From NCBI RefSeq assembly GCF_001458735.1, contig NZ_CZQA01000001.1:1178001-1242000 (forward strand): a stretch of DNA of 64,000 bases, given 5' to 3'. How positions within the stretch are numbered: the stretch's first letter is position 1; each line of letters starts with the position of its first letter. Positions 1-64,000 of this stretch are shown here, piece by piece. Under the pieces are notes generated by a model. It was not told where the DNA came from. It did not search any database and was given only the letters and a program-made list of their open reading frames with translations. This DNA is from Candidatus Nitrospira nitrosa (GTDB taxonomy: Bacteria > Nitrospirota > Nitrospiria > Nitrospirales > Nitrospiraceae). Position numbers and translations under genes: made by a program.

Positions 1-338
1 AGGCCATCTTGGTTCGTGACGGCTTGGTCATGGAGGGCGCCGTGAGCAATGTGATGGCTGTTCAGGGAGGCGTACTCGTGACGGCTCCCGAAAGTCCGCG
101 TATTCTGTCCGGAGTGACCAGGACCGTCGTCTTGCAATTAGCAAGAAGGGAAGAGGTCGTCGTCGAGGAACGATTCATGTCGATCGACTCCCTGTACCAG
201 GCAGACGAGGTTTTTCTTACCGGGACCACGCTCGAAGTACTCGGGGTCGTTCAGATCGACGGGAAATCCATTGGCAACGGTCGCCCCGGTCCAGTGACTC
301 AGGCATTGGCAGCTCGATGGGCGATACTGACGGGCTAG
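1..338 (+). CDS. Class IV PLP-dependent aminotransferase, C-terminal part (5' end outside window)
   Basis: The frame is already open at base 3, so the true start lies upstream of the window; the TTG at base 9 is only the first start-like codon inside it. The visible 110 or so residues match the C-terminal half of class IV aminotransferases (D-amino-acid or branched-chain type, also aminodeoxychorismate lyase). An E-G-A-V-S-N stretch near the beginning is the family's cofactor-side loop, and ADEVFLTGTTLEV contains the T-G-T-T phosphate-binding turn. Substrate cannot be decided from this fragment. It ends 100 bases before rimP and is separated from it by a promoter-like site and a hairpin, so it probably belongs to an upstream operon. 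Confidence 0.85.
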   Translation, partial: AILVRDGLVMEGAVSNVMAVQGGVLVTAPESPRILSGVTRTVVLQLARREEVVVEERFMSIDSLYQADEVFLTGTTLEVLGVVQIDGKSIGNGRPGPVTQALAARWAILTG

Positions 339-343
339 TCCCC

Positions 344-372
344 TTGCATTGCTTAGGGGTGCGTGCTATGGT
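344..372 (+). promoter_or_regulatory. Putative sigma70 promoter for the rimP-nusA-infB operon
   Basis: TTGCAT (344-349) and TATGGT (367-372) are separated by 17 bases, and a TG two bases before the -10 (364-365) gives an extended -10. Transcription would begin near 379. That puts the hairpin at 384-403 at the very 5' end of the transcript. Seen in sequence only; no transcription data. Confidence 0.5.
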
Positions 373-383
373 ACCGCCTCTGT

Positions 384-408
384 AAGTGGGCGCACGCCCA
401 CTTTTTTG
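384..408 (+). terminator. Hairpin plus T-run at the start of the rimP leader (terminator or attenuator)
   Basis: AAGTGGGCG (384-392) and CGCCCACTT (395-403) are perfect reverse complements, followed directly by a T-tract (402-407). The form is an intrinsic terminator. It could end transcription of the upstream aminotransferase. If the promoter at 344-372 is real, it instead sits in the first 30 nucleotides of the rimP mRNA and would act as an attenuator or leader element. Confidence 0.7.
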
Positions 409-438
409 TTTGGTCACGTGCCTAAGAGGACATGAAGG

Positions 439-927
439 TTGAGGACGCCGGGGAGTAGTGTGCAGCCGGTTATCGACCGATTGCAGGAAGTTATTTCGCC
501 GATTCTATGGACGCTCGGACTCGAATTGATCGATGTTGTTTGCGTTGGACGTGGTCCGCGGTCTGTTGTTCGTGTGTTGGTCGACAAACCGGGTGGAGTG
601 ACCATCACCGACTGTGAGCAAGCACATAAGGCTCTAGGGCCGGCACTCGATGTCGCCGATCCGTTCCCTCACGCCTATACGCTTGAAGTCTCATCTCCAG
701 GTTTGGATCGCCCGTTCCAGAGAACTCAGGACTATCAACGGGCGATTGGAAAACAGGTGAATCTCAAGCTTCGACAGCCTCTCGAAGGTCAGTGGCGGAT
801 TACCGGAGAACTGATGCAAGTAGACGAGACTCTCGTCGTGTTGGAGGTCGGTACGCATCGAGCTCCCTTGGCGATTCAGCTCAGCCGTGAGAGCATTGCG
901 GAAGCGAAATTGGTCGTGAAAATCTAA
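439..927 (+). CDS. rimP: Ribosome maturation factor RimP
   Basis: RimP binds the 30S subunit and assists its late assembly. The 162-residue product has the family's usual length and two-domain form. The N-terminal alpha/beta domain has LELIDVVCV at about residues 28-36 and the VDK motif at 48-50. The signature EVSSPGLDRP lies at about 83-92, followed by the C-terminal SH3-like barrel. The start is uncertain: TTG 439 has AGAGGA eight bases upstream, while GTG 460 has GGGGAG four bases upstream and would remove only seven residues. It is the first gene of the nusA-infB translation operon; nusA follows after 50 bases. Confidence 0.95.
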   Translation: MRTPGSSVQPVIDRLQEVISPILWTLGLELIDVVCVGRGPRSVVRVLVDKPGGVTITDCEQAHKALGPALDVADPFPHAYTLEVSSPGLDRPFQRTQDYQRAIGKQVNLKLRQPLEGQWRITGELMQVDETLVVLEVGTHRAPLAIQLSRESIAEAKLVVKI

Positions 928-977
928 ATTGTGGGTGGGGGCGCCGTGGATGCAAACCGGATGCAGGAGCGTGAGGT

Positions 978-2135
978 ATGAACCGAGAACTGATTTCAGT
1001 AATTGACGAAATCGGGCGCCAAAAGGGAATCGACAAGGCGCGCGTAATCGGAGCCATTGAATCCGCTCTGCAGACTGCCGCAAAAAAGCGCTTTGGGCAG
1101 GCTGAGAACATTCAGGTTGAGATAGATCCGAAAACCGGAGAAATTTCAGTTGTCTCCAAGAAGACGATCGTCGAAACGGTCAGCAATCCTAAAGCCGAAA
1201 TTTCCCTACAAGAAGCCCGTCAGTATGACAGCGAAGCCGAAGTTGGAGACGAAATCGGTTCCCTGATTGAGATGAATGAATTGGGAAGAATTGCTGCGCA
1301 GACCGCCAAGCAAGTCATTTTTCAGAAGGTTCGTGAAGCAGAATGGGAGGCGGTGCAGAAGGAATACTCCACGAGGCAGGGTGATTTGGTCACCGGCATC
1401 ATTCTTGGCATGGAGCGCCGTAATTACTTGGTAGATCTCGGGAAGACAGAGGCGATTCTCCCGATACAAGAGCAGATCCCGCGTGAAACATACCGTCGTG
1501 GTGATCGTGTGAAAGCCATGCTGTTGGAAGTTCGTCGGACCCCTAAGGATGTACAGGTGATTTTGTCGCGAAGCCATCCCCAATTTGTGTCGAAACTCTT
1601 TGAGCTCGAAGTGCCTGAGATCATGGAGAAGATTATCGAAATCAAGTCGGTTGTTCGAGAGCCTGGGGATCGGACAAAGATTGCTGTGACGTCACGGGAA
1701 AAGGCGGTGGATCCGGTGGGTGCTTGTGTCGGTATTAAAGGTTCCCGCGTGCAAGCCGTCGTCCGTGAGTTGCGTGGTGAGAAGATCGACATCATTACCT
1801 GGACCCAAGATCCGAGGGTATTCATCGCCGAAGCCTTAAATCCTGCGACGATCGAAAAGGTCGGTATCGATGAGGAGAAGAAGTCGGCATTGGTGGTGGC
1901 CGCCGATTCCCAACTATCTTTGGCGATCGGCAAGAATGGCCAAAATGTCAGGCTTGCGGCGCGTTTGACAGGATGGAAAATCGACATCATCAGCGCCACG
2001 GAGTACGAAAAGGAGAAAGTGGAGCGCGACAAGGAAATCAAAGCGGCACTGGCTGAAGAGACAGAGGCGCAACGACTGCAGGAAGAGGCTCGTCAAGCTG
2101 CGAGAGCGGAAGAGGCACTGAACGGATCAGAGTAG
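978..2135 (+). CDS. nusA: Transcription termination/antitermination factor NusA
   Basis: NusA binds RNA polymerase and nascent RNA and modulates pausing, termination and antitermination. Order of parts in 385 residues: N-terminal polymerase-binding domain (about 1-125), S1 domain (about 135-200, containing [21 protein letters not shown]), KH1 with a G-I-K-G loop, and KH2 with a G-K-N-G loop followed by a charged coiled tail. It lacks the C-terminal acidic repeats of the 495-residue enterobacterial protein, as is common outside Proteobacteria. ATG 978 is preceded by a GAGG ribosome site. The ylxR and ylxQ genes often found between nusA and infB are absent; infB follows after 16 bases. Confidence 0.97.
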
Positions 2136-2151
2136 GATACGGAATCGTCTG

Positions 2152-4737
2152 ATGGCAATGCGTGTATACGAACTGGCAAAGAAGCTAGGCATGGAAAATC
2201 GCGTGCTCATCCCAGAGCTCAAGAAAATGGGTGTGCCAGTGACATCCCATAGTAGTGCGCTGGATGATGAGATCGTGGAGAAGGTGTTGGGAAAGCTCGC
2301 TCCGCAATCTAAGGGGCAGGGGGCTGCGACTGAAGCAGACTCTCCATCTAAGTCCATTCCCGGCGCGGCGCAGAGCAGGTCTTTGGCGAGCAAGGGGCAA
2401 CCGACGGAAGAGTCTGCCAAGCCTGACAAGCGGCGCATTCTGATTAAGCGTAAGAAAGAAGAAGAGCCGGCGGAGATTCTCTCGTCATCCACGGCCGTGG
2501 AAATAGAGCATTCAGCTCAGCCTGAGCTAGTAGTTGCAGCAAGCACCGATCCATCACCCTCTGCAGAGCAGTCGGTTATTGAAGAGCCTGTCGCGCCCAG
2601 CCCACGTGTGGAGGACATTCGACCGGAAAGCATAGTCGCACCTCCTGCCGCAGTGGTACCTTCGGCGGTGGTTCCCACGCAAGCGGCCGCTCAGCCTAAG
2701 CCGGTCGTTGCACCGCCAGGCGCTGCGACCACGACGGTTGAATCCGTCCTCGGCAAGAAGAAGAGCATGGCGTTCGAGGCCATTGAAGCCGAAGGACAGA
2801 AGGACAAGCTCAAGAAGGCCAAAAAGCCAGGTCGGCCGAAAGATGAGCAGCAGGATGTGAAGCTCAGAGAGGATGCCGCACGTTGGCAGGATCTCCGGGC
2901 CATTCCGGTCCAACGTCGTGATGATCGCTCTAAGCATTTGCACCATAGTGCTCCATCAGAGGTGACGAAGCCGCGTCGAAAGAGTGTCAAGGTCACTCCG
3001 AGAACAACGGTCAAAGAATTTGCGGAGTTGATTGGCCAGCGTCCCGCAGACATTGTTCGTAAGCTTATGGAGATGGGTCAAATGCTGACCTATCACCAGC
3101 CAATGAATCTGGACGCAGCGGCGATGTTAGCTGAAGAGAGTGGTGTCAAGATCGATATCGTAATTGAAAAAGTAGGGGACGATTTGTTGCAAGATGTGCT
3201 GGAGACTGGCGGTGAAGAACGGCCTGAACCGCGCCCACCTGTCGTGACGATCATGGGTCATGTCGATCACGGGAAGACATCATTACTCGACGCCATTCGT
3301 CAAACCAATGTTGCAGAGGGAGAGGCTGGCGGTATCACGCAGCATATTGGGGCCTATACGGTTTCGGTACGCGGCAAGCAGGTGACCTTCTTGGATACGC
3401 CAGGCCATGAGGCTTTCACGGCCATGAGGGCCCGTGGGGCTAAAGTCACGGATGTCGTCATTCTCGTCGTTGCTGCAGACGATGGCGTCATGCCTCAAAC
3501 TATTGAGGCCATCCACCATGCGAAGGCCGCAGGCGTTCCGCTCATCGTTGCGATGAACAAGATCGATAAGCCTACAGCCAATCCGGATCGGGTCAAGAAT
3601 GCGCTCTCAGAACATGGACTCATTTCTGAAGCTTGGGGTGGCGATACGATCATGGTTGAAGTGTCGGCCAAGCAAAAAACTGGTCTGGATACGCTTTTGG
3701 AAATGATTCTTTTGCAGGCCGAAGTGCTTGAGCTCAAGGCGGATCCACACCGGCAGGCTAGAGGTACGGTCGTCGAAGCGAAAATTGAACGAGGGCGAGG
3801 GCCAGTCGCGACGGTCCTGGTGCAGGGTGGGACCTTGCGGGTCGGCGATGCGTATGTCGTGGGTACGTTCAGTGGCCGTGTACGGGCGCTCATCAATGAT
3901 CGTGGTGAAAAAGTACAGCAGGCCGGGCCGTCCATTCCAGTCGAAGTCATTGGCTTGCCGGGTGTTCCGTCGGCAGGAGATGTCTTCCATGTCGTCTCGA
4001 ATGAGCGGGTAGCCAGAGAGATTGCCGAAGAGCGAGCTCAAAAACGTCGAGCAGCCGAATTGACCAGTCCGACGAAGGTTTCGCTTGATGACCTTTTTGC
4101 AAAAATCCAAGAAGGGTCAGTGAAGGAGTTGGCCATCGTCATCAAGGCCGATGTGCAGGGATCGTCTGAGGCGTTGGCCGGAGCGGTTGAAAAGTTATCG
4201 ACCGACGCGGTCAAGCTTCGGGTCATTCATAACGCCGTCGGCGGAATTATGGAATCCGATGTCCTGCTTGCGGCAGCATCGCGGGCGATCGTCATTGGGT
4301 TTAATATTAGACCTGAGCCAAAGGCCACGGCATTGGCTGAGCAGCAAGGTGTCGATGTCCGGCTCTATACGATCATCTATGACGCCATTGCCGATATCAA
4401 AGCCGCCATGGAAGGCTTGCTTGAACCGACGCTCAAGGAGCGAGCTCTGGGACGTGCAGAGGTACGCCAGGTCTTTATGATCCCAAAGGTTGGCGCAGTG
4501 GCAGGTGCCTATGTGGTTGATGGCCTCATCTCGCGAACCAGTGCTGGAGTCCGTGTGATTCGGGATAATGTGGTGGTCTATCAGGGTAAATTTGGCTCGT
4601 TGAAGCGATTCAAGGACGATGTGCGTGAGGTTCAGCAGGGATATGAGTGTGGATTCAGTATAGAGAATTTCAATGATGTGAAAGTGGGAGATATTGTCGA
4701 AGCGTATACGATCGACAAAATCGCCACTAAGCTTTAG
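2152..4737 (+). CDS. infB: Translation initiation factor IF-2
   Basis: GTPase that brings initiator tRNA to the 30S subunit and promotes subunit joining. 861 residues: an IF2N domain at the start ([14 protein letters not shown]), a long low-complexity charged linker (about 55-270) rich in Pro, Ala and Lys, a second IF2N-like segment, then the G domain. G motifs are GHVDHGKT at 369-376, DTPGH at 415-419 and NKID at 469-472, followed by domains II, III and the tRNA-binding C2 domain. Two in-frame ATGs (2152 and 2158) lie close together without a strong ribosome site, so the start could be either. It is central to the rimP-nusA operon. Confidence 0.98.
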
Positions 4738-4820
4738 ATGTCAATCCAGATCATGGCGCCGTGCGGTAGGCGCTCTCACGGAGACCGGCTCATATAAAGG
4801 GCACGTTGTAGGCGGTCATT

Positions 4821-5102
4821 ATGGTGGTTGGGCTCTGTACGGTCGAGTTGTTCATCGCAGAGAGCCAATCGTTGAAAGATAAGCGTCAGGTCCTGCATGG
4901 ACTCAAAGAGCGACTGCGAAGTAAATTTAACCTCTCTGTGGCAGAAGTCGATGGGCAAGATCTCTGGCAGAAGGCCGTTCTCGCAATGGCCTGTGTGGCC
5001 AGCGAGGGACGTTTTGTGAGCCAAGTTTTGGAGCAGGCGCTGAACCTGATCAAGAGTATGCCGGTTCTCGAGGTGATCCGTACTCAACAGGAGTTGCTCT
5101 AG
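4821..5102 (+). CDS. DUF503 (YlxP-like) family protein
   Basis: A 93-residue protein of the DUF503/YlxP family, recognised by the start MVVGLCTVELFI, the SLKDKRQVLHGLKERLR segment and the ending IRTQQELL. The family is small, cytosolic and almost always encoded between infB and rbfA, as here (84 bases after infB, 43 before rbfA). Its biochemical role is not established; the conserved position suggests a part in ribosome maturation or RNA metabolism, which is inference. Confidence 0.9.
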   Translation: MVVGLCTVELFIAESQSLKDKRQVLHGLKERLRSKFNLSVAEVDGQDLWQKAVLAMACVASEGRFVSQVLEQALNLIKSMPVLEVIRTQQELL

Positions 5103-5145
5103 CCTTCAGCCCCATGTCGCCGTTCCTGAGGACCATCACCTTACG

Positions 5146-5556
5146 ATGTCTAAGGCAACCTACAAACGGGCTGATCGAGTGGCCGATCAGATTCGCATGG
5201 AAGTAGCCGATATTCTTATGCGCAAAATCAAAGATCCTCGGGTGCATGGTGTCACCGTGACCGATGTCGAACTCACAGGAGATTTGCGTATCGCACATGT
5301 CTTCGTTACGACCATGGAGCGGGATGCGGCTGAGCGTGAAGTCTTTGCCGGGCTGTCAAAAGCGAGTGGGTTTGTGCGTGCTGAATTAGGACGTCGTCTG
5401 TCGCTCCGTTACCTCCCCGATGTTATTTTCAAGAAGGATGTGAGTGGCATAAGGGGTAATCGAATCGACCAGTTATTGGCAGGATTGCATGGTCCTGCCG
5501 GAGAACCGCAAGCCCTCAAAGACTCCACTGAGGAATCGAGTGTTTCAGAGTCTTGA
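5146..5556 (+). CDS. rbfA: Ribosome-binding factor A
   Basis: RbfA is a KH-like protein that binds the 16S 5' helix region and helps mature the 30S subunit, notably in the cold. 136 residues, usual for the family. The sequence shows the RbfA pattern: R-A-D-R-V-A-D-Q-I near the start, IKDPRVHGVTVTDVEL, then the DLRIAHVFV strand and a long helix ending in LRYLPDVIF. The last 25 residues are a polar tail. It lies between the DUF503 gene and truB in the operon; truB starts four bases after its stop. Confidence 0.95.
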   Translation: MSKATYKRADRVADQIRMEVADILMRKIKDPRVHGVTVTDVELTGDLRIAHVFVTTMERDAAEREVFAGLSKASGFVRAELGRRLSLRYLPDVIFKKDVSGIRGNRIDQLLAGLHGPAGEPQALKDSTEESSVSES

Positions 5557-5560
5557 TGCT

Positions 5561-6511
5561 ATGACCAGCGCTACCACGATGTTTGAGCAGAGGGTGTCCC
5601 AAGACGGGGTACTTATTGTTCACAAAGAAACCGGTTGGACGTCGCATGATGTTGTTGCCAAAATTCGCGCCCTTTTGAAAGAAAGCAAAGTTGGGCATGC
5701 CGGCACATTAGATCCAAGTGCGACAGGGGTTTTGCCGATTCTTGTGGGGCGAGCCACAAGAATTGCCGAATATCTGGTTGATTGGGATAAGGAGTACCGA
5801 GCTCAGTTGCGGCTCGGAGAAACGACGGATACACAGGATGCAACCGGTCGGCTCTTGACGAGTACTGATCCAAGTGGAGTCACGGAAATCAATCTACAAA
5901 CAGTGCTCACCGGATTCCGTGGTATCCAACGACAACTGCCGCCCATGTACTCGGCAGTCAAGGTCGGAGGACAACGACTGTATAAGGCCGCCAGGGCTGG
6001 CAAGACGATCGACCGGGCTGAACGCTCTATCGTGATTCATACGCTGGAACTCATGTCCTTTGATGGCCGAGATGCAACATTGCGCGTTGTTTGTTCGAAA
6101 GGCACGTATGTGCGTACGCTCTGTGCCGATATAGGCCAGGCCTTAGGTGTCGGGGGGCACCTGTTTTCGTTGGAACGGCGTCGTGTGGGGCCACTTTCGA
6201 TCGAGCGTGCATTGACGGTCGAACAAGTCGCCTCTCACCTTGCGGCGAGCACTCTCGCATCGCAATTTCTTTCCCTGGACGAACTCCTTTTCGAGCTTCC
6301 TGCTGTGGTTGTCAACGAGGAACAGGCAGAGCGGGTGTTACACGGGACACCCGTGTCCCAGATAGGGATTGGTCAGTCTCTCTCTTCCCTGGCGGCAGGC
6401 AATGTGCGACTGAAGGATGAAGCTGGGCGACTGTTGGCAATTGGAACTCATGACCGGACGGGTCTGGGAGCGATTAAAGTGCGTAAAGTATTAAGTCTCT
6501 CGAGTCATTAA
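5561..6511 (+). CDS. truB: tRNA pseudouridine(55) synthase TruB
   Basis: Converts U55 to pseudouridine in the T-loop of tRNAs. 316 residues from ATG 5561. [17 protein letters not shown] is the N-terminal motif and [16 protein letters not shown] contains the catalytic aspartate (Asp51 counted from this start). [18 protein letters not shown] and the [13 protein letters not shown] motif follow, with a PUA-like RNA-binding domain at the C-terminus. The frame is open further upstream into rbfA, but the ATG four bases after the rbfA stop fits best by length and coupling; ATG 5579 is an alternative. Part of the nusA operon. Confidence 0.95.
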
Positions 6512-6527
6512 TGGAGAAGGAGTGGTT

Positions 6528-6797
6528 ATGGCGTTATTGAAGGAAGCAAAAGCAGCACTGATTCAGGAATATCAGCAGCACGACAAAGATTCCGGCTCTC
6601 CGGAAGTCCAAATAGCCGTCTTGACGAATCGCATTACCTATCTGACCGAGCATTTTAAGACTCACAAGAAAGACCATCACTCGCGACGCGGGTTGTTACA
6701 ACTGGTCGGCCGGCGGCGTCGGTTGTTGGACTATCTTCGCGGAGTGGATGACGCTCGTTACCGGGCCATTATCGATCGCCTCGGTATACGCAAGTAA
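6528..6797 (+). CDS. rpsO: 30S ribosomal protein S15
   Basis: Primary 16S rRNA-binding protein of the 30S platform. 89 residues, exactly the usual length, with the conserved [16 protein letters not shown] loop and the basic segment [23 protein letters not shown] 6528 is preceded by AAGGAG with five bases of spacing; the in-frame GTG at 6522 lies inside that ribosome site and is rejected. rpsO followed by pnp is a widely conserved pair, and the 217 bases between them form a structured leader. Confidence 0.97.
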
Positions 6798-6849
6798 CCG
6801 GTCGTTCCCAGAACGGCGTGGACCGGCGCCATCGCATTACTCGCATGTC

Positions 6850-6992
6850 CCACAGATGAACACCGACATGCGCTCTGTTCCTCCACTGCCGGGTGAAATC
6901 TTCCGGCCATGGGTGGGAGACGTGTGCCCTTCGCGTGCTCGACTGAGCAGCGAGGAACGTCGACCAGAGCGTTTGTCAGTGGGCATCTGTGG
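6850..6992 (+). promoter_or_regulatory. Long imperfect hairpin in the pnp leader
   Basis: CCACAGATG (6850-6858) pairs perfectly with CATCTGTGG (6984-6992). Further in, CAC and GACA pair with TGTC and GTG around one mismatch, then CGCTCTG (6871-6877) pairs with CAGAGCG (6965-6971), and TTCC with GGAA. Two small hairpins cap the structure: GCCGG/CCGGC (6888-6907) and TGCTC/GAGCA. Established knowledge from E. coli is that a long rpsO-pnp hairpin is cut by RNase III and lets PNPase control its own mRNA; an equivalent role here is inferred from position and form. Confidence 0.6.
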
Positions 6993-7014
6993 ACCTAACC
7001 AGAGGAGACCATAG

Positions 7015-9132
7015 ATGATACATGTTGTAGAGGTAGAAGTTGCCGGTCGTATGCTCCGGCTTGAAACCGGTCGCGTCGCGAAACAAGCCGACGGATCAAT
7101 TTGGGCATCCTACGGTGATACCGTCGTGCTCGCTACGGCTGTTTCAGCCCAAACCGCCAAGCCTGGGATCGACTTTCTTCCCTTGACGGTCGACTACCAG
7201 GAAAAAGCCTATGCGGCAGGCAAGATTCCTGGAGGCTATTTTAAACGGGAAGGCCGACCGGCTGAGAAGGAGGTCTTGACCAGCCGATTGATTGATCGTC
7301 CCCTGCGTCCGCTCTTCCCTGAAGGATTCTATTTCGAAACCCAGGTCATCGCCTCGGTCCTCTCAGCCGACAAGACGGGCTCGGCCGACGTGATCGGAAT
7401 TACCGCGGCCTCGGCGGCACTGGCCATATCCAATATCCCATTCAATGGGCCCGTCGCCGGAGTGAAGATCGGCTATATCAAGGGTCAGCTCGTCGTCAAT
7501 CCAGACCTCGAAGCCATGGAACAAAGCGACCTCCATCTCGTGGTGGCCGGAACGGCCGATGCGGTTATGATGGTGGAGGCAGGTGCCAATGAACTTTCCG
7601 AACAAACCATGCTGCAGGCGCTGGAGTTAGCTCACAGCGAAATCAAGAAGATTGTTCAGAAGATCGATGAATTAGCGAAGAAGGTGGGATGCGTTAAGCG
7701 AAACGTCGTACAGGAGTCGATTGATCCCACGCTGCAGGCGGAGATTAAGTCTCTGGTGGCCCAGCCGATTCGGGACGCCATTATGATTTCCAACAAGAGT
7801 GCGCGGCAGGAGCGATTGGACCAAATCCTTGCGGAGACCGTTCAAAAGCTCCAGAAACCAGAAGACGCTTCACGTGAGCGGCATATCAAGATCGTCTTTC
7901 ATCAACTGGAGTACACGGAAGTCCGGAAGATGATTCTGGAGAAACAGTCGCGGGCGGACGGCCGTGGGCCATCCGACATCCGACCGATCACCTGTGAAGT
8001 CGGCGCCTTGCCGCGCGCGCATGGTTCGGCCATCTTTACCCGCGGAGAAACCCAGAGTCTCGCCGTTGTGACCTTGGGGACGACGGACGATGAGCAGCGA
8101 ATTGATGCGTTAGAAGGGGAGTATACCCGTACATTCATGCTGCATTACAACTTCCCGCCCTTCAGTGTCGGTGAAGCGCGACCGCTTCGCTCACCAGGTA
8201 GACGTGAAGTCGGCCACGGCGCATTGGCGGAGCGGGCGTTGAAGCCTGTCATCCCCGCTAAGGATGTGTTTCCATACACTCTGCGCATTGTTTCGGAGAT
8301 TCTGGAATCCAATGGGTCCTCCTCGATGGCTACAGTCTGTGGCGGAACGTTGGCAATGATGGATGCGGGTGTTCCAATCAAGGAGCCCGTTGCCGGTATT
8401 GCGATGGGGCTCATTAAAGAAGGAAACGATGTGATTATCTTGTCCGACATTCTCGGCCTTGAAGATCACTTGGGTGATATGGATTTCAAAGTATGCGGGA
8501 CGAAGAACGGGGTGACCGCACTTCAAATGGACATCAAGATTGGTGGGATTACCACTACCTTGATGCAGCAAGCGTTGGAACAAGCCCGATCGGGACGTCT
8601 CCACATTCTGGGCCGCATGGCGAACGCACTCCAGGGGCCACGCACCGAACTCTCAGCCTTTGCCCCCCGCATCCACACGATGAAGGTCAAGCAGGACAAA
8701 ATACGGGATATCATCGGGCAGGGAGGGAAGACGATCCGCGGGATTCAAGCCGATTGTGGCGTCAAGATCAGCGTTGAAGACAGCGGGATTGTCACGATCG
8801 CGTCCTCGGACGGTGAATCTCTCCAGAAAGCCAAGGACATCATCAACCGCCTGACCGAGGAAGTCGAAGTCGGGAAGGTCTATTCCGGGACGGTAAGAAA
8901 AATCATGGACTTCGGCGCCTTCGTCGAGGTCTTGCCGGGCACGGACGGACTCGTGCACATCTCTCAGCTCGCCCATCATCGCGTAAAATCGGTTTCTGAT
9001 GAAGTGGCCGAAGGAGACCAAATTTTGGTCAAAGTGCTTGAAATCGATAAGCAGGGGAAAATCCGCCTCAGTCGAAAAGAAACTATTCCGGCACCGACCA
9101 CCGGCGGCGCACCTGATCCAGCGGGTGGGTAA
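7015..9132 (+). CDS. pnp: Polyribonucleotide nucleotidyltransferase (PNPase)
   Basis: 3'-to-5' phosphorolytic exoribonuclease, working as a trimer and in RNA-degrading complexes. 705 residues, full length: first RNase PH domain (from about residue 10, with GDTVVLATAV), helical linker, second RNase PH domain (about 310-545, ADGRGPSDIRPI then MDIKIGGITTTLM carrying the catalytic acidic residue), KH domain (IIGQGGKTI) and S1 domain (GAFVEVLPGTDGLVHISQL). ATG 7015 has GAGGAG upstream. It is preceded by a long structured leader and followed after three bases by the M16 protease gene. Confidence 0.98.
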   Translation: MIHVVEVEVAGRMLRLETGRVAKQADGSIWASYGDTVVLATAVSAQTAKPGIDFLPLTVDYQEKAYAAGKIPGGYFKREGRPAEKEVLTSRLIDRPLRPLFPEGFYFETQVIASVLSADKTGSADVIGITAASAALAISNIPFNGPVAGVKIGYIKGQLVVNPDLEAMEQSDLHLVVAGTADAVMMVEAGANELSEQTMLQALELAHSEIKKIVQKIDELAKKVGCVKRNVVQESIDPTLQAEIKSLVAQPIRDAIMISNKSARQERLDQILAETVQKLQKPEDASRERHIKIVFHQLEYTEVRKMILEKQSRADGRGPSDIRPITCEVGALPRAHGSAIFTRGETQSLAVVTLGTTDDEQRIDALEGEYTRTFMLHYNFPPFSVGEARPLRSPGRREVGHGALAERALKPVIPAKDVFPYTLRIVSEILESNGSSSMATVCGGTLAMMDAGVPIKEPVAGIAMGLIKEGNDVIILSDILGLEDHLGDMDFKVCGTKNGVTALQMDIKIGGITTTLMQQALEQARSGRLHILGRMANALQGPRTELSAFAPRIHTMKVKQDKIRDIIGQGGKTIRGIQADCGVKISVEDSGIVTIASSDGESLQKAKDIINRLTEEVEVGKVYSGTVRKIMDFGAFVEVLPGTDGLVHISQLAHHRVKSVSDEVAEGDQILVKVLEIDKQGKIRLSRKETIPAPTTGGAPDPAGG

Positions 9133-9135
9133 CAC

Positions 9136-10413
9136 TTGTATCGCAAGGTCATCCTCAACAACGGGATTCGCTTGGTCACCGAGCGAATCCCGACCGTCAA
9201 ATCCGTCACCATAGGTATTTGGGTGAATGCCGGCTCTCGGGACGAACGTCCCGAAGAAGCCGGGTATTCTCACTTTATCGAGCATATGTTGTTCAAAGGA
9301 ACGACATCACGCTCCGCGACGGACATCTCCCGTGAAATAGACGCACTCGGTGGAGAAATGAATGCGTTTACCACGCGCGAAACGACGACCTTCTATGTCA
9401 AAGTCCTGGATCAGCATCTGCCTCAAGCCTTAGACCTTCTCTCGGACCTCTTCTTTCGTTCTCGGCTCGCGCAGAAGGAAATCGAAAAAGAGAAGCAGGT
9501 CGTACTCGAAGAAATTCGCATGGTGCAAGACGATCCCGAGGATCTCATTCAAGAGTTACACGCCAAATTGGTGATGGGCACGCATCCGTTGAGTCGTCCT
9601 ATCCTTGGGAAAGCGTCCACCATTGGCCACATTCGTCGCCAAGATCTGCTCGAGTACATGGATCGACATTATCGCCCGGAAGGCATCGTTGTGGCTCTTG
9701 CTGGGAACTTCGATCAACAGAAGCTTGAGAAAATGATGACCAGGCTCTTTGGACGCTACCAGGCCTCAAAGGCCACCGATTCGGGAACGCGTTGGCCGGC
9801 TGAACTGCACGGCGGTGTGACCCTGAAGCGGAAGCCCTTGGAGCAGGTCCATCTCTGCGTGGGACTTCAAGGAATCGCGGCCGGCCATAAGGACCGATAT
9901 GTGATATATGCGCTCAACAGCGTCTTAGGAGGGAGCGTCAGTTCAAGACTCTTTCAAGAGATCAGAGAGAAGCGTGGGTTATCCTACTCGGTTTATTCGT
10001 TCTTATCGGGGTATTCAGATACGGGGACCGTCACAGTGTATGCCGGAACCCGAGCCAGCGAAGTTGCGCGGGTGCTGGACCTGATCCGTCGAGAAATTCA
10101 GAAAATGGCTCGCCGGGGAATGACTAGTGAGGAACTCAAACGGACCAAGGAACAAATGAAAGGCGGCCTGATGTTGAGTTTGGAGAGTTCACACAGCCGC
10201 ATGAACAAACTTGCCAAGGACGAACTCATTGCCGGCACTCATACCTCCTTAGAGGAAATGATCTCAGATATTGACGCCGTGACGGAGCAGCAGGTCAACC
10301 GAGTAGCACGTACTCTGTTTACAACAGAGCATATGGCCGTAACAGGTTTGGGACCACTTTCATCACAACAGACCAAGGTGTTAGGGAAACGGTTCTCTCT
10401 GTCGATGGCCTGA
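9136..10413 (+). CDS. M16 family zinc metallopeptidase (processing-peptidase type)
   Basis: Inverzincin-type protease of 425 residues, related to mitochondrial processing peptidase beta and Bacillus YmxG/MlpA. The zinc motif H-F-I-E-H is at residues 46-50 (His46, Glu49, His50), with the downstream acidic ligand in the EKEKQVVLEEIRMVQDDPED region. GLSYSVYSFLSGYSDTG marks the second (inactive) M16 lobe. It begins with TTG four bases after the pnp stop, which fits coupled translation. A pnp-M16 order is common in many bacteria. Its natural substrate is not known from sequence. It ends the operon. Confidence 0.9.
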   Translation: MYRKVILNNGIRLVTERIPTVKSVTIGIWVNAGSRDERPEEAGYSHFIEHMLFKGTTSRSATDISREIDALGGEMNAFTTRETTTFYVKVLDQHLPQALDLLSDLFFRSRLAQKEIEKEKQVVLEEIRMVQDDPEDLIQELHAKLVMGTHPLSRPILGKASTIGHIRRQDLLEYMDRHYRPEGIVVALAGNFDQQKLEKMMTRLFGRYQASKATDSGTRWPAELHGGVTLKRKPLEQVHLCVGLQGIAAGHKDRYVIYALNSVLGGSVSSRLFQEIREKRGLSYSVYSFLSGYSDTGTVTVYAGTRASEVARVLDLIRREIQKMARRGMTSEELKRTKEQMKGGLMLSLESSHSRMNKLAKDELIAGTHTSLEEMISDIDAVTEQQVNRVARTLFTTEHMAVTGLGPLSSQQTKVLGKRFSLSMA

Positions 10414-10708
10414 CCGCGAGAAAACACGAAGGCATAAAACCATCTAAGCTATTGTTTTCCTATTGCTCGTCGTAGTATTTTCGAAACCAAGGCTATGCGT
10501 GAAAAACATGCCCTTGACAGGACAGCGCAGTTTCAGTACCGTTCCGACTCTATTATCCTGGTCTAGGATTTCTCCCTTGGGCACTGAACAAGTTACGGCG
10601 CAAGTCAGTCTACAAGGAAATAGTTTGTTGCATTTACGATGATCAACTCAATGTGATCAATAACTTATGAAGACACTGGTAATCAATCTGATGAAGGAGG
10701 GACGAGGT
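10414..10708 (+). other. Intergenic region before two exported-protein genes
   Basis: No gene was found. A consensus -35 (TTGACA, 10513-10518) is present, but 17 bases downstream lies only TACCGT, a poor -10. Two copies of TGATCA (10640-10645 and 10654-10659), 14 bases apart, lie shortly before the next gene and could be an operator; this is only a pattern. Confidence 0.4.
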
Positions 10709-11221
10709 ATGAAAAAGGCTGTCGTTCTAGCTACCGCCATAGTATGTGCAAGTATCAGCTTGCTAGCGGCCGAATTTTCATTCGCTGCTGGCATTGAGCA
10801 CCTTGGTCTTGCGGATGACGTCGTAGGAGGGAAGCCGCTGAAGGCTTCGGCCGCAGTCAAGACTCTGCAAGGACGTGTTTGGTCTCAGTGGGCGGATAAC
10901 CCCGATGGAGAACTGTTGTTCGGGATTCAGTACTGGAATTCTGGAGATCAAGGATCCGGAGAGGGGGGAGGCCGATCATCAACCATGCTCGATGTGAAAC
11001 CGCCGGATCCTCTCTTTACTTGCTGTGCATGGGGCTTTGTCGGAGGAACGGAAAAGAACTCGGCCTATTCCGGATGGTACCATGCAGCCACGACGGTTCG
11101 CCTTGCCGTGAAGGATAAGGCTCTGATGGATAAAATCATCAAAGCCTCACAGGAATTGGTCGCCATGGAGGTCACCCTCGACGGTCGAACCATCACCGGC
11201 TTCAAAATACTGAAAGACTAG
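10709..11221 (+). CDS. Exported protein of unknown function
   Basis: 170 residues from ATG 10709, which has AAGGAGG upstream; an in-frame ATG at 10667 lies before that ribosome site and is rejected. The N-terminus is a typical Sec signal peptide: MKKAVVLATAIVCAS, a hydrophobic run, and an A-rich cleavage area around SFAA. The mature part has a glycine-rich stretch (GDQGSGEGGGRSS) and a Cys-Cys pair (TCCAWGF) but no domain I recognise. A second exported protein follows 42 bases downstream with an equally strong ribosome site, so the two are probably cotranscribed. Function unknown. Confidence 0.75.
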   Translation: MKKAVVLATAIVCASISLLAAEFSFAAGIEHLGLADDVVGGKPLKASAAVKTLQGRVWSQWADNPDGELLFGIQYWNSGDQGSGEGGGRSSTMLDVKPPDPLFTCCAWGFVGGTEKNSAYSGWYHAATTVRLAVKDKALMDKIIKASQELVAMEVTLDGRTITGFKILKD

Positions 11222-11263
11222 CTACTCTTAGTACAGCACGTTGTTGTGAAGGAGGACACGATC

Positions 11264-11926
11264 ATGATGTTTCAGAAGCAAGGTGCAGCCATTCTGGCAG
11301 CCGTTGCCCTCGTAGTGGGTCTGGTGTCGAGCGCCTCGGCTATTGAGTCATTTCAAGAGCGATTCGAATGGGGCGATATGAGTAAACCTACCACGTTACA
11401 GGGGCGAGTGATTGTTCTCGATCCCTATGACGAAGCCGTATGGATCAATGTGGCCGTGTTTGGTGGAAATGCCGAGAGTGGTTTATACTGGCAGAAAGTT
11501 CACCCCGGTAAGAATCTGAAGTTCTATGCTGACAAGTCTGCCTGGCAAGAATTACAGAAAATGGGGAGACCCCATGCGGGACCGGCTGCTGCGAAGGAAG
11601 TTCCCCCCGGTAGCACGACGGACCTGATTGAGTTCGTCGTTACAGAAACAGAACAGAACCATCGGGTGATTTCTGCGGTGAAGAGAATTCCTGATGTATC
11701 AGGTGCAATGGGCAAGCCCGTAAGCATGTCCGCACTTCGACTCAAGGAATGCACAGGGAAAAACGAATTCGAGGCATCCTGCAACAAAGCTAAGACCGGG
11801 CTCAACACGTCTCCGGTTACACCGGATGGGAGCAACGTCGGCATGCAATACGATGTCATGCTTCCTGGTGGGAAGGTCCTCGGCGGGTTGATTCCTTGGA
11901 CTGCGCAGTATAATCTCGGTCACTGA
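11264..11926 (+). CDS. Exported protein of unknown function
   Basis: 220 residues from ATG 11264 (ATG 11267 is equally possible), with GAAGGAGG nine bases upstream. A clear signal peptide ends near SSASA. The mature protein begins IESFQERFEWGDM and contains LQGRVIVLDPYDEAVWINVAV, a stretch that looks like a beta-rich domain (the neighbouring protein likewise has TLQGRVW). Two cysteines lie near the C-terminus (about residues 164-174). No family recognised. It pairs with the gene upstream and is followed by a terminator hairpin before the convergent mutS operon. Confidence 0.75.
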   Translation: MMFQKQGAAILAAVALVVGLVSSASAIESFQERFEWGDMSKPTTLQGRVIVLDPYDEAVWINVAVFGGNAESGLYWQKVHPGKNLKFYADKSAWQELQKMGRPHAGPAAAKEVPPGSTTDLIEFVVTETEQNHRVISAVKRIPDVSGAMGKPVSMSALRLKECTGKNEFEASCNKAKTGLNTSPVTPDGSNVGMQYDVMLPGGKVLGGLIPWTAQYNLGH

Positions 11927-11946
11927 AGAAGTTATCAAAGCGGAGA

Positions 11947-11985
11947 GGGGGGTGGCATTCCTTCAGGGATGCCGCCCCCTTGTAT
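11947..11985 (+). terminator. Strong GC hairpin between convergent units
   Basis: GGGGGTGGCAT (11948-11958) pairs with ATGCCGCCCCC (11969-11979) with one G-U pair, loop about ten bases, followed by TTGTATTTT. The T-tract is imperfect. Position after the two exported-protein genes and before the end of mutS suggests it stops rightward transcription. Confidence 0.7.
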
Positions 11986-12163
11986 TTTGAGCCTGGACTC
12001 CCCCTCTTCTCATCAATGGCACAGCCGATAACCTCAGTCACCATGAAAGAATCTTGCAGAGAGGCTGAGAACAGATCAATTGTCGGAATGAATTTCAGCA
12101 AGACGCACAGTGCCCCGCCTCTTTCAATGCAGAGTCACAATTGGGGATGTAGAACTCTCAGAA

Positions 12164-14821
12164 TTACTGACTAACGGATGATTCGGCGATCTCTGTTTTA
12201 GCCATCCGCTGCAGATCAGCAAGGCGATTCATGGCATCGAGTGGGGTTATCGAGAACAGATCGATCTGCTTCACCTCTTCTATCAATGGATGGGGTTGAG
12301 GAAGAGGTTGGGCAGGTTGTTGTGATGGACCTGAAGCCGAGACGGTAGGGGTAGACTCGGGTCGTTCGAGTTGCGATAAGACTGCTTGAGCGCGACCAAC
12401 CACCTCCGGGGGAAGCCCTGCAAGTTTGGCTACGTGAATGCCATAACTGCGATCGGCCTTACCGGCGATGATCTTTCTCAGAAACACGATGTCTCCATCG
12501 CATTCCTGAACAGCCACACGATAGTTCTTAATTCCGATACGTTGAGACTCCAATTGAGTCATCTCGTGATAGTGGGTGGCAAAGAGAGTACGAGCACCGA
12601 GCTGTGTGCAATCATGGATATACTCGGCAATGGCCCACGCAAGGCTGAGACCATCATAGGTGCTGGTTCCGCGGCCGATTTCATCCAGTAAGAGCAAACT
12701 CCTTTGCGTAGCGTGACGGAGAATAGTCGAAGTTTCAACCATCTCAACCATGAACGTACTTTGCCCTCCAGCCAAATTGTCGGATGCACCAACTCTGGTG
12801 AAAATCCGGTCGGCCAAACCGATGCGCGCCTCTGTAGCCGGGACAAAACATCCTACCTGGGCCATGAGCACAATCAACGCAACCTGCCGAAGGTAGGTGC
12901 TCTTTCCTGCCATATTGGGGCCGGTGATGATGAGCAGCCTTTCAGTGGCAAGGTCCAGAGTCGTGTCGTTCGGTACAAAAACTGAATCCTGACAAATCCG
13001 TTCGACGACGGGATGTCGACCTTCCCTGATCGTAATCCCACCACCCTCCGTCACGGTCGGCTTTGAGTACCGATAGAGGGCCGCCGTCTCGGCTAAACCG
13101 GCGAGCACATCGATCAGAGCCAACAGTGTCGCCATTCGGTCCAACCGATGGGTTTCGGTAGCCAGCCGGGAGCGAAGAGCTACGAAGGTCTCCTGTTCGG
13201 AGGCGAGAAGTTTCACGTCGGCACCGATCACGCGCTCTTCTAATTCCTGAAGCTCCGCAGTGGTAAAACGCTCTGCGTTGACGAGTGTTTGTTTCCGAAT
13301 GTAGTCCGGTGGGACACGGCCCAGATTGGCTTTTGTAATCTCGATGTAATAGCCGAATACCTGATTGTAACGAACCTTCAAGGACTCAATTCCGGTTCGT
13401 TCGCGTTCTCGGCCTTCCAGGGCAGCGATCCATTCCTTCCCTTCCTTACTGGCTTTTCGAAGTTCATCGATGTCTGGGGCATAGCCTTCTCGAATGATAT
13501 TACCGTCACGTAAAGAAAGCGGGGCATCCGGGCGGATGGCTCGTTCGATCAGATCGTACAGATCTTCCGCGCCATCCCATGTTGCGAAGGACTGGACTAA
13601 TAATTCGCTCTGAAGGGAAGTCAGTTGGGTGGAGATTTCAGGCATGGCGGCAAGCGACTGTTTCAATGCCAGCAATTCACGAGGGTTGGCCAAACCGAGC
13701 GTGATACGTGTCCCGAGCCGTGCAATGTCCTGGACCTCCCGCAATGCTCTGCGTAAGGACGTTCGTACGAAGAGAGACTCCTTGAGTTCTTCCACGGCAT
13801 CAAGACGTGCTTGGATGAGCTTGCAACGCAACAGAGGCATAACCACCCACTGACGTAACAGCCGACATCCCATTGCAGTGACCGTGTGGTCCAGCACGGA
13901 CAACAGTGTTAAGGGACCGGTTGCATCCGTTTGTTCCCGAGCGGACAACGGCTTCAGGAGTTCCAGATTTCGAATGGTTGTCCCATCGAGATGCATGACT
14001 TCGTCATTCCCCCGAACGGATAATCGGCGGATGTGATCCAATGGCACTGCGGGCTGGGTCGCACGGAAATAGTCCAGCACCGCGCCGGCTGCGCCGACGG
14101 CAGCTGGGAATCCCTGACATCCCAGGCTTTCAAGCGAGGTACCGCGGAAATGACTCGTCAGTAGATGGGTCGCACGGAGGGTCTCAAATGGAGCAGCCGG
14201 ACGTTCACACAAGCGTGGTCCTGTGATCTGTCTGATCCATTGCACGCTCCGGCTATCGAGGTCCGCTGGGAAGATCAGCTCACGAGGATCGAGTCGAGAC
14301 AATTCATTCAGAACCTGGCTCACCGCCTGTGAACCGCGAAACTCTATCAACCAGAACTCTCCGGTCGACACTTCGAGGCTGGCAAGCCCAATCCGTTGAC
14401 CAAAATCGGCATCCGGATGAACGGCGAGGGCGGCCAGATAGTTGAGCTCTCCAGGAATCAGGAACTCGGTGTCCACCAGCGTACCAGGTGTGTACAGGCG
14501 AACGACCTCGCGTCTGACCAGGCCTTTGGCAGACTTCGGGTCCTCTACTTGCTCACATAGGGCGACCAAGCGTCCAGCGTTGAGCAATTTTGCAATGTAA
14601 CCGGTGGCCGAATGGTATGGGACACCGCACAGCGGAATTGGGTGAGGACTATTCTTATCTCGGGACGTTAATGCAATTGAGAGGAGCCGAGACGCTTCCA
14701 GCGCGTCTTCGTAGAACATCTCGTAAAAATCTCCGACACGGAAAAATAAAATCGCGTCCGGGTATCCCTGCTTGATGTCACGGAACTGACGCATGAGAGG
14801 GCTGAGCGTTGTCTCACTCAT
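12164..14821 (-). CDS. mutS: DNA mismatch repair protein MutS
   Basis: Recognises mismatches and small loops and starts repair with MutL. 885 residues from ATG 14821; a TTG two codons upstream is rejected. The mismatch-binding loop GDFYEMF lies near residues 31-37. The connector, lever and clamp domains follow, then the ABC ATPase with Walker A GPNMAGKST at 634-642 and Walker B LLLLDEIGRGTSTYDG. The C-terminus has a short Pro/Gln-rich linker and a final helix typical of MutS tetramer or beta-clamp contact regions. Its start overlaps the end of the upstream lapA-like gene by eight bases. Last gene of the pdxJ-to-mutS operon. Confidence 0.98.
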   Translation of the reverse strand: MSETTLSPLMRQFRDIKQGYPDAILFFRVGDFYEMFYEDALEASRLLSIALTSRDKNSPHPIPLCGVPYHSATGYIAKLLNAGRLVALCEQVEDPKSAKGLVRREVVRLYTPGTLVDTEFLIPGELNYLAALAVHPDADFGQRIGLASLEVSTGEFWLIEFRGSQAVSQVLNELSRLDPRELIFPADLDSRSVQWIRQITGPRLCERPAAPFETLRATHLLTSHFRGTSLESLGCQGFPAAVGAAGAVLDYFRATQPAVPLDHIRRLSVRGNDEVMHLDGTTIRNLELLKPLSAREQTDATGPLTLLSVLDHTVTAMGCRLLRQWVVMPLLRCKLIQARLDAVEELKESLFVRTSLRRALREVQDIARLGTRITLGLANPRELLALKQSLAAMPEISTQLTSLQSELLVQSFATWDGAEDLYDLIERAIRPDAPLSLRDGNIIREGYAPDIDELRKASKEGKEWIAALEGRERERTGIESLKVRYNQVFGYYIEITKANLGRVPPDYIRKQTLVNAERFTTAELQELEERVIGADVKLLASEQETFVALRSRLATETHRLDRMATLLALIDVLAGLAETAALYRYSKPTVTEGGGITIREGRHPVVERICQDSVFVPNDTTLDLATERLLIITGPNMAGKSTYLRQVALIVLMAQVGCFVPATEARIGLADRIFTRVGASDNLAGGQSTFMVEMVETSTILRHATQRSLLLLDEIGRGTSTYDGLSLAWAIAEYIHDCTQLGARTLFATHYHEMTQLESQRIGIKNYRVAVQECDGDIVFLRKIIAGKADRSYGIHVAKLAGLPPEVVGRAQAVLSQLERPESTPTVSASGPSQQPAQPLPQPHPLIEEVKQIDLFSITPLDAMNRLADLQRMAKTEIAESSVSQ

Positions 14822-15158
14822 CAGCAAAATGTCTCACGGGTTCTATGTCTGCCGGGGTGGGAGTCCGTCCAGATACCTTCTCGAGCGATTGTCGAAGCCG
14901 CTCTAGGTCTACCTCGGCCTGTTGTAGTGCCTTTGTCTTACGACGTAGCTGAATACGGCTGCGCACCCAAGGAGGGCAGAGTAGGATAGCGGAAACCAGG
15001 AGCCCCACGACGAACCCCGCCATAACGGGTTTATAAATTGGTGTGGAGGCCTCAAGTAAGCCGAAGAAATACCGCAGCGTAACTTCCTGCTCCTGGTTTT
15101 GTAGGACAAACGCCAGTGAAAGGAGCAAGAGGATGCCGACAAGAATGAGGCGCGTCAT
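14814..15158 (-). CDS. LapA-domain (DUF1049) inner-membrane protein
   Basis: 114 residues with two transmembrane helices: one at the N-terminus (LILVGILLLLSLAFVLQNQE) and one at about 45-63 (VMAGFVVGLLVSAILL). A cytosolic charged coiled coil of about 45 residues (RRKTKALQQAEVDLERLRQ) follows. The Q-N-Q-E after the first helix and the overall plan match LapA/DUF1049 proteins, whose E. coli members work with LapB in LPS quality control. Whether that role holds here is not shown, as no lapB is adjacent. It overlaps tsaE by four bases upstream and mutS by eight downstream. Confidence 0.75.
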   Translation of the reverse strand: MTRLILVGILLLLSLAFVLQNQEQEVTLRYFFGLLEASTPIYKPVMAGFVVGLLVSAILLCPPWVRSRIQLRRKTKALQQAEVDLERLRQSLEKVSGRTPTPADIEPVRHFADE

Positions 15159-15706
15159 CGAATGGGGGCCTTTCTCTTTTCACTAGGTCCTGGACGTGGC
15201 GGTTGACCTTGCCTCTGCCTCGATGGCAAGGCTTTCCTGATGCGCGCCAACAGTGAACGGGATCGTGTCCCCTGTGCCATAAACTGAATCGATCGAGTGG
15301 TGAAGGTTCTGTGACTCAACCGCAATTCGAGCCGGTCAGAAGGAAGGAGGGTTGGAAATCGGTCAGCCCACTCAACGGCTGTCGCCGCGTCGTCGGTAAA
15401 AACTTCAGCGAGACCGACGGCCTCGGCCTCTTCAAGACTGCTCAATCGGTATAGATCCATATGAATCAAAGGGAGTCGCCCGTGGTATCGGTGCATCAAC
15501 ATGAATGTCGGACTGGTGACTACGCTGGGGGGAGCATCAAGACCAGAGACGATCCCGTGGACTAATGCCGTCTTCCCAGCTCCCAGATCACCGATCAATG
15601 CAATCACATCTCCTTCGCGAAGGACCCGCCCGATGGATTCTCCGATTAACTCCGTCTCACGTCGAGAGTTCAGGACAAGACCACGGGAGCGAACTGCTCG
15701 GGCCAT
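15155..15706 (-). CDS. tsaE: tRNA threonylcarbamoyladenosine biosynthesis ATPase TsaE
   Basis: P-loop ATPase needed with TsaB and TsaD for the t6A37 modification of ANN-decoding tRNAs. 183 residues; Walker A GDLGAGKT at 39-46, then SPTFMLMHRYHGRLPLIHMDLYRL, the family hallmark, and a W-A-D-R segment. The last 45 residues are a basic, proline-rich tail longer than in the usual 150-residue protein, with no recognised function. It lies 24 bases after nnr; a yjeF/nnr-tsaE order is conserved in many bacteria. Confidence 0.95.
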   Translation of the reverse strand: MARAVRSRGLVLNSRRETELIGESIGRVLREGDVIALIGDLGAGKTALVHGIVSGLDAPPSVVTSPTFMLMHRYHGRLPLIHMDLYRLSSLEEAEAVGLAEVFTDDAATAVEWADRFPTLLPSDRLELRLSHRTFTTRSIQFMAQGTRSRSLLARIRKALPSRQRQGQPPRPGPSEKRKAPIR

Positions 15707-15730
15707 AAGAAATGCCGTTCTACCAGACCG

Positions 15731-17314
15731 TTAAGTTCCCGACCGGACCTGGTTCGTGGGGGGGGCCAGAATCTTGTTCAGCGCAGTGGGAATGTGCTCA
15801 AGCAGGTCCCCCGCGATCATGCCCATTTCCCCCTTGATGGCTGCAGCCAGATCGCCGGCTGCTCCGTGCAGATAGGTTGCCGTGCAGGCAGCTTCCCATG
15901 ACGGCAGGCCTTGCGCCAGCAGACCAACGACCATCCCAGTCAACACATCTCCCGTACCGGCGGTCGCCATCCCAGGGTTACCGGTTGGACAGATTGCAAT
16001 GGTGCCGTCTGGTCGTGCAATAACCGTTCGTGCTCCCTTCAAGATGACGAACAAACCACGCTCTCTGGCAAATCGAGTGGCGGTACCAATTCGATCACGA
16101 TTAACTGTCTGAGGAGTGGCCTCAGCCTCCAACCGAGCCATTTCCCCTGGATGGGGAGTGATGATCGGAGGGATTTTGCATGACGCGAGGATCGCGGTAC
16201 GTCCAGTCAGGGCATTCAGCGCATCAGCGTCAAGCACCGCTGGTCGGTCGAGTCGTGCGGTCAATGCCTGGATGAGTTCAACCGTCTCATGATGAGTTGA
16301 TAATCCTGGGCCGATTGCTATCGCATCTCTGGTCGCCATGAAGGCGAGGAGACGATCTAATGCGGCGCGGGAAAACGTCCTGGCCTTTGTTTCCGGCATC
16401 GGGAGGGTCATGACTTCCAAGAGTTTGGCTTCCAATACGTCGTTGACACTTGAAGGAGTTGCAACGGTGACGAGGCCGGCCCCTACACGCAGTGCCGCTT
16501 GGGCAGCCATCGCGGCCGCGCCGGTCTTTCCAACAGACCCTGCAATGACCCCGGCGTGTCCGTAGGTTCCCTTGTGTCCCGATCGCTCACGTCGTGGAAG
16601 ATGCTCGTGAACCCACTGAGGTGTGAGTAAGGCCACTCGGCTTTCTATGGCATCGACATAGGACGGTGGTATCCCAATATCGACAAGATGGATGTTCCCA
16701 GCCAAGTCGATCCCTTGATTCTGGTACAGACCTATCTTGGGCAGGCCAAAGGTGACTGTGAGCGCGGCATGAACAGCCGATCCAAACGCGGTTCCGGTAT
16801 CGGCGTGAAGGCCCGAGGGTAAATCAATAGCCACGACGTGACGGTTCACCTCGTTCATGCTCTGAATCACTTCGCCATAGCGACCGGTGACGGTCGAAGA
16901 CAGTCCCGTTCCAAGCAGCGCATCCACAAGTAGATCGCTTTCCTGGAACAGCGAGTGCGACACCTCCTTGGATCTGTAGGGAATGACGGCAGACTTGCCG
17001 GCAACTTTTACAAACTGCCTGTACATCAACGCAGCGTCTCGGCTTAACTCGGAGAGGGAGGCCATCGCCAGGACACGAACATTGGCACGGCGTCGCCGAA
17101 GCAGCCGAGCGGCCACGAACCCGTCGCCGCCATTATTCCCTTTCCCACAGACCACGGTAATCGTCTTACCACTGACAGTCCCCATCCACTGCTCGATGCA
17201 TGTGGCCACGCCTGACCCCGCTCGCTCCATCAAGGTAGTCGCAGGGATGCGAGCTTCTCCGATAGTTCGGCGCTCGAGCTCCTGCATTTGTGCAGCGGTG
17301 ATGATTTTGATCAT
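15731..17314 (-). CDS. nnr: Bifunctional NAD(P)H-hydrate epimerase / ADP-dependent dehydratase
   Basis: Repairs damaged NADHX and NADPHX. 527 residues with both halves fused. The N-terminal YjeF epimerase domain (about 1-215) has ITAAQMQELERR, then CGKGNNGGDGFVAARLL for nucleotide binding. The C-terminal ribokinase-like dehydratase domain (about 230-515) has GHKGTYGHAGVIAGS, an ITPHPGEMARL segment, and GTGDVLTGMV with the catalytic aspartate. Full length for the fused E. coli-type enzyme. Located between pdxJ and tsaE; the acpS gene often found between pdxJ and nnr is absent. Confidence 0.96.
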   Translation of the reverse strand: MIKIITAAQMQELERRTIGEARIPATTLMERAGSGVATCIEQWMGTVSGKTITVVCGKGNNGGDGFVAARLLRRRRANVRVLAMASLSELSRDAALMYRQFVKVAGKSAVIPYRSKEVSHSLFQESDLLVDALLGTGLSSTVTGRYGEVIQSMNEVNRHVVAIDLPSGLHADTGTAFGSAVHAALTVTFGLPKIGLYQNQGIDLAGNIHLVDIGIPPSYVDAIESRVALLTPQWVHEHLPRRERSGHKGTYGHAGVIAGSVGKTGAAAMAAQAALRVGAGLVTVATPSSVNDVLEAKLLEVMTLPMPETKARTFSRAALDRLLAFMATRDAIAIGPGLSTHHETVELIQALTARLDRPAVLDADALNALTGRTAILASCKIPPIITPHPGEMARLEAEATPQTVNRDRIGTATRFARERGLFVILKGARTVIARPDGTIAICPTGNPGMATAGTGDVLTGMVVGLLAQGLPSWEAACTATYLHGAAGDLAAAIKGEMGMIAGDLLEHIPTALNKILAPPTNQVRSGT

Positions 17315-17364
17315 GAAAAGCTGTTGGTCGCGAGAATGACGAAGCTGGCAGGAGAGGACGTCCC

Positions 17365-18078
17365 CTAGCCCAGCAGCGCCTTCATTTCTTTGACGGCTTG
17401 CACTAGGCCCACAAGGACCGCACGCGCAATAATGCTATGCCCGATATTGTATTCCACGATTTCAGGAACATGCGTCAGCCGTTTGATATTACGGTAGTTC
17501 AGCCCATGTCCTGCGTTCACACCGATTCCAAGTTTGTACGCGAGTTTTGCGGCGAGGGTAATAGCCTCGAATTCGGTGTCGGCTTCTTTCGATCGCGTCG
17601 CATTGGCATAGCGTCCGGTGTGCAGCTCCACGAAATCCACCCCGATTTTATGGGCGGCTTTAATGTGGTTCAAGTCCGGCTCAATAAAGACGCAGACCGG
17701 GATGCCGCCGTTACGGAGCAAGTTCACGATGTGCTGAATGCGCTCTCGTTCACCCACGACATCGAGGCCGCCCTCCGTGGTGAGTTCCTGACGCTTTTCC
17801 GGTACCAGGGTGACAAGGTCGGGTTTGATATTGAGGGCGATCTTTGCCATCTCGGCGTCCGTGGCCATTTCAAGGTCGAGCTTTGTTCGGGAAACTTCGC
17901 GAAGCAGATGTAGATCTCGATCTTGAATGTGGCGTCGGTCTTCTCGAAGATGAACGACTAAACCATCAGCCCCTGCCAGTTCAACGAGAACGGCGGCCGC
18001 CAACGGATCAGGATCGGTCCCCCCACGAGCCTGTCTCAAGGTCGCAACATGGTCGATATTCACGCCGAGCCGAGCCAT
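17365..18078 (-). CDS. pdxJ: Pyridoxine 5'-phosphate synthase
   Basis: Condenses 1-deoxy-D-xylulose 5-phosphate with 3-amino-2-oxopropyl phosphate in the DXP-dependent vitamin B6 pathway. 237 residues, usual length, TIM barrel. Recognised by LGVNIDHVATLRQARGG at the N-terminus, the VHLREDRRHIQDRD stretch, and the GHGLNYRN and NIGHSIIARA phosphate-binding ends. ATG is preceded by AAGGAGG. First gene of the leftward operon; its upstream region is shared with the divergent aminotransferase gene. Confidence 0.97.
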   Translation of the reverse strand: MARLGVNIDHVATLRQARGGTDPDPLAAAVLVELAGADGLVVHLREDRRHIQDRDLHLLREVSRTKLDLEMATDAEMAKIALNIKPDLVTLVPEKRQELTTEGGLDVVGERERIQHIVNLLRNGGIPVCVFIEPDLNHIKAAHKIGVDFVELHTGRYANATRSKEADTEFEAITLAAKLAYKLGIGVNAGHGLNYRNIKRLTHVPEIVEYNIGHSIIARAVLVGLVQAVKEMKALLG

Positions 18079-18258
18079 TCACCCTCCTTCAACAGCTATG
18101 CTACTGGGTAAAATTAAAGACAAGAGACAGACGAGTGAGATAATCTCAATGCTATTAGTAACAGAAAGGGGGGAAGGGGGGCAAGAACGGCCTAGACGGA
18201 AAATCCTTTGTGTCAGATCCTCGTCTCCCGACGGGAAGTCTTTTAAAAACTTGGGAAA

Positions 18259-18287
18259 TTGACTGGACTGGACTGCTCCATTAAAAT
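18259..18287 (+). promoter_or_regulatory. Putative sigma70 promoter for the amino-acid operon
   Basis: TTGACT (18259-18264), 17-base spacer, TAAAAT (18282-18287): five of six matches at both elements. It lies 81 bases before the aminotransferase gene and points at it. The spacer contains a tandem TGGAC repeat. Confidence 0.65.
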
Positions 18288-18368
18288 AGGCGCCTGGTGA
18301 ACCTCTAGGCTCATTTGCCACGGCGCGTCGGGTGAGCATTCTCCCGCACGAATAGTCAAAGGAACTTC

Positions 18369-19565
18369 ATGGGGTTGGGCGACGGGTTTTATCGAATCAA
18401 GCGATTGCCTCCGTATGTCTTCGCGCAGGTTCAAGCACTGAAGCTGGAAGCACGGCAACGGGGTGAAGACATCATCGACTTCGGCATGGGGAATCCGGAT
18501 CAACCTACCCCTACGCACATTGTCGAGAAGATGATCGAAGCCGCACGTAAAGGGAAGAATCATCGTTACTCTGCATCACGTGGGATCACCAAGCTTCGGC
18601 ACGCCATTTGCGGGTGGTACAAGCGAAACTATAATGTCGATCTCGACCCGGAGACCGAAGCGATCGTCACGATCGGATCGAAGGAAGGCCTCGCGCACCT
18701 CGCTCTGGCCATCATCGGTCCCGGCGACGTGGTCATGACTCCTACGCCGACCTATCCTATTCATATGTACAGTTTCATCATTGCCGGCGGGGAAGTCTGC
18801 GGCATCGAGCTTCGCCAGGACAGCGATTTTTTTGAAGATCTCACCCGTGTCTATCGGCAGACGTTCCCGCGGCCCAAGATTCTGGTTATCAATTTCCCGC
18901 ACAACCCCACAACCGCGGTGGCGGATCTGGGCTTTTTCAAGAAGATCGTGGCGTTTGCCAAGGAACACAATGTCATCGTCATCCACGATCTGGCCTATGC
19001 TGATCTGGTCTTTGACGGCTATAAGGCCCCGAGTTTTCTTCAGGTTCCAGGAGCAAAGGACTGCGGGGTGGAATTTTATACCCTGTCGAAAGCCTATAAT
19101 ATGCCTGGCTGGCGCGTCGGCTTCTGTGTCGGTAATCGAGAGGTCGTCGGTGCGTTGGCGAAGATCAAGAGCTACCTCGATTATGGGATTTTCCAGCCTC
19201 TTCAAATTGCGAGCGTCATCGCACTGAACGGCCCACAGGACTGTGTCAAAGAAACCGTGCATCGATATCAGAAACGTCGCGATGTGCTGGTCGGTGGGCT
19301 GAACCGAATTGGGTGGCAAGTCGCGAAGCCGTTGGCGACAATGTTCGTGTGGGCGCGCATCCCCTTGCCCTATCGCCACATGGGCTCGTTGGAGTTTTCG
19401 AAGCTCTTGCTCAAAGACGCCAAGGTGGCGGTGTCGCCTGGAATCGGATTCGGCGAAGGGGGCGATGAGTACGTGCGGTTTGGACTCGTGGAGAACGAAC
19501 ATCGTACGCGGCAGGCGGTCCGTGGGATCCGCAAAACCCTCAAGCTTGAGGGAGACGAGGAATGA
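18369..19565 (+). CDS. Class I/II aminotransferase, AlaC-type (alanine/glutamate-pyruvate)
   Basis: PLP enzyme of fold type I, 398 residues. [14 protein letters not shown] is the region that begins the large domain. [13 protein letters not shown] carries the conserved Asn that contacts the cofactor, and [15 protein letters not shown] places the Schiff-base lysine at Lys241. The sequence is nearest in type to AlaC/YfdZ and related LL-DAP or glutamate-pyruvate aminotransferases. Exact substrate is not certain; its place at the head of hom-thrC-lysC suggests amino-acid synthesis. Stop and hom start overlap as ATGA. Confidence 0.85.
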
Positions 19566-20875
19566 AGTCTCGGATCGGAGTGGGGATCATTGGGTTTGGG
19601 ACCGTCGGCACCGGGGTCGCCAAGACTCTCCTTAGTAATGCCGATCTCATCCGCCGCCGGGTCGGCGTGCCGATTGAATTGGTTCGCGTGGCAGACCTGG
19701 ACATTGTCAAGGACCGTGGAGTGACGGTAGCTCCAGGGGTCCTCACGACCGATGCGAAGCAAGTCCTGGCGGATCCCGACATCGACATCGTGATTGAACT
19801 GATCGGTGGGTACGACACGGCAAAGCGAATCATATTGGAATCGATCGCTGCCGGGAAGCATGTTGTGACGGCGAACAAGGCGCTCTTGGCGTTGCACGGC
19901 GAAGAAATCTTTGCGGCCGCCACCCGGAAGGGTGTGGAGTTGGGGTTCGAGGCCAGCGTGGGCGGTGGAATCCCTGTGCTTCGAGCGTTGACGGAAGGGC
20001 TGGCCGGCAATACGATCGAGTCCATATACGGAATCATCAATGGAACATCCAACTATATCTTGTCGAGAATGACCCAAGAGGGGCACGACTTTCAGGCGGT
20101 ACTCGCAGACGCTCAGCAGGCGGGCTATGCGGAGGCGGACCCCACGTTTGATGTCGCCGGGGTCGATTCTGCGCACAAACTGGCCATTCTCGTGAATCTC
20201 GCCTACGGTACTCCTGTCAACTTCAAGGAAATTTATACGGAAGGGATCACGAACATCACGCCGACCGACATCGCGTACGCCAAACAGTTTGGCTGCACGA
20301 TCAAGCTCTTGGGCATCGCGAAGTGTGTGAACGGAGAAATCGAAGCGCGGGTGCATCCCACGATGCTTCCGTCCACCTCTCCCATTGCACAAGTCGAAGA
20401 TGTGTACAATGCCATCCAGCTTGTTGGGGATGCCGTCGGTGATGTTGTGCTTTATGGGCGCGGAGCCGGGTCCATGCCGACCGGGAGTGCGGTGGTCAGC
20501 GATGTGATCGCCATCGGGCGCAATATTCTCAAAGGTGCGATCGGCCGGGTGCCGGTTGCCTCATTCCAACAGGACCATCGGCGACCGTTACGGCTTCGGG
20601 CCATGGAGGAGATTAGTTCGCTCTACTACCTCCGGTTTACCGTGGTGGACCGCCCTGGAGTCTTGGCGCAGATCGCGGGTGAACTCGGGCGTTGCGGGAT
20701 CAGTATCTCCTCGATGGTTCAACAGGGGCGACGAGAGGGGCAGACTGTCCCGGTTGTCATTAAGACTCACATGGCCAAAGAACGCGACGTACAAACCGCA
20801 CTTCGCGAAATCAACCGGCACGCATTCGTGGCTGAACCGACGAGATTGATCCGTGTGGAAGGTAGAGACGAGTAA
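19562..20875 (+). CDS. hom: Homoserine dehydrogenase
   Basis: Reduces aspartate semialdehyde to homoserine, the branch step to threonine and methionine. 437 residues. N-terminal Rossmann fold with [13 protein letters not shown] (about 7-19), a catalytic domain with [16 protein letters not shown] and [11 protein letters not shown], and a C-terminal ACT domain (from about 350, [19 protein letters not shown]) that usually mediates feedback by threonine. Overlaps the aminotransferase by four bases and is followed three bases later by thrC. Confidence 0.97.
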
Positions 20876-20878
20876 CCG

Positions 20879-21937
20879 ATGAATCGTTGGCGAGGAATTA
20901 TAGAGGAATACCGTAAATTCCTTCCTGTTACCGAGAAGACTCCAGTCATCAGCTTGGGCGAGGGAAATACCCCACTGATTCGTGCTGCACGACTGGCCAA
21001 GGCGATTGCGCCTGGGATTGAACTCTATCTCAAGTTCGAAGGGGTCAATCCTACCGGATCATTTAAAGACCGGGGGATGACCTTTGCCATTTCGAAAGCG
21101 GTGGAGAGTGGTGTGCGGGCGGTCATGTGCGCGTCAACGGGGAATACGTCAGCGTCCGCCGCCGCCTATGGAGCTCGAGCCGGATTGTCGGTGTATGTGT
21201 TGATTCCAGCCGGCAAGATCGCAATGGGCAAATTGTCTCAAGCCATGATGCATCAGGCGACGGTCATTCAGATAGAAGGAAACTTTGATCAGGCCCTCAC
21301 CCTCGTCAAAGACCTATCAACCTCACTTCATATCGAACTCGTGAACTCCGTGAATCCGTACAGGATTGAAGGGCAGAAGACCGCAGCGTTTGAGGTCTGC
21401 GATCAACTCGGCGATGCTCCGGCCATCCACGTCTTGCCGGTGGGAAATGCCGGAAATATCACAGCGTATTGGAAGGGCTACAAGGAGTATCGTGCCGCCA
21501 GTCAGACCACACGGCTGCCCCGCATGATGGGGTTTCAAGCGGCAGGTGCGGCCCCCATCGTATTGGGGAAGGTTGTCGAACAACCACAAACCATTGCAAC
21601 CGCCATTCGGATCGGCAACCCTGCGAGTTGGTCCTCGGCTTTGAACGCGGTGCAAGAGTCATCCGGCGCGATCGATATGGTGACAGACGACGAAATTCTT
21701 CAGGCCTATACAGTGGTGGCTGCCACGGAAGGGGTCTTTTGCGAGCCGGCCTCGGCCGCCTCCGTGGCCGGCGTGGCCAAGCTTCATCGTCACAAGGCTC
21801 TGCGGGAAGGTGACACGGTGGTATGTACTCTGACAGGACATGGCCTGAAGGATGCCGATACCGCCATTTCTGTGTCCAAACAACCACTGACGGTCAAGGC
21901 GACGCGCGAGGATGTCGCTCGATTATTGAACGTGTGA
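20879..21937 (+). CDS. thrC: Threonine synthase
   Basis: PLP enzyme that converts O-phosphohomoserine to threonine. 352 residues, the short class. [10 protein letters not shown] at about 22-31, GSFKDRGM with the PLP lysine at Lys63, [19 protein letters not shown] for phosphate binding, and [15 protein letters not shown]. Directly follows hom. It requires phosphohomoserine, yet no standard thrB homoserine kinase is in this operon; the next gene, an ApgM-like protein, occupies the place where one would be expected. Confidence 0.97.
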
Positions 21938-21953
21938 AAGGCGTGTAGATTCG

Positions 21954-23162
21954 ATGAAATATGTGATCGTGCATGCTGGTGGGATGGCGGACCATCCACA
22001 AGCAGAACTCAATGGGCGAACACCACTGCAGGCGGCCGCCACTCCTCATCTCGATCAGCTCACTCAAACGGGAGAGCTCGGTCAGCTGATCATTCCAAGC
22101 GAGGGGATTCGGCATGGAGGTGGATTGCTCGGGGCGGCCATTCTCGGCTATGACCCGAAGAAATACTATCAAGGTCCCGGGCCGCTGGAAGCGGCAAGCC
22201 TGGGTGTCTCGGTGACGGAACATGACGTGGTCTATCGCTGCACGATGGTCACGCTGCGAGCCGATGGTGGAAAGGGCGCAGAGATTAAGAAATTAGGGCC
22301 GAATGTGATCATGGACGATGCGACAGCCGGCTTAATCGAAACTGAAGAGGCCCGCGAATTGCTCGAGGCGATCAACGAGCAACTCGGTTCCGAAACCATT
22401 CAGTTCTATCCGGGCGCCGGTCATCGCCATCTCATGGTCTGGGTCAATGGCAAGTCGCGAGCGCTCTGTCACGATCCGCAGTCCTTCCTTGGTCAATCCA
22501 TTGTCGATGCTCTGCCCACGGGCGACGGTGCAGACATTCTCCGCAAGCTCATGGATGCGGCGCATGTGATCATGCGCGATCATCCGGTCAACGATGAGCG
22601 GATTGCCGAGGGAAAGAAAGCGGCAAATTGTGTGTGGCTGTGGGGTGAGGGACGAGCCGTCATGTGGCCGAGCCTCACCGAAAAGTACGACATTGCCGGG
22701 GCCGTCGTGGCGACCAGCGATGTCTACCGCGGCGTCGGGATCTGTGCCGGCCTTGAGGCAGTCGATCCGGAACGACTGGCCGACGGCGATCTGCGCACCA
22801 GGGCTACTGTGGCGCTCGCAGAATTTGCCAAGAAAGATTTTGTGTATGTTCACGCTCGATTGACGGACGAGATCATGCACGGCACTGATATCAAAGCAAA
22901 GGTGCGTGGCATCGAAGAGTTCGACCGTCATTTGGTTGGTCCGCTTGTTGAGGGCCTGGCCAAACAAGGGCCCTTTCGGTTCCTGGTCGTGTGCGAGCAC
23001 GGACGAGGGGTCAACGGCCAACCCTTTTATGCGTTCGGCGAGGGAGGCCAGCAAGTTGCCGGATCAGCCGGCCGTCGATTCACTGAGATAGATGCTCAGG
23101 CCGCCGATATGCCTGCTCGCGATGCCACAAAGTTCGTGAATAAGTTCTTCTCTAAAAGCTGA
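21954..23162 (+). CDS. ApgM-like (cofactor-independent phosphoglycerate mutase / proposed homoserine kinase family) protein with altered active site
   Basis: 402 residues with the fold signature of the archaeal-type 2,3-bisphosphoglycerate-independent phosphoglycerate mutase family, in which some operon-linked members have been proposed as alternative homoserine kinases. Family marks seen: GGMADHP at the start, [34 protein letters not shown], and [13 protein letters not shown]. Residues expected for catalysis are changed. The usual G-D-G-M metal ligand is A-G-G-M, and the usual P-G-S-D nucleophile segment reads H-G-G-G (about residues 54-57). The D-H-S motif near the C-terminus reads E-H-G. 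It lies between thrC and lysC. Whether it is an enzyme is open. Confidence 0.75.
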
Positions 23163-23167
23163 CCATC

Positions 23168-24391
23168 GTGGCACTGATCGTCCAGAAATACGGCGGCACG
23201 TCGGTCGGGACAATCGAGCGTATCCAACGGGTGGCCGATCGTGTCGAAAAAACACTTCGAGACGGCCATCAAGTTGTCGTCGTGCTCTCCGCGATGAGCG
23301 GTGAAACAGATCGCCTCATTAAACTCGCCCACGAAGTGACCGCGACTCCGGATGATCGGGAGATGGACATGCTGCTCTCCACCGGCGAGCGCGTCACCAT
23401 CGCCCTGTTGGCGATGGAGTTACGTGGGAGAGGTGTTGATGCGCGCTCGTTTACAGGCCGGCAGGTAGGCATCATGACTGACAGCGCCCATACGAAGGCG
23501 CGTATCGCACGCGTGACGTCCGGACGGCTCCGCGAGGCCCTGGATCAAGGGGTGGTGCCGGTTGTGGCGGGGTTTCAAGGCATCAACGAACGGTCGGATG
23601 TGACGACGCTGGGGCGAGGTGGGTCCGATCTTTCCGCAGTTGCGGTGGCGGCAGCACTCAAAGCCGATCGCTGCATTATCTTTACCGATGTCGACGGGGT
23701 CTACACCGCCGATCCCAATATTGTCCCGGCGGCGAAGCGCATCGACAAGATTTCCTATGAAGAGATGCTCGAAATGGCGAGTCTTGGCGCCAAAGTGCTG
23801 CAGACTCGATCGGTGGAATTCGCGGCGAAGTTCAACGTGCCGGTCGAAGTGAATTCCAGCTTCAAAGAAGGAAAGGGAACGCTCGTGACGAAGGAAGATA
23901 CGGATATGGAAGCGGCGGCGGTTGCCGGAGTCACGGGTGACCGGAACCAGGCAAAGATCACGATTATCGGTGTCCCGGATAAGCCGGGCATTGCCGCTCG
24001 GATCTTCGGGCCTGTGGCCGATGCCAACATCAATGTCGATATGATCATTCAGAACATCAGCCAAGCAGCCTTGACGGACCTCTCCTTTACCGTCCCCCGG
24101 GCGGACCTCAAAAAAGCCGTGCCCCTCATCCAAGGCGTGGCGAAGGATATCGAGGCCAAATCGGTCTCCGTCACCGAAGCCATTGCGAAGGTTTCGCTTA
24201 TCGGCGTAGGCATGCGGTCGCATTCCGGCGTGGCAGCCAAGATGTTCAACGTGCTGTCGCACGAGGGGGTCAACATCATGATGATCAGTACGTCGGAGAT
24301 CAAAATCTCTTGCGTGATCGATGAGAAGTACCTCGAACTGGCCATGCGCTCCCTCCATTCAGCATTCGGTCTTGACCAAGTGCGGTCCTGA
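23168..24391 (+). CDS. lysC: Aspartate kinase
   Basis: Phosphorylates aspartate, the first step to lysine, threonine and methionine. 407 residues. N-terminal kinase domain with [23 protein letters not shown], and [16 protein letters not shown] with [12 protein letters not shown] for nucleotide and substrate binding. Two C-terminal ACT domains (from about 265, [18 protein letters not shown], and a second near 345) fit allosteric control by lysine or threonine. GTG 23168 is the start, with no obvious ribosome site, five bases after the ApgM-like gene, so it is probably coupled. Last gene of the operon. Confidence 0.97.
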
Positions 24392-24840
24392 TACCAGTCG
24401 GAATAAGACCAGCACACGACCATCACCACTTGGATCGGCTTTCGTCGGACGCAGCTGCCTCACGATAAACCTGCTTCCTGTTGTCAGCTAATGAAATCAA
24501 CAGTGTTCCTTTCGAGGAATTCCTGGACTGCTACATGATTTGTTCCTGAGCCTGAGGGAAGTCTATGCACCTCAGAAACTGGGAGAGTCATCGATCAGTG
24601 CTATTAGAACTGGATGGATTCGAATCTCGCGATTCTGGTTGTGATAGTAAACGGGCCGGAGGGGATTGCAAACGCAACGCATAATAGGCAGCCACCAGGT
24701 GATGTTCAGAGTCATAACGGTTGTCAGATGCGCGTCGTAAGTTCTGATCAACTCATTCAGAAATTGACCGAGTGATGGTGCAAGTCGCTCAGGCCTGACG
24801 TCTCGACAGGGGAGCCCCTCTCCTGATACCCTTTCCCCCC
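24392..24840 (+). other. 450-base non-coding gap before cimA
   Basis: No convincing gene, RNA or full promoter was found. Just before cimA there is a small palindrome AGGGGAGCCCCT (about 24809-24820) and a C-rich run directly before the ATG, with no ribosome site. The length of the gap would allow a leader or attenuator, but I could not identify a leader peptide. Confidence 0.4.
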
Positions 24841-26490
24841 ATGGCTAGCTATACCAAACGATCACGTACTTCCCGCGTTGTCCGTGAACAGGCTCCGGTT
24901 GCTGTTAAAAGTCCGTCTGTCGAGCAGACGGCGAAATTAGAAATCTATGACACCACGTTGCGTGATGGCGCGCAGGCGGAGGATGTCAGTTTCTCCGCTG
25001 CAGACAAGGTGTTGATTGCACAGAAGTTGGATAGCCTGGGCGTGCATTTTATTGAAGGTGGATGGCCCGGCGCGAATCCAAAAGATATTGAATTCTTTCG
25101 GATGATCAAGACGATTCCGCTGAAACGTGCGGACGTCATCGCGTTCGGGTCGACCAGGAAAGCCAGCAATACGGTTCGCAAGGATCCGAATCTACAGGCG
25201 TTACTCGGTGCAGACACAAAGATTATCACGCTCTTTGGGAAGACCTGGTCGCTCCATGTGACCGACGCGCTCGGTATCTCCCTGCACAAAAACCTTGAGT
25301 TGATCGGTGACTCCATCGGCTATCTCCGAGGAAAAGGACGCCGTGTCTTCTACGATGCGGAGCATTTCTTCGATGGCTATAAGACCAATCCGGACTATGC
25401 GTTGAATACGATCAGGCAAGCGGTGCAAGCCGGTGCGGAGCGAGTGATTCTTTGTGACACCAACGGGGGCACGATGCCTTGGGAAATCCGTGAGATCTGC
25501 GGGGTCGTGCAGCGGGAATGCGGGGTGCCGCTCGGTATCCACGCACATAACGACTGTGAAATGGCCGTGGCGAATTCCCTTGTGGCGATCGAGATGGGCA
25601 TTCAGCAGGTACAGGGGACGATCAATGGCATTGGAGAACGCTGTGGAAACGCCAACCTCTGCTCCATTATTCCGAATCTCGAGCTGAAAATGAAACGCCA
25701 GGCCCTGAGCAATACCCTGAGCCATCTCAAGGATGTATCCGGATTTGTCACGGAGATCGCCAATCTGATGCCCAATAAGCATCAGCCCTACGTCGGAGAT
25801 TCCGCGTTCGCCCATAAAGGCGGGGTGCACATTCACGCAGTGTTGAAGAACTCGGCGACCTATGAACATATCGATCCGGCTCGTGTCGGCAATCGGCAGC
25901 GGATGTTGATCTCCGACTACGGAGGACGCAGCGGTCTGCTCGACAAAATCGAAGCCTATGGAATCAGGCTTTCGAAGAACCACGCCAAAGTTGATGAGCT
26001 GGTCCATACCCTGAAGGAACGAGAAAGTCAGGGCTATCAATTCGAAGGGGCCGAGGGCTCATTTGAGTTGTTGATGCGAAAGGCGATGGGGAGTCACAAG
26101 TCGTCATTTCGATTGCTTGGCTTTCGTGTGATCGTCGAGAAGAAGCAGGAGGATGGTTCCCTGCTCTCGGAGGCGACGGTGATGGTCAAGGTTGGGGAGG
26201 TGGTCGAGCACACGGCGGCGGTCGGGGCGGGGCCGGTCAATGCGTTGGATCATGCATTGCGCAAAGCCCTGGAGAAGTTCTATCCGCAGCTTCGAGAGGT
26301 GAAACTGCTCGACTACAAGGTCCGGGTGTTGGCGGCGAATCGTGGGACCGAATCAAAAGTGCGTGTCTTAATCGAGTCGGGCGATCACAAAGACAAATGG
26401 GGAACGGTGGGGGTCTCTGAAAATATCATTGAAGCGACGTGGCAGGCTCTCGTCGATAGTATCGAATATAAACTGCTGTCAAAAAACTAG
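24841..26490 (+). CDS. cimA: (R)-citramalate synthase
   Basis: Condenses pyruvate and acetyl-CoA to citramalate, giving isoleucine without threonine deaminase. 549 residues, in the range of CimA/LeuA2-type proteins and longer than most isopropylmalate synthases. LEIYDTTLRDGAQAEDVSF holds the HMGL-like metal and catalytic motif, FIEGGWPGANPKD is typical of CimA, and HAHNDCEMAVANSL gives metal ligands. The C-terminal LeuA dimer domain (about 420-545) is the feedback region. ATG 24841 lacks a visible Shine-Dalgarno sequence and follows a C-run. The name rests on overall resemblance; isopropylmalate synthase is the main alternative. Confidence 0.88.
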   Translation: MASYTKRSRTSRVVREQAPVAVKSPSVEQTAKLEIYDTTLRDGAQAEDVSFSAADKVLIAQKLDSLGVHFIEGGWPGANPKDIEFFRMIKTIPLKRADVIAFGSTRKASNTVRKDPNLQALLGADTKIITLFGKTWSLHVTDALGISLHKNLELIGDSIGYLRGKGRRVFYDAEHFFDGYKTNPDYALNTIRQAVQAGAERVILCDTNGGTMPWEIREICGVVQRECGVPLGIHAHNDCEMAVANSLVAIEMGIQQVQGTINGIGERCGNANLCSIIPNLELKMKRQALSNTLSHLKDVSGFVTEIANLMPNKHQPYVGDSAFAHKGGVHIHAVLKNSATYEHIDPARVGNRQRMLISDYGGRSGLLDKIEAYGIRLSKNHAKVDELVHTLKERESQGYQFEGAEGSFELLMRKAMGSHKSSFRLLGFRVIVEKKQEDGSLLSEATVMVKVGEVVEHTAAVGAGPVNALDHALRKALEKFYPQLREVKLLDYKVRVLAANRGTESKVRVLIESGDHKDKWGTVGVSENIIEATWQALVDSIEYKLLSKN

Positions 26491-26522
26491 AGTATTTTCG
26501 TAAGCATTCTCCAAATTTATTC

Positions 26523-26551
26523 TTGACAGGTGTCATAACCTCACGTAACTT
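26523..26551 (+). promoter_or_regulatory. Putative promoter for ihfA
   Basis: A perfect -35 TTGACA (26523-26528) followed after 17 bases by TAACTT (26546-26551), a weak -10. It lies 33 bases after the cimA stop and 77 before the ihfA start, on the same strand. Confidence 0.45.
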
Positions 26552-26627
26552 AAGACAAACTTACCGCACTGGGTGGATGGTTCTGACAGGGAATGCGGTG
26601 GGTCGTCGTCATGTAGGGGGGGATGGC

Positions 26628-26903
26628 ATGAGAAAGGCGGATATCGCTGAGGAAATTTTTAAGCAGGTTGGGATTTCAAAAAATGAAGCGGCTGATATCG
26701 TCGAGTTCGTGCTGAATCTCCTCAAGTCGGTACTGCAGAAGGGAGAATCGGTTAAAATCGCAGGGTTTGGCAATTTTGTCGTGCGGAGCAAAGGCGCCCG
26801 GAAGGGGCGCAACCCACGGACCGGAGAAGAGATTGGGATTACCCCCCGGCGAGTCGTTACATTTCGTCCGAGCCAGGTATTCAAGAAGTACGTCAATTCG
26901 TAA
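26628..26903 (+). CDS. ihfA: Integration host factor alpha-type DNA-bending protein
   Basis: Small HU/IHF-fold DNA-bending protein, 91 residues from ATG 26628, which follows a purine-rich GGGGGG element. The frame is open further upstream, but MRKADIAEEIF is the expected IHF N-terminus. The beta-arm region RKGRNPRTGEEIGITPRR carries the conserved Pro that intercalates into DNA, and VVTFRPSQVFKKYVN is the alpha-subunit-like ending. It is followed by a MerR gene and tRNA-Pro, an arrangement well known from proteobacterial pheT-ihfA-merR-tRNA loci; pheST is not present here. Confidence 0.93.
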   Translation: MRKADIAEEIFKQVGISKNEAADIVEFVLNLLKSVLQKGESVKIAGFGNFVVRSKGARKGRNPRTGEEIGITPRRVVTFRPSQVFKKYVNS

Positions 26904-26945
26904 GGCGACTTCACCCACATTGTCGACCGAACCGTGAGGCCGGTC

Positions 26946-27296
26946 ATGGGAACTGAGCCCAGGCTGGGCAGCAAGGTTTTCTACAAGATCGGCGAGGTGA
27001 GTCGGCTGACAAGGCTTCCCTCGTACGTACTCCGTTTCTGGGAATCTCAATTTACATTTTTAAAACCTAAGAAGAGTCGAGGTAATCAACGGCTGTACGT
27101 TCAACGCGATATCGAAACCGTCTTGCACATCAAGCGCATGCTGTATGAAGAAGGGCATACGCTTGAGGGCGTGAAGCGATATTGGGTCCGTCGTGGGAGG
27201 GCTGCTACCCGCCGTCTGAGGCCGAGGGAGATCGCCAAAAAGCTGAGAGGCGACCTCCAAGTCATTCTGAAGATCATCGATTCGCATTCATCATAA
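26946..27296 (+). CDS. MerR family transcriptional regulator
   Basis: 116 residues from ATG 26946 (TGAGG six bases upstream); a GTG four codons earlier is less likely. The N-terminal winged helix-turn-helix is KIGEVSRLTRLPSYVLRFWE followed by K-S-R-G-N-Q-R-L-Y, typical of MerR. A short dimerisation helix follows, and there is no sensor domain and no metal-binding cysteine. This compact type is usually found next to ihfA; its effector and targets are unknown. The tRNA-Pro gene begins 81 bases downstream. Confidence 0.9.
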   Translation: MGTEPRLGSKVFYKIGEVSRLTRLPSYVLRFWESQFTFLKPKKSRGNQRLYVQRDIETVLHIKRMLYEEGHTLEGVKRYWVRRGRAATRRLRPREIAKKLRGDLQVILKIIDSHSS

Positions 27297-27377
27297 ACCA
27301 AAAGAGACGGTGCATTTCACCGGAGACAATCACGAGAGAATCTGCGACAATGACCGGCTCAAGAGTCGAGAACATGT

Positions 27378-27454
27378 CGGGGCGTAGCGCAGCCCGGTAG
27401 CGCACTCGCTTGGGGTGCGAGTGGTCGTGGGTTCAAATCCCGCCGCCCCGACCA
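27378..27454 (+). tRNA. tRNA-Pro, anticodon GGG
   Basis: 77-nucleotide cloverleaf. Acceptor CGGGGCG (27378-27384) pairs with CGCCCCG (27444-27450), followed by discriminator A and an encoded CCA (27452-27454). Anticodon stem CTCGC (27405-27409) with GCGAG (27417-27421), loop TTGGGGT, anticodon GGG at 27412-27414. The T-arm has GTGGG-TTCAAAT-CCCGC. It reads CCC and CCU proline codons and is probably processed from the ihfA-merR transcript. Confidence 0.97.
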
Positions 27455-27508
27455 GTTTGCAGAGTCTTGAAGAGATGAGGGAAGAAAACGGATCTCGTAG
27501 TTCCGTCG

Positions 27509-27532
27509 AAGCTGCCTCGGGCAGCTTTTTTA
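27509..27532 (+). terminator. Intrinsic terminator after tRNA-Pro
   Basis: AAGCTGCC (27509-27516), loop TCG, GGCAGCTT (27520-27527) and a run of six T (27526-27531). A clear rho-independent terminator ending the ihfA-merR-tRNA unit. It ends only 14 bases before the surE start codon. Confidence 0.9.
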
Positions 27533-27545
27533 TTGTAGTCCTTCC

Positions 27546-28358
27546 ATGCGTATCCTAGTGACCAACGACGACGGCATCCAGTCCCCTGGGCTTACAGCCT
27601 TGGCACAAGCCTTGGCGGCCATTGGGGAGGTGTGGGTTGTGGCTCCGGATCGGGAGCGCACAGCCGTCGCTCACGCCGTAACCCTACATAAGCCATTACG
27701 TGTTCATCGCGTGGCGCCGCGGACCTATACGGTCAACGGGACGCCGGTCGACTGTGTGAATCTGGCCCTGCTCAAGGTCATGCCCAAACCTCCGGCCATC
27801 GTCGTATCTGGCATCAACAAAGGTGTCAACCTTGGCGACGATGTCATGTACTCGGGGACGGTATCAGCGGCGATGGAAGGCACCATTCTTGGTGTACCTT
27901 CTCTTGCCGTTTCGCAGGAAGGGCAGGGGGCATTTCGCTTCAATATCGGCGCAACCTATGCCACTCGAGTTGCCAGACTTGTGCTGGCCCAAGGTCTTCC
28001 CGACGAAACCCTCTTGAACGTCAACATCCCGGATCGGGCTCAGTCCAAGATTCGAGGAGTACGGATTACCTGTCTGAGCCGACGACGGTTCCACAATCCA
28101 ATCATCGAAAAAGTCGATCCTCATGGTCGAGCCTACTATTGGATTGCCGGGAAGCGGGTCTCGTGGAGTCGTAGTAAGGATGCGGATCACGAGGCGCTTG
28201 AAGACGGATACGTGTCCATTACACCAATCCTCTTGGATACTACCAACCATGCAGTGGTGGATCACTTCAGAGCATGGGAACCCGTTATTGCGCGAAGTGC
28301 CGGCAAAGGGTCTGTCCAAGCGTCCTTCCGCCGTTCGGCTAAGGCGGTGGGGAAATGA
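27546..28358 (+). CDS. surE: 5'/3'-nucleotidase SurE
   Basis: Metal-dependent nucleoside monophosphate phosphatase linked to stress survival. 270 residues. MRILVTNDDGIQSPG has the metal ligands Asp8 and Asp9; VVAPDRERTA, TPVDCVN and SGINKGVNLGDDVMYSGTVSAAMEG complete the active-site loops. No ribosome site precedes ATG 27546, and an intrinsic terminator ends 14 bases upstream, so the message may be leaderless or depend on readthrough. Its stop overlaps the DedA gene as ATGA. Confidence 0.96.
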   Translation: MRILVTNDDGIQSPGLTALAQALAAIGEVWVVAPDRERTAVAHAVTLHKPLRVHRVAPRTYTVNGTPVDCVNLALLKVMPKPPAIVVSGINKGVNLGDDVMYSGTVSAAMEGTILGVPSLAVSQEGQGAFRFNIGATYATRVARLVLAQGLPDETLLNVNIPDRAQSKIRGVRITCLSRRRFHNPIIEKVDPHGRAYYWIAGKRVSWSRSKDADHEALEDGYVSITPILLDTTNHAVVDHFRAWEPVIARSAGKGSVQASFRRSAKAVGK

Positions 28359-28996
28359 TCGGAAGCTTGATTGAGTCGATTATTGGTGAACTGAGCCGAT
28401 TCATCATCGCCTGCATTTCGAGGTTTGGGTATGGAGGGATTCTCTTTACGATGGCGGTTGAGAGTGCCTGCATTCCTCTCCCGAGCGAAATCATCATGCC
28501 TTTCTCCGGGTACCTCGTTATGACCGGGGAGTTTACGATATGGGGTGTAACCCTGGCTGGTGCAGTCGGCAATGTGCTTGGCTCGATAGTCGCTTACTAT
28601 GTGGGAGTGTGGGGAGGGCGACCGTTCGCGGAACGCTTTGGCCCCTATTTCTTGGTCTCTCACCATGATCTCGATGTCGCCGATCGGTGGTTTGCCAAAT
28701 ATGGAGAGGCGGCCGTGTTTTTCGGAAGAATGCTTCCCGTGGTGCGCACCTTCATTTCCCTCCCGGCCGGCATCGCGAGGATGAATTTCCCGCGCTTCGT
28801 CGTCTTCACCTTTGTCGGAGCCTTGCCGTGGTGCTATCTCTTGGCATACATCGGGCTTCGGATGGGCGAACAGTGGGAACATCTGCGAGACTACTTTCAT
28901 CAATTTGACATCGTCATTGGGCTCGTCCTCGCCGTCGCGATCGGCTACTTCCTCTGGTCGCACTGGCCGAGACGACGAACAAGTCCTGGGGCATAA
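28355..28996 (+). CDS. DedA family inner-membrane protein
   Basis: 213 residues, about five hydrophobic segments. Family marks: ESACIPLPSEIIMPFSGYL with the conserved acidic residue and reentrant-loop prolines, GNVLGSIVAYYVG, and FFGRMLPVVRTFISLPAGIA with the functional arginines. DedA/SNARE-associated proteins flip or recycle membrane lipids such as undecaprenyl phosphate or phosphatidylethanolamine, and use the proton gradient; the exact lipid cannot be read from sequence. Overlaps surE by four bases and precedes cysS by five. Confidence 0.93.
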   Translation: MIGSLIESIIGELSRFIIACISRFGYGGILFTMAVESACIPLPSEIIMPFSGYLVMTGEFTIWGVTLAGAVGNVLGSIVAYYVGVWGGRPFAERFGPYFLVSHHDLDVADRWFAKYGEAAVFFGRMLPVVRTFISLPAGIARMNFPRFVVFTFVGALPWCYLLAYIGLRMGEQWEHLRDYFHQFDIVIGLVLAVAIGYFLWSHWPRRRTSPGA

Positions 28997-29001
28997 CCCT
29001 C

Positions 29002-30483
29002 ATGCTTACACTCTTCAATACCCTGACCGGGCGACAAGAAGTATTCCAGCCGATAGAACCGAAGAAGGTCCGCATGTACGTCTGTGGTGTGACGGTCTAT
29101 GACTATTGTCACATCGGCCATGCGCGCAGCGCCTTGGTCTTTGACGTGCTCCGTCGTTACCTGGAGTCTTGTGGCTACGCCGTGACTTTCGTGAAGAATT
29201 TCACGGATGTCGACGACAAGATCATTAAGAGAGCACAAGAACAGGGTGTTTCCTGTGACGCCGTTACGACCAAATACATTCAGGCGTATCACGAAGACAT
29301 GGGTAAATTGGGAATCAGAGTTGCGACGGAAGAGCCAAAAGCTACGGAACATATTGCCGACATCATCCAGCTGACTGAGCGATTAGTCGCCAAAGGGTTG
29401 GCGTATATCGTGGACGGAGATGTGTATTTTGAAGTCGTGAAATATCCAGAATACGGACGACTGTCAAAACGACGACTTGAGGACTTACAAGCCGGTGCGC
29501 GGGTGGACGTGGATGAGCGGAAACGTCATCCGATGGATTTTGCCCTGTGGAAGAGTAGTAAGCCAGGTGAGCCGTCCTGGGAGAGTCCCTGGGGGCCCGG
29601 TCGTCCGGGGTGGCACATCGAATGTTCCGCCATGTCGATCCGTCATCTGGGGGAAACGTTCGATATTCATGGTGGTGGGATGGATCTTATTTTTCCACAC
29701 CATGAGAATGAAATTGCTCAATCATGTGGCGCAACGGGAAGAGAGTTTGCACGCTATTGGGTGCACAACGGGTTCGTCCAGATCAACAAAGAGAAGATGT
29801 CCAAATCGCTGGGGAACTTCTTCACGATCCGTGAAATCTTTGAGAAGTCAAAGTGGTCGGCAGAAGTCATGGGCGAGACCCTGCGGTACTTTCTGCTGTC
29901 GACCCATTACCATGGGCCACTTGATTTCTCAGACCAAGCAGTGAACGAGGCGAAGAACGCACTGAATGGAATCTACGATCTTCTGCTAAACCGATTGGAT
30001 GAACCGGAGGAAATTTCTGTAGCTGACGAAGAACTTAGGGAGGTGATTGATCGGTGCCGGATTGCCTTTCAAATAGCAATGGATGATGATCTGAACACCT
30101 CTGGTGCAATCGCCTCGTTTCATGGGTTTAAAAGCGATATCAATAAGCTCCTTGTTAAGGGGCTCTCGACGGCCGGACGCAAGATAGCCGGAGAAGAGTT
30201 CCGGAAACTTGGGGCGACGCTTGGACTATTTCAGTTGGATCGGTGGGAATTCAGCATCACCGCGATACCAGGCACCGCTCACCTTACTATTACAACCTTC
30301 GCACCAACTGTACTGATAAAACCTGCAATGACGGATGCTCAGATCGAGACGAAATTAGCCGAGCGCATCGAAGCCAAGAAACGAAAAAACTTTAAACAGG
30401 CCGATGGAATCAGAGAAGAACTCAGATCTCTAGGAATTATCATCGAGGACAAGCCCGATGGCACCAGCCGCTGGAAGCGCTAA
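29002..30483 (+). CDS. cysS: Cysteinyl-tRNA synthetase
   Basis: Class I synthetase charging tRNA-Cys. 493 residues, usual length. [18 protein letters not shown] holds zinc ligand Cys28 and HIGH at 37-40. IECSAMS and HHENEIAQS supply the remaining zinc ligands, and KMSKS is at 265-269. The C-terminal helical anticodon-binding region is complete. Its last 26 bases overlap the start of rlmB, in another frame. Confidence 0.98.
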
Positions 30484-31276
30484 TCCTGAAGAGCTTCTGT
30501 ATGGGCTCCATGCGGTACGTGAAGCGCTGAAGGCTGGTAACAGACAGCTTCAGCGAATCCTGGTTCTCCGTGTCGACAAACAGTTCACTGATCTTGTCCA
30601 CTTAGCCCGATCTCGCCGGATCCCCGTTCATATTCAGCCCCTCGCTTCCCTCGACCGGCTAGTTCCCAATGGCAAGCACCAAGGCATCGTCGCCTTTACT
30701 GCGGCAAAAGCCTATGGGACTCAAGAGGAAATTCTGGATCGTGCAGCCCAACGACAGGAGCCTCCCTTATTGGTGATCCTCGATGGGGTCGAAGACCCGC
30801 ACAATCTGGGGGCTATTCTTCGGACGGCGGAGGGGGCTGGTGTGCATGGTGTCTTTATCCCGGAGCGAAGGGCGGCGGGACTGACTTCCGTGGTTGCGAA
30901 AGCCTCGGCTGGCGCTATTGACCATATCCCAGTCGCGCGTGTGACAAACCTGAGCAGGCTGATGGATTCCCTCAAAGCAGCCGGGGTATGGATCTACGGC
31001 GTGACGCCCTCGGCTCAGAAAATATATACCGACATTGACTATCGAGGACCAGTCGGATTCGTTCTCGGGGCCGAGGGGACTGGAATTCGATCAGGCGTGG
31101 TCCAGCACTGTGACGAGTGTGTTCGTATCCCGCTCCGGGGCCAAGTCCAATCCCTCAATGTGTCAGCTTCTGCGGCAATCGTCTTGTACGAGGTCCTGCG
31201 ACAACGGGAGCAGGCCAACCACGCGGCAGGCAGTTCAACGGACTCGGAGCGACCCTCCCTGGATAGCGGTCTTTAG
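30458..31276 (+). CDS. rlmB: 23S rRNA (guanosine-2'-O-)-methyltransferase RlmB (SpoU/TrmH family)
   Basis: 272 residues. An N-terminal L30e-like substrate domain (LLYGLHAVREALKAGNRQL, about 14-32) is followed by the knotted SPOUT domain with motif 1 NLGAILRTAEGAG, motif 2 FVLGAEGTGI and motif 3 IPLRGQVQSLNVSASAAI. RlmB methylates G2251 of 23S rRNA in E. coli; the exact target here is inferred. It starts inside the end of cysS and its 3' end overlaps the convergent LuxR-type gene by 42 bases. Confidence 0.93.
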   Translation: MAPAAGSANPEELLYGLHAVREALKAGNRQLQRILVLRVDKQFTDLVHLARSRRIPVHIQPLASLDRLVPNGKHQGIVAFTAAKAYGTQEEILDRAAQRQEPPLLVILDGVEDPHNLGAILRTAEGAGVHGVFIPERRAAGLTSVVAKASAGAIDHIPVARVTNLSRLMDSLKAAGVWIYGVTPSAQKIYTDIDYRGPVGFVLGAEGTGIRSGVVQHCDECVRIPLRGQVQSLNVSASAAIVLYEVLRQREQANHAAGSSTDSERPSLDSGL

Positions 31277-31513
31277 CAGTTGAGCCGTATTCGACACGCG
31301 CAACTTCTTCATCATATTGGCACGGTGGGCTTCTACGGTCTTGACGCTGATCTTCAAGCGCTGACCGATTTCTTTATTCTTGAACCCAGCCCAAATCAAC
31401 TCAAGAATTTCCTGCTCTCGTGAGGTCAGGGATTCCGGTCGGCGGGGACGGGGCGGAGGTTGAAGATCAGCAAGGGATTTCCGAGGACGAGTCTTTGCAG
31501 CTATCTTCGCCAT
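31235..31513 (-). CDS. Small LuxR-type (GerE) DNA-binding regulator
   Basis: 92 residues from ATG 31513, with AAAGGAG upstream. The frame is open further upstream but that part precedes the ribosome site. The only domain is a C-terminal LuxR/GerE helix-turn-helix (SLTSREQEILELIWAGFKNK, then E-I-G-Q-R-L-K-I-S-V-K-T-V-E-A-H-R). The N-terminal 30 residues are basic and proline-rich, with no receiver domain. How it is controlled is unknown. It is divergent from pilD and may regulate the neighbouring pilus genes, which is inference from position. Confidence 0.85.
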   Translation of the reverse strand: MAKIAAKTRPRKSLADLQPPPRPRRPESLTSREQEILELIWAGFKNKEIGQRLKISVKTVEAHRANMMKKLRVSNTAQLLKTAIQGGSLRVR

Positions 31514-31548
31514 GATGTTGAGTTCTCCTTTTATCGTACGCAGTTTCA

Positions 31549-31576
31549 GGTATACTCGATTGCAGTCGTTTTGCAA
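31549..31576 (-). promoter_or_regulatory. Putative promoter for the LuxR-type gene
   Basis: Read on the minus strand: TTGCAA (31576-31571), 16-base spacer, TATACC (31554-31549). Transcription would start about 30 bases before the ATG. Moderate match only. Confidence 0.4.
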
Positions 31577-31668
31577 TGCGGCAATTATGGGACGTTGCCA
31601 GAAAAAAGTAAAGAAAGGCAATTCGGCCCTAGTGGGGATGCTAGGTAGGGAAAGCACTCTGAGCAATT

Positions 31669-32454
31669 ATGCATGACAGTCACAACGTTTTGCTGCTGCT
31701 ATTTAGTGGTTTCTTTGGGGCTATCGTTGGAAGTTTTCTCAATGTCTGCATTTATCGATTGCCGCGACACCAATCAGTAGCCTGGCCCGGGTCGCATTGT
31801 CCCACCTGCTCTCATGCCATTGCGTGGTACGACAATATCCCGATCCTGAGTTATGTGGCATTGGCCGGACGGTGCCGACAGTGCGCAGTACGCATTCCGT
31901 TGCAATACCCAGCGGTAGAAATACTAAACGGGCTCGGTTATGTGGGTATTCTATGGTTTTTTGGACTCACCTGGACCACGGTGGTCTATTGGGGGCTCTA
32001 TTCCTCGCTCCTCGTAGTCGCGGGAACCGATCTGAGTCATAAAATCATCCCAAATGCCATTACATTCCCAGGAATTGTACTCGGCCTGATCAGTGCAGGT
32101 ACGATCCTGCCGCTGGGCCTTGTCAACGGCATCATCGGGTTGTTCGTTGGTGGGGGGATTCTCTGGTTGCTTGCTTGGGCCAGCCCATATCTTTTTGGTA
32201 AAGAGGGAATGGGTGGGGGAGATATTAAGCTGCTCGCTATGATCGGAGCGTTTATGGGGTGGAAGCCTGCCGTCATGACCATCATGCTGGGGTCATTTCT
32301 TGGATCGGTCGTCGGGGTGACCCTCATCGCTTCAAAGATAATTAGACGGGAAGACTATATCCCCTTTGGACCGTTTCTTGTTTGTGGCGCGCTGGTTTCC
32401 CTCTTCTTTGGGCAGTCACTCCTTGATTGGTACCAGAGCCTATTGGCAGGATAA
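31669..32454 (+). CDS. pilD: Prepilin peptidase / N-methyltransferase PilD
   Basis: Integral-membrane aspartic protease that cuts type IV prepilins and methylates the new N-terminus. 261 residues, about eight hydrophobic segments. The cytosolic zinc loop has Cys44, Cys47, Cys69 and Cys72. Catalytic aspartates are Asp121 in GTDLSHKIIP and Asp185 in GMGGGDIKLL. A complete bifunctional type, well placed to process the nine or so pilin-like proteins encoded just downstream. Confidence 0.95.
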   Translation: MHDSHNVLLLLFSGFFGAIVGSFLNVCIYRLPRHQSVAWPGSHCPTCSHAIAWYDNIPILSYVALAGRCRQCAVRIPLQYPAVEILNGLGYVGILWFFGLTWTTVVYWGLYSSLLVVAGTDLSHKIIPNAITFPGIVLGLISAGTILPLGLVNGIIGLFVGGGILWLLAWASPYLFGKEGMGGGDIKLLAMIGAFMGWKPAVMTIMLGSFLGSVVGVTLIASKIIRREDYIPFGPFLVCGALVSLFFGQSLLDWYQSLLAG

Positions 32455-32484
32455 TGGCTCTGCTGGCCGATTCCAAGCGATTCG

Positions 32485-32518
32485 ACTGTATCTTTTCTGT
32501 CGAGCACTGTATCTCTTC
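32485..32518 (+). repeat. Near-identical 13-base direct repeats upstream of the first pilin cassette
   Basis: ACTGTATCTTTTC (32485-32497) and ACTGTATCTCTTC (32506-32518) differ at one base and are 21 bases apart, two helical turns, on one DNA face. They lie in the 288-base gap between pilD and the first pilin-like gene, where no other gene or promoter was seen. Possible regulator binding site; unproven. Confidence 0.35.
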
Positions 32519-32742
32519 GGTTAGGTAATTCGCATTCTTCCGGCGACTCCTCCGCACACGTAATTCTCCACAGTCTCACACTCTGAAACCGCAAGTTGTC
32601 CTCATTTTTTCAGTAGGTTGCATCACTCCCATTCATGCGGACTTAGTCAACGGCACAGCCCATGGGGGATCGAATTCGGAGCGGCACGACTCTTGAGATA
32701 CCGCTACGTCAATCGAGTGGAGAAAGAACTGGAGAGGAAGAC

Positions 32743-33174
32743 ATGACGGAAGAAGGAAAGACGGTCACAGAACTCCTGGTCGTGGTCGGCATTGTCGCTA
32801 TCGTGGCGGGTATGGCGCTACCAAACTTCATGCATCTCAACTCCCGGACCCAGGTTCGCTGTGCAGCCGAAGAGATCGCATCGGAACTCCGTCTTGCCAA
32901 GCAACTGGCCCTTACGAACCACGACCGTGTGCGGGTGCTCATCGACCTAGACCAGCGAGAACTAGTCACACAGTTTGTCAACACTGGGCTCACGCATCAC
33001 GTCTATCGTTACAGCGACAAGCAACTTGTGATCGAAGAGCCGAGTGCAGGGTCGGAGATCCTGTTTCACCCGAGTGGACGGTCTGCAACGGCCACGACGA
33101 TCCATCTCCATGGCCAAGCGGGTTCGAGTCAGAAGCTTACCGTGAGTATCACAGGTCGAGTATCCATTCTATGA
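32743..33174 (+). CDS. FimT/GspH-type pseudopilin, first cassette
   Basis: 143 residues from ATG 32743, with GAGAGGAAG upstream. The N-terminus MTEEG-KTVTELLVVVGIVAIVAG is a type III prepilin signal: Gly before the cleavage site, glutamate at +5, then a hydrophobic helix and the ALPNFMHL turn. The residue at +1 is Lys rather than Phe or another hydrophobic residue, which is unusual. The rest fits the GspH/FimT beta domain (EEIASELRLAKQLALTNHDRV). Likely a minor pilin or pilus-tip initiator. Overlaps the next gene as ATGA. Confidence 0.85.
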   Translation: MTEEGKTVTELLVVVGIVAIVAGMALPNFMHLNSRTQVRCAAEEIASELRLAKQLALTNHDRVRVLIDLDQRELVTQFVNTGLTHHVYRYSDKQLVIEEPSAGSEILFHPSGRSATATTIHLHGQAGSSQKLTVSITGRVSIL

Positions 33175-33656
33175 GACAGATAATGAATAGTACCGGCATC
33201 AGTTTGGTGGAGGTCATGGTGGCGATGATGATCTCTGGTATCGCCCTAATGGGGACACTGGGCGCGGTGGAGATCTCTTCCAGATACGCTCGGCAGAGTG
33301 TGATGAACAGCCAGGCGCTAGAGTTGGTTCATGGGAGGCTGGAAGCGAAGCGTTCTGTTCGGTGGCAGTTACTGCTGGAAGATGATCTTGATCGAGATGG
33401 TATTCCCGAAACCCACATGATCGATGATGGCACCGGCTTCGACATTGCCCCAGGCGATGGCATCTATACCGCCATGTACGAGCGGGATGGAATAACTGTG
33501 GTCTGGACGGTCGAGACGGATCGCCCCGGACCATTGGGTGAAACCAGTATGGTCAGGATTCAGGCGGTGGCATCGTATCTCGGGCGGAACAAGGAGAAAC
33601 GGGAGGTCCAGATGGCGACAATGCGGGCGAATCCCAGTTATGTGGGGTACCGATGA
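33171..33656 (+). CDS. PilV/GspI-type minor pilin, first cassette
   Basis: 161 residues; prepilin motif STG-ISLVEVMVAMMI with glutamate at +5. ATG 33183 is an alternative start. A stretch EDDLDRDGIPETHMIDDG resembles acidic Ca-binding loops of the D-x-D-x-D-G type, which is not usual in PilV. Translationally coupled to genes on both sides (four-base overlaps), so it belongs to one operon with the FimT- and PilW-type genes. Assigned by position and N-terminus; the C-terminal part is not recognised. Confidence 0.8.
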   Translation: MRQIMNSTGISLVEVMVAMMISGIALMGTLGAVEISSRYARQSVMNSQALELVHGRLEAKRSVRWQLLLEDDLDRDGIPETHMIDDGTGFDIAPGDGIYTAMYERDGITVVWTVETDRPGPLGETSMVRIQAVASYLGRNKEKREVQMATMRANPSYVGYR

Positions 33657-34411
33657 GTCACGGTAGGCCCATCCTTAATCCGATACAACGGCAGTCTGCT
33701 CCTGAGATGGCACTTGCCCAGTCTGGGTTCACCATGATTGAGGTGATACTCAGTTTGGCGATCGGGGTCGCAGTAATGGCGGCCACCTTAGACATCTTCA
33801 CTGTGGCCAAAACCCATGCAGACAATCAGTTCGCGGCAATCAGACAACAGCAAGATATGCGACTAGGCCTGGAAGTCTTCGAGCAGGAGGTTCGGCTCGC
33901 AACTCCCGAATCGATCGAGATCGCCGACTCAGATCGGATTCTGTTCCATGCGAATCTCGGCGCACTTCGGACCAATACGACCGGCGCTCTTCTCCCAGGG
34001 CAGTCCGTGATTGCCGTGCAGGATGGTAGTGGATGGGGCGTCGGAAAGACCATCATGATTTGTGGTCTATCGAATTGCGAGTCACATCGGCTCGCACGGG
34101 CAGGGCAACGGAACCAATTGACATTGCTCGAGCCGCTTGGAGCAATGTTCCCTGCGGGGGCGAGTGTGGAAGTTCGTAATCGGGTCATTTACTACGCCAA
34201 ACGGGATGAGGACGGAGTCACGCAACTTATGCGCATGGTCGATGGAGGGGCGAGTGTGATGATCGGGCGTCTCATGGATGTCCAGCTGTCGTATTGGGAC
34301 GAGATGGGGAAAAGAACGAACGCGATCTCCCGCGTGAAACGGATCGAATTAGAAATTGATTCTGATCAATTCCGAGGCCGGATGCTGCGGGATGTCTCTA
34401 TTCAATCATAA
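33653..34411 (+). CDS. PilW/GspJ-type minor pilin, first cassette
   Basis: 252 residues. A longer leader of 25 residues ends in Gly before FTMIEVILSLAIGVAVMAA, a standard prepilin signal with glutamate at +5. QDMRLGLEVFEQEVRLA resembles the PilW helix that follows the membrane segment. The later part is beta-rich and includes a closely spaced cysteine pair (ICGLSNCE). It follows the PilV-type gene with ATGA overlap and precedes the PilX-type gene by 15 bases. Confidence 0.8.
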   Translation: MSHGRPILNPIQRQSAPEMALAQSGFTMIEVILSLAIGVAVMAATLDIFTVAKTHADNQFAAIRQQQDMRLGLEVFEQEVRLATPESIEIADSDRILFHANLGALRTNTTGALLPGQSVIAVQDGSGWGVGKTIMICGLSNCESHRLARAGQRNQLTLLEPLGAMFPAGASVEVRNRVIYYAKRDEDGVTQLMRMVDGGASVMIGRLMDVQLSYWDEMGKRTNAISRVKRIELEIDSDQFRGRMLRDVSIQS

Positions 34412-34426
34412 ACAAGGAAGAACGCC

Positions 34427-35896
34427 ATGCTTCAACGAGCTCTCACTGGAAATCAACAAGGGATTGCACTCCTCGGCGCGATGGTCATCGTTCTGCTGGT
34501 ATCGCTCTTAGCATCAACCCTCTTCAATCTGTCCGGGCAGGAGGTCGTCAGTGCTCGTGCTGGAAATCAAGGGGTCGTCGCTCAACAGCTTGCCGATGCG
34601 GCGGGTGAACTGATCCTGGCATGGTTTCATGACCCACAGTCGACCGCTGATCATCCACAGCTCAAGCTTCTTCGGGAAAAGCGGCATTATGACGGTGAAG
34701 GAGGACCGTCTTTCTTTGATCTTAATGGGCGTTCGCAGTTTACCGGTACAAGTGAACAGCCAGATGTCGCCCTCCTTGCAGAGAATCCTGCGGACGAACG
34801 GCTCTTAAACGATCCGGAAGTCGGCGTTTTCCGCGCGATGCGCCATTTAGGACATGTTGAAGCGGTCAAGGTCTATGCACCATCGAATCCTGGCCTGTTG
34901 TGTACTGTTGATGCCACGATTGCCACAGGTACAACTCCATCGGTCAGGCAGTCCGTCTTGCTACAGCTGGGTGCCTTGAATCTTCGCCCGCTGAAGGCTG
35001 CAGTGCAAGTGACACGGCATCTGGGGGAATTCCGTCAAGGACATGAATCACCGGTCAGAGTGCATTGGGGAGATTTGCGAGTAGGGGAAACTCTTGTCCT
35101 CAGCCATGAGAACGATATCCCGACCAAGAGCGTGACGGCCATGGTAACGGGGCAGACTTATGACGAGACGGCGCAGCGAGAAGATCGCTGGATGGAAGCG
35201 TGGGTTGGGGGACAGGTCCTGGTGACTCAACCGGATTCAGAGCAGGCAGCGGGGCTTCTTTCGAATATTCACGAAAGCCAATCGCCGATCCCGGGGGTGC
35301 GGCTGGACCAATGGACCTACGAAGAACTGAAGCACATGGCGAAGCGCTTCGGGCGCTACTTCGCGATTGACCGAGAGGGGTTGTTATATCCGCAAGGTGT
35401 GGTAGAACCGGGTCGAGGAGTTTCTCCAGATGAGGTGTTGAAGTCTCAGGTACCGGGTGATCAACAAGGGTTGCTCTTTATCGATACGCTGGACCAACTG
35501 CCGCCACGCTTGGACAACCTCGGAGTTCTCCGGTTGCAGGCCTCCTATCTCGAAGCGACGGTTGTCATGCAGGGCCATATCCACCTCAATCCCTCTGGAT
35601 CTGGGGCCACCATCCAGGCACTTAGCCCACCGAGAAGCGATCTCAATGGTACCCTGGCACGGACGCCCGTTCAGCTCTCAGGGATTCAGCTCAACGGTGT
35701 GGTGTATGCCGCGGGCAATATCACGGTGACTGGAAAAGCAAAGGTGCATGGGGCAGTGGTCAGTGGAGGAACAATTACAGGAACAGATGCACGCGATACC
35801 CTTGAGGTCTGGTACGACCACGATATCGGACAGGGGTGGTTCCGAGGTCTGCCGGTAGTCCATCGTGCTCCTGGGACATGGGTCGCCAAATATTGA
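34427..35896 (+). CDS. Oversized PilX-type minor pilin, first cassette
   Basis: 489 residues. MLQRALTGNQQG followed by IALLGAMVIVLLVSLLAS is a PilX N-terminal segment without glutamate at +5, as is normal for PilX. Typical PilX proteins are 170-210 residues, so about 300 residues are extra. The C-terminal third (LSGIQLNGVVYAAGNITVTG, then KVHGAVVSGG) has regular short hydrophobic and glycine turns and looks like a beta-solenoid. No C-terminal partner is known to me. It sits between the PilW-type gene and pilB, where the other cassette has a short PilX followed by PilY1. Confidence 0.75.
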   Translation: MLQRALTGNQQGIALLGAMVIVLLVSLLASTLFNLSGQEVVSARAGNQGVVAQQLADAAGELILAWFHDPQSTADHPQLKLLREKRHYDGEGGPSFFDLNGRSQFTGTSEQPDVALLAENPADERLLNDPEVGVFRAMRHLGHVEAVKVYAPSNPGLLCTVDATIATGTTPSVRQSVLLQLGALNLRPLKAAVQVTRHLGEFRQGHESPVRVHWGDLRVGETLVLSHENDIPTKSVTAMVTGQTYDETAQREDRWMEAWVGGQVLVTQPDSEQAAGLLSNIHESQSPIPGVRLDQWTYEELKHMAKRFGRYFAIDREGLLYPQGVVEPGRGVSPDEVLKSQVPGDQQGLLFIDTLDQLPPRLDNLGVLRLQASYLEATVVMQGHIHLNPSGSGATIQALSPPRSDLNGTLARTPVQLSGIQLNGVVYAAGNITVTGKAKVHGAVVSGGTITGTDARDTLEVWYDHDIGQGWFRGLPVVHRAPGTWVAKY

Positions 35897-35973
35897 ACTG
35901 CGACCACGTACTTCGCCGATTGGTATAAATCCAAAAATACATTCTAGTTGTCGAGACATAAGGAATCGCTACA

Positions 35974-37800
35974 ATGATTGCACAAGCAGCTGGAACACAG
36001 AACAAACGAGAAGTCCTTTCCGTTGCGACGCTGAAGAGACCTCCGATGAACAAGGCCCCTCGAAAAAAGACCATGGAACGGAGTCTCCTGGATTGTATCG
36101 CCTATCGGGGTCTTGTCAGCCCGGCCGAATTGGATTCGGCAGTGGAAGAATCTCTCTCTCGAGAAGTCGATCTCGAGACTGTCCTCATCGATAAGTATCG
36201 CGTCCCAAAACCAGCGCTTGGGTCAGCATTGAGTGAGTTCTATCAATGCCCCTATGTTCCGTACGACGAACGGACCATTCTTGATCCGGAACTCTTGAAA
36301 AACCTCAGCTTCGATTACCTCAGAAGAAATTCATGGATTCCCATGAAGCGTCAGGGCACAGTGCTCGATATCGTCACCAACGATCCACATGATCTCGAAA
36401 AAGGCTTGGATATTCGCCGTGCATTTCCAGGCACAACGATTCGATTCGCAGTCGGGCTTCGGCGGGACATTGAACAATACTTGCTTGTGGCAACAGGTCA
36501 AGCAACCGGTGGTTCAATTACGGATATCCTTGGAGAACTGGTTGATGAAGCTGGGAGCGAGCGGAATGCTGAAGCGGAGCGGAGAGAGATCGATGAAAAT
36601 GACTCCGCCATCGTACGGCTGGCAAACCAGATTATTGCCGAAGCGTATCGTTTAGCGGCCTCGGACGTCCACATCGAACCCTATTCAGACCGTAAAGAGA
36701 CCGCGGTACGGTTCCGAGTCGATGGGACCTGCTTTACCTATATGCGGATTCCGGCCGCCTATCGGCGAGCCATCGTCTCACGGTTGAAAATTATGGCCAA
36801 TTTGGACATTGCGGAGCGGCGAAAGCCTCAAGATGGAAAGATCCGCTACAAGCTGGCGAAGGACCGTGAAATTGAATTGCGGGTGGCGACGTTGCCGACG
36901 GCAGGAAACAATGAAGATGTCGTGCTACGGCTCTTGACCGCCAAGGAAACCATGCCGTTGGAAGCGATGGATTTCCCTCCCGGTGTGTTACAGACCGTGA
37001 AGGAGCTTTCTGAGCATCCCTATGGAATTTTTCTGTGTGTGGGGCCGACTGGATCAGGGAAGACCACGACGCTTCACGCTGTGTTGAAACATATCAATAC
37101 GGATGAACGGAAAATTTGGACGGCGGAAGATCCCATCGAAGTGACACAGGAAGGGTTGCGACAGGTACAAGTGCATCCAAAGATCGGCTTTACCTTTGCT
37201 TCGGCGATGCGCGCATTCCTACGGGCTGACCCGGATGTCATCATGATCGGCGAGATGCGCGACAAGGAAACCGCGGACATTGCGATCGAAGCGTCGCTCA
37301 CCGGACATCTCGTGATGAGCACGCTGCACACCAATAGTGCGGTAGAAACCGTGACGCGATTGCTTGATATGGGGTGTGATTCATTTAACTTTGCTGATGC
37401 GATGTTGGGCATTCTCGCCATGCGGCTCTGTAAACGGATCTGTTCCCACTGCAAAGAAGAGTACCATCCGACACAACAGGAATTTGACGAGCTTGTGCAG
37501 GGGTATGGGGCAAGACATTGGGAAAAGCTGGGAATCTCGTACGCCGAGGATCTCAGGCTCTGTCACGGGAAAGGGTGCGAAGTCTGCAACCAGACAGGAT
37601 TTAAGGGCAGGGTGGCACTACATGAACTCCTGGTCGGTTCAGAAGAGATCAAGAATCTCATTCAAAGCCGGGCGCGCACCTCAGAAATTCTCGCGGTCGC
37701 CATGCGGGATGGGATGGTCACCCTCCTGCAAGATGGTATTCAGAAAGTACTCAAGGGACTGACGACGTACCGACAAGTCCGGGCCGTGGCAGTTAAGTAG
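35974..37800 (+). CDS. pilB: Type IV pilus assembly ATPase PilB
   Basis: Hexameric ATPase powering pilus extension. 608 residues. An N-terminal MshEN/GspE-N domain (about 35-170), then the ATPase core with Walker A GPTGSGKT at 357-364, an Asp-box and Walker B (PDVIMIGEMRDKETA), and a His box (TGHLVMSTLHTNSA). The tetracysteine zinc site has Cys490, Cys493, Cys535 and Cys538, which marks GspE/PilB rather than PilT. The MshEN type often binds c-di-GMP, of interest next to a PilZ gene. Start ATG 35974 has no strong ribosome site; ATG 36046 is possible. Confidence 0.93.
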   Translation: MIAQAAGTQNKREVLSVATLKRPPMNKAPRKKTMERSLLDCIAYRGLVSPAELDSAVEESLSREVDLETVLIDKYRVPKPALGSALSEFYQCPYVPYDERTILDPELLKNLSFDYLRRNSWIPMKRQGTVLDIVTNDPHDLEKGLDIRRAFPGTTIRFAVGLRRDIEQYLLVATGQATGGSITDILGELVDEAGSERNAEAERREIDENDSAIVRLANQIIAEAYRLAASDVHIEPYSDRKETAVRFRVDGTCFTYMRIPAAYRRAIVSRLKIMANLDIAERRKPQDGKIRYKLAKDREIELRVATLPTAGNNEDVVLRLLTAKETMPLEAMDFPPGVLQTVKELSEHPYGIFLCVGPTGSGKTTTLHAVLKHINTDERKIWTAEDPIEVTQEGLRQVQVHPKIGFTFASAMRAFLRADPDVIMIGEMRDKETADIAIEASLTGHLVMSTLHTNSAVETVTRLLDMGCDSFNFADAMLGILAMRLCKRICSHCKEEYHPTQQEFDELVQGYGARHWEKLGISYAEDLRLCHGKGCEVCNQTGFKGRVALHELLVGSEEIKNLIQSRARTSEILAVAMRDGMVTLLQDGIQKVLKGLTTYRQVRAVAVK

Positions 37801-37820
37801 CAGCACTCTGCAAGCTTTAG

Positions 37821-38156
37821 CTAGGGAGTGCGATCGAGTACGGAAACAAATGAATCTAACCGATTCAGCATCTCTGGCGAGATTCGGATAAACTCGAATC
37901 CACATCGCTGCTCAGAAACCCACCGAACTCCAGCAAGTTCAATTTCAACGGGCGTGGTGCTGTCCGGTAAATCGATCCATAGCGCAAGATGGGACGAGAC
38001 CGATGGTGGTAGTGCTGTCATCACGGCACAGCCCTGTACGGAGAGATTCAGAATCGTTCCTTCCGATCTGTAGGTGTGGTCGTCGAGTGTGCATGGAAGT
38101 TGGATGGCAAACCGCCGAAGCTTTCGATTGTTTCTAGACATCATGGATCGTTCCAT
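37821..38156 (-). CDS. PilZ domain protein
   Basis: 111 residues, single PilZ domain. The c-di-GMP-binding motifs are present: R-K-L-R-R (Arg11 to Arg15, RxxxR) and N-L-S-V-Q-G (the N-x-S-x-x-G motif). The start may be ATG 38156 or one of the two ATGs at 38144 and 38141. It is convergent with pilB; GCACTC (37803-37808) and GAGTGC (37826-37831) could form a hairpin between them. A role in c-di-GMP control of the pilus motor is inferred from position. Confidence 0.88.
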   Translation of the reverse strand: MERSMMSRNNRKLRRFAIQLPCTLDDHTYRSEGTILNLSVQGCAVMTALPPSVSSHLALWIDLPDSTTPVEIELAGVRWVSEQRCGFEFIRISPEMLNRLDSFVSVLDRTP

Positions 38157-38443
38157 CGAACCATATTAGGAGTAGGCCTTCCTCCATGATCATAGCAGGT
38201 ACAGTCATCATGCTCCTGGCACCACTCCACAAAGTCCTCAAATCGGCATGTGCAAAACTGTACAACGTCTCGGCCGAAAATTGTTGTCCCTGAGCACGAA
38301 AAGTGACCAAGTCTAGGTGTGCTTAATAGAAAGAGAATACTGTCAATTCAAGAGGTTACATGCCATACAGCAGGCATTTGGACCGGCATGCGCCTTGCTT
38401 TGGCTTCACAGGTAACAGGGTGTCTCTTAAGGGTAATTTTAAG

Positions 38444-38902
38444 ATGATGAGTGGCCAGTTGCGCGATGCCAAAGGGTTTACGTTGATTGAGATGGCACTT
38501 GTTGGTGCCATCGTAGGCATCACCACCATGATTGCCATCCCGTCTTTTACGCAGTGGAAGGCAAGGTATCAAATGAAGCAAGCCGCCACTGAGTTAGCAG
38601 GAAATATGAACCTGGCTCGTGCAGCAGCAATGAGCAGAGGGACTGGTATCACGGTGACGACCGCGGTGACGAGTGGGCGAGCCACAGTCACGTTCGGCGG
38701 CGTATTCCCCCCGCTTACCCTCAACGAGGGCGTCGCAAATATTACAGCGGCAACCATTGGGTTCAACATGTTCGGTCTACGGGCTGGTGGCGGTACGGCT
38801 AACGCATTGATTACCTTGACCCCACAACAAGGCAGTCCTTATTCGGTTGTTGTGACTCCCTCAGGCAAGGTTGACTGGTGTGCAATGGCAACCTGTCCAT
38901 AG
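38444..38902 (+). CDS. FimT/GspH-type pseudopilin, second cassette
   Basis: 152 residues from ATG 38444. The prepilin signal ends in Gly11, then FTLIEMALVGAIVGITTMIA, with glutamate at +5. AATELAGNMNLARAAAMSRG is the GspH-type helix, and the final VVTPSGKVDWC fits the GspH/FimT beta-domain ending. The 288 bases upstream hold no gene of note. First of a second set of minor pilin genes in the same order as the set at 32743-35896. Confidence 0.88.
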   Translation: MMSGQLRDAKGFTLIEMALVGAIVGITTMIAIPSFTQWKARYQMKQAATELAGNMNLARAAAMSRGTGITVTTAVTSGRATVTFGGVFPPLTLNEGVANITAATIGFNMFGLRAGGGTANALITLTPQQGSPYSVVVTPSGKVDWCAMATCP

Positions 38903-38928
38903 AGTGACGATAGGGGAATCCCGTCTTT

Positions 38929-39435
38929 ATGAATCATCAGCAAGCGATCAGAAATGAAGGTGGCTTTACGCTGATTGAATCCGTGATGGCTGGAACGATT
39001 CTAGCCATCACCCTGTTAGGAGTTGCTGGCTTCCAAGGGGCATCCCTTGCAAGGAACGCCCAGTCAAAAGACAACACGGTGGTGACGAACTTTGGCGTCG
39101 AAATGCTTGAACGCATACAGAGTAATCGTCAACGGGTATTGGACTACCATAACATCGATACGACCGCCACCACGCCCTGTCCGCAAACAACGGCTCAGCA
39201 GCGACAGGCGCTTGCGGATTGTCAGCAGTGGCGAGCCGCTCTAATAGCTTCCAACGTAAGCGGTGTGCGGGGAACTGTCACGGCTATCCTAGGCGACCCC
39301 GCCCCGACTCTTGGTGTGCCGAGTCTAAATCGTACCAACGTCGTCATCACAGTCACGTGGAACACGTCAGCCGGGAGTGGGACGTCCATGCAGTCCAAGA
39401 CTATGACCTTTCGGACAGTGGTCGCTCCAGAATGA
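38929..39435 (+). CDS. pilV: PilV-type minor pilin, second cassette
   Basis: 168 residues. MNHQQAIRNEGG then FTLIESVMAGTILAITLLGV is the prepilin signal. QGASLARNAQSKDNTVV and the NFGVEMLERIQSNRQRV helix resemble PilV. Two cysteines (about residues 85 and 98) could form a loop disulfide. It lies 26 bases after the FimT-type gene and 21 before pilW. In other bacteria PilV, PilW, PilX and FimU/FimT form a tip complex with PilY1. Confidence 0.88.
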   Translation: MNHQQAIRNEGGFTLIESVMAGTILAITLLGVAGFQGASLARNAQSKDNTVVTNFGVEMLERIQSNRQRVLDYHNIDTTATTPCPQTTAQQRQALADCQQWRAALIASNVSGVRGTVTAILGDPAPTLGVPSLNRTNVVITVTWNTSAGSGTSMQSKTMTFRTVVAPE

Positions 39436-39456
39436 TGGTGCGGGGAAATTGAAGAG

Positions 39457-40572
39457 ATGAAAACTGAACAGGCCACCAGGTGCCACCGAAATTGTGAAGC
39501 CGGCATGACGTTGATCGAGTTGATGATTGCCGCCGCCGTGGGACTTGGCGTCATTGGTGCAGCGTTGTCCATGCTGGTCATGAGCCAGAAAGCCACCACG
39601 GCCAACGAGCAGGTGGTTGAGACTCAGCAGAATGTCAGAGTGGCGATGGAAATGCTGGCTCGTGATATGCGGCTGGCCAGCTATAACTATGTGGGGAATG
39701 TGCCAGGCGCGCCAACTGTCGGGACATGCAGTGTGACCAATGGGACCTTCTCTCGTCCCGTCGGTCTTCGTCCAAGGGATCAAAATCCAACGGGTGCCGA
39801 TACCGGTCCTGATAGTATTTCGATGGTCGTGCCGCTCCTCACGGATGTCGTTACTCCCTGGGCTCTCTCAGCCAATGTCGGAGGAACAGCAATTGATCCG
39901 GTCCCGTTCAATGCCCTCCCTATTGCCGCGGCGGTTATCACGGATATGGTCAGTCAAGGGTTAGCCGCCGGGTCTGTAGTCTCCATCGGTGGAAGTGTGG
40001 TGAGGGCGGTTGCTACAGTCAGCGCAACCTCCCTCACGCTCTCCAGTAGCATCGACGGGAAATTTCCTGCCGGGACACCGGTCTATTTACTCCAATGTGT
40101 GACGTACGCAGTTGGGACCACGACGGCGACATGCGGAACGGGGAGCACCGCATGCCTCACCAGAAACGGAGTACCTCTGGTCGATGGAATCGAGGACATC
40201 CAATTCTCGTACGGCTGTGATGGCTGCAGTACTGCCGCGCCGAATCCCCTGTCGCCGGACGGTGTGCTCGATGAAATAGATGGGGTCAATACGACGAGCC
40301 CGCCAGCGATTACTGACTTTGTGACCAACAGTGCATGGAATGTGCCCCCGATGTCGCCTGAGACGATCAAGCAAGTACAGATTAGTGTGGTCGGCAGGCA
40401 AATGACGCCAGACCAAGGATTTAGTGAACGCTATACGTCGGGGGTCAATACGAGCGGACCGGTTATCATGAGCGATCACAACCCATCAGCCGATGCCGGG
40501 TATGATGCCTCGACCTACTCGAAGCTGAGACGTCGGGTTGTGACCAGAGTGATTCAGCCAAGGAACATGTGA
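39457..40572 (+). CDS. pilW: PilW-type minor pilin, second cassette
   Basis: 371 residues. A 16-residue leader ends in Gly before MTLIELMIAAAVGLGVIGAA, with glutamate at +5. NVRVAMEMLARDMRLASYNY is the typical PilW helix. The C-terminal region has several cysteine pairs (CGTGSTAC and YGCDGC) and an IKQVQISVVGR strand near the end, as in other PilW proteins. Longer than the first-cassette PilW by about 120 residues. Confidence 0.88.
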   Translation: MKTEQATRCHRNCEAGMTLIELMIAAAVGLGVIGAALSMLVMSQKATTANEQVVETQQNVRVAMEMLARDMRLASYNYVGNVPGAPTVGTCSVTNGTFSRPVGLRPRDQNPTGADTGPDSISMVVPLLTDVVTPWALSANVGGTAIDPVPFNALPIAAAVITDMVSQGLAAGSVVSIGGSVVRAVATVSATSLTLSSSIDGKFPAGTPVYLLQCVTYAVGTTTATCGTGSTACLTRNGVPLVDGIEDIQFSYGCDGCSTAAPNPLSPDGVLDEIDGVNTTSPPAITDFVTNSAWNVPPMSPETIKQVQISVVGRQMTPDQGFSERYTSGVNTSGPVIMSDHNPSADAGYDASTYSKLRRRVVTRVIQPRNM

Positions 40573-40583
40573 GGACATGCACG

Positions 40584-41210
40584 ATGGGATTCAGGAAGGA
40601 AGTAGGAGTGCGGCTCGCCAATCGAGATAGGGAGGGGGAGCGAGGGGTCGCGTTGCTGACCGTCATGATCGTTATGCTCTTGATGGTGGTATTGGCGATT
40701 TCCGCGATTACCGTCACTGGGCTGGAGACCAGAATGTCCGGATTCGTCAGCACAAAGGAAGCGATGGCGACCGCCGCAGAATCTTGCGAGGGGACCGCGG
40801 TGAACATTATTCAGCAAACGTTGTATTACTCAGAAATACAGCCTCAGTTTCTCAGCACCGCAACCCCCCAGGGACCGATTCCAGCATCCAATAGTGCCAC
40901 CCTCTACAGCGAGATTTCTGGTCAACCACTCCCCCCTCCTGCGGCTGCGAACACAATTGGAGAAAACTACGGGGACAATGCCGACTCTGTGCCGAATCTG
41001 ACCATCACGAGCATTCCAGGGGTGACAGTCAACGGGGATATTGATCGCTTGTTCAAGCGCCGCAAAGAAGGTGCGGGGGAGCTCAAAGAGATTGTCTATC
41101 GCATCACCTGTATCGCTTCCAACACAGCGGCGGGAACGAAGAGCACAGTCACGTCCGTGTACAGCTGCACCGTCGGCGAAACCTGCATGAAACAAATTGG
41201 AGCGTCCTAG
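40584..41210 (+). CDS. pilX: PilX-type minor pilin, second cassette
   Basis: 208 residues from ATG 40584, with GAGGA eight bases upstream; an in-frame GTG at 40569 overlaps the pilW stop and is less likely. After a basic leader ending in Gly21, VALLTVMIVMLLMVVLAISA is the PilX membrane segment without glutamate at +5. ETRMSGFVSTKEAMATAAES is the conserved PilX helix. Normal length, unlike the 489-residue counterpart in the first cassette. Two cysteine pairs lie in the C-terminal half. Confidence 0.87.
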   Translation: MGFRKEVGVRLANRDREGERGVALLTVMIVMLLMVVLAISAITVTGLETRMSGFVSTKEAMATAAESCEGTAVNIIQQTLYYSEIQPQFLSTATPQGPIPASNSATLYSEISGQPLPPPAAANTIGENYGDNADSVPNLTITSIPGVTVNGDIDRLFKRRKEGAGELKEIVYRITCIASNTAAGTKSTVTSVYSCTVGETCMKQIGAS

Positions 41211-41221
41211 GAGGTGAGCTG

Positions 41222-41545
41222 ATGAACAGGGCAAGACGGCTCAGAGGCTACGCGATCGCAGCGTTCATTCTGGGGATTGCATCACCCCTCGTCACGCCGT
41301 CTGTGAGGGGCGAGATGTTACCCGCGATGAAGCTGGCAACCGACAAGATGGGAACGGTTGATGCCATTTATGTGTCATCGATCAGGATTAGCGGGACCGA
41401 TTATCGAGTTCAGTCAGACGCGAAGATCATGGATCACAAGGAGAATGAGATCTCCCTGGAGGAAGTATTTCTGCGGTCTGAGGCAAAGTTTCATCTCAAT
41501 AAGATCGGCGAGATCGACATGATGGTCGTTATGAGACCTCAGTAG
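41222..41545 (+). CDS. Small exported protein in the pilus operon
   Basis: 107 residues with a signal peptide-like start (AIAAFILGIASPLVT) and a strong ribosome site AGGAGGT. The mature part contains VDAIYVSSIRISGTDYRVQS, a beta-strand pattern, and no cysteine. I do not recognise a family. It lies 11 bases after pilX and 96 bases before pilY1, so it is probably a periplasmic or tip-complex accessory; this is inferred from position only. Confidence 0.75.
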   Translation: MNRARRLRGYAIAAFILGIASPLVTPSVRGEMLPAMKLATDKMGTVDAIYVSSIRISGTDYRVQSDAKIMDHKENEISLEEVFLRSEAKFHLNKIGEIDMMVVMRPQ

Positions 41546-41602
41546 AGGCGAGGAGCGCGATGTGAGTTGGAAACAGGATTCTCACAACCTTGCGCGTACA
41601 GC

Positions 41603-41619
41603 GTTGGCACAAGGTGTGC
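41603..41619 (+). promoter_or_regulatory. Sigma54-like promoter site upstream of pilY1
   Basis: TTGGCAC (41603-41609) and TGC (41616-41618) give the GG-N10-GC spacing of -24/-12 promoters. A start near 41630 would leave a 12-nucleotide leader containing the AGGAGG site before ATG 41642, which is tight. Seen as a pattern match only. Confidence 0.35.
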
Positions 41620-41641
41620 GGCTGAGCGGTAGGAGGACGAC

Positions 41642-44600
41642 ATGACGAACCGATGGACCATGAAGATGTTTGCGGCCGTGACATGCGTCGTCATTGGAGG
41701 ATGGTTCGTGCCGAACGTTGTCCACGCGGTCGTGCCTGTGCGCGTCAACTCCGACTATACAGCATCGCCGCCCTTCGTCTCAAACATTGCCACACCGAAC
41801 ATCCTGATCGTGATGGACAATTCGGGAAGTATGGCGAACCGAGCCTGCGAATCGGCGAGCTGCGGAACACTGTCGGACGGGACGACGTCGACCGTCACGA
41901 CCTTCGTGGCGACGACTCGATACAACGGCTACGCCGATCCCTTGCGCTGCTATGTCTGGGACTCCACCGATAACAGATTTGAGATCGGTGGTGGAAAAGC
42001 CGCGCTCAATACCGCCTGCGCCGGAACAGAATGGGACGGCAATTTCATCAATTGGGCCACATTCCGACGCTTCGATGCCGTCAAGAAGGCCATGACAGGA
42101 GGCAACTGTTGGCACCCGACTGCTTCGCCGGTTCGCAATGCAGATGGGACCTGTAAACCGTCCGGCACCCCCTCATTGCCGACTGTTAAAGTGCAAAACC
42201 TTGGTACCGGCGATGAGACCACACCGGCAATTCCCTATGCCGGCGGAACGGGCAATACAACATATGTCGGTCGAATCCCCCTTGCAGCGCATCCGGGGAG
42301 TCCAGCGAATCTTTACGTGAGATTCGAAGCCGATGGAGATCTGTGCATCAACGACGATAGTAGCGGGAGCTGTCCGGATAGCGATGGTTTTGCTGAAATT
42401 GAGCTGAACGAGATTGCCTTCGCCATGTATAGCGAACCCACAGGGGTGATTCAGCAGATCGGAGACAAGGCCCGCTTCGGCCTCGCCGTTTTCAACGGTT
42501 CGAGTTCCGATAATGGGATCCAAGTCTTGACCGGAATCGGTTCCCGGCAATCGATCAATTTCTCTGGGACTACGGTGGAAACGTTCAACACGAACACAGC
42601 GGCTATGATTGATTCAGTGGATGAAGCCTATCCGACGACCTGGACGCCACTGGCGGAGAGTCTTTATGACGCGGTTCGATACGTGGCTCAAATCAACTCC
42701 GCCTATTATCCAACGGCTTATACGTATCCCATTGCGTTTTCTGGAGGGAGTTCAAATGGCGTCGCGTTCCAAGGCACAGGCGCCGGGTCGATCGGCAGCA
42801 GTGAAGTTTCTGCATTGATATCCGGCGAGACCTGTCCGTCGGGCTACATCACCAGCGCCTGCGGTCGTGATCCCTACTTCTTTGGGGCCAATCACACGCC
42901 GGCCTGGGCGAGCACCTCTCAAGTCGTCAATTGCTGTAAGACCTTCATTCTCATCTTCACGGATGGAGAGCCCACACAGGATCAAACCATTCCGACCGGG
43001 TTGCGGGATAATGCCTACAACGGTGTCGACTGTATTAACAGTGATGGTGCTGCACCGCCCCGTCCGTTGGATGGGACGTGCAATACCCATTCATTGACGC
43101 CCTTCACTGACTTGTTAGGAGAACATAAGACCGATTACGCCAGCAGTGGTAGTGGGTATCTGGATTCTGTTGCCTTTTGGGCGCACACCAACGACATGCG
43201 TCCCTGCAGTGGGACTGGCGACGGGACGATTGCGATCATTGGTGTGACTGGTCACTGCTTGCCTGGTACGCAGAACGTCACGGTTTATACCTTCTTTGCA
43301 TTCGGGAACATTAATGGACGCGGAATATTGGCGCAAGCGGCCAGGTTGGGTGCATTTGATGATGCGAATGCAAACGGAATTCCGGATACCGGAGAATGGG
43401 ACAAGGAGAACAACTACACCGGGGCGACCGGCGCGGACGGAATCCCCGATGCCTATTTTGAGTCGTCCGATGTCGACGACATCCAGGACAAGATGCTGGC
43501 CACACTCTCCAGCATTGTCAGGAAGAGTTCGTCCGGTGCGGCGGTCTCCGTCTTGGCCACCTCTAGTACCGGAGAGGGCGCGCTTTATCAAGCCTATTTT
43601 TACCCAAGCACACTTGAGGTCGCAACGAATAAGGATGTGACATGGACCGGGTACACCCAGAGTCTCTGGGTGGATACGTTCGGAAATATGCGTGAGGATA
43701 CAAACGGAGATGGGAAACAGGACTACAAGGTCGATCTCATCATAAAGACGCGCCTCGATCCAGCAACCAATATTGTGTATGTTGATAAATATAGAGACAC
43801 TGATGGCAATGGGATCGCGGACGATACGAACTCAGATGGGGTCATCACCCAGACGGATTGCTACGAGTGCGGCAAGCTGCTCAGTGATATGAAGCCAATT
43901 TGGGAGGCGGGGAAACAGCTGGCGTTGAAGGATGCGGGTACGAGAACAATTCTGACATGGGTCGATTTAGACAACGACAAGGTCGTTGATGCTGCGGAGC
44001 AGGTCGACTTTACTACGGCCAACTCCGCGACGCTGAGTCCCTATCTTCGGGCCGGAGCCGCTCCCTATACAGCCGATGCCATCATCAATTTTGTCCGAGG
44101 ATGCGAGCCAGCGACTTGTACTGAGCAGACAAGCTTGAGAGATCGGCGCCTCACGGTTGGCACCAGCACGCTCAAGACATGGAAACTCGGGGATGTCATT
44201 AATGCTCCTCCCACGATCGTAGCCGCCCCAAGGGATCGCTATGACATTATTGAGGGGGATCCAAGCTACACGAATTTTTTCATCCAATATCGAACGCGCC
44301 GGCAGGTAGTTTATGTGGGTGCTAATGACGGGATGCTCCACGCTTTCAATGCGGGGTTTTACCATCCAGGTGATGACCCGAGCACGACGACTGTAACCGA
44401 ACACGGTTGGTTTACTCGCACGCCGACGAATAACAGTAGTGGCCCATTGTTGGGTGAAGAGCTCTGGGGGTTCATCCCCTACGAGCTCTTGCCTCATCTG
44501 CAGTGGTTAACGCGGTCGGACTACCAGCATGTGTACTATGTCGATATGCCACCCGTGGTCAAGGATGTCAGGATCTTCGCCAATGATGCGGACCATCCAA

Positions 44601-46009
44601 ATGGGTGGGGCACTGTGTTGATCGGTGGGTTCCGGTTAGGAGGGAGCTGCGGGGCCTGTACGCCAGGAGGAGGCGGAGCGCCCATGGGCGTAACCGTCAG
44701 CGGGACCGACCGGTATTTCTATAGTGCCTATTTCGTCTTGGACATTACCAATCCGGAAGTCCAGCCAAAGCTTCTGTGGTCGTTCTCGGATAGCAGTCTC
44801 GGATTGACGTCAAGCGTGCCAACAGTCGTGCGAGTCAGCCCATTGACCGACTTTCACGCTGACAATACTAATGCCAAGTGGTATCTGCTCGCCGGGTCTG
44901 GACCGACCGGATACGATGGCCGTGCCACGCAAAGCGCCAAAGCGTTTGCGATCGACATGAAGACAGGGCCAGGGAGTGCCAACAGTCTGGTCAGCAGTTT
45001 TCCAACCGGGACGTGGAATTCATTTCTTGGAGATATGACCGCATTCGATCGAAATCTCGATTATCGTACAGATGTCGTATATTTCGGGCGTACCATCAAC
45101 GATGGGGGCCTCCCCTGGAGGGGCAAGGTCTATCGATTGACGATGGGGGCGACTCTTCCCTTCGGTGGAGCGACAGCACCGGCATCCTGGGGAATCTCAC
45201 AGGGAGGTAACCAAGTGCCGACAGAGATGCTCGACACGATCGGGGTTTCATCACCGGTTGAGATGGGCCCGGTCATGGCCGCACCGAGTATCAGCGTCGA
45301 TGATGCCGCACAGGCCTGGGTCTTTGTCGGTAGTGGGCGGTACTTCGGGGCTGGAGACAAAACCGATAAGTCGACACAATATTTTGTCGGGATAAAGGAT
45401 TCAGTCATCAATGGGAAATGTGTGCAGACGAGTGACACAGCATGTCAAGAGAACGATCTGGTCGACGTGACGACCGCAACGATTTGTGTCGTGGGCTCTG
45501 GAAACTGCGGACAAACGGCAGGAACAACCCAGGTGACCGGGGTGACTGGTGCGACCACAATGGAACAACTCATTACCCTGGTCGGGACGAAAGAGGGATG
45601 GGTCACCAAACTTCTGCCGGCGACAGGGCCTGGAGTGGGCGAACGGGTATTGAGCGCTGCCACAGTCTTTGGGGGCATCGTGTTTTTCCCCACCTTCACG
45701 CCGACGGACGATATCTGTGCCTCAACCGGAAGCAGCAGCTTGTATGCGCTCTTCTACAGGACGGGCGGCCCCCATACATCGCCGATCGTCGGATCGACAG
45801 CCGGAGCCGGGGGGATCGTCAATGTGAATCGGTCGACATCCCTCGGGAATGGCTTGGCATTTGGAGCAGTTCCACACGTCGGTTCAGGTGCCGATGGAAC
45901 CAGTCCATACAAGCTGTTCATCAATACCAGCACCGGTGCGTTGGATGGAAGGGATGTGAACTTGGCAATCGATCCAAGAGCGCATTTCGCTTCATGGATC
46001 AATATGTAA
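41642..46009 (+). CDS. pilY1: Type IV pilus tip/assembly protein PilY1
   Basis: 1455 residues, in the upper range for PilY1. A signal peptide (about 1-29) is followed by a von Willebrand A-like region beginning ILIVMDNSGSM, with the metal site D-N-S-G-S at 59-63. Several acidic repeats (DANANGIPD, DTDGNGIADD, DLDNDKVVD) resemble Ca-binding loops. The C-terminal PilY1 beta-propeller starts near RQVVYVGANDGMLHAFNAGF. PilY1 controls extension and retraction, adhesion and surface sensing. It ends the second cassette; ATG 41642 has AGGAGG upstream. Confidence 0.93.
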   Translation: MTNRWTMKMFAAVTCVVIGGWFVPNVVHAVVPVRVNSDYTASPPFVSNIATPNILIVMDNSGSMANRACESASCGTLSDGTTSTVTTFVATTRYNGYADPLRCYVWDSTDNRFEIGGGKAALNTACAGTEWDGNFINWATFRRFDAVKKAMTGGNCWHPTASPVRNADGTCKPSGTPSLPTVKVQNLGTGDETTPAIPYAGGTGNTTYVGRIPLAAHPGSPANLYVRFEADGDLCINDDSSGSCPDSDGFAEIELNEIAFAMYSEPTGVIQQIGDKARFGLAVFNGSSSDNGIQVLTGIGSRQSINFSGTTVETFNTNTAAMIDSVDEAYPTTWTPLAESLYDAVRYVAQINSAYYPTAYTYPIAFSGGSSNGVAFQGTGAGSIGSSEVSALISGETCPSGYITSACGRDPYFFGANHTPAWASTSQVVNCCKTFILIFTDGEPTQDQTIPTGLRDNAYNGVDCINSDGAAPPRPLDGTCNTHSLTPFTDLLGEHKTDYASSGSGYLDSVAFWAHTNDMRPCSGTGDGTIAIIGVTGHCLPGTQNVTVYTFFAFGNINGRGILAQAARLGAFDDANANGIPDTGEWDKENNYTGATGADGIPDAYFESSDVDDIQDKMLATLSSIVRKSSSGAAVSVLATSSTGEGALYQAYFYPSTLEVATNKDVTWTGYTQSLWVDTFGNMREDTNGDGKQDYKVDLIIKTRLDPATNIVYVDKYRDTDGNGIADDTNSDGVITQTDCYECGKLLSDMKPIWEAGKQLALKDAGTRTILTWVDLDNDKVVDAAEQVDFTTANSATLSPYLRAGAAPYTADAIINFVRGCEPATCTEQTSLRDRRLTVGTSTLKTWKLGDVINAPPTIVAAPRDRYDIIEGDPSYTNFFIQYRTRRQVVYVGANDGMLHAFNAGFYHPGDDPSTTTVTEHGWFTRTPTNNSSGPLLGEELWGFIPYELLPHLQWLTRSDYQHVYYVDMPPVVKDVRIFANDADHPNGWGTVLIGGFRLGGSCGACTPGGGGAPMGVTVSGTDRYFYSAYFVLDITNPEVQPKLLWSFSDSSLGLTSSVPTVVRVSPLTDFHADNTNAKWYLLAGSGPTGYDGRATQSAKAFAIDMKTGPGSANSLVSSFPTGTWNSFLGDMTAFDRNLDYRTDVVYFGRTINDGGLPWRGKVYRLTMGATLPFGGATAPASWGISQGGNQVPTEMLDTIGVSSPVEMGPVMAAPSISVDDAAQAWVFVGSGRYFGAGDKTDKSTQYFVGIKDSVINGKCVQTSDTACQENDLVDVTTATICVVGSGNCGQTAGTTQVTGVTGATTMEQLITLVGTKEGWVTKLLPATGPGVGERVLSAATVFGGIVFFPTFTPTDDICASTGSSSLYALFYRTGGPHTSPIVGSTAGAGGIVNVNRSTSLGNGLAFGAVPHVGSGADGTSPYKLFINTSTGALDGRDVNLAIDPRAHFASWINM

Positions 46010-46030
46010 CCGAACAAAATGGATTGCATG

Positions 46031-46060
46031 AGGCAGGGAGGGGTTTCCCCCACCCTGCCT
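46031..46060 (+). other. Strong hairpin directly after pilY1
   Basis: AGGCAGGG (46031-46038) pairs with CCCTGCCT (46053-46060), and GGGG (46040-46043) with CCCC (46047-46050), with a tiny TTT loop. There is no T-tract, so it is a poor intrinsic terminator. It lies inside the possible 5' part of the next reading frame and may protect the pilY1 mRNA end or limit translation of the downstream gene. Confidence 0.6.
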
Positions 46061-46077
46061 CGCTGGATACCTCTCCC

Positions 46078-47013
46078 ATGGTGCTTATCCTCCTGGTCGC
46101 GTTGACCGTCTTCGTCGGTTGTTCACGGACTGATGACGGAAACTCTACGTCTGTCAGTCAGCGAGCTTCTAATCAGCTGTCTTTAGCCGGAATCAACCGC
46201 GTTGGGATCGTTCCAAACCCAATGGTTCGAACCACACCACTGACCGTTTTGATCGAGAAAGATGGGGCCCAAGGAGAGGCGTCCTCCTATCGGTATCAAT
46301 GGTTCGTGAACAAGATTGCTGTGCAAGGCGCAACTGCGCCCTCGTTCGATACGTCCACCCTTCATCGGGGTGATAGGGTCCACGTGGTCGTGACGCGTTC
46401 CGATGTTAAGGTCGAAGGTGGGTCTCTCCAAGCGTCACCTGTGACGGTTCCGAATGCTCCACCCGTCATTCGGAGCGTCGCGATTGAACAGGAGGTCACG
46501 CCGGCCGGCAGCCGCCTTCTAGCGAAGGTAGAGGCATTTGATGCCGATCTGGATGACATCCAATTTCAGTTTCGCTGGTTGCGCAACGACAAAGTTGTAT
46601 CGGAGGGATCAGGAAATACAGTTGTCCTATCGGAGCTTGCGCAGAGCGACATTGTGACCGTGGAAGCGACACCCTATGACGCTGACGGCGCCGGGAAACC
46701 TCTCCGCGCAGCCCCGCTGGTTGTCGGCAATAACCCTCCCAAAATTCTTTCCGTCCCGATGATGATGTCTAGCGCGGAAATATATGAATATGCCGTTCGC
46801 GCGGAAGATCCCGACGGGGACCCGGTGTCGTTTGAATTGGAGGGTGCACCGAGTGGGATGACGATCGATCGCGCCGCCGGCCAAGTTATCTGGAGGCCTG
46901 GCGTCGGCATCAGCGGAACACATCATGTCAAGATCATCGCAGCCGATGGGAAGGGAGCACGGGCATGGCAAGAGTTTGATGTATCCGTGCCGACGACGCC
47001 ACAATCTCCGTAA
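46078..47013 (+). CDS. Lipoprotein with Ig-like domains
   Basis: 311 residues from ATG 46078, which gives a lipoprotein signal: MVLILLVALTVFVGC with the lipobox cysteine at 15. ATG 45994, overlapping pilY1 by 16 bases, would add 28 polar residues before that signal. The mature protein has two or three beta domains (YRYQWFVNKIAVQGATAP; FQFRWLRNDKVV) that repeat an Ig/PKD-like pattern. It ends in a cadherin/He_PIG-type domain with VRAEDPDGDPVSFELEGAP. Probably outer-membrane-anchored and linked with PilY1 or the pilus; inference. No ribosome site seen. Confidence 0.75.
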   Translation: MVLILLVALTVFVGCSRTDDGNSTSVSQRASNQLSLAGINRVGIVPNPMVRTTPLTVLIEKDGAQGEASSYRYQWFVNKIAVQGATAPSFDTSTLHRGDRVHVVVTRSDVKVEGGSLQASPVTVPNAPPVIRSVAIEQEVTPAGSRLLAKVEAFDADLDDIQFQFRWLRNDKVVSEGSGNTVVLSELAQSDIVTVEATPYDADGAGKPLRAAPLVVGNNPPKILSVPMMMSSAEIYEYAVRAEDPDGDPVSFELEGAPSGMTIDRAAGQVIWRPGVGISGTHHVKIIAADGKGARAWQEFDVSVPTTPQSP

Positions 47014-47128
47014 GCGCTGCCTGCTATTTATAGCGACGCAATACCCCTCTACGTGCACGTCACTCATTCACTTGTTCGTGCAAGGTATATTTTGATAGAG
47101 TGAGTACGAGAGGATATGAAGACCGGGC

Positions 47129-48187
47129 GTGCGTAAACTCAAACTACGAGAAGGCACCAATACTGCCGTCCTGTTCGGTTATCACGACCGTCATCTCAAG
47201 CTGATCGAAGACGAATTGGGTGTACGGCTCTCTGCGCGCGGTGAAGAGCTGACACTCGATGGCCAGCCTGAGGCTGTCCGCCAAGCCGAGCGCATCCTCC
47301 TCGAACTTGCTTCCCTGACAAACGAAGGCATTACCCTCCAAGCCGAAGATGTCACCCATGCCCTTACTGCGTTGCGCGGGACACCTGAGGCGTCCCTGCG
47401 AGCGCTGCTCGATAAGTCAGCGATGATCGTCACCAAAAAACGGTTCGTCGGTCCAAAGTCTCCGACTCAAAAAGCCTATATTGAAGCAATCGAGCAGCAC
47501 GATATCGTGATCGCGATTGGACCGGCCGGGACCGGGAAGACCTATCTCGCCATGGCTATGGCCGTAAGTGCGCTTCTGAACAAGGAAGTTAGTCGGATCA
47601 TCCTCGCCCGGCCTGCGGTTGAAGCAGGAGAAAAACTCGGTTTTCTGCCCGGTGATATCTATGAAAAGGTGAACCCCTATCTGCGGCCGTTGTACGACGC
47701 TCTCTTTGACATGATGGAGATGGAGCGGGCAAATCGATTGATTGAGCGAGGCGATATTGAAATAGCGCCGCTAGCCTTCATGCGGGGGCGAACGCTGAAC
47801 GACTCATTCGTAATATTGGATGAGGCACAAAACGCAACCGCTGAACAAATGAAGATGTTTCTGACGCGACTCGGATTTCAATCGAAGGTTGTCGTCACCG
47901 GCGATATCACGCAGGTGGATCTGCCGAATGACCGAGTGTCCGGACTCATTCAAGTCAAGGACATCCTTCGTGGCATCGAAGGAATAGCCTTTGTCTACTT
48001 TGATGAGAAGGATGTCGTACGGCATCGGCTGGTACAGGAGATTATTAAGGCATACGACCGTCACCAGACCGCTGATCTGCGAGAGTCACGAGAACAGCGT
48101 TCATCCTCCCAACGCCATAATCCTCGCTCACGTACCTCCCCTACCACTGGACCGTCGGCCTCAGATGACGCAGAAAGTTCGGGTTGA
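47129..48187 (+). CDS. PhoH family ATPase (PhoH-like, YbeZ type)
   Basis: 352 residues. An N-terminal KH-like segment (about 10-60) is followed by the ATPase domain with Walker A GPAGTGKT at 131-138, SRIILARPAVEAGEKLGFLPG, the DEAQNAT motif and VVTGDITQVDLP. YbeZ-type proteins pair with the endonuclease YbeY in rRNA maturation, and ybeY follows here with overlapping stop and start. GTG 47129 is the start; a six-codon ATG frame (47116-47136) overlaps it. The C-terminal 35 residues are polar and poorly conserved. Confidence 0.93.
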   Translation: MRKLKLREGTNTAVLFGYHDRHLKLIEDELGVRLSARGEELTLDGQPEAVRQAERILLELASLTNEGITLQAEDVTHALTALRGTPEASLRALLDKSAMIVTKKRFVGPKSPTQKAYIEAIEQHDIVIAIGPAGTGKTYLAMAMAVSALLNKEVSRIILARPAVEAGEKLGFLPGDIYEKVNPYLRPLYDALFDMMEMERANRLIERGDIEIAPLAFMRGRTLNDSFVILDEAQNATAEQMKMFLTRLGFQSKVVVTGDITQVDLPNDRVSGLIQVKDILRGIEGIAFVYFDEKDVVRHRLVQEIIKAYDRHQTADLRESREQRSSSQRHNPRSRTSPTTGPSASDDAESSG

Positions 48188-48681
48188 TGGCTATATATCT
48201 TCGTGTGAGCCTGACACGGCATCTCGTACGGCAGGTGCGGTTGGTCGAATTGGCTCAACGGGTACTGTCGGCTGCCGGCGAAGGGCAATCCGAACTAAGT
48301 CTAGAACTCATAGGGGATCGTCGTATGCAACGGCTCAATTACGAATATCGCAAGCGGGATCGTACGACCGATGTCCTGGCATTTCCTACACGTGAGGCCG
48401 TTGTGCCTAAGGGGCTATCATGTCCGACAAGCCTACTCGGCGATGTCGTGATCTCGCTGCCAACGGCCATTCGCCAGGCCATGTCGGCGGGCCGATCGAT
48501 CGATCAGGAGCTGGCGATACTCTTAGTGCACGGGGTGCTTCATCTATGCGGCTATGACCATGAACGAAGCGTGCGCGAAGCAGAGCGGATGTCGCGTCGG
48601 GAACAGGCCGTTCTGCGTCGCATTGCTCCGATCCCTCACATTGTGACCTCCCGTACGCGACGACGGATAAAGGACGACTGA
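48187..48681 (+). CDS. ybeY: Endoribonuclease YbeY
   Basis: Metal-dependent RNase for 16S rRNA 3'-end maturation and 70S quality control. 164 residues from ATG 48187, whose first base is the last base of the phoH stop. RKRDRTTDVLAFP is a family motif, and the zinc ligands H-G-V-L-H-L-C-G-Y-D-H are His115, His119 and His125. The C-terminal tail of about 30 basic residues is a little longer than usual. ftsY starts two bases after its stop. Confidence 0.96.
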   Translation: MAIYLRVSLTRHLVRQVRLVELAQRVLSAAGEGQSELSLELIGDRRMQRLNYEYRKRDRTTDVLAFPTREAVVPKGLSCPTSLLGDVVISLPTAIRQAMSAGRSIDQELAILLVHGVLHLCGYDHERSVREAERMSRREQAVLRRIAPIPHIVTSRTRRRIKDD

Positions 48682-48683
48682 CC

Positions 48684-49619
48684 ATGGGTTGGTTTCAGCG
48701 ACTAAGTGACGGGCTTGGCAAGACACGGCATGCGGTCCAGCAATCATTGGATCGTTTCCTTGGGCGCACTCCTGACCAAGAATTACTGGAAGACCTGGAA
48801 GCCTCACTGTTGGCGGCTGATCTCGGAGCTCGAGTCGTCGACCGCTTGATGCAAAAGATCAATGAGGAAACGCGTGGAGCTGAGGCGAAAACGACGGAGG
48901 GGCTTCAGGGGGTCTTGAGCCGAGCACTCTACGGAATTTTGAAACCGGTTGCGGACGTTACGCTCGATCGTCTCATTGCCGAGGGCTCCACCCCGTTTGT
49001 CTTCTTAGTCGTCGGCGTGAATGGAGTTGGTAAAACCACCACCATCGCCAAAATGGCACAGCGGATGGTGCAGTCTGGGCGGAGGCCGCTATTGGTTGCG
49101 GGCGACACCTTTCGGGCGGCTGCGATCGAACAACTGCAAGTGTGGGGCGATCGTATCGGGGTGGAAGTCGTGCGTCAGCGACATGGCGCTGATCCTGCAG
49201 CCGTGGCTTTTGATGGAGTTGTCGCGGCAAAGGCGCGCAAGGTCGATGTGGTGCTGATCGATACTGCTGGACGACTGCACACGAAATCCAACTTGATGGA
49301 TGAGTTGCGGAAAGTGAGACGAGTGATCGGTCAGGAGTTGCCTGGGGCGCCTCATGAAGTGCTGCTGGTGTTGGATGCTACGCTCGGGCAGAATGCGTTG
49401 GCACAGGCCCGCCAGTTTCACGAGGCGGTGGGAGTCAGTGGCCTTGTGCTTACGAAGCTCGACGGAACAGCCCGTGGTGGGATCCTCGTGGCTATTGCCG
49501 AAGAGCTGAAGATTCCCATTCGCCTAATCGGTGTGGGAGAGGGCGTCGAGGATCTGCAGGACTTCAATGCCGAGGCCTTTGTCGCGGCATTGTTTGGGCA
49601 GACAGAAAACCGCTCGTAA
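48684..49619 (+). CDS. ftsY: Signal recognition particle receptor FtsY
   Basis: GTPase that docks SRP-ribosome complexes at the membrane. 311 residues, the short form without the acidic A domain. An N domain helical bundle (about 1-95) is followed by the G domain with GVNGVGKT at 111-118, GDTFRAAAIEQL, DTAGRLHTKSNLMDEL and TKLDGTARGG, and GVGEGVEDLQDF at the end. Complete. Third in a phoH-ybeY-ftsY operon. Confidence 0.97.
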   Translation: MGWFQRLSDGLGKTRHAVQQSLDRFLGRTPDQELLEDLEASLLAADLGARVVDRLMQKINEETRGAEAKTTEGLQGVLSRALYGILKPVADVTLDRLIAEGSTPFVFLVVGVNGVGKTTTIAKMAQRMVQSGRRPLLVAGDTFRAAAIEQLQVWGDRIGVEVVRQRHGADPAAVAFDGVVAAKARKVDVVLIDTAGRLHTKSNLMDELRKVRRVIGQELPGAPHEVLLVLDATLGQNALAQARQFHEAVGVSGLVLTKLDGTARGGILVAIAEELKIPIRLIGVGEGVEDLQDFNAEAFVAALFGQTENRS

Positions 49620-49703
49620 ACCACGCATTATCTTCTCTCATTTCCACATCTCATGCTACGCTTGTTTCTAGCAATCATCCTTTCCTGAGGACGAGGGTAA
49701 ACA

Positions 49704-50489
49704 ATGACCAAGCTGCTAATCGTCGACGACGATCGCATGAACTGTGATCTGTTACAAGATTTGTTCAGCCGACAGGGATATGACGTCATCCTTGCGACGA
49801 GCGGGAGGGAGGGACTCGATCAGTTCCGAATGTCCAACCCAAAAGTCACGCTTTTGGACCTTCGTATGCCGGAGATGGATGGATTGACCGTGTTGAAGGA
49901 GATCCGCGCAATCGATCCTCATGCGGCTGTGATCATCTTAGGCGGTGGCGCAACCGACGTCCATGAAAACCAAGCACGTGCTCTGCGGGCAACCGATTTT
50001 ATACGGAAAGGCTTGTCGCTGGACATTCTTGTTGAGGCGGTCAATCGAGTCTCGAAGCTTCCGGGGCCCTCGATGGCCACACAGCCCCCATGTCGAGACG
50101 GAGAGGTCGGGCAGCAGAGCGGGGAGTCGGTTCTGGTGGTAGATGATGAACCGCTTGTCTGTGATCTGTTCGTTCGGTTTTTAAGCCTCCGTGGATATCG
50201 TGCATACGGTGTGAGAAACGGACAGGACGCACTCAGGATGGTCGATGAGGTGCATCCGGATGCGCTGTTGCTCGACATGGTCATGCCGGAAATGGGGGGG
50301 ATCGATGTGCTTCGAGCCCTGCGAGACCGGGAATACCCGGGGGGCATTATCATCATGACTGGAAGTCATAACGAGGAGTTGTTGGGAGAGGCGTGGAGTC
50401 TAGGTCCTCATGAGCTTCTGGTTAAACCGGTTGACCTCGATCGTCTTTTGATGGCGATCCAGCTTGTACTCGTCTGCCGCGAGTGTTAA
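49704..50489 (+). CDS. Response regulator with two receiver domains
   Basis: 261 residues made of two CheY-like domains and no output domain. REC1 (about 3-118) has the acidic pocket at 8-10 (DDD), phospho-acceptor Asp52 and Lys102, but the usual Thr or Ser after the fourth strand is replaced by glycine (VIILGGG). REC2 (about 142-258) has DDE at 147-149, Asp191 in LLLDMVMPEMGG, Thr in IIIMTGS, and Lys in LLVKPVD, so it looks fully competent. Likely a phosphorelay or scaffold protein. The next gene begins within its last codons. Confidence 0.9.
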   Translation: MTKLLIVDDDRMNCDLLQDLFSRQGYDVILATSGREGLDQFRMSNPKVTLLDLRMPEMDGLTVLKEIRAIDPHAAVIILGGGATDVHENQARALRATDFIRKGLSLDILVEAVNRVSKLPGPSMATQPPCRDGEVGQQSGESVLVVDDEPLVCDLFVRFLSLRGYRAYGVRNGQDALRMVDEVHPDALLLDMVMPEMGGIDVLRALRDREYPGGIIIMTGSHNEELLGEAWSLGPHELLVKPVDLDRLLMAIQLVLVCREC

Positions 50490-52708
50490 AACGCTTCCTG
50501 ATGTACATCAGGACACAAGCGTTCCCCCTCTACCTCATCATGCTGTTCTTGGCCGGTGCCGTTGAAGCATGGGCTGCGGTCTCCTCAGCCGGTCAAGAGA
50601 GTCCACTCCTTCATCATCATCTCTCCGTCGAGTTGACCCCAGGCACACATGAAATTACAGCAACCGATCAGATCGAATTGGAGATTGAGCCGAACCATCC
50701 ATCGCTTACGTTTACCCTGGCACCGACGTTGAGGATCGATTCAATCAGGATGGGAACATCATCGGCGGTAGGTAGCGAAGGGGCGGCAGGGATAGCCGTA
50801 CCATTTACCAGGATGAGTTCCAGAGAGGCGTCCGGTCACCAGGTCGTCGTGACCCTACCACGGGATTATAGCCGGAAGATGACACTGACCTGGGTTTACC
50901 GAGGTGCCATCAACGATCCACCAAAGGAACCACGTCATTTGCGATTCGTTACGCCGAGTGAAACGGCGGGACATATCGGAGAGGAAGGGGTGTACTTGAG
51001 CGGGGAAAGCCAATGGTACCCCGATCTTCCCGGCTCATTTGGAACCTATCACATGGTCGCTCACGTTCCACAGGGATGGACAGCCGTTGCGTCTGGACGG
51101 AAGGAAGGCGAGGTGACGATTGCGGGAAAGGTTTCTTCAACGTGGGTTGTGCCGGACCGATCGGAAGCCTTCACCCTGGTGGCCAATCACTTTGTGACGA
51201 AGTCACGAGTCTGGCACAGTAGCACCGGGCAGCGGATCGACCTCCGGACATATTTTTTCCCAGACAATGCGGCGCTAGCTGATGAGTATCTGGACGCAAC
51301 CGGGCAGTATCTTGATGCCTATACCAAGGTCTTGGGAGACTATCCCTTTGACGCATTTGCCGTGGTGGAAAATTTTTTCGCCAGCGGTCTTGGAATGCCT
51401 ACCTTCACCCTCCTTGGCAGCGGTAGCATCAAGCGGCACTATGTACAGCCCTATGCCTTAGGCCACGAAATCGTGCATTCCTGGATTGGAAACTCCTTGT
51501 TTAATAAGGATGATTCTGGGAATTGGGTCGAAGGGTTGACTACGTATCTGGCGAATTATTACTGGCATGAATTGGTGCATGACGATCGGCAAGCATTGGA
51601 GCAGCGTCGCTTAATGCTGCAGAGCTACAATCTTTACGTCAAGCCAGAAGACGACTATGCGGTCTCGCAATTTGTAAGAAAACATGACGAGAAGGATAAT
51701 GCCATCGGGTACCAAAAGTCCGCGTTTGTGTTTCATCTGCTCCGTCAAGAGATAGGGGAAGAGTCCTTCTGGCGAGGCCTCAAGACATTCGTCAGTGAAT
51801 ATCGCAATCAGCCGGCGGATTGGGTAGCCATCGAAAGGGTATTTTCTCGAGAGAGTGGGCGACCTCTACGATGGTTTTTCGGGCAATGGATCGAGCAGTC
51901 CGGCGCGCCGGTTATCTCATTGGGGGATGTCCGTGCTCGTCGAGTGAACGGAGATACGAGTAAAGAAGCATGGCAGTTGACGGTCCAGATTCAGCAGAGT
52001 GAGGGGCCCTTTCGGGTAACGGTCCCCATCCGCATCATTATGAAGGAATCGACCGAGAGCAGGTCGATCAGACTTAGTCTCTCACAAGCGAGTGTTGCGG
52101 ATTTTGTTCTTCCTGATCAGCCGTTGCGGGTGGAGATCGACCCTGACCTGATGACGTTTCGCCGCTTAGCAAGACATCAGTTGCCGCCGATGTTGAACGG
52201 CTATGTCACGGATCCACACAAGACCGTCCTTCGGGCCTTCTCAGATCCTGCCTCTCCGTTGGAACAGATCGTCTCGCGTCTTGCCGATCACGAACTGCCG
52301 GAATCCAAACGTGCGACGGCCATCGTGTCGGAGGAGTCCACGCTTTCTCAAGAAGGATCGGTTCTGGTCCTGAGTGGCGCGGGTCATCCCCAGTCTGTGT
52401 CCAAGCTCGTGCGAGAGTCGTGTGGAGGGGACGTTGATCTCCGAGAGACTGGTTTCCAGATTGATGGCCAATTGTATGAAGGACCAAAGATGGCCGTTCT
52501 CTTCTCCTGTCCTCGCGCACAGGTACCAGGCAGCGTCATCACGGTTCTGTATGGTGTCACTCCAGGCGCAGTCGAGAAACTCTCACGCTTTCTGTTCTAC
52601 TATGGGTGGCATAGTTACGTGCTATTCCAGGATGGGACCGTCATGAAACGCGGTATGTGGCATGGAACACCGGATATGAAGGAGGTACGGGTTGATGCGA
52701 CGTCGTAG
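50483..52708 (+). CDS. Exported M1-type zinc aminopeptidase-like protein
   Basis: 741 residues from GTG 50483, overlapping the receiver gene by seven bases; ATG 50501 is also possible and leaves the signal peptide intact (IMLFLAGAVEAWA). An N-terminal beta domain is followed by the gluzincin site H-E-I-V-H (His328, Glu329, His332) with Glu350 as the third ligand, 17 residues after the last His, in the G-N-W-V-E-G-L-T-T-Y motif. An extra domain of about 180 residues at the C-terminus is not recognised. Probably periplasmic; substrate unknown. The next gene overlaps its end. Confidence 0.88.
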   Translation: MLKRFLMYIRTQAFPLYLIMLFLAGAVEAWAAVSSAGQESPLLHHHLSVELTPGTHEITATDQIELEIEPNHPSLTFTLAPTLRIDSIRMGTSSAVGSEGAAGIAVPFTRMSSREASGHQVVVTLPRDYSRKMTLTWVYRGAINDPPKEPRHLRFVTPSETAGHIGEEGVYLSGESQWYPDLPGSFGTYHMVAHVPQGWTAVASGRKEGEVTIAGKVSSTWVVPDRSEAFTLVANHFVTKSRVWHSSTGQRIDLRTYFFPDNAALADEYLDATGQYLDAYTKVLGDYPFDAFAVVENFFASGLGMPTFTLLGSGSIKRHYVQPYALGHEIVHSWIGNSLFNKDDSGNWVEGLTTYLANYYWHELVHDDRQALEQRRLMLQSYNLYVKPEDDYAVSQFVRKHDEKDNAIGYQKSAFVFHLLRQEIGEESFWRGLKTFVSEYRNQPADWVAIERVFSRESGRPLRWFFGQWIEQSGAPVISLGDVRARRVNGDTSKEAWQLTVQIQQSEGPFRVTVPIRIIMKESTESRSIRLSLSQASVADFVLPDQPLRVEIDPDLMTFRRLARHQLPPMLNGYVTDPHKTVLRAFSDPASPLEQIVSRLADHELPESKRATAIVSEESTLSQEGSVLVLSGAGHPQSVSKLVRESCGGDVDLRETGFQIDGQLYEGPKMAVLFSCPRAQVPGSVITVLYGVTPGAVEKLSRFLFYYGWHSYVLFQDGTVMKRGMWHGTPDMKEVRVDATS

Positions 52709-53819
52709 TATCGAACGATGGTGTGTCTGGGGCATCTGTGCCGTGATGGGGTCCTCGTCATTCGCACTGGCAGGGGATCAGTCTCCGGGCTCGAGTCCTC
52801 AGATTCGTTCCAGCGAGCGGCATCTGGCCAACATTCGGCAGTTGACGGTCGGACGGCAAAATGCCGAAGCCTATTTCTCCTTTGACGGGACGAAGCTCAT
52901 CTTTCAATCGACTAACAATTGGTTGAAGGATTCGCAAGCCACCACGCGTAAACCGAGTGAAAGTGGCCTCGGGTGTTATCAGATGTACGTGCTGGACTTG
53001 GAGAGTGACACAGTTCGCCTCGTCAGCACTGGCAAGGGGGCGACGACCTGCGGATATTTTTTTCCGGGTGATCGGCGAGTGCTCTATTCCTCAACGCATG
53101 CCGCTGGGAGTGAATGCCCACCCAAGCCGAAGCGAGACGGCGCCTATCGCTGGGCACTCGACGACTACGATATCTATTCCGTCCGACTTGATGGGCAGCA
53201 GATGCAGCGATTGACCTCTTCCTCGGGATATGACGCGGAGGCGACCATCTCACCCGATGGGAAAACCATTGTGTGGACGTCAATCAAGGATGGGGATCTT
53301 GATCTCTATACGATGAATCTAGACGGGACCAACGCGAAACGGCTGACCAATGATGTGGGATACGATGGTGGCGCATTCTTTTCTCCGGACAGCAGAAGAA
53401 TTGTCTATCGCGCAGCCCATCCAAGTGATCCAGCCGAGGTCGCGAAATACCAAGACCTGTTAGCCCAGCGGCTGATTGAACCGGGGCAACTGGAAATATT
53501 TGTGATCAATGCCGATGGCTCACACAAGCAGCAGGTCACATCGAACGGTGCGTCGAATTTTTCCCCCTACTTCCATCCGGATGGGAAGCGCATCATCTTT
53601 TCCTCCAACCTTGAAACGAGAGGAGAAGGCGGTCGTCCCAGTTTTCATCTCTATCTTGTCCGTGATGATGGCACTGGAGCCGAGCGTCTCACCACCGAAG
53701 GGCACTTCAATAGCTTCCCGATGTTTTCCCCGGATGGTAAACGACTCGTCTGGGTCTCCGATCGGAATGCGACGACACCAGGTGAGTTCAACGTATTTTT
53801 AGCTGATTGGGTTCCATAA
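52695..53819 (+). CDS. Exported TolB-like (PD40) beta-propeller protein
   Basis: 374 residues from ATG 52695, which has an excellent AAGGAGGT eight bases upstream and overlaps the peptidase gene by 14 bases. A signal peptide ends near FALAG. The mature part is a run of PD40/WD40-like blades: AYFSFDGTKLIFQS, ATISPDGKTIVWTS, AFFSPDSRRIVYRA, PYFHPDGKRIIFSS and PMFSPDGKRLVWVS. It resembles the propeller of TolB or DPP-IV-type proteins without a hydrolase domain. It probably works with the M1-type peptidase encoded before it; inferred from coupling. Confidence 0.88.
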   Translation: MRRRSIERWCVWGICAVMGSSSFALAGDQSPGSSPQIRSSERHLANIRQLTVGRQNAEAYFSFDGTKLIFQSTNNWLKDSQATTRKPSESGLGCYQMYVLDLESDTVRLVSTGKGATTCGYFFPGDRRVLYSSTHAAGSECPPKPKRDGAYRWALDDYDIYSVRLDGQQMQRLTSSSGYDAEATISPDGKTIVWTSIKDGDLDLYTMNLDGTNAKRLTNDVGYDGGAFFSPDSRRIVYRAAHPSDPAEVAKYQDLLAQRLIEPGQLEIFVINADGSHKQQVTSNGASNFSPYFHPDGKRIIFSSNLETRGEGGRPSFHLYLVRDDGTGAERLTTEGHFNSFPMFSPDGKRLVWVSDRNATTPGEFNVFLADWVP

Positions 53820-53893
53820 GCCGCGGTGATCCGTAATAAGTGAGTGGTAGGGGGGCTCAGCATTTCAGGCCCGTCAGTTCAAATTGCAGCTCG

Positions 53894-54985
53894 ATGAGTG
53901 TCCCGTCGCAACCATCCAGTTCTACGGCTGCAGTGCTCACCCACGTTGGTTGTTCCTGCATGGCAGTGGGCATCAGCCTGTTCGGCTTGGCCCACTTTGA
54001 TCTGCCGATCACTAAGTACGTCCGTTCAGTGACGAGTCATCTCCCCGGGGATCAGCTGACCGTTCCCTGGATGGCGTTCACCAGCAACATGGGAGACTGG
54101 ATCGGCCAAGGGTGGCGTCTGGCCTTCGTCAGCATCGTGCTCCTCGCCATCGCATGGGCCATCAAAAAGCCAAATATCACCACCGTGGCGCTTCAGACGT
54201 TGATCGCCCATGGAATTGCGGCGTTGTTGGCCAATGGATTGAAGCATCTCATCGGCAGACCTCGCCCGAAGTTTGTGCACTCGGGCGACTGGCAGATGAG
54301 CCTCTCCTTGGTCTCTGGACTCGACTCCTTTCCCTCCGGTCATAGTACGGCGAGTTTCGCCGTCGCAACGGTCCTGGCGAAACGTTTTCCCAGCATAAGC
54401 CCACTATGCCTGGGGATCGCCTTGTTTGTCGGGATCAGCCGTGTGCTACGGGGATCACATTTTCCAACCGATGTGGTGGGAGGGGCTATCATTGGGATCC
54501 TCTGCGGGTTTGTCGCGGCGGCCCCGTTGAAGCAATGGCGCACCTCATTGCTGGAGGGATTCCACTATGCCACAATCGCCGCCGTAGGTGTGTTCGGTGT
54601 GCTGTGGACCTTGTCTCACCGGATGGAAGAGGGAATGGCCGGCCTCGCATATGTGACGCTGGGACTCATCTTCGTTGCCGGAGGGCTGTGGGGCAGAAAA
54701 GACAATTGGTTGAGAGGTGAATATTCCGCTCAAAATTCATGGTTGGCCACAGCCTCCATCCCCCTTATGGCCATTGGGATTGCGGCAATGACGACATCAC
54801 CACTCGTGGTCGCGTCTGTGGGCTGTGTCGGTGCGGCGACCTGGTTTCGGGATCGCACGCGCCGTTACGAACGGGAGGTGCGGGATGCCACATGGCTTTC
54901 TCTTCGGGAAGTCGCCATCTTCGGGAGTCTTTGCCTTGCCTTGGTGCTGCTTGTGACTGCGCGAGGAATCCTGCCGTTTCAGTAA
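53894..54985 (+). CDS. PAP2 family membrane phosphatase
   Basis: 363 residues from ATG 53894; an in-frame GTG at 53840 has no better ribosome site. About eight or nine hydrophobic segments. All three PAP2 motifs are present: KHLIGRPRP, PSGH in FPSGHSTASFA, and SRVLRGSHFPTDVVGG with the catalytic His and Asp. Such enzymes remove phosphate from lipid A, undecaprenyl diphosphate or phosphatidic acid. The C-terminal membrane half (about 150 residues) is extra compared with the shortest members. It is convergent with an ArnT-like gene, which makes a lipid A or glycan link plausible. Confidence 0.9.
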   Translation: MSVPSQPSSSTAAVLTHVGCSCMAVGISLFGLAHFDLPITKYVRSVTSHLPGDQLTVPWMAFTSNMGDWIGQGWRLAFVSIVLLAIAWAIKKPNITTVALQTLIAHGIAALLANGLKHLIGRPRPKFVHSGDWQMSLSLVSGLDSFPSGHSTASFAVATVLAKRFPSISPLCLGIALFVGISRVLRGSHFPTDVVGGAIIGILCGFVAAAPLKQWRTSLLEGFHYATIAAVGVFGVLWTLSHRMEEGMAGLAYVTLGLIFVAGGLWGRKDNWLRGEYSAQNSWLATASIPLMAIGIAAMTTSPLVVASVGCVGAATWFRDRTRRYEREVRDATWLSLREVAIFGSLCLALVLLVTARGILPFQ

Positions 54986-55043
54986 TCCTCCCATCCTGTG
55001 CTAGTCCTCACGGGCCATGCCTCAGCAGAAATTGTGCGGAAAG

Positions 55044-56804
55044 CTAGTGGCTCAAGGTCTTGGATGGTTGAGGAGAACCGGTATCGTTTTCGTGAGGTGC
55101 AGTGACGACCGACTGATTGCTGAGCAGGAGAAAGCCATATCGCTTGAGGATGGGCTGAAACCCCGATGCTTCTTGTGGCAAGGTCTCTTGAAGGTATTCC
55201 GGTAAGAGGATCATGATGCGGCCGCCCTTGCCGAGAGTGGTACGCAAGCGGTCGAGTTCATTGTGCGGAATGAAGCTCACGGTGCGTCGTGCGTAGAAGG
55301 CAAAGGAGGGGCGCAAAGTGCCAAATGCGATGAGTTGATCCTTGGGGTCGAGGTTCAACCCTGCTGCGTAGGCCAGCTCTTGCGGTGGTGCAATGGCATA
55401 GCGGTTGAGTCCGGGAACGATGGTGAGGATGGCAACGAGGAAGACGCTCGCCAGTGCGCCCCCAGCCGCGCCGAATGCAAGTCCTCGTTTCTCGTCGTTC
55501 AGTCCGAAATAGCCGACCAACCCCATGGCGACGACGACGATCGTCGCGCCCACGTAGGGGCCAGGACCAAGGTCGAACTGGGCGGCGAGTGGGAACTCCT
55601 TCAGCATCTTCCCGGAAAATCTTGAGAATAAGGCCGGCGCGCTGGCAAACCCAATCGCGAGGAGATACCCGATACCCATCAAAAAATGGATGGAGGCTCG
55701 TAACCCCTTGGTCGACGGATCCTGTAATCCCTGTGTCCAATAGGAGGCTGCGAGGATTGCACAGGCTGGGAATAACGGGCCGATATAATGGGGCAATCGA
55801 GTGGACGAGAGGCTGAAGAAGATGAACACCCCAACAATCCAAATCCCCATAAACCAGTCCAGTTCATCGTGAGAATCGTCAGGTGCTCTTGACGTGGAAG
55901 GTGTTGGGGACTGGCTCTGCTCTGTGCGGAATGCGCGCCAGCTGATGTAGGCTCGATAGAGTCCGGAAGGCAGGAAGCTACTCCAGGGATAAAACCCAAG
56001 CAGTAACACAGGAAAGTAGAACCACCAGCCCACCCCATGTCCCTCCATGGGGGCGAGAAATCGGCCCACAGTGTGGACCTTGGCTTCCGTCGAATAGGCA
56101 TCCCCATGGATCAGGAACATGGCTGTGTACCAAGGACCGGCTAGGATAACAAAAAGCAAAGTGCCGGCCAGGGGAGCGCCGCGGTCCCAAAAGAGCTGCC
56201 ACCGTCTTGTAGCAAGAAGGTAGAGGAGTGCCGTAATCAATGGAACGGCAAATCCTACCGGCCCCTTCGTCAAGGTGGCCAAGGCCATCCCCACATAAAA
56301 TCCCCAGATCCAGTGCCGACCGGACCCCGGTTCATGAAGGCCAAGCCAAAAACTATAGAGCGACAGCGTGGTGAAAAAGATCAAGACGCTATCGGTAATA
56401 GCCATACGTCCGAGGGCCAAGATCTCGATGTTCAGCAGCAACATGAGGGCGCCATAGAGCCCGACGGTTGGCCCGCGTAGCCTGGTCAGAAATAGATAGT
56501 GCATGACGATCAGGGCGACTCCGAACAGCGCGGATGGGAATCTGGCGGCGAACTCATTGACCCCAAAGACGTGGTAGGACGCGGTCATGAGCCAATAGAC
56601 GAAGACCGGCTTGGCGACCCGGAGCTCTCCATTGAAAGTGGGGGTGACGAGATCACCGGACGCGAACATCTCGCGGCCCGCTTCGGCATTGCGGCCTTCA
56701 TCGCGATCGGTCAACCCCATGCTGCCGAGGCCAATAAAAAAGAGCAGGCCGGACAGAAGGAATAGGAGCAGCAGCGGGATGGGTTGAGGTGAAGATCGAT
56801 CCAT
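55044..56804 (-). CDS. ArnT-like glycosyltransferase (GT39/GT83 family)
   Basis: 586 residues with about a dozen transmembrane segments and a soluble C-terminal part (from about 480). The first periplasmic loop has D-R-D-E at 33-36, the acidic motif of ArnT/PMT enzymes, followed by GRNAEAGREMFASGD and KPVFVYWL. ALATLTKGPVGFAVPL is a family marker. Such enzymes transfer a sugar from a polyprenyl phosphate to lipid A or protein in the periplasm. The neighbouring GT2 and LAB_N genes would supply the lipid-linked sugar. Exact sugar and acceptor unknown. Confidence 0.9.
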   Translation of the reverse strand: MDRSSPQPIPLLLLFLLSGLLFFIGLGSMGLTDRDEGRNAEAGREMFASGDLVTPTFNGELRVAKPVFVYWLMTASYHVFGVNEFAARFPSALFGVALIVMHYLFLTRLRGPTVGLYGALMLLLNIEILALGRMAITDSVLIFFTTLSLYSFWLGLHEPGSGRHWIWGFYVGMALATLTKGPVGFAVPLITALLYLLATRRWQLFWDRGAPLAGTLLFVILAGPWYTAMFLIHGDAYSTEAKVHTVGRFLAPMEGHGVGWWFYFPVLLLGFYPWSSFLPSGLYRAYISWRAFRTEQSQSPTPSTSRAPDDSHDELDWFMGIWIVGVFIFFSLSSTRLPHYIGPLFPACAILAASYWTQGLQDPSTKGLRASIHFLMGIGYLLAIGFASAPALFSRFSGKMLKEFPLAAQFDLGPGPYVGATIVVVAMGLVGYFGLNDEKRGLAFGAAGGALASVFLVAILTIVPGLNRYAIAPPQELAYAAGLNLDPKDQLIAFGTLRPSFAFYARRTVSFIPHNELDRLRTTLGKGGRIMILLPEYLQETLPQEASGFQPILKRYGFLLLSNQSVVTAPHENDTGSPQPSKTLSH

Positions 56805-56866
56805 GGTCAGATGGCTAGTCGAAATAGGCGATGGCAGGCGGCAACCAGCTACAGCTCCCTAGGTGA

Positions 56867-57157
56867 TCATGTTTGCGGTGTCGATAGGCTTTTGGTTTGG
56901 TCTGCCCGGTGAATGAGGATCAGATTCCGAACATACACGAACGTCCCAACGCCTTGTCCAGAGATGAAGACCGGATCTTGACGGTAGATGGCGTACGCGA
57001 GGGTGATCAGTCCTCCGATCAGACTCATATACCAAAAAGAAACCGGGACGCGGCTTTCGGCCTTCCGTTCTGAGGCGAGCCATTGCACCACCCAGCGACC
57101 AAAAAACAGGGCTTGGCCGAAGAAACCGATCCCCACCCAGATGGCTTCAGTGGTCAT
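56867..57157 (-). CDS. LAB_N domain membrane protein
   Basis: 96 residues, three hydrophobic segments. It matches the small lipid-A-biosynthesis N-terminal (LAB_N) domain: GFFGQALFFGRWVVQWLASE, then R-V-P-V-S-F-W-Y-M-S-L-I-G-G. It is almost always encoded next to a DPM1-type glycosyltransferase and an ArnT-like protein, as here. The domain's own biochemical role is not settled. It overlaps the GT2 gene by 11 bases. Confidence 0.92.
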   Translation of the reverse strand: MTTEAIWVGIGFFGQALFFGRWVVQWLASERKAESRVPVSFWYMSLIGGLITLAYAIYRQDPVFISGQGVGTFVYVRNLILIHRADQTKSLSTPQT

Positions 57158-57956
57158 GAGGCGCTTGGAGGGAGATGCTCATGGTCTGTTCTTGCAGGAG
57201 TGTCTTCAGTCTCGTGGGGTTCGGTTGCTGGTTACGAAATTTGTACTGGATGACGCGGTTCTGCATCCACCGTACAGCAATCAGGTCATACAGCGATTTG
57301 AAGAGACGATTACCCATGCCATATTTCGACACACCATGGATTCGGGGATAGTGACGAACGGGGACTTCGGTGACGGTGAATCCGTACATCAACGCGAGAG
57401 CCGGGAAGAATCGATGCATGCCCTCAAACAGCCGGATTCGTTCCAGCACCTGGCGCCGAAACACCTTGAGCGGGCATCCCGTATCGTGGACCCCGTCGTG
57501 CGTGAAATAGTTTCGGAATCGATTGGCGATCAGCGATGAGAATTTTTTCACGAGCCCATCCTGACGTTGTTGCCGCCATCCACACACCACATCATGGGTG
57601 GTCGTATGCGGCAGGAGCTTCAGGATGTCCTCACTATCCTGCTGGAGATCGCCGTCGATCTGGATGATGAGTTCGCCTGAAGATTGGAGAAAGCCTGCCT
57701 CCAGCGCACAGGTTTTGCCGTAGTTGCGATCAAAATGAAAGACACGGACTTGCTGGTGCTGGGCGGCTAAGCGGTCCAACTCTTCACTGCTGCCGTCGCT
57801 GCTTCCATCGTCCACGAAAATAATCTCGAAAGGACGGGAGTGTGACGGCTCGTACGAATCCATCACCTTCAATAGGCTGGTAATAAGAGGAGACAAGTTC
57901 TCCCGTTCATCCTTGATCGGGATGATGACAGAGGCCCAAGGGGATGGTGAGGTCAT
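57147..57956 (-). CDS. GT2 family polyprenyl-phosphate glycosyltransferase (DPM1-like)
   Basis: 269 residues from ATG 57956; a GTG eight codons upstream is possible. GT-A fold: ASVIIPIKDERENLSPL at the start, FVDDGSSDGS, then QIDGDLQQDSED with the D-x-D type metal site, and TGCPLKVFRR near the acceptor region. No C-terminal membrane anchor of the ArnC type is obvious. Makes a polyprenyl-phosphate sugar on the cytosolic face; donor sugar unknown. Works with the LAB_N and ArnT-like genes downstream. Confidence 0.92.
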   Translation of the reverse strand: MTSPSPWASVIIPIKDERENLSPLITSLLKVMDSYEPSHSRPFEIIFVDDGSSDGSSEELDRLAAQHQQVRVFHFDRNYGKTCALEAGFLQSSGELIIQIDGDLQQDSEDILKLLPHTTTHDVVCGWRQQRQDGLVKKFSSLIANRFRNYFTHDGVHDTGCPLKVFRRQVLERIRLFEGMHRFFPALALMYGFTVTEVPVRHYPRIHGVSKYGMGNRLFKSLYDLIAVRWMQNRVIQYKFRNQQPNPTRLKTLLQEQTMSISLQAPHDH

Positions 57957-58076
57957 AAGTGTGCAAAAACCGGAGGACACGATTATTTAATCAGACTCGG
58001 CATTCTAGCGGAAGGGGGAAAGGGGGTCAAACGCTTGAGAATAATGGTGCAGGGTTGTGACAGGACAGGAGAGAGA

Positions 58077-58634
58077 TTACTTGCCGGCAGACACGACGGT
58101 AAAGCGCATGGTGCCCATTAGACTCATCTCGTTGATTTGCTCACCGGTATGGATCTCAATTTTGTATCGACCGGGCTTCCAGCCTCCGCTGGGTGGGGGC
58201 AATCGGAGGTAACCGCTTTCATCCTCTAAGGCGATGCGCATGGCATCCTCGCTCACCAGCGTTTCCGGAGAAAGCCCTGGCACCTGTTCTGGTGTGCAAC
58301 GGCCAAACACCGTGAAGGCCTGATAGTGTTGATGCAGGGTAAAGACGATGACAATTGCAGTCGTATCCGGAGAGAACCGTTCCGTGGGGTGGATCGGCAC
58401 GATCTCATGGGTACGCTGGAAACCCAACCGCTCCTCAAAATCATCCGCCAAGGTAATCGAACGAAACAAGCCCTGTGGGGGAGCATCAAAATCATAGGTC
58501 TTTATATCTTCGGTGCGGTTTTGAAACTCGGAGATCGGCACATTTTCTGTGAGGGGGAGTTCTTCGCCCGTCACCACCGTGCTCCATAGGACGGCGGCCA
58601 CCATCCCCAAGCGGGCTACGGGTGATCGTTTCAT
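58077..58634 (-). CDS. Exported protein of unknown function, head of the glycosyltransferase group
   Basis: 185 residues from ATG 58634 (ATG 58640 two codons upstream is possible). A signal peptide is suggested by ARLGMVAAVLWSTVVTGEE. The mature part has two beta regions and ends in GRYKIEIHTGEQINEMSLMG, a pattern like periplasmic carbohydrate- or ligand-binding beta sandwiches. One cysteine. I do not recognise the family. A consensus TTGACA (58676-58671, minus strand) lies just upstream. It is 120 bases from the GT2 gene and may share its transcript. Confidence 0.7.
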   Translation of the reverse strand: MKRSPVARLGMVAAVLWSTVVTGEELPLTENVPISEFQNRTEDIKTYDFDAPPQGLFRSITLADDFEERLGFQRTHEIVPIHPTERFSPDTTAIVIVFTLHQHYQAFTVFGRCTPEQVPGLSPETLVSEDAMRIALEDESGYLRLPPPSGGWKPGRYKIEIHTGEQINEMSLMGTMRFTVVSAGK

Positions 58635-58785
58635 CAGCATGTCTGTCTGCTACACCCGTCGCGGCTGTGCTGTCAAGGAAACGGGGGGCCGGCGACCCAT
58701 TGCGACATTTTCGAACCATCTGTTAGGATTTCGCCCATCGTTTGTCCGATATCCCGACAATAGGCATGAATGGTGATGGAACGCT

Positions 58786-60243
58786 ATGTTGCAAGATGCT
58801 GATGCCCTTCCACAGCTAATTGGCGAATACAAGCCACTCGACCAGTGGCAGACCCATCTCAACCAGGTGTTTTATGGGTTGCGCGGTGACCAACTCCGAT
58901 CCTACTATCAGACCTTCGCCTCCGCAGACTTCAGACTGGCCCATGCGTTGGCAGCTGACTACCACGAGCAGGTCACAAAACGTGAGAAAGCGTCAGGTGT
59001 CGGGCGTCAGGCGTCACGCGAGAATGCGTCGGAGTCGCGCCTCACCCTTCACTCTTCACCCCTTACGATTCTTGAGCTCGGTCCCGGCAATGGCAATCTG
59101 GCTGCCTGCTTCTTGACCCATCTCAAAGTGCTGGACAAGCAGGGGACGACCTACCCCCGCGTGCGGTATGTCATGGTTGATTGGGAGCAGCCGGTGTTGG
59201 ATGGCGCGTTGGCCCATCCGGATTTAGCGACCCACCGGGATCGCGTGGATAGTCATTGCGGTTCAATTGAGCATGTGGCGGGTCTGGCTGAGGGGAGCGT
59301 GGACCGCATCTTCTGCAATGAGTTGTGGAACGATCTGCCCACAAAATTGTTGGCGAAACATGGTGGAGACATCGAGGAAGAGTATATCCGCCCCAACTTG
59401 AGTGAGTTTCTCCATGCCAAGATCCAGGATTGGTCTGGGTTTGTCCGGGCGTTTCAGGAGAAGGATCTCGAGGCGCTCAAGACGTTCCCGCCGTTTTTGG
59501 ATGAGCTCGTGTGGGAGAAAGAGTATCGGAAGATCGAGTGGAAGGATGTGCCATACCGAAAGACGATCGTGGAGTTTCTCCACGCCATTGATCCGGAAGT
59601 ATTGGTGCCGGTGAATCTTGGCGCCTTTGCGACGCTGAAGGAGGCCAAGCGATTATTGGCTCCTGACGCGGTCGGGCTCAGCGTCTTCGATGCCGGGACG
59701 GGCGATCTTAAAGTGCTCAACGATCCTGAGAAGCCCTGCTACGGCCAATTCGGCGGACAATATAGCTTTATGATCAACTTTACGTTGGTCGAGGCTGTGG
59801 CCAAACACCTAGGCTTCAAGCAGACAACCCTGGAGGCCCAACGGGAATTTGTGGGGCGATCGTTGAACACGAATGTCATCACCCTGATGGATCTCTTAGC
59901 CACCCATCCGTCCGCTGGGCCGAAACTCCAAGCCTGGGAGCAGGACCGTTTGGTTCTGAAGACCATTCGAGCACTGGATGAGACATTCGAAAGCCCCTAT
60001 CGTCGTCGGCTCGCATTTCCGCTCGGCACGAATATTCCACCGGAAGAGCGGGAGACTCTTGGGGCGCTTCTGCGTTCGTTAAAAGAGACCGGTATCCCGG
60101 ACACCGTGGCCTATGTGACTGAAGAGGAACTTGCGCGCGCGCAGAGGGATCTCGAAGATATTGGGTATGATCCCGATACGATCGCAATGGCCATGAGCGC
60201 CCCTCCCAGCCCGATTGAATATTGCCACTTCGCTTGTCGGTAA
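58786..60243 (+). CDS. MidA-like SAM-dependent methyltransferase
   Basis: 485 residues. The SAM-binding motif I is ELGPGNGN at 97-104, followed by VRYVMVDWEQPVL and FCNELWNDLPTKLLAKHGG, which fits the MidA/NDUFAF7-like (DUF185) type, where the Asn-Glu segment is characteristic. The substrate is not known here; relatives methylate an arginine of a respiratory complex I subunit. Residues about 66-93 look foreign: rich in Ser, Arg and Ala and encoded by repetitive DNA (58990-59068), in frame. No break was seen in the rest of the gene. Confidence 0.8.
   Translation: MLQDADALPQLIGEYKPLDQWQTHLNQVFYGLRGDQLRSYYQTFASADFRLAHALAADYHEQVTKREKASGVGRQASRENASESRLTLHSSPLTILELGPGNGNLAACFLTHLKVLDKQGTTYPRVRYVMVDWEQPVLDGALAHPDLATHRDRVDSHCGSIEHVAGLAEGSVDRIFCNELWNDLPTKLLAKHGGDIEEEYIRPNLSEFLHAKIQDWSGFVRAFQEKDLEALKTFPPFLDELVWEKEYRKIEWKDVPYRKTIVEFLHAIDPEVLVPVNLGAFATLKEAKRLLAPDAVGLSVFDAGTGDLKVLNDPEKPCYGQFGGQYSFMINFTLVEAVAKHLGFKQTTLEAQREFVGRSLNTNVITLMDLLATHPSAGPKLQAWEQDRLVLKTIRALDETFESPYRRRLAFPLGTNIPPEERETLGALLRSLKETGIPDTVAYVTEEELARAQRDLEDIGYDPDTIAMAMSAPPSPIEYCHFACR
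58990..59068 (+). repeat. In-frame repetitive insertion inside the methyltransferase gene
   Basis: Two CGTCAG units (58991-58996 and 59005-59010), then GCGTCACGCG, are followed after 20 bases by a pyrimidine-rich run with three near-copies of the form TCACCCTTCAC (59042 to about 59063). The codon content differs from the flanking gene and encodes a Ser/Arg/Ala-rich linker just before the SAM motif. It looks like a small dispersed repeat captured in frame; other copies were not seen in this window. Confidence 0.45.
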
Positions 60244-60319
60244 CGGGCAACGCCGGTTCAAACGGGTTGCATTCTGAGTGTTGATGGATCCAGAATGCGA
60301 AGCACATAAGGAGAAGGCG

Positions 60320-60526
60320 ATGAGCTCCTTCGGTACAGGCATAGCCGGGCTCGTGGGAACCGTGGTGTTTCTCATGGGGATGTTATCCTTTGCCCAAAGA
60401 AGATGGGCCATAGGCTGTGCATGGCTGATCTCGGGGGTGTTGTTGATCGGCCTCTTAACCTTCCTCGACAAGCCGGGCTCCCACCCATCAGAAGAACCCG
60501 CGGCTGTACGATCAACAGGCGGGTAG
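60320..60526 (+). CDS. Small two-helix membrane protein
   Basis: 68 residues from ATG 60320, with AAGGAG about seven bases upstream; the frame is open 14 codons further up but those lie before the ribosome site. Two hydrophobic helices, GIAGLVGTVVFLMGMLSFA and WAIGCAWLISGVLLIGLL, with a Q-R-R turn between them and a polar C-terminal tail. No family recognised and no clear link with its neighbours. Confidence 0.6.
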   Translation: MSSFGTGIAGLVGTVVFLMGMLSFAQRRWAIGCAWLISGVLLIGLLTFLDKPGSHPSEEPAAVRSTGG

Positions 60527-60661
60527 TCTCCGCCTGTCGGACTGTCCTGGGTTCACCTTCTGGATCAGTACTGCACTAACCGCTGCAACATCCACTTGGG
60601 GTCAGCAAGTGCCTCAAAGCGTTGCCGAAGCAGAGTGATGGAAGCGGGTGACGTGAGTGGT

Positions 60662-60894
60662 CTAGAGCGTACCCAGCACTGCGTAAAATTGATCGGGGCG
60701 TAGCTCGATCTCACGGAGAACCTCTCGGATAAGTGCCGAACAAGATCTCGACCGGGGTGATGAGGTACCGTCGTAGTTCGGCCGTCGGGATGCCGATAGA
60801 AGACGTGACTGCCTTTCTACCGAACGGCATGGAAGCCGAGCGCGAGCAAGATGCGCTCCATTGTCTTGGCATCCACCGCCTTGAGTCTTGTCAT
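60662..60894 (-). pseudogene. hicA: Decayed hicA toxin gene
   Basis: The frame begins with ATG at 60894, overlapping the hicB stop as ATGA, the normal hicBA junction. It reads MTRLKAVDAKTMERILLALG and continues FHAVR, then TAG (60819-60817) stands where HicA proteins have Gln. Directly after comes KGSHVFYRHPDGRTTTVPHH, the HicA dsRBD-like motif with its active-site His. At 60735-60734 two extra bases (or one lost) shift the frame; the proper ending LIREVLREIELRPDQF is found in the next frame and stops at 60662. So a nonsense and a frameshift mutation inactivate an mRNA-interferase toxin. Confidence 0.85.
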
Positions 60895-61109
60895 ACAGCG
60901 ACGTCAATCTGCTGCAAGCCAACAAATCGAGGTAATTCGTCCAGATTGTCCGGATACTCCTCAAGGCAGAGCATGCGCACTTCCTTCAAATTTCCGTGAA
61001 GTTCATCAAGAGTGTGTCTTTTGCTATGGGTGCCCGGCACATCTGGGATGACCCTCACATACAGGTGGGTCTCAGGATCCCACTCGAAATAGGCGGAGAA
61101 CGTCTTGAT
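60891..61109 (-). pseudogene. hicB: hicB antitoxin gene lacking a start codon
   Basis: An open frame of 72 codons ending in TGA at 60891 reads IKTFSAYFEWDPETHLYVRV, then VPGTHSKRHTLDELHGNL and ends PRFVGLQQIDVAV. This is a recognisable HicB antitoxin core (partial RNase H fold). The first codon, where homologues begin Met-Lys-Thr-Phe, is ATC (61109-61107); no ATG, GTG or TTG lies nearby in frame. A G-rich run of nine (61123-61115 on the minus strand) sits where the ribosome site would be. A start-codon point mutation is the simplest reading. Confidence 0.75.
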
Positions 61110-61218
61110 TCGTGCCCCCCCCCTGATTAATTCACGGTTCCATTTAGAAATTTGTTGTCTCGGTTTATTCCTAGGTCAAATTCAGCAGACATCCACTCAT
61201 CTGAGGGCTCGTGCATAG

Positions 61219-62234
61219 GGGGGAGGGTACCGCCTGATGGCCTGGGGCCAGTTTCCTGCCCAACGTTCCCTACGCTTCTGCTATGAGCCGCTGCCGCGCC
61301 ACGTACAAATTCGCCAACCCGTAGCTGATCTGGAGCCAGTGCGTATTTTTCGCTAACCCACGATATCGTACTTTGGCCCACCCGAAGATCCGCTTGATCA
61401 CCAAGAACGCATGCTCCACGTTCGCCCGCACTGTTGACTTCGTGCGGTTTCTTGCCCGCGCCGCCTCACTCAGTGGTCGATGCCTATGCGCTTTGGGTTG
61501 CACGAAACTCTTGGCTTTGGGTGCGTGCTGTCGAATCACCTACCGCTGCCCACTGTAGGCCGAGTCACCCCACACCCGCGTCTCTTGCCCATGCAGTACT
61601 TGGGCAACACCTGACGGTCATGCCCATGGGCAGCCGTGGTGGCGACGGAATGAATCAGCTTCGTCCGATGCATCTCCGGATCCCGCTTCTTCTGACGATT
61701 CTTCGTGGAACGCGGGGCGGCAATGCTGGTGGCATCGACAATCGTCCTGCGGCTGACCTTCAGTCCGTGGGCCGCCAGATATAGCCCAATCCGCGCAAAA
61801 GGTTGTTCGCCGATCTGGTGAGCCTCCAGTAGATGCCGAATCTTGCAGATCGTGGTTTCATCGGGCACGGACTCGCGGCCCAGATCAATCCCTACAAACT
61901 GTCGCGTGGCGCGCGAGTCGTACAGCGCCTCTTCGACGGCCGGATCGGACAGGTGGAAGCGCTGTTGTAGATACTGCAGCCGCAGCATGCGATCGATCCG
62001 CCGCCAGCGGACGCCCAGGGCCGTCGGTCTTGGGGTACACCGGCTCGATGCCCGTCATCAATTCCGCCCACGGCACCACGCGATTCATCTCGTTGAGAAA
62101 CTGCTCGCGGCGAGAGAGCTTGCGATATTGTTCGAATGGGACTTCGGCAAAGGTCTGTTGGTGCATGCGCGTGTCTCCTGTTCAGTGCGGCCTTCCTCTT
62201 AGCCCATCACCGACGGGGAATAATCAGACCTTCC
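61219..62234 (-). mobile_element. Degenerate IS5-family insertion sequence
   Basis: The right boundary is clear: ...GACCTTCC at 62227-62234 is an IS5-type terminal end, followed by CTAG (62235-62238), the usual IS5 target. On the minus strand the end reads GGAAGGTCTGATTATTCC. The left boundary is uncertain; a weak counterpart (GGGAGGGT...CTGAT) begins near 61219, about 50 bases beyond the transposase stop. A CTAG also occurs at 61171. The transposase inside is broken. Confidence 0.65.
61270..62166 (-). pseudogene. IS5-type transposase pseudogene
   Basis: Pieces of one DDE transposase lie in different frames. The start is MHQQTFAEVPFEQYRKLS (from 62166), and the frame shifts near 62015. LSDPAVEEALYDSRATRQFV, DETTICKIRHLLEAHQ and TIVDATSIAAPRSTKN follow in the second frame. 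About 20 residues are missing after DPEMHRTK, where relatives have K-G-N-Q-W-Y-F-G-M-K. A further shift lies near 61605, then the C-terminal part VEHAFLVIKRIFGWAKVRYRG ends at 61270. The missing segment includes part of the catalytic core, so the element cannot move by itself. Confidence 0.88.
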
Positions 62235-62309
62235 CTAGGGTGCGCTGCTAAAGCAGTTGTGTGCCACACCAAAACCTACAGAGGAGATTTGCGAGTGCAT
62301 AAGTTTTAG

Positions 62310-62537
62310 TTTTTCCGCGCAGGGTATCCTTTTAGATTCTGGATCGGAACAGATACAGCTGGTGGCAGCGAGTGGGGTTGGCGCAATCCACGCATCCTGG
62401 CCGATGTAAATTACTTGAGAAGTGATATGGCTGAGTGGGTTAACGCTCCGGTACGTAATTTGCTCGTCAAGCCCGGTAAGCGTTTCACTGTTCGTTATGC
62501 AGGAAGCTGTATTAAGACAGTGCAGTGTGCATGTTGA
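62310..62537 (+). other. Orphan open stretch without start codon (possible gene remnant)
   Basis: 75 codons are open between TAG (62307) and TGA (62535). The translation has protein-like composition, with WIGTDTAGGSEWGWRNPRIL in the middle and PGKRFTVRYAGSC near the end. No start with a ribosome site is visible before the internal ATG at about 62430. It lies just outside the IS5 end, so it may be the tail of a gene cut by the insertion. Family not recognised. Confidence 0.35.
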
Positions 62538-62582
62538 GTCGAAATGCAAACCATGGTTGATGGGAAGGAGGTTCTTTCAAGC

Positions 62583-62617
62583 ATGGAATGTGTGACCTTG
62601 GTCTCAATGTGTTGAGA
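62583..62617 (+). promoter_or_regulatory. Short leader frame with hairpin before the exported-protein gene
   Basis: AAGGAGG (62565-62571) precedes a 10-codon frame, ATG 62583 to TGA 62615. Its end lies in a small hairpin, TCTCAA (62602-62607) with TTGAGA (62612-62617). The next gene starts at 62647. It could be a leader peptide; it may also be chance. Confidence 0.25.
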
Positions 62618-62646
62618 TAACTAAGAACAACGGAGGGCAAAGACTG

Positions 62647-64000
62647 ATGAAGAAGCTAACACTGATCGTCGCGTTTCTTCTGTCGCTAACGTGGGTGATC
62701 CCTGCAGTAGCCAACGCAGGAGGTCCGGTTGTACTAATGGGCATTGACGCCGAGGATGGTGGCGTTGGAGGCCATGGTCCCATCAGCGTCTATCAAAGCG
62801 TGGCGACGAGCATTTTGAGTCAGGTTACCAAACCTGGTGCCACGGGCATCCTCGTCATCGGTGGAGACAATATCCAGGTCCAGCCATGGTGGCAGGCGCT
62901 GGGAGCCGGGGTTGGGCAGACCGTGACGTTTGTGAGCGGTCCGGCTATCGCCACACAGGATTTCACTTCCTATAAGATGATCGGGATTGCTAGCGACTAT
63001 CTGAACACCTTTGGCGGGATGACGGAAGCCGATAACAACTTGCTGACTGCCAGAGCGGGTGACATTGCTGCGCATATCAACAGTGGTGGCGGCCTTCTGG
63101 GATTTTCAAGCTGTGCCTTAACCACTCCCTATGGCTATCTAGGAGGGGCGGTAACCTGCGGGTCCCTCGATGCATCTGATATCACCCCAACGGCTGCTGG
63201 TACGGCTGTCGGTATTTCCGATGCCCTAGACATTTGCTGCTGGCATGATAACTATGTAACCTTCCCGAGTTTTCTAAATATCTTGGCCACATATCCTGCC
63301 GCCGGGGGGTTAGTAGCTGCCATTGGCGGCGCTAATGTGGTTGTCCCAGGGTTCGTGCTCACCCCTGCGACAGGCACCAACATCGTCGGGACCTCCCACA
63401 CGGTTACGATCGCCGTCAGCCAAACGACTGGTGGAGTGACATCTCCAGTTTCTGGTGTCACGGTAAGCTTCGCCGTGACCGGAGCCAATACAGCCAACGG
63501 CACCTGTGTAACTGTTGCCAATGGCCAGTGTACCTTTACCTATACGGGGAACACGGTTGGCAATGATACCATCACTGCCATGGCAACAGTTGTAGGCCAG
63601 TCACAGACGGCAACTGCGACTAAGACGTGGATAGCTCCCCCATCGGTAGAGGTGCCGTTCGATATTCATCCCACATCCTGCCGTAATCCGCTCAATGCGA
63701 AAGAGCCGGGTGGTGGTGAGAGGACCGTGATCCCAGCCGCGATCCTGGGTACCGTTACCTTTGATGTGACCAAAATCAATGTGGCTACAGTCAGACTCGA
63801 AGGGGTTCCAGCGATACGATCCTCCATTGAGGATGTGGCAACACCCTTTATACCCTTCATCGGTAAAAAGAACGCGACGGATTGCAACACCGGGGGGGCT
63901 GATGGCTTCCCAGATCTCACCGTGAAGTTTAACAAGCAGGCCGTGATCAACGCGCTGGGTGGCGCAGGCGCTCTCAGCAATGGCCAAGTGCTGGTGCTGC
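62647..64000 (+). CDS. Long exported protein with Ig-like domain (3' end outside window)
   Basis: 451 codons are visible and the frame is open to the last base. ATG 62647 has CGGAGGG upstream. Signal peptide MKKLTLIVAFLLSLTW, ending near ANAGG. Residues about 25-235 form a globular domain (VVLMGIDAEDGGVGGHGPIS; GILVIGGDN; GGGLLGFSSC) that hints at a Rossmann-like, amidotransferase-type fold but is not firmly recognised. Then comes a bacterial Ig-like (Big_1-type) domain, about 240-325, with GTCVTVANGQCTFTYTG. After it comes a segment beginning PPSVEVPFDIHPTSC, often seen near the C-terminus of such surface proteins. Function unknown; probably a secreted or surface protein. Confidence 0.85.
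   Translation, partial: MKKLTLIVAFLLSLTWVIPAVANAGGPVVLMGIDAEDGGVGGHGPISVYQSVATSILSQVTKPGATGILVIGGDNIQVQPWWQALGAGVGQTVTFVSGPAIATQDFTSYKMIGIASDYLNTFGGMTEADNNLLTARAGDIAAHINSGGGLLGFSSCALTTPYGYLGGAVTCGSLDASDITPTAAGTAVGISDALDICCWHDNYVTFPSFLNILATYPAAGGLVAAIGGANVVVPGFVLTPATGTNIVGTSHTVTIAVSQTTGGVTSPVSGVTVSFAVTGANTANGTCVTVANGQCTFTYTGNTVGNDTITAMATVVGQSQTATATKTWIAPPSVEVPFDIHPTSCRNPLNAKEPGGGERTVIPAAILGTVTFDVTKINVATVRLEGVPAIRSSIEDVATPFIPFIGKKNATDCNTGGADGFPDLTVKFNKQAVINALGGAGALSNGQVLVL

Follow-up and report, generated by a model that had tools for sequence, protein, structure and literature searches.

The window, the whole stretch of 64,000 nucleotides that was analysed, belongs to a genome of 4.42 Mb that is 99.99% complete. 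The gene studied here, designated X, is a 402-residue open reading frame (ORF) with an ATG start, placed between thrC and lysC in a six-gene order:

18369..19565, + strand: aminotransferase of the alanine / LL-diaminopimelate aminotransferase type, opening the operon, with a 4-base overlap with hom
19562..20875, + strand: hom, homoserine dehydrogenase with an ACT domain (ORF and profile matches)
20879..21937, + strand: thrC, threonine synthase (TIGR00260, 324 bits, cut-off 167)
21954..23162, + strand: X, derived from the ApgM/TIGR02535 group, active site lost, proposed pseudoenzyme (profiles, alignments, tree)
23168..24391, + strand: lysC, aspartate kinase, GTG start (ORF and profile match)
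24841..26490, + strand: cimA, citramalate synthase, conserved downstream (TIGR00977, 751 bits; synteny in relatives)

The genes from the aminotransferase to lysC are separated by -4, 3, 16 and 5 bases, spacings that suggest a single transcript. An earlier note on this DNA had described an ApgM-like gene in a hom-thrC-X-lysC arrangement, and both the ORFs and the profile matches bear this out. In the profile scan, X narrowly passes the apgM model TIGR00306 (330.3 bits, cut-off 320), matches PF10143 (144.6 bits) and PF01676, and does not reach the cut-off of TIGR02535, the 'proposed homoserine kinase' (316.4 bits against 446.3). The genomic linkage associated with TIGR02535, hom and thrC nearby and thrB absent, is found for X. 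The structure prediction suggested by the earlier note points to an ApgM fold. In the AlphaFold2 model the core is confident, the lid mostly has pLDDT values below 50, and 151 of the 402 residues fall below this value; the model superimposes on 2zkt_B with a Z of 27.5 and an rmsd of 4.3 over 351 aligned residues. X is also alignable over most of its length to 2zkt, 3kd8 and 3idd, and the profile comparison with 2zkt gives an E value of 5e-39.

The active site was evaluated with the seven metal and nucleophile sites of iPGM, mapped onto X through the conserved motifs. In the C. elegans iPGM, the metal sites are formed by Asp426, His430 and His485 and by Asp37, Ser86, Asp467 and His468, according to an excerpt of PMC5382265. 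X was aligned to 2zkt, 3kd8 and 22 relatives with the seven residues intact, and the features within X are the following:

21978..21980, + strand: codon 9, Gly for the first metal-binding Asp (GDGM to HAGGM; alignments)
22119..22121, + strand: codon 56, Gly for the nucleophile Ser (PGSD to HGGG, the following Asp also being Gly; alignments)
22134..22643, + strand: lid, residues 61-230, most of the PF10143 match (38-213) plus its end, conserved in the degenerate clade (alignments, entropy)
22866..22880, + strand: codons 305-309, D-x3-H metal motif kept (Asp305, His309; alignments)
22995..23000, + strand: codons 348-349, EH for DH (Glu348; His349 kept; alignments)
23001..23159, + strand: C-terminal tail, third metal His gone, HS.PVP loop missing or shortened (sequence, alignment)

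At the seven sites X holds, in order, Gly, Gly, Asp, His, Glu, His and no residue, that is, four of the seven are lost. There is no His downstream of His349, and the third-His position is uncertain wherever the tail is shortened. The alignment confirms the three replacements first noticed in X (Asp to Gly in GDGM, PGSD to HGGG, DH to EH). The accompanying statement that the other motifs are intact is correct for D-x3-H and His349 and overlooked the loss of the third metal His. Catalytic Ser or Asp residues at shifted positions, which the earlier note had named as evidence against its reading, have no candidate in the alignment of X to its relatives. Sequencing or assembly error as the cause of the losses was ruled out by the identical motifs in near relatives. 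X therefore keeps three of the seven residues of the two-metal centre and serine nucleophile of the alkaline phosphatase superfamily, and does not have the full set of catalytic Ser and metal ligands of TIGR00306.

The relatives were labelled by family, f1 being the family of the window, f2 to f4 families of the same order and f5 to f13 families of the same class. Within the window's order 59 full-length sequences were compared, 46 from f1 and 13 from f2/f3, and none keeps all seven residues; the alignment used for these counts omits L105 and L183 (one broken gene), the fragment L106 and the duplicates L089 and L115, and the partial L102 lies outside the 13. All seven are intact in 22 relatives outside the order, three of the same class and 19 elsewhere in the phylum; L109 and L113 also keep all seven and were excluded from this set as paralogs. 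The number of residues kept ranges from one to five in f1 and from none to five in f2/f3, and at most positions the replacement takes several different forms. All 46 f1 sequences lack the third metal His, 11 of the 46 keep five of the seven residues, and L042 and L044 are left with one. No position of the seven is invariant across f1 and no substitute set is fixed. Two further families of the window's class, f6 and f10, show a separate decay, with 0, 0 and 4 residues kept. The three intact relatives scanned with TIGR02535 pass it (L052, L056 and L062, with 557.7, 531.3 and 483.9 bits), and the degenerate L048 fails.

The tree omits 20 near-identical genus rows and L102, and it came with program warnings about long-branch joins and about the unusual composition of some rows; in it the degenerate X of f1-f3 form one clade with support of 99/98. 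The aPGM-type paralogs of relatives (L107, 600 bits with PRK04135) occupy a branch apart from X. This separation and the missing nucleophile and three metal ligands speak against X being a phosphoglycerate mutase, a reading to which the score just over the apgM cut-off and the fold match to 2zkt would lend themselves and which is regarded as highly improbable. A second ApgM paralog, L112 (G318:C1, about 1139516-1140796), is very diverged and sits on a long branch; it has a Cys aligned to the first metal Asp and keeps the other six residues.

The six-gene order is present in all 16 f1 regions with long flanks (L034-L048 and L073) and complete in five of the 22 intact relatives (L052, L054, L056, L059, L062). 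In 21 of these 22, hom, thrC or lysC lies within the fetched stretch, and L101 has none of them. Among 80 named loci, lysC adjoins X in every case and thrC precedes it in 78, X beginning at the contig end in the other two; in the alignment of these loci the DH-pair column is shifted and no residue counts were drawn from it. The closest named record, a Nitrospira MAG, has an X that is 98% identical, and the X of the complete N. moscoviensis genome is 80% identical. Counted by hand, X occurs in 108 of the 110 sampled f1 genomes, on the assumption, taken from the kinship ordering, that the 42 genomes without a match beyond those listed include no further f1 genome. In the remaining two, G254 and G336, the only matches are thrC-like with at most 38% identity, and the operon is thus probably missing from these assemblies.

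X is absent from the operon of three genera examined (g16, g18 and g24), and all six X-free operons examined keep the order aminotransferase-hom-thrC-lysC-cimA without it. In G204 (f2; L183:4760-5991) four in-frame stops interrupt the copy that lies between thrC and lysC. The absences and the broken copy indicate that any role of X is dispensable in some lineages. No kinase was seen in the X-free operon of g24, where the extra ORF between lysC and cimA (L181:10173-11159) looks by eye like the SUMF (formylglycine-generating) type. L182 has a lysC-cimA gap of similar size.

Across 32 genus sequences, X has a median dN/dS of 0.090, compared with 0.045 in thrC and 0.039 in lysC (300, 263 and 356 usable pairs, respectively, each of 496), values obtained with the crude NG86 method at a high dS (median near 1.2). 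X thus changes at roughly double the rate of the genes next to it, yet it is clearly constrained. The 107 listed f1 match rows have no in-frame stop, and the remaining one of the 108, G338, is a fragment at contig ends. The lid and the core were compared in subsets of 18 f1, 10 f2/f3 and 22 intact sequences. In the lid the pairwise identity is 60% in the degenerate set and likewise in the 22 intact relatives, whereas in residues 231-355 it drops from 61% in the intact to 38% in the degenerate set; over the whole protein it is 0.58 and 0.47, respectively. The entropy of the degenerate set relative to the intact one is steady or lower in the lid and higher in the core (p 3e-7 to 7e-10); these and the following p values are only a guide, since the tests take sites and sequences as independent and ignore phylogeny. 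Among the columns that do not vary in the 22, the entropy in f1 is 1.88 for the seven catalytic columns, 0.49 for 40 lid columns and 1.33 for 43 other core columns. The catalytic columns exceed the lid in variability (p 0.0002), but their excess over the remaining core columns does not reach significance (p 0.10), which points to a relaxation of the whole core. In addition, K112, K113, E142, Q143 and Q150 are nearly fixed in the degenerate rows and are shared by no more than 23% of the 22 intact ones, 11 of which have a gap at the location of K112/K113. X combines purifying selection with the loss of catalytic residues, as expected of a pseudoenzyme under selection.

The closest rival to a retained pseudoenzyme is a decaying relic, left jobless once another kinase arose and slowly vanishing with no present function. 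The variation of the catalytic sites among relatives, the faster evolution of X relative to the neighbouring genes, the operons of g16, g18 and g24 that persist without it, the four stops of the G204 copy and the independent decay in f6 and f10, where thrB is present, are all compatible with such a fate. On the other hand, a vanishing gene is difficult to reconcile with stop-free f1 rows, a dN/dS of about 0.09, a lid as conserved in degenerate as in intact sequences while the overall identity falls, and new lid residues that are nearly fixed. A relic is consequently considered rather unlikely.

The absence of thrB, first noticed in the window, is upheld genome-wide at the sensitivity of the TIGR00191 and TIGR00938 profiles. 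The best TIGR00191 match (52.8 bits, cut-off 168.25) is IspE, the second (23 bits) is a sugar kinase that resembles heptose kinases, and TIGR00938 has no match in the window's genome at E up to 10. A normal thrB elsewhere together with an unconserved gene, the other finding that would have spoken against the earlier note, is thus not what was observed, X being so widely present in f1.

Several replacements were considered. DvMF_0971, a shikimate-kinase-like homoserine kinase, is a known replacement of ThrB (excerpt of PMC5764234). The window's genome has five shikimate kinase matches and only one is over the cut-off, which leaves no spare copy for a replacement of this type; a second shikimate kinase was accordingly rejected. 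Another ApgM copy was likewise rejected because PF10143 has a single match, and the other PF01676 gene of the genome is phosphopentomutase-like by an 85-residue piece. The APH-type kinases comprise five matches, four over the cut-off, and any of the five may be the missing homoserine kinase. The strongest, C10:446055-446801 (L268), is AmgK-like (174 bits, cut-off 550); L269 and L271 passed no family cut-off when scanned, and L270 and L272 are known as APH matches only. By eye, L268 is followed by a sugar nucleotidyltransferase-like gene, and a role in cell-wall sugar recycling is likely.

Across the phylum, thrB is over the cut-off in 44 of 395 genomes. By hand comparison, six of the 44 have a strong X match (E<1e-40; G007, G117, G129, G181, G270 and G368), and two of the 22 genomes with an all-seven X have thrB (G117 and G368). 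Intact X and thrB are therefore complementary, which is consistent with an intact X in the role of ThrB, the function proposed for TIGR02535 in excerpts of PMC7311316 and PMC9026213. Degenerate X and thrB occur together in G129, G181 and G270, and also in G306, the one genome of 110 in f1 with a thrB match below 1e-20 (167.7 bits, just under the cut-off). The G306 gene lies in a separate lysC-hom-thrC-thrB cluster (G306:C1:1339000-1350000, L184), additional to the main operon with its degenerate X and possibly due to transfer or contamination. TIGR00938 is over the cut-off in none of the 196 genomes of the order and gives weak matches (E up to 0.001) in 34.

At least 18 order-mates are devoid of X, and none of the 18 listed is among the 47 thrB matches of the phylum. 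X need not, therefore, be the missing kinase. The suggestion that X supplies the lacking homoserine kinase retains the support of the conserved operon and the lack of thrB and is weakened by these order-mates. Seven of the 18 were searched for shikimate kinases, with one found in six of them and two in G354, where a shikimate-kinase-like homoserine kinase is possible. N. moscoviensis is an autotroph that grows in mineral medium. Threonine auxotrophy of the X-free lineages is unlikely for autotrophs in mineral medium, and a homoserine kinase of the order that is still unrecognised is favoured over it. With such an enzyme, X could lose its catalytic centre and be dropped in some genera.

A second threonine-synthase-like gene was observed at L273-L281 (for instance L276:8679-9929, of the same genus, and L273:9205-10443). 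Its identity to the ThrC of the operon is about 36%, and two partial translations pass TIGR00260. By eye, its neighbours are ThiF/MoeB-like and JAMM/Mec-like genes, most of the nine fetched genomes also have a cysK-like gene nearby, and no kinase was recognized beside it. The layout resembles sulfur-carrier cysteine/homocysteine clusters, and the enzyme may use phosphohomoserine for homocysteine.

X might still be a homoserine kinase or phosphotransferase with altered chemistry, perhaps one-metal or lid-centred. Its place in the threonine operon of a genome without a known homoserine kinase, the near absence of thrB matches (E<1e-20) from f1, the retained Asp305, His309 and His349 and the conserved lid agree with a catalytic role. 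However, every one of the seven positions varies within f1, L042 and L044 are down to a single residue, and the X-free order-mates require another enzyme anyway; a persisting kinase is thus held to be improbable. The earlier note had left the choice between new chemistry and a non-catalytic partner. The varying positions, the lack of a fixed substitute set and the conserved lid lean to the partner, and new chemistry is the less supported half.

The preferred explanation is that X is probably a pseudoenzyme, derived from a proposed alternative homoserine phosphotransferase and retained for a non-catalytic role via its lid, with the homoserine kinase encoded elsewhere. It descends from a TIGR02535-type ApgM-like protein, which other orders of the phylum carry intact at the equivalent position of the operon. 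The two-metal/serine phosphatase centre has been lost within the window's order, as judged from sequence, and with it phosphate transfer by the family mechanism would not be expected; the f1 sequences that keep five of the seven residues may have weak activity. In f1, purifying selection acts mainly on the PF10143 lid. The lid may still bind a pathway ligand, for example homoserine, phosphohomoserine or phosphoglycerate, and X could regulate or scaffold a neighbouring protein (ThrC, LysC or Hom, for instance). Homoserine would be phosphorylated by an enzyme encoded elsewhere, perhaps common to the X-free order-mates. A bolder proposal is that the function moved from the core to the lid, which would serve either as a new metal-independent homoserine phosphotransfer site or as the sensing part of a new allosteric subunit controlling aspartate-family synthesis in nitrifiers. 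The residues K112, K113, N141, E142, Q143, E147 and Q150 are far more conserved in the window's lineage than in the intact relatives, and the proposal is nevertheless a long shot.

Homoserine kinase is among the steps most often missing when amino-acid pathways are reconstructed; for 29 of 148 prototrophs the confidence was low (excerpt of PMC7311316). Annotating X as a homoserine kinase or a phosphoglycerate mutase could wrongly close this pathway gap for the whole order, major nitrifiers included. The data point instead to an unrecognised homoserine kinase in the order and to a pseudoenzyme kept in a pathway operon. The intact, half-lost, broken and absent forms of X at one operon slot constitute a natural series for testing both ideas.

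Among the known systems closest to X is the TIGR02535 family, named ThrB2 in an excerpt of PMC9026213. Its function as a homoserine kinase is proposed and biochemically unproven, and its member BT2402 of Bacteroides thetaiotaomicron is required for growth without threonine and does not rescue an E. coli thrB mutant, as stated in excerpts of PMC7311316. X shares with this family the fold, the domain order, the hom/thrC operon and a common ancestry, but scores well below the cut-off and has lost four of the seven catalytic and metal residues. With ApgM (TIGR00306; PDB 2zkt, 3kd8 and 3idd), X has in common the fold, the PF10143 lid and the metalloenzyme core, and differs in the missing metal centre and serine, in the genomic context and in its separation from the aPGM-type paralogs. 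The core fold is also common to iPGM of the GpmI type, whereas four of the seven iPGM residues are missing in X, and the lid domain of this iPGM differs from that of X. None of the titles met in the literature searched dealt with homoserine kinase in Nitrospira, which does not amount to absence from print, and no order-wide ApgM-like branch kept in its operon after losing the active site was found there. The family and its proposed function are thus known, and the order-wide degenerate branch that is kept in the operon is apparently new.
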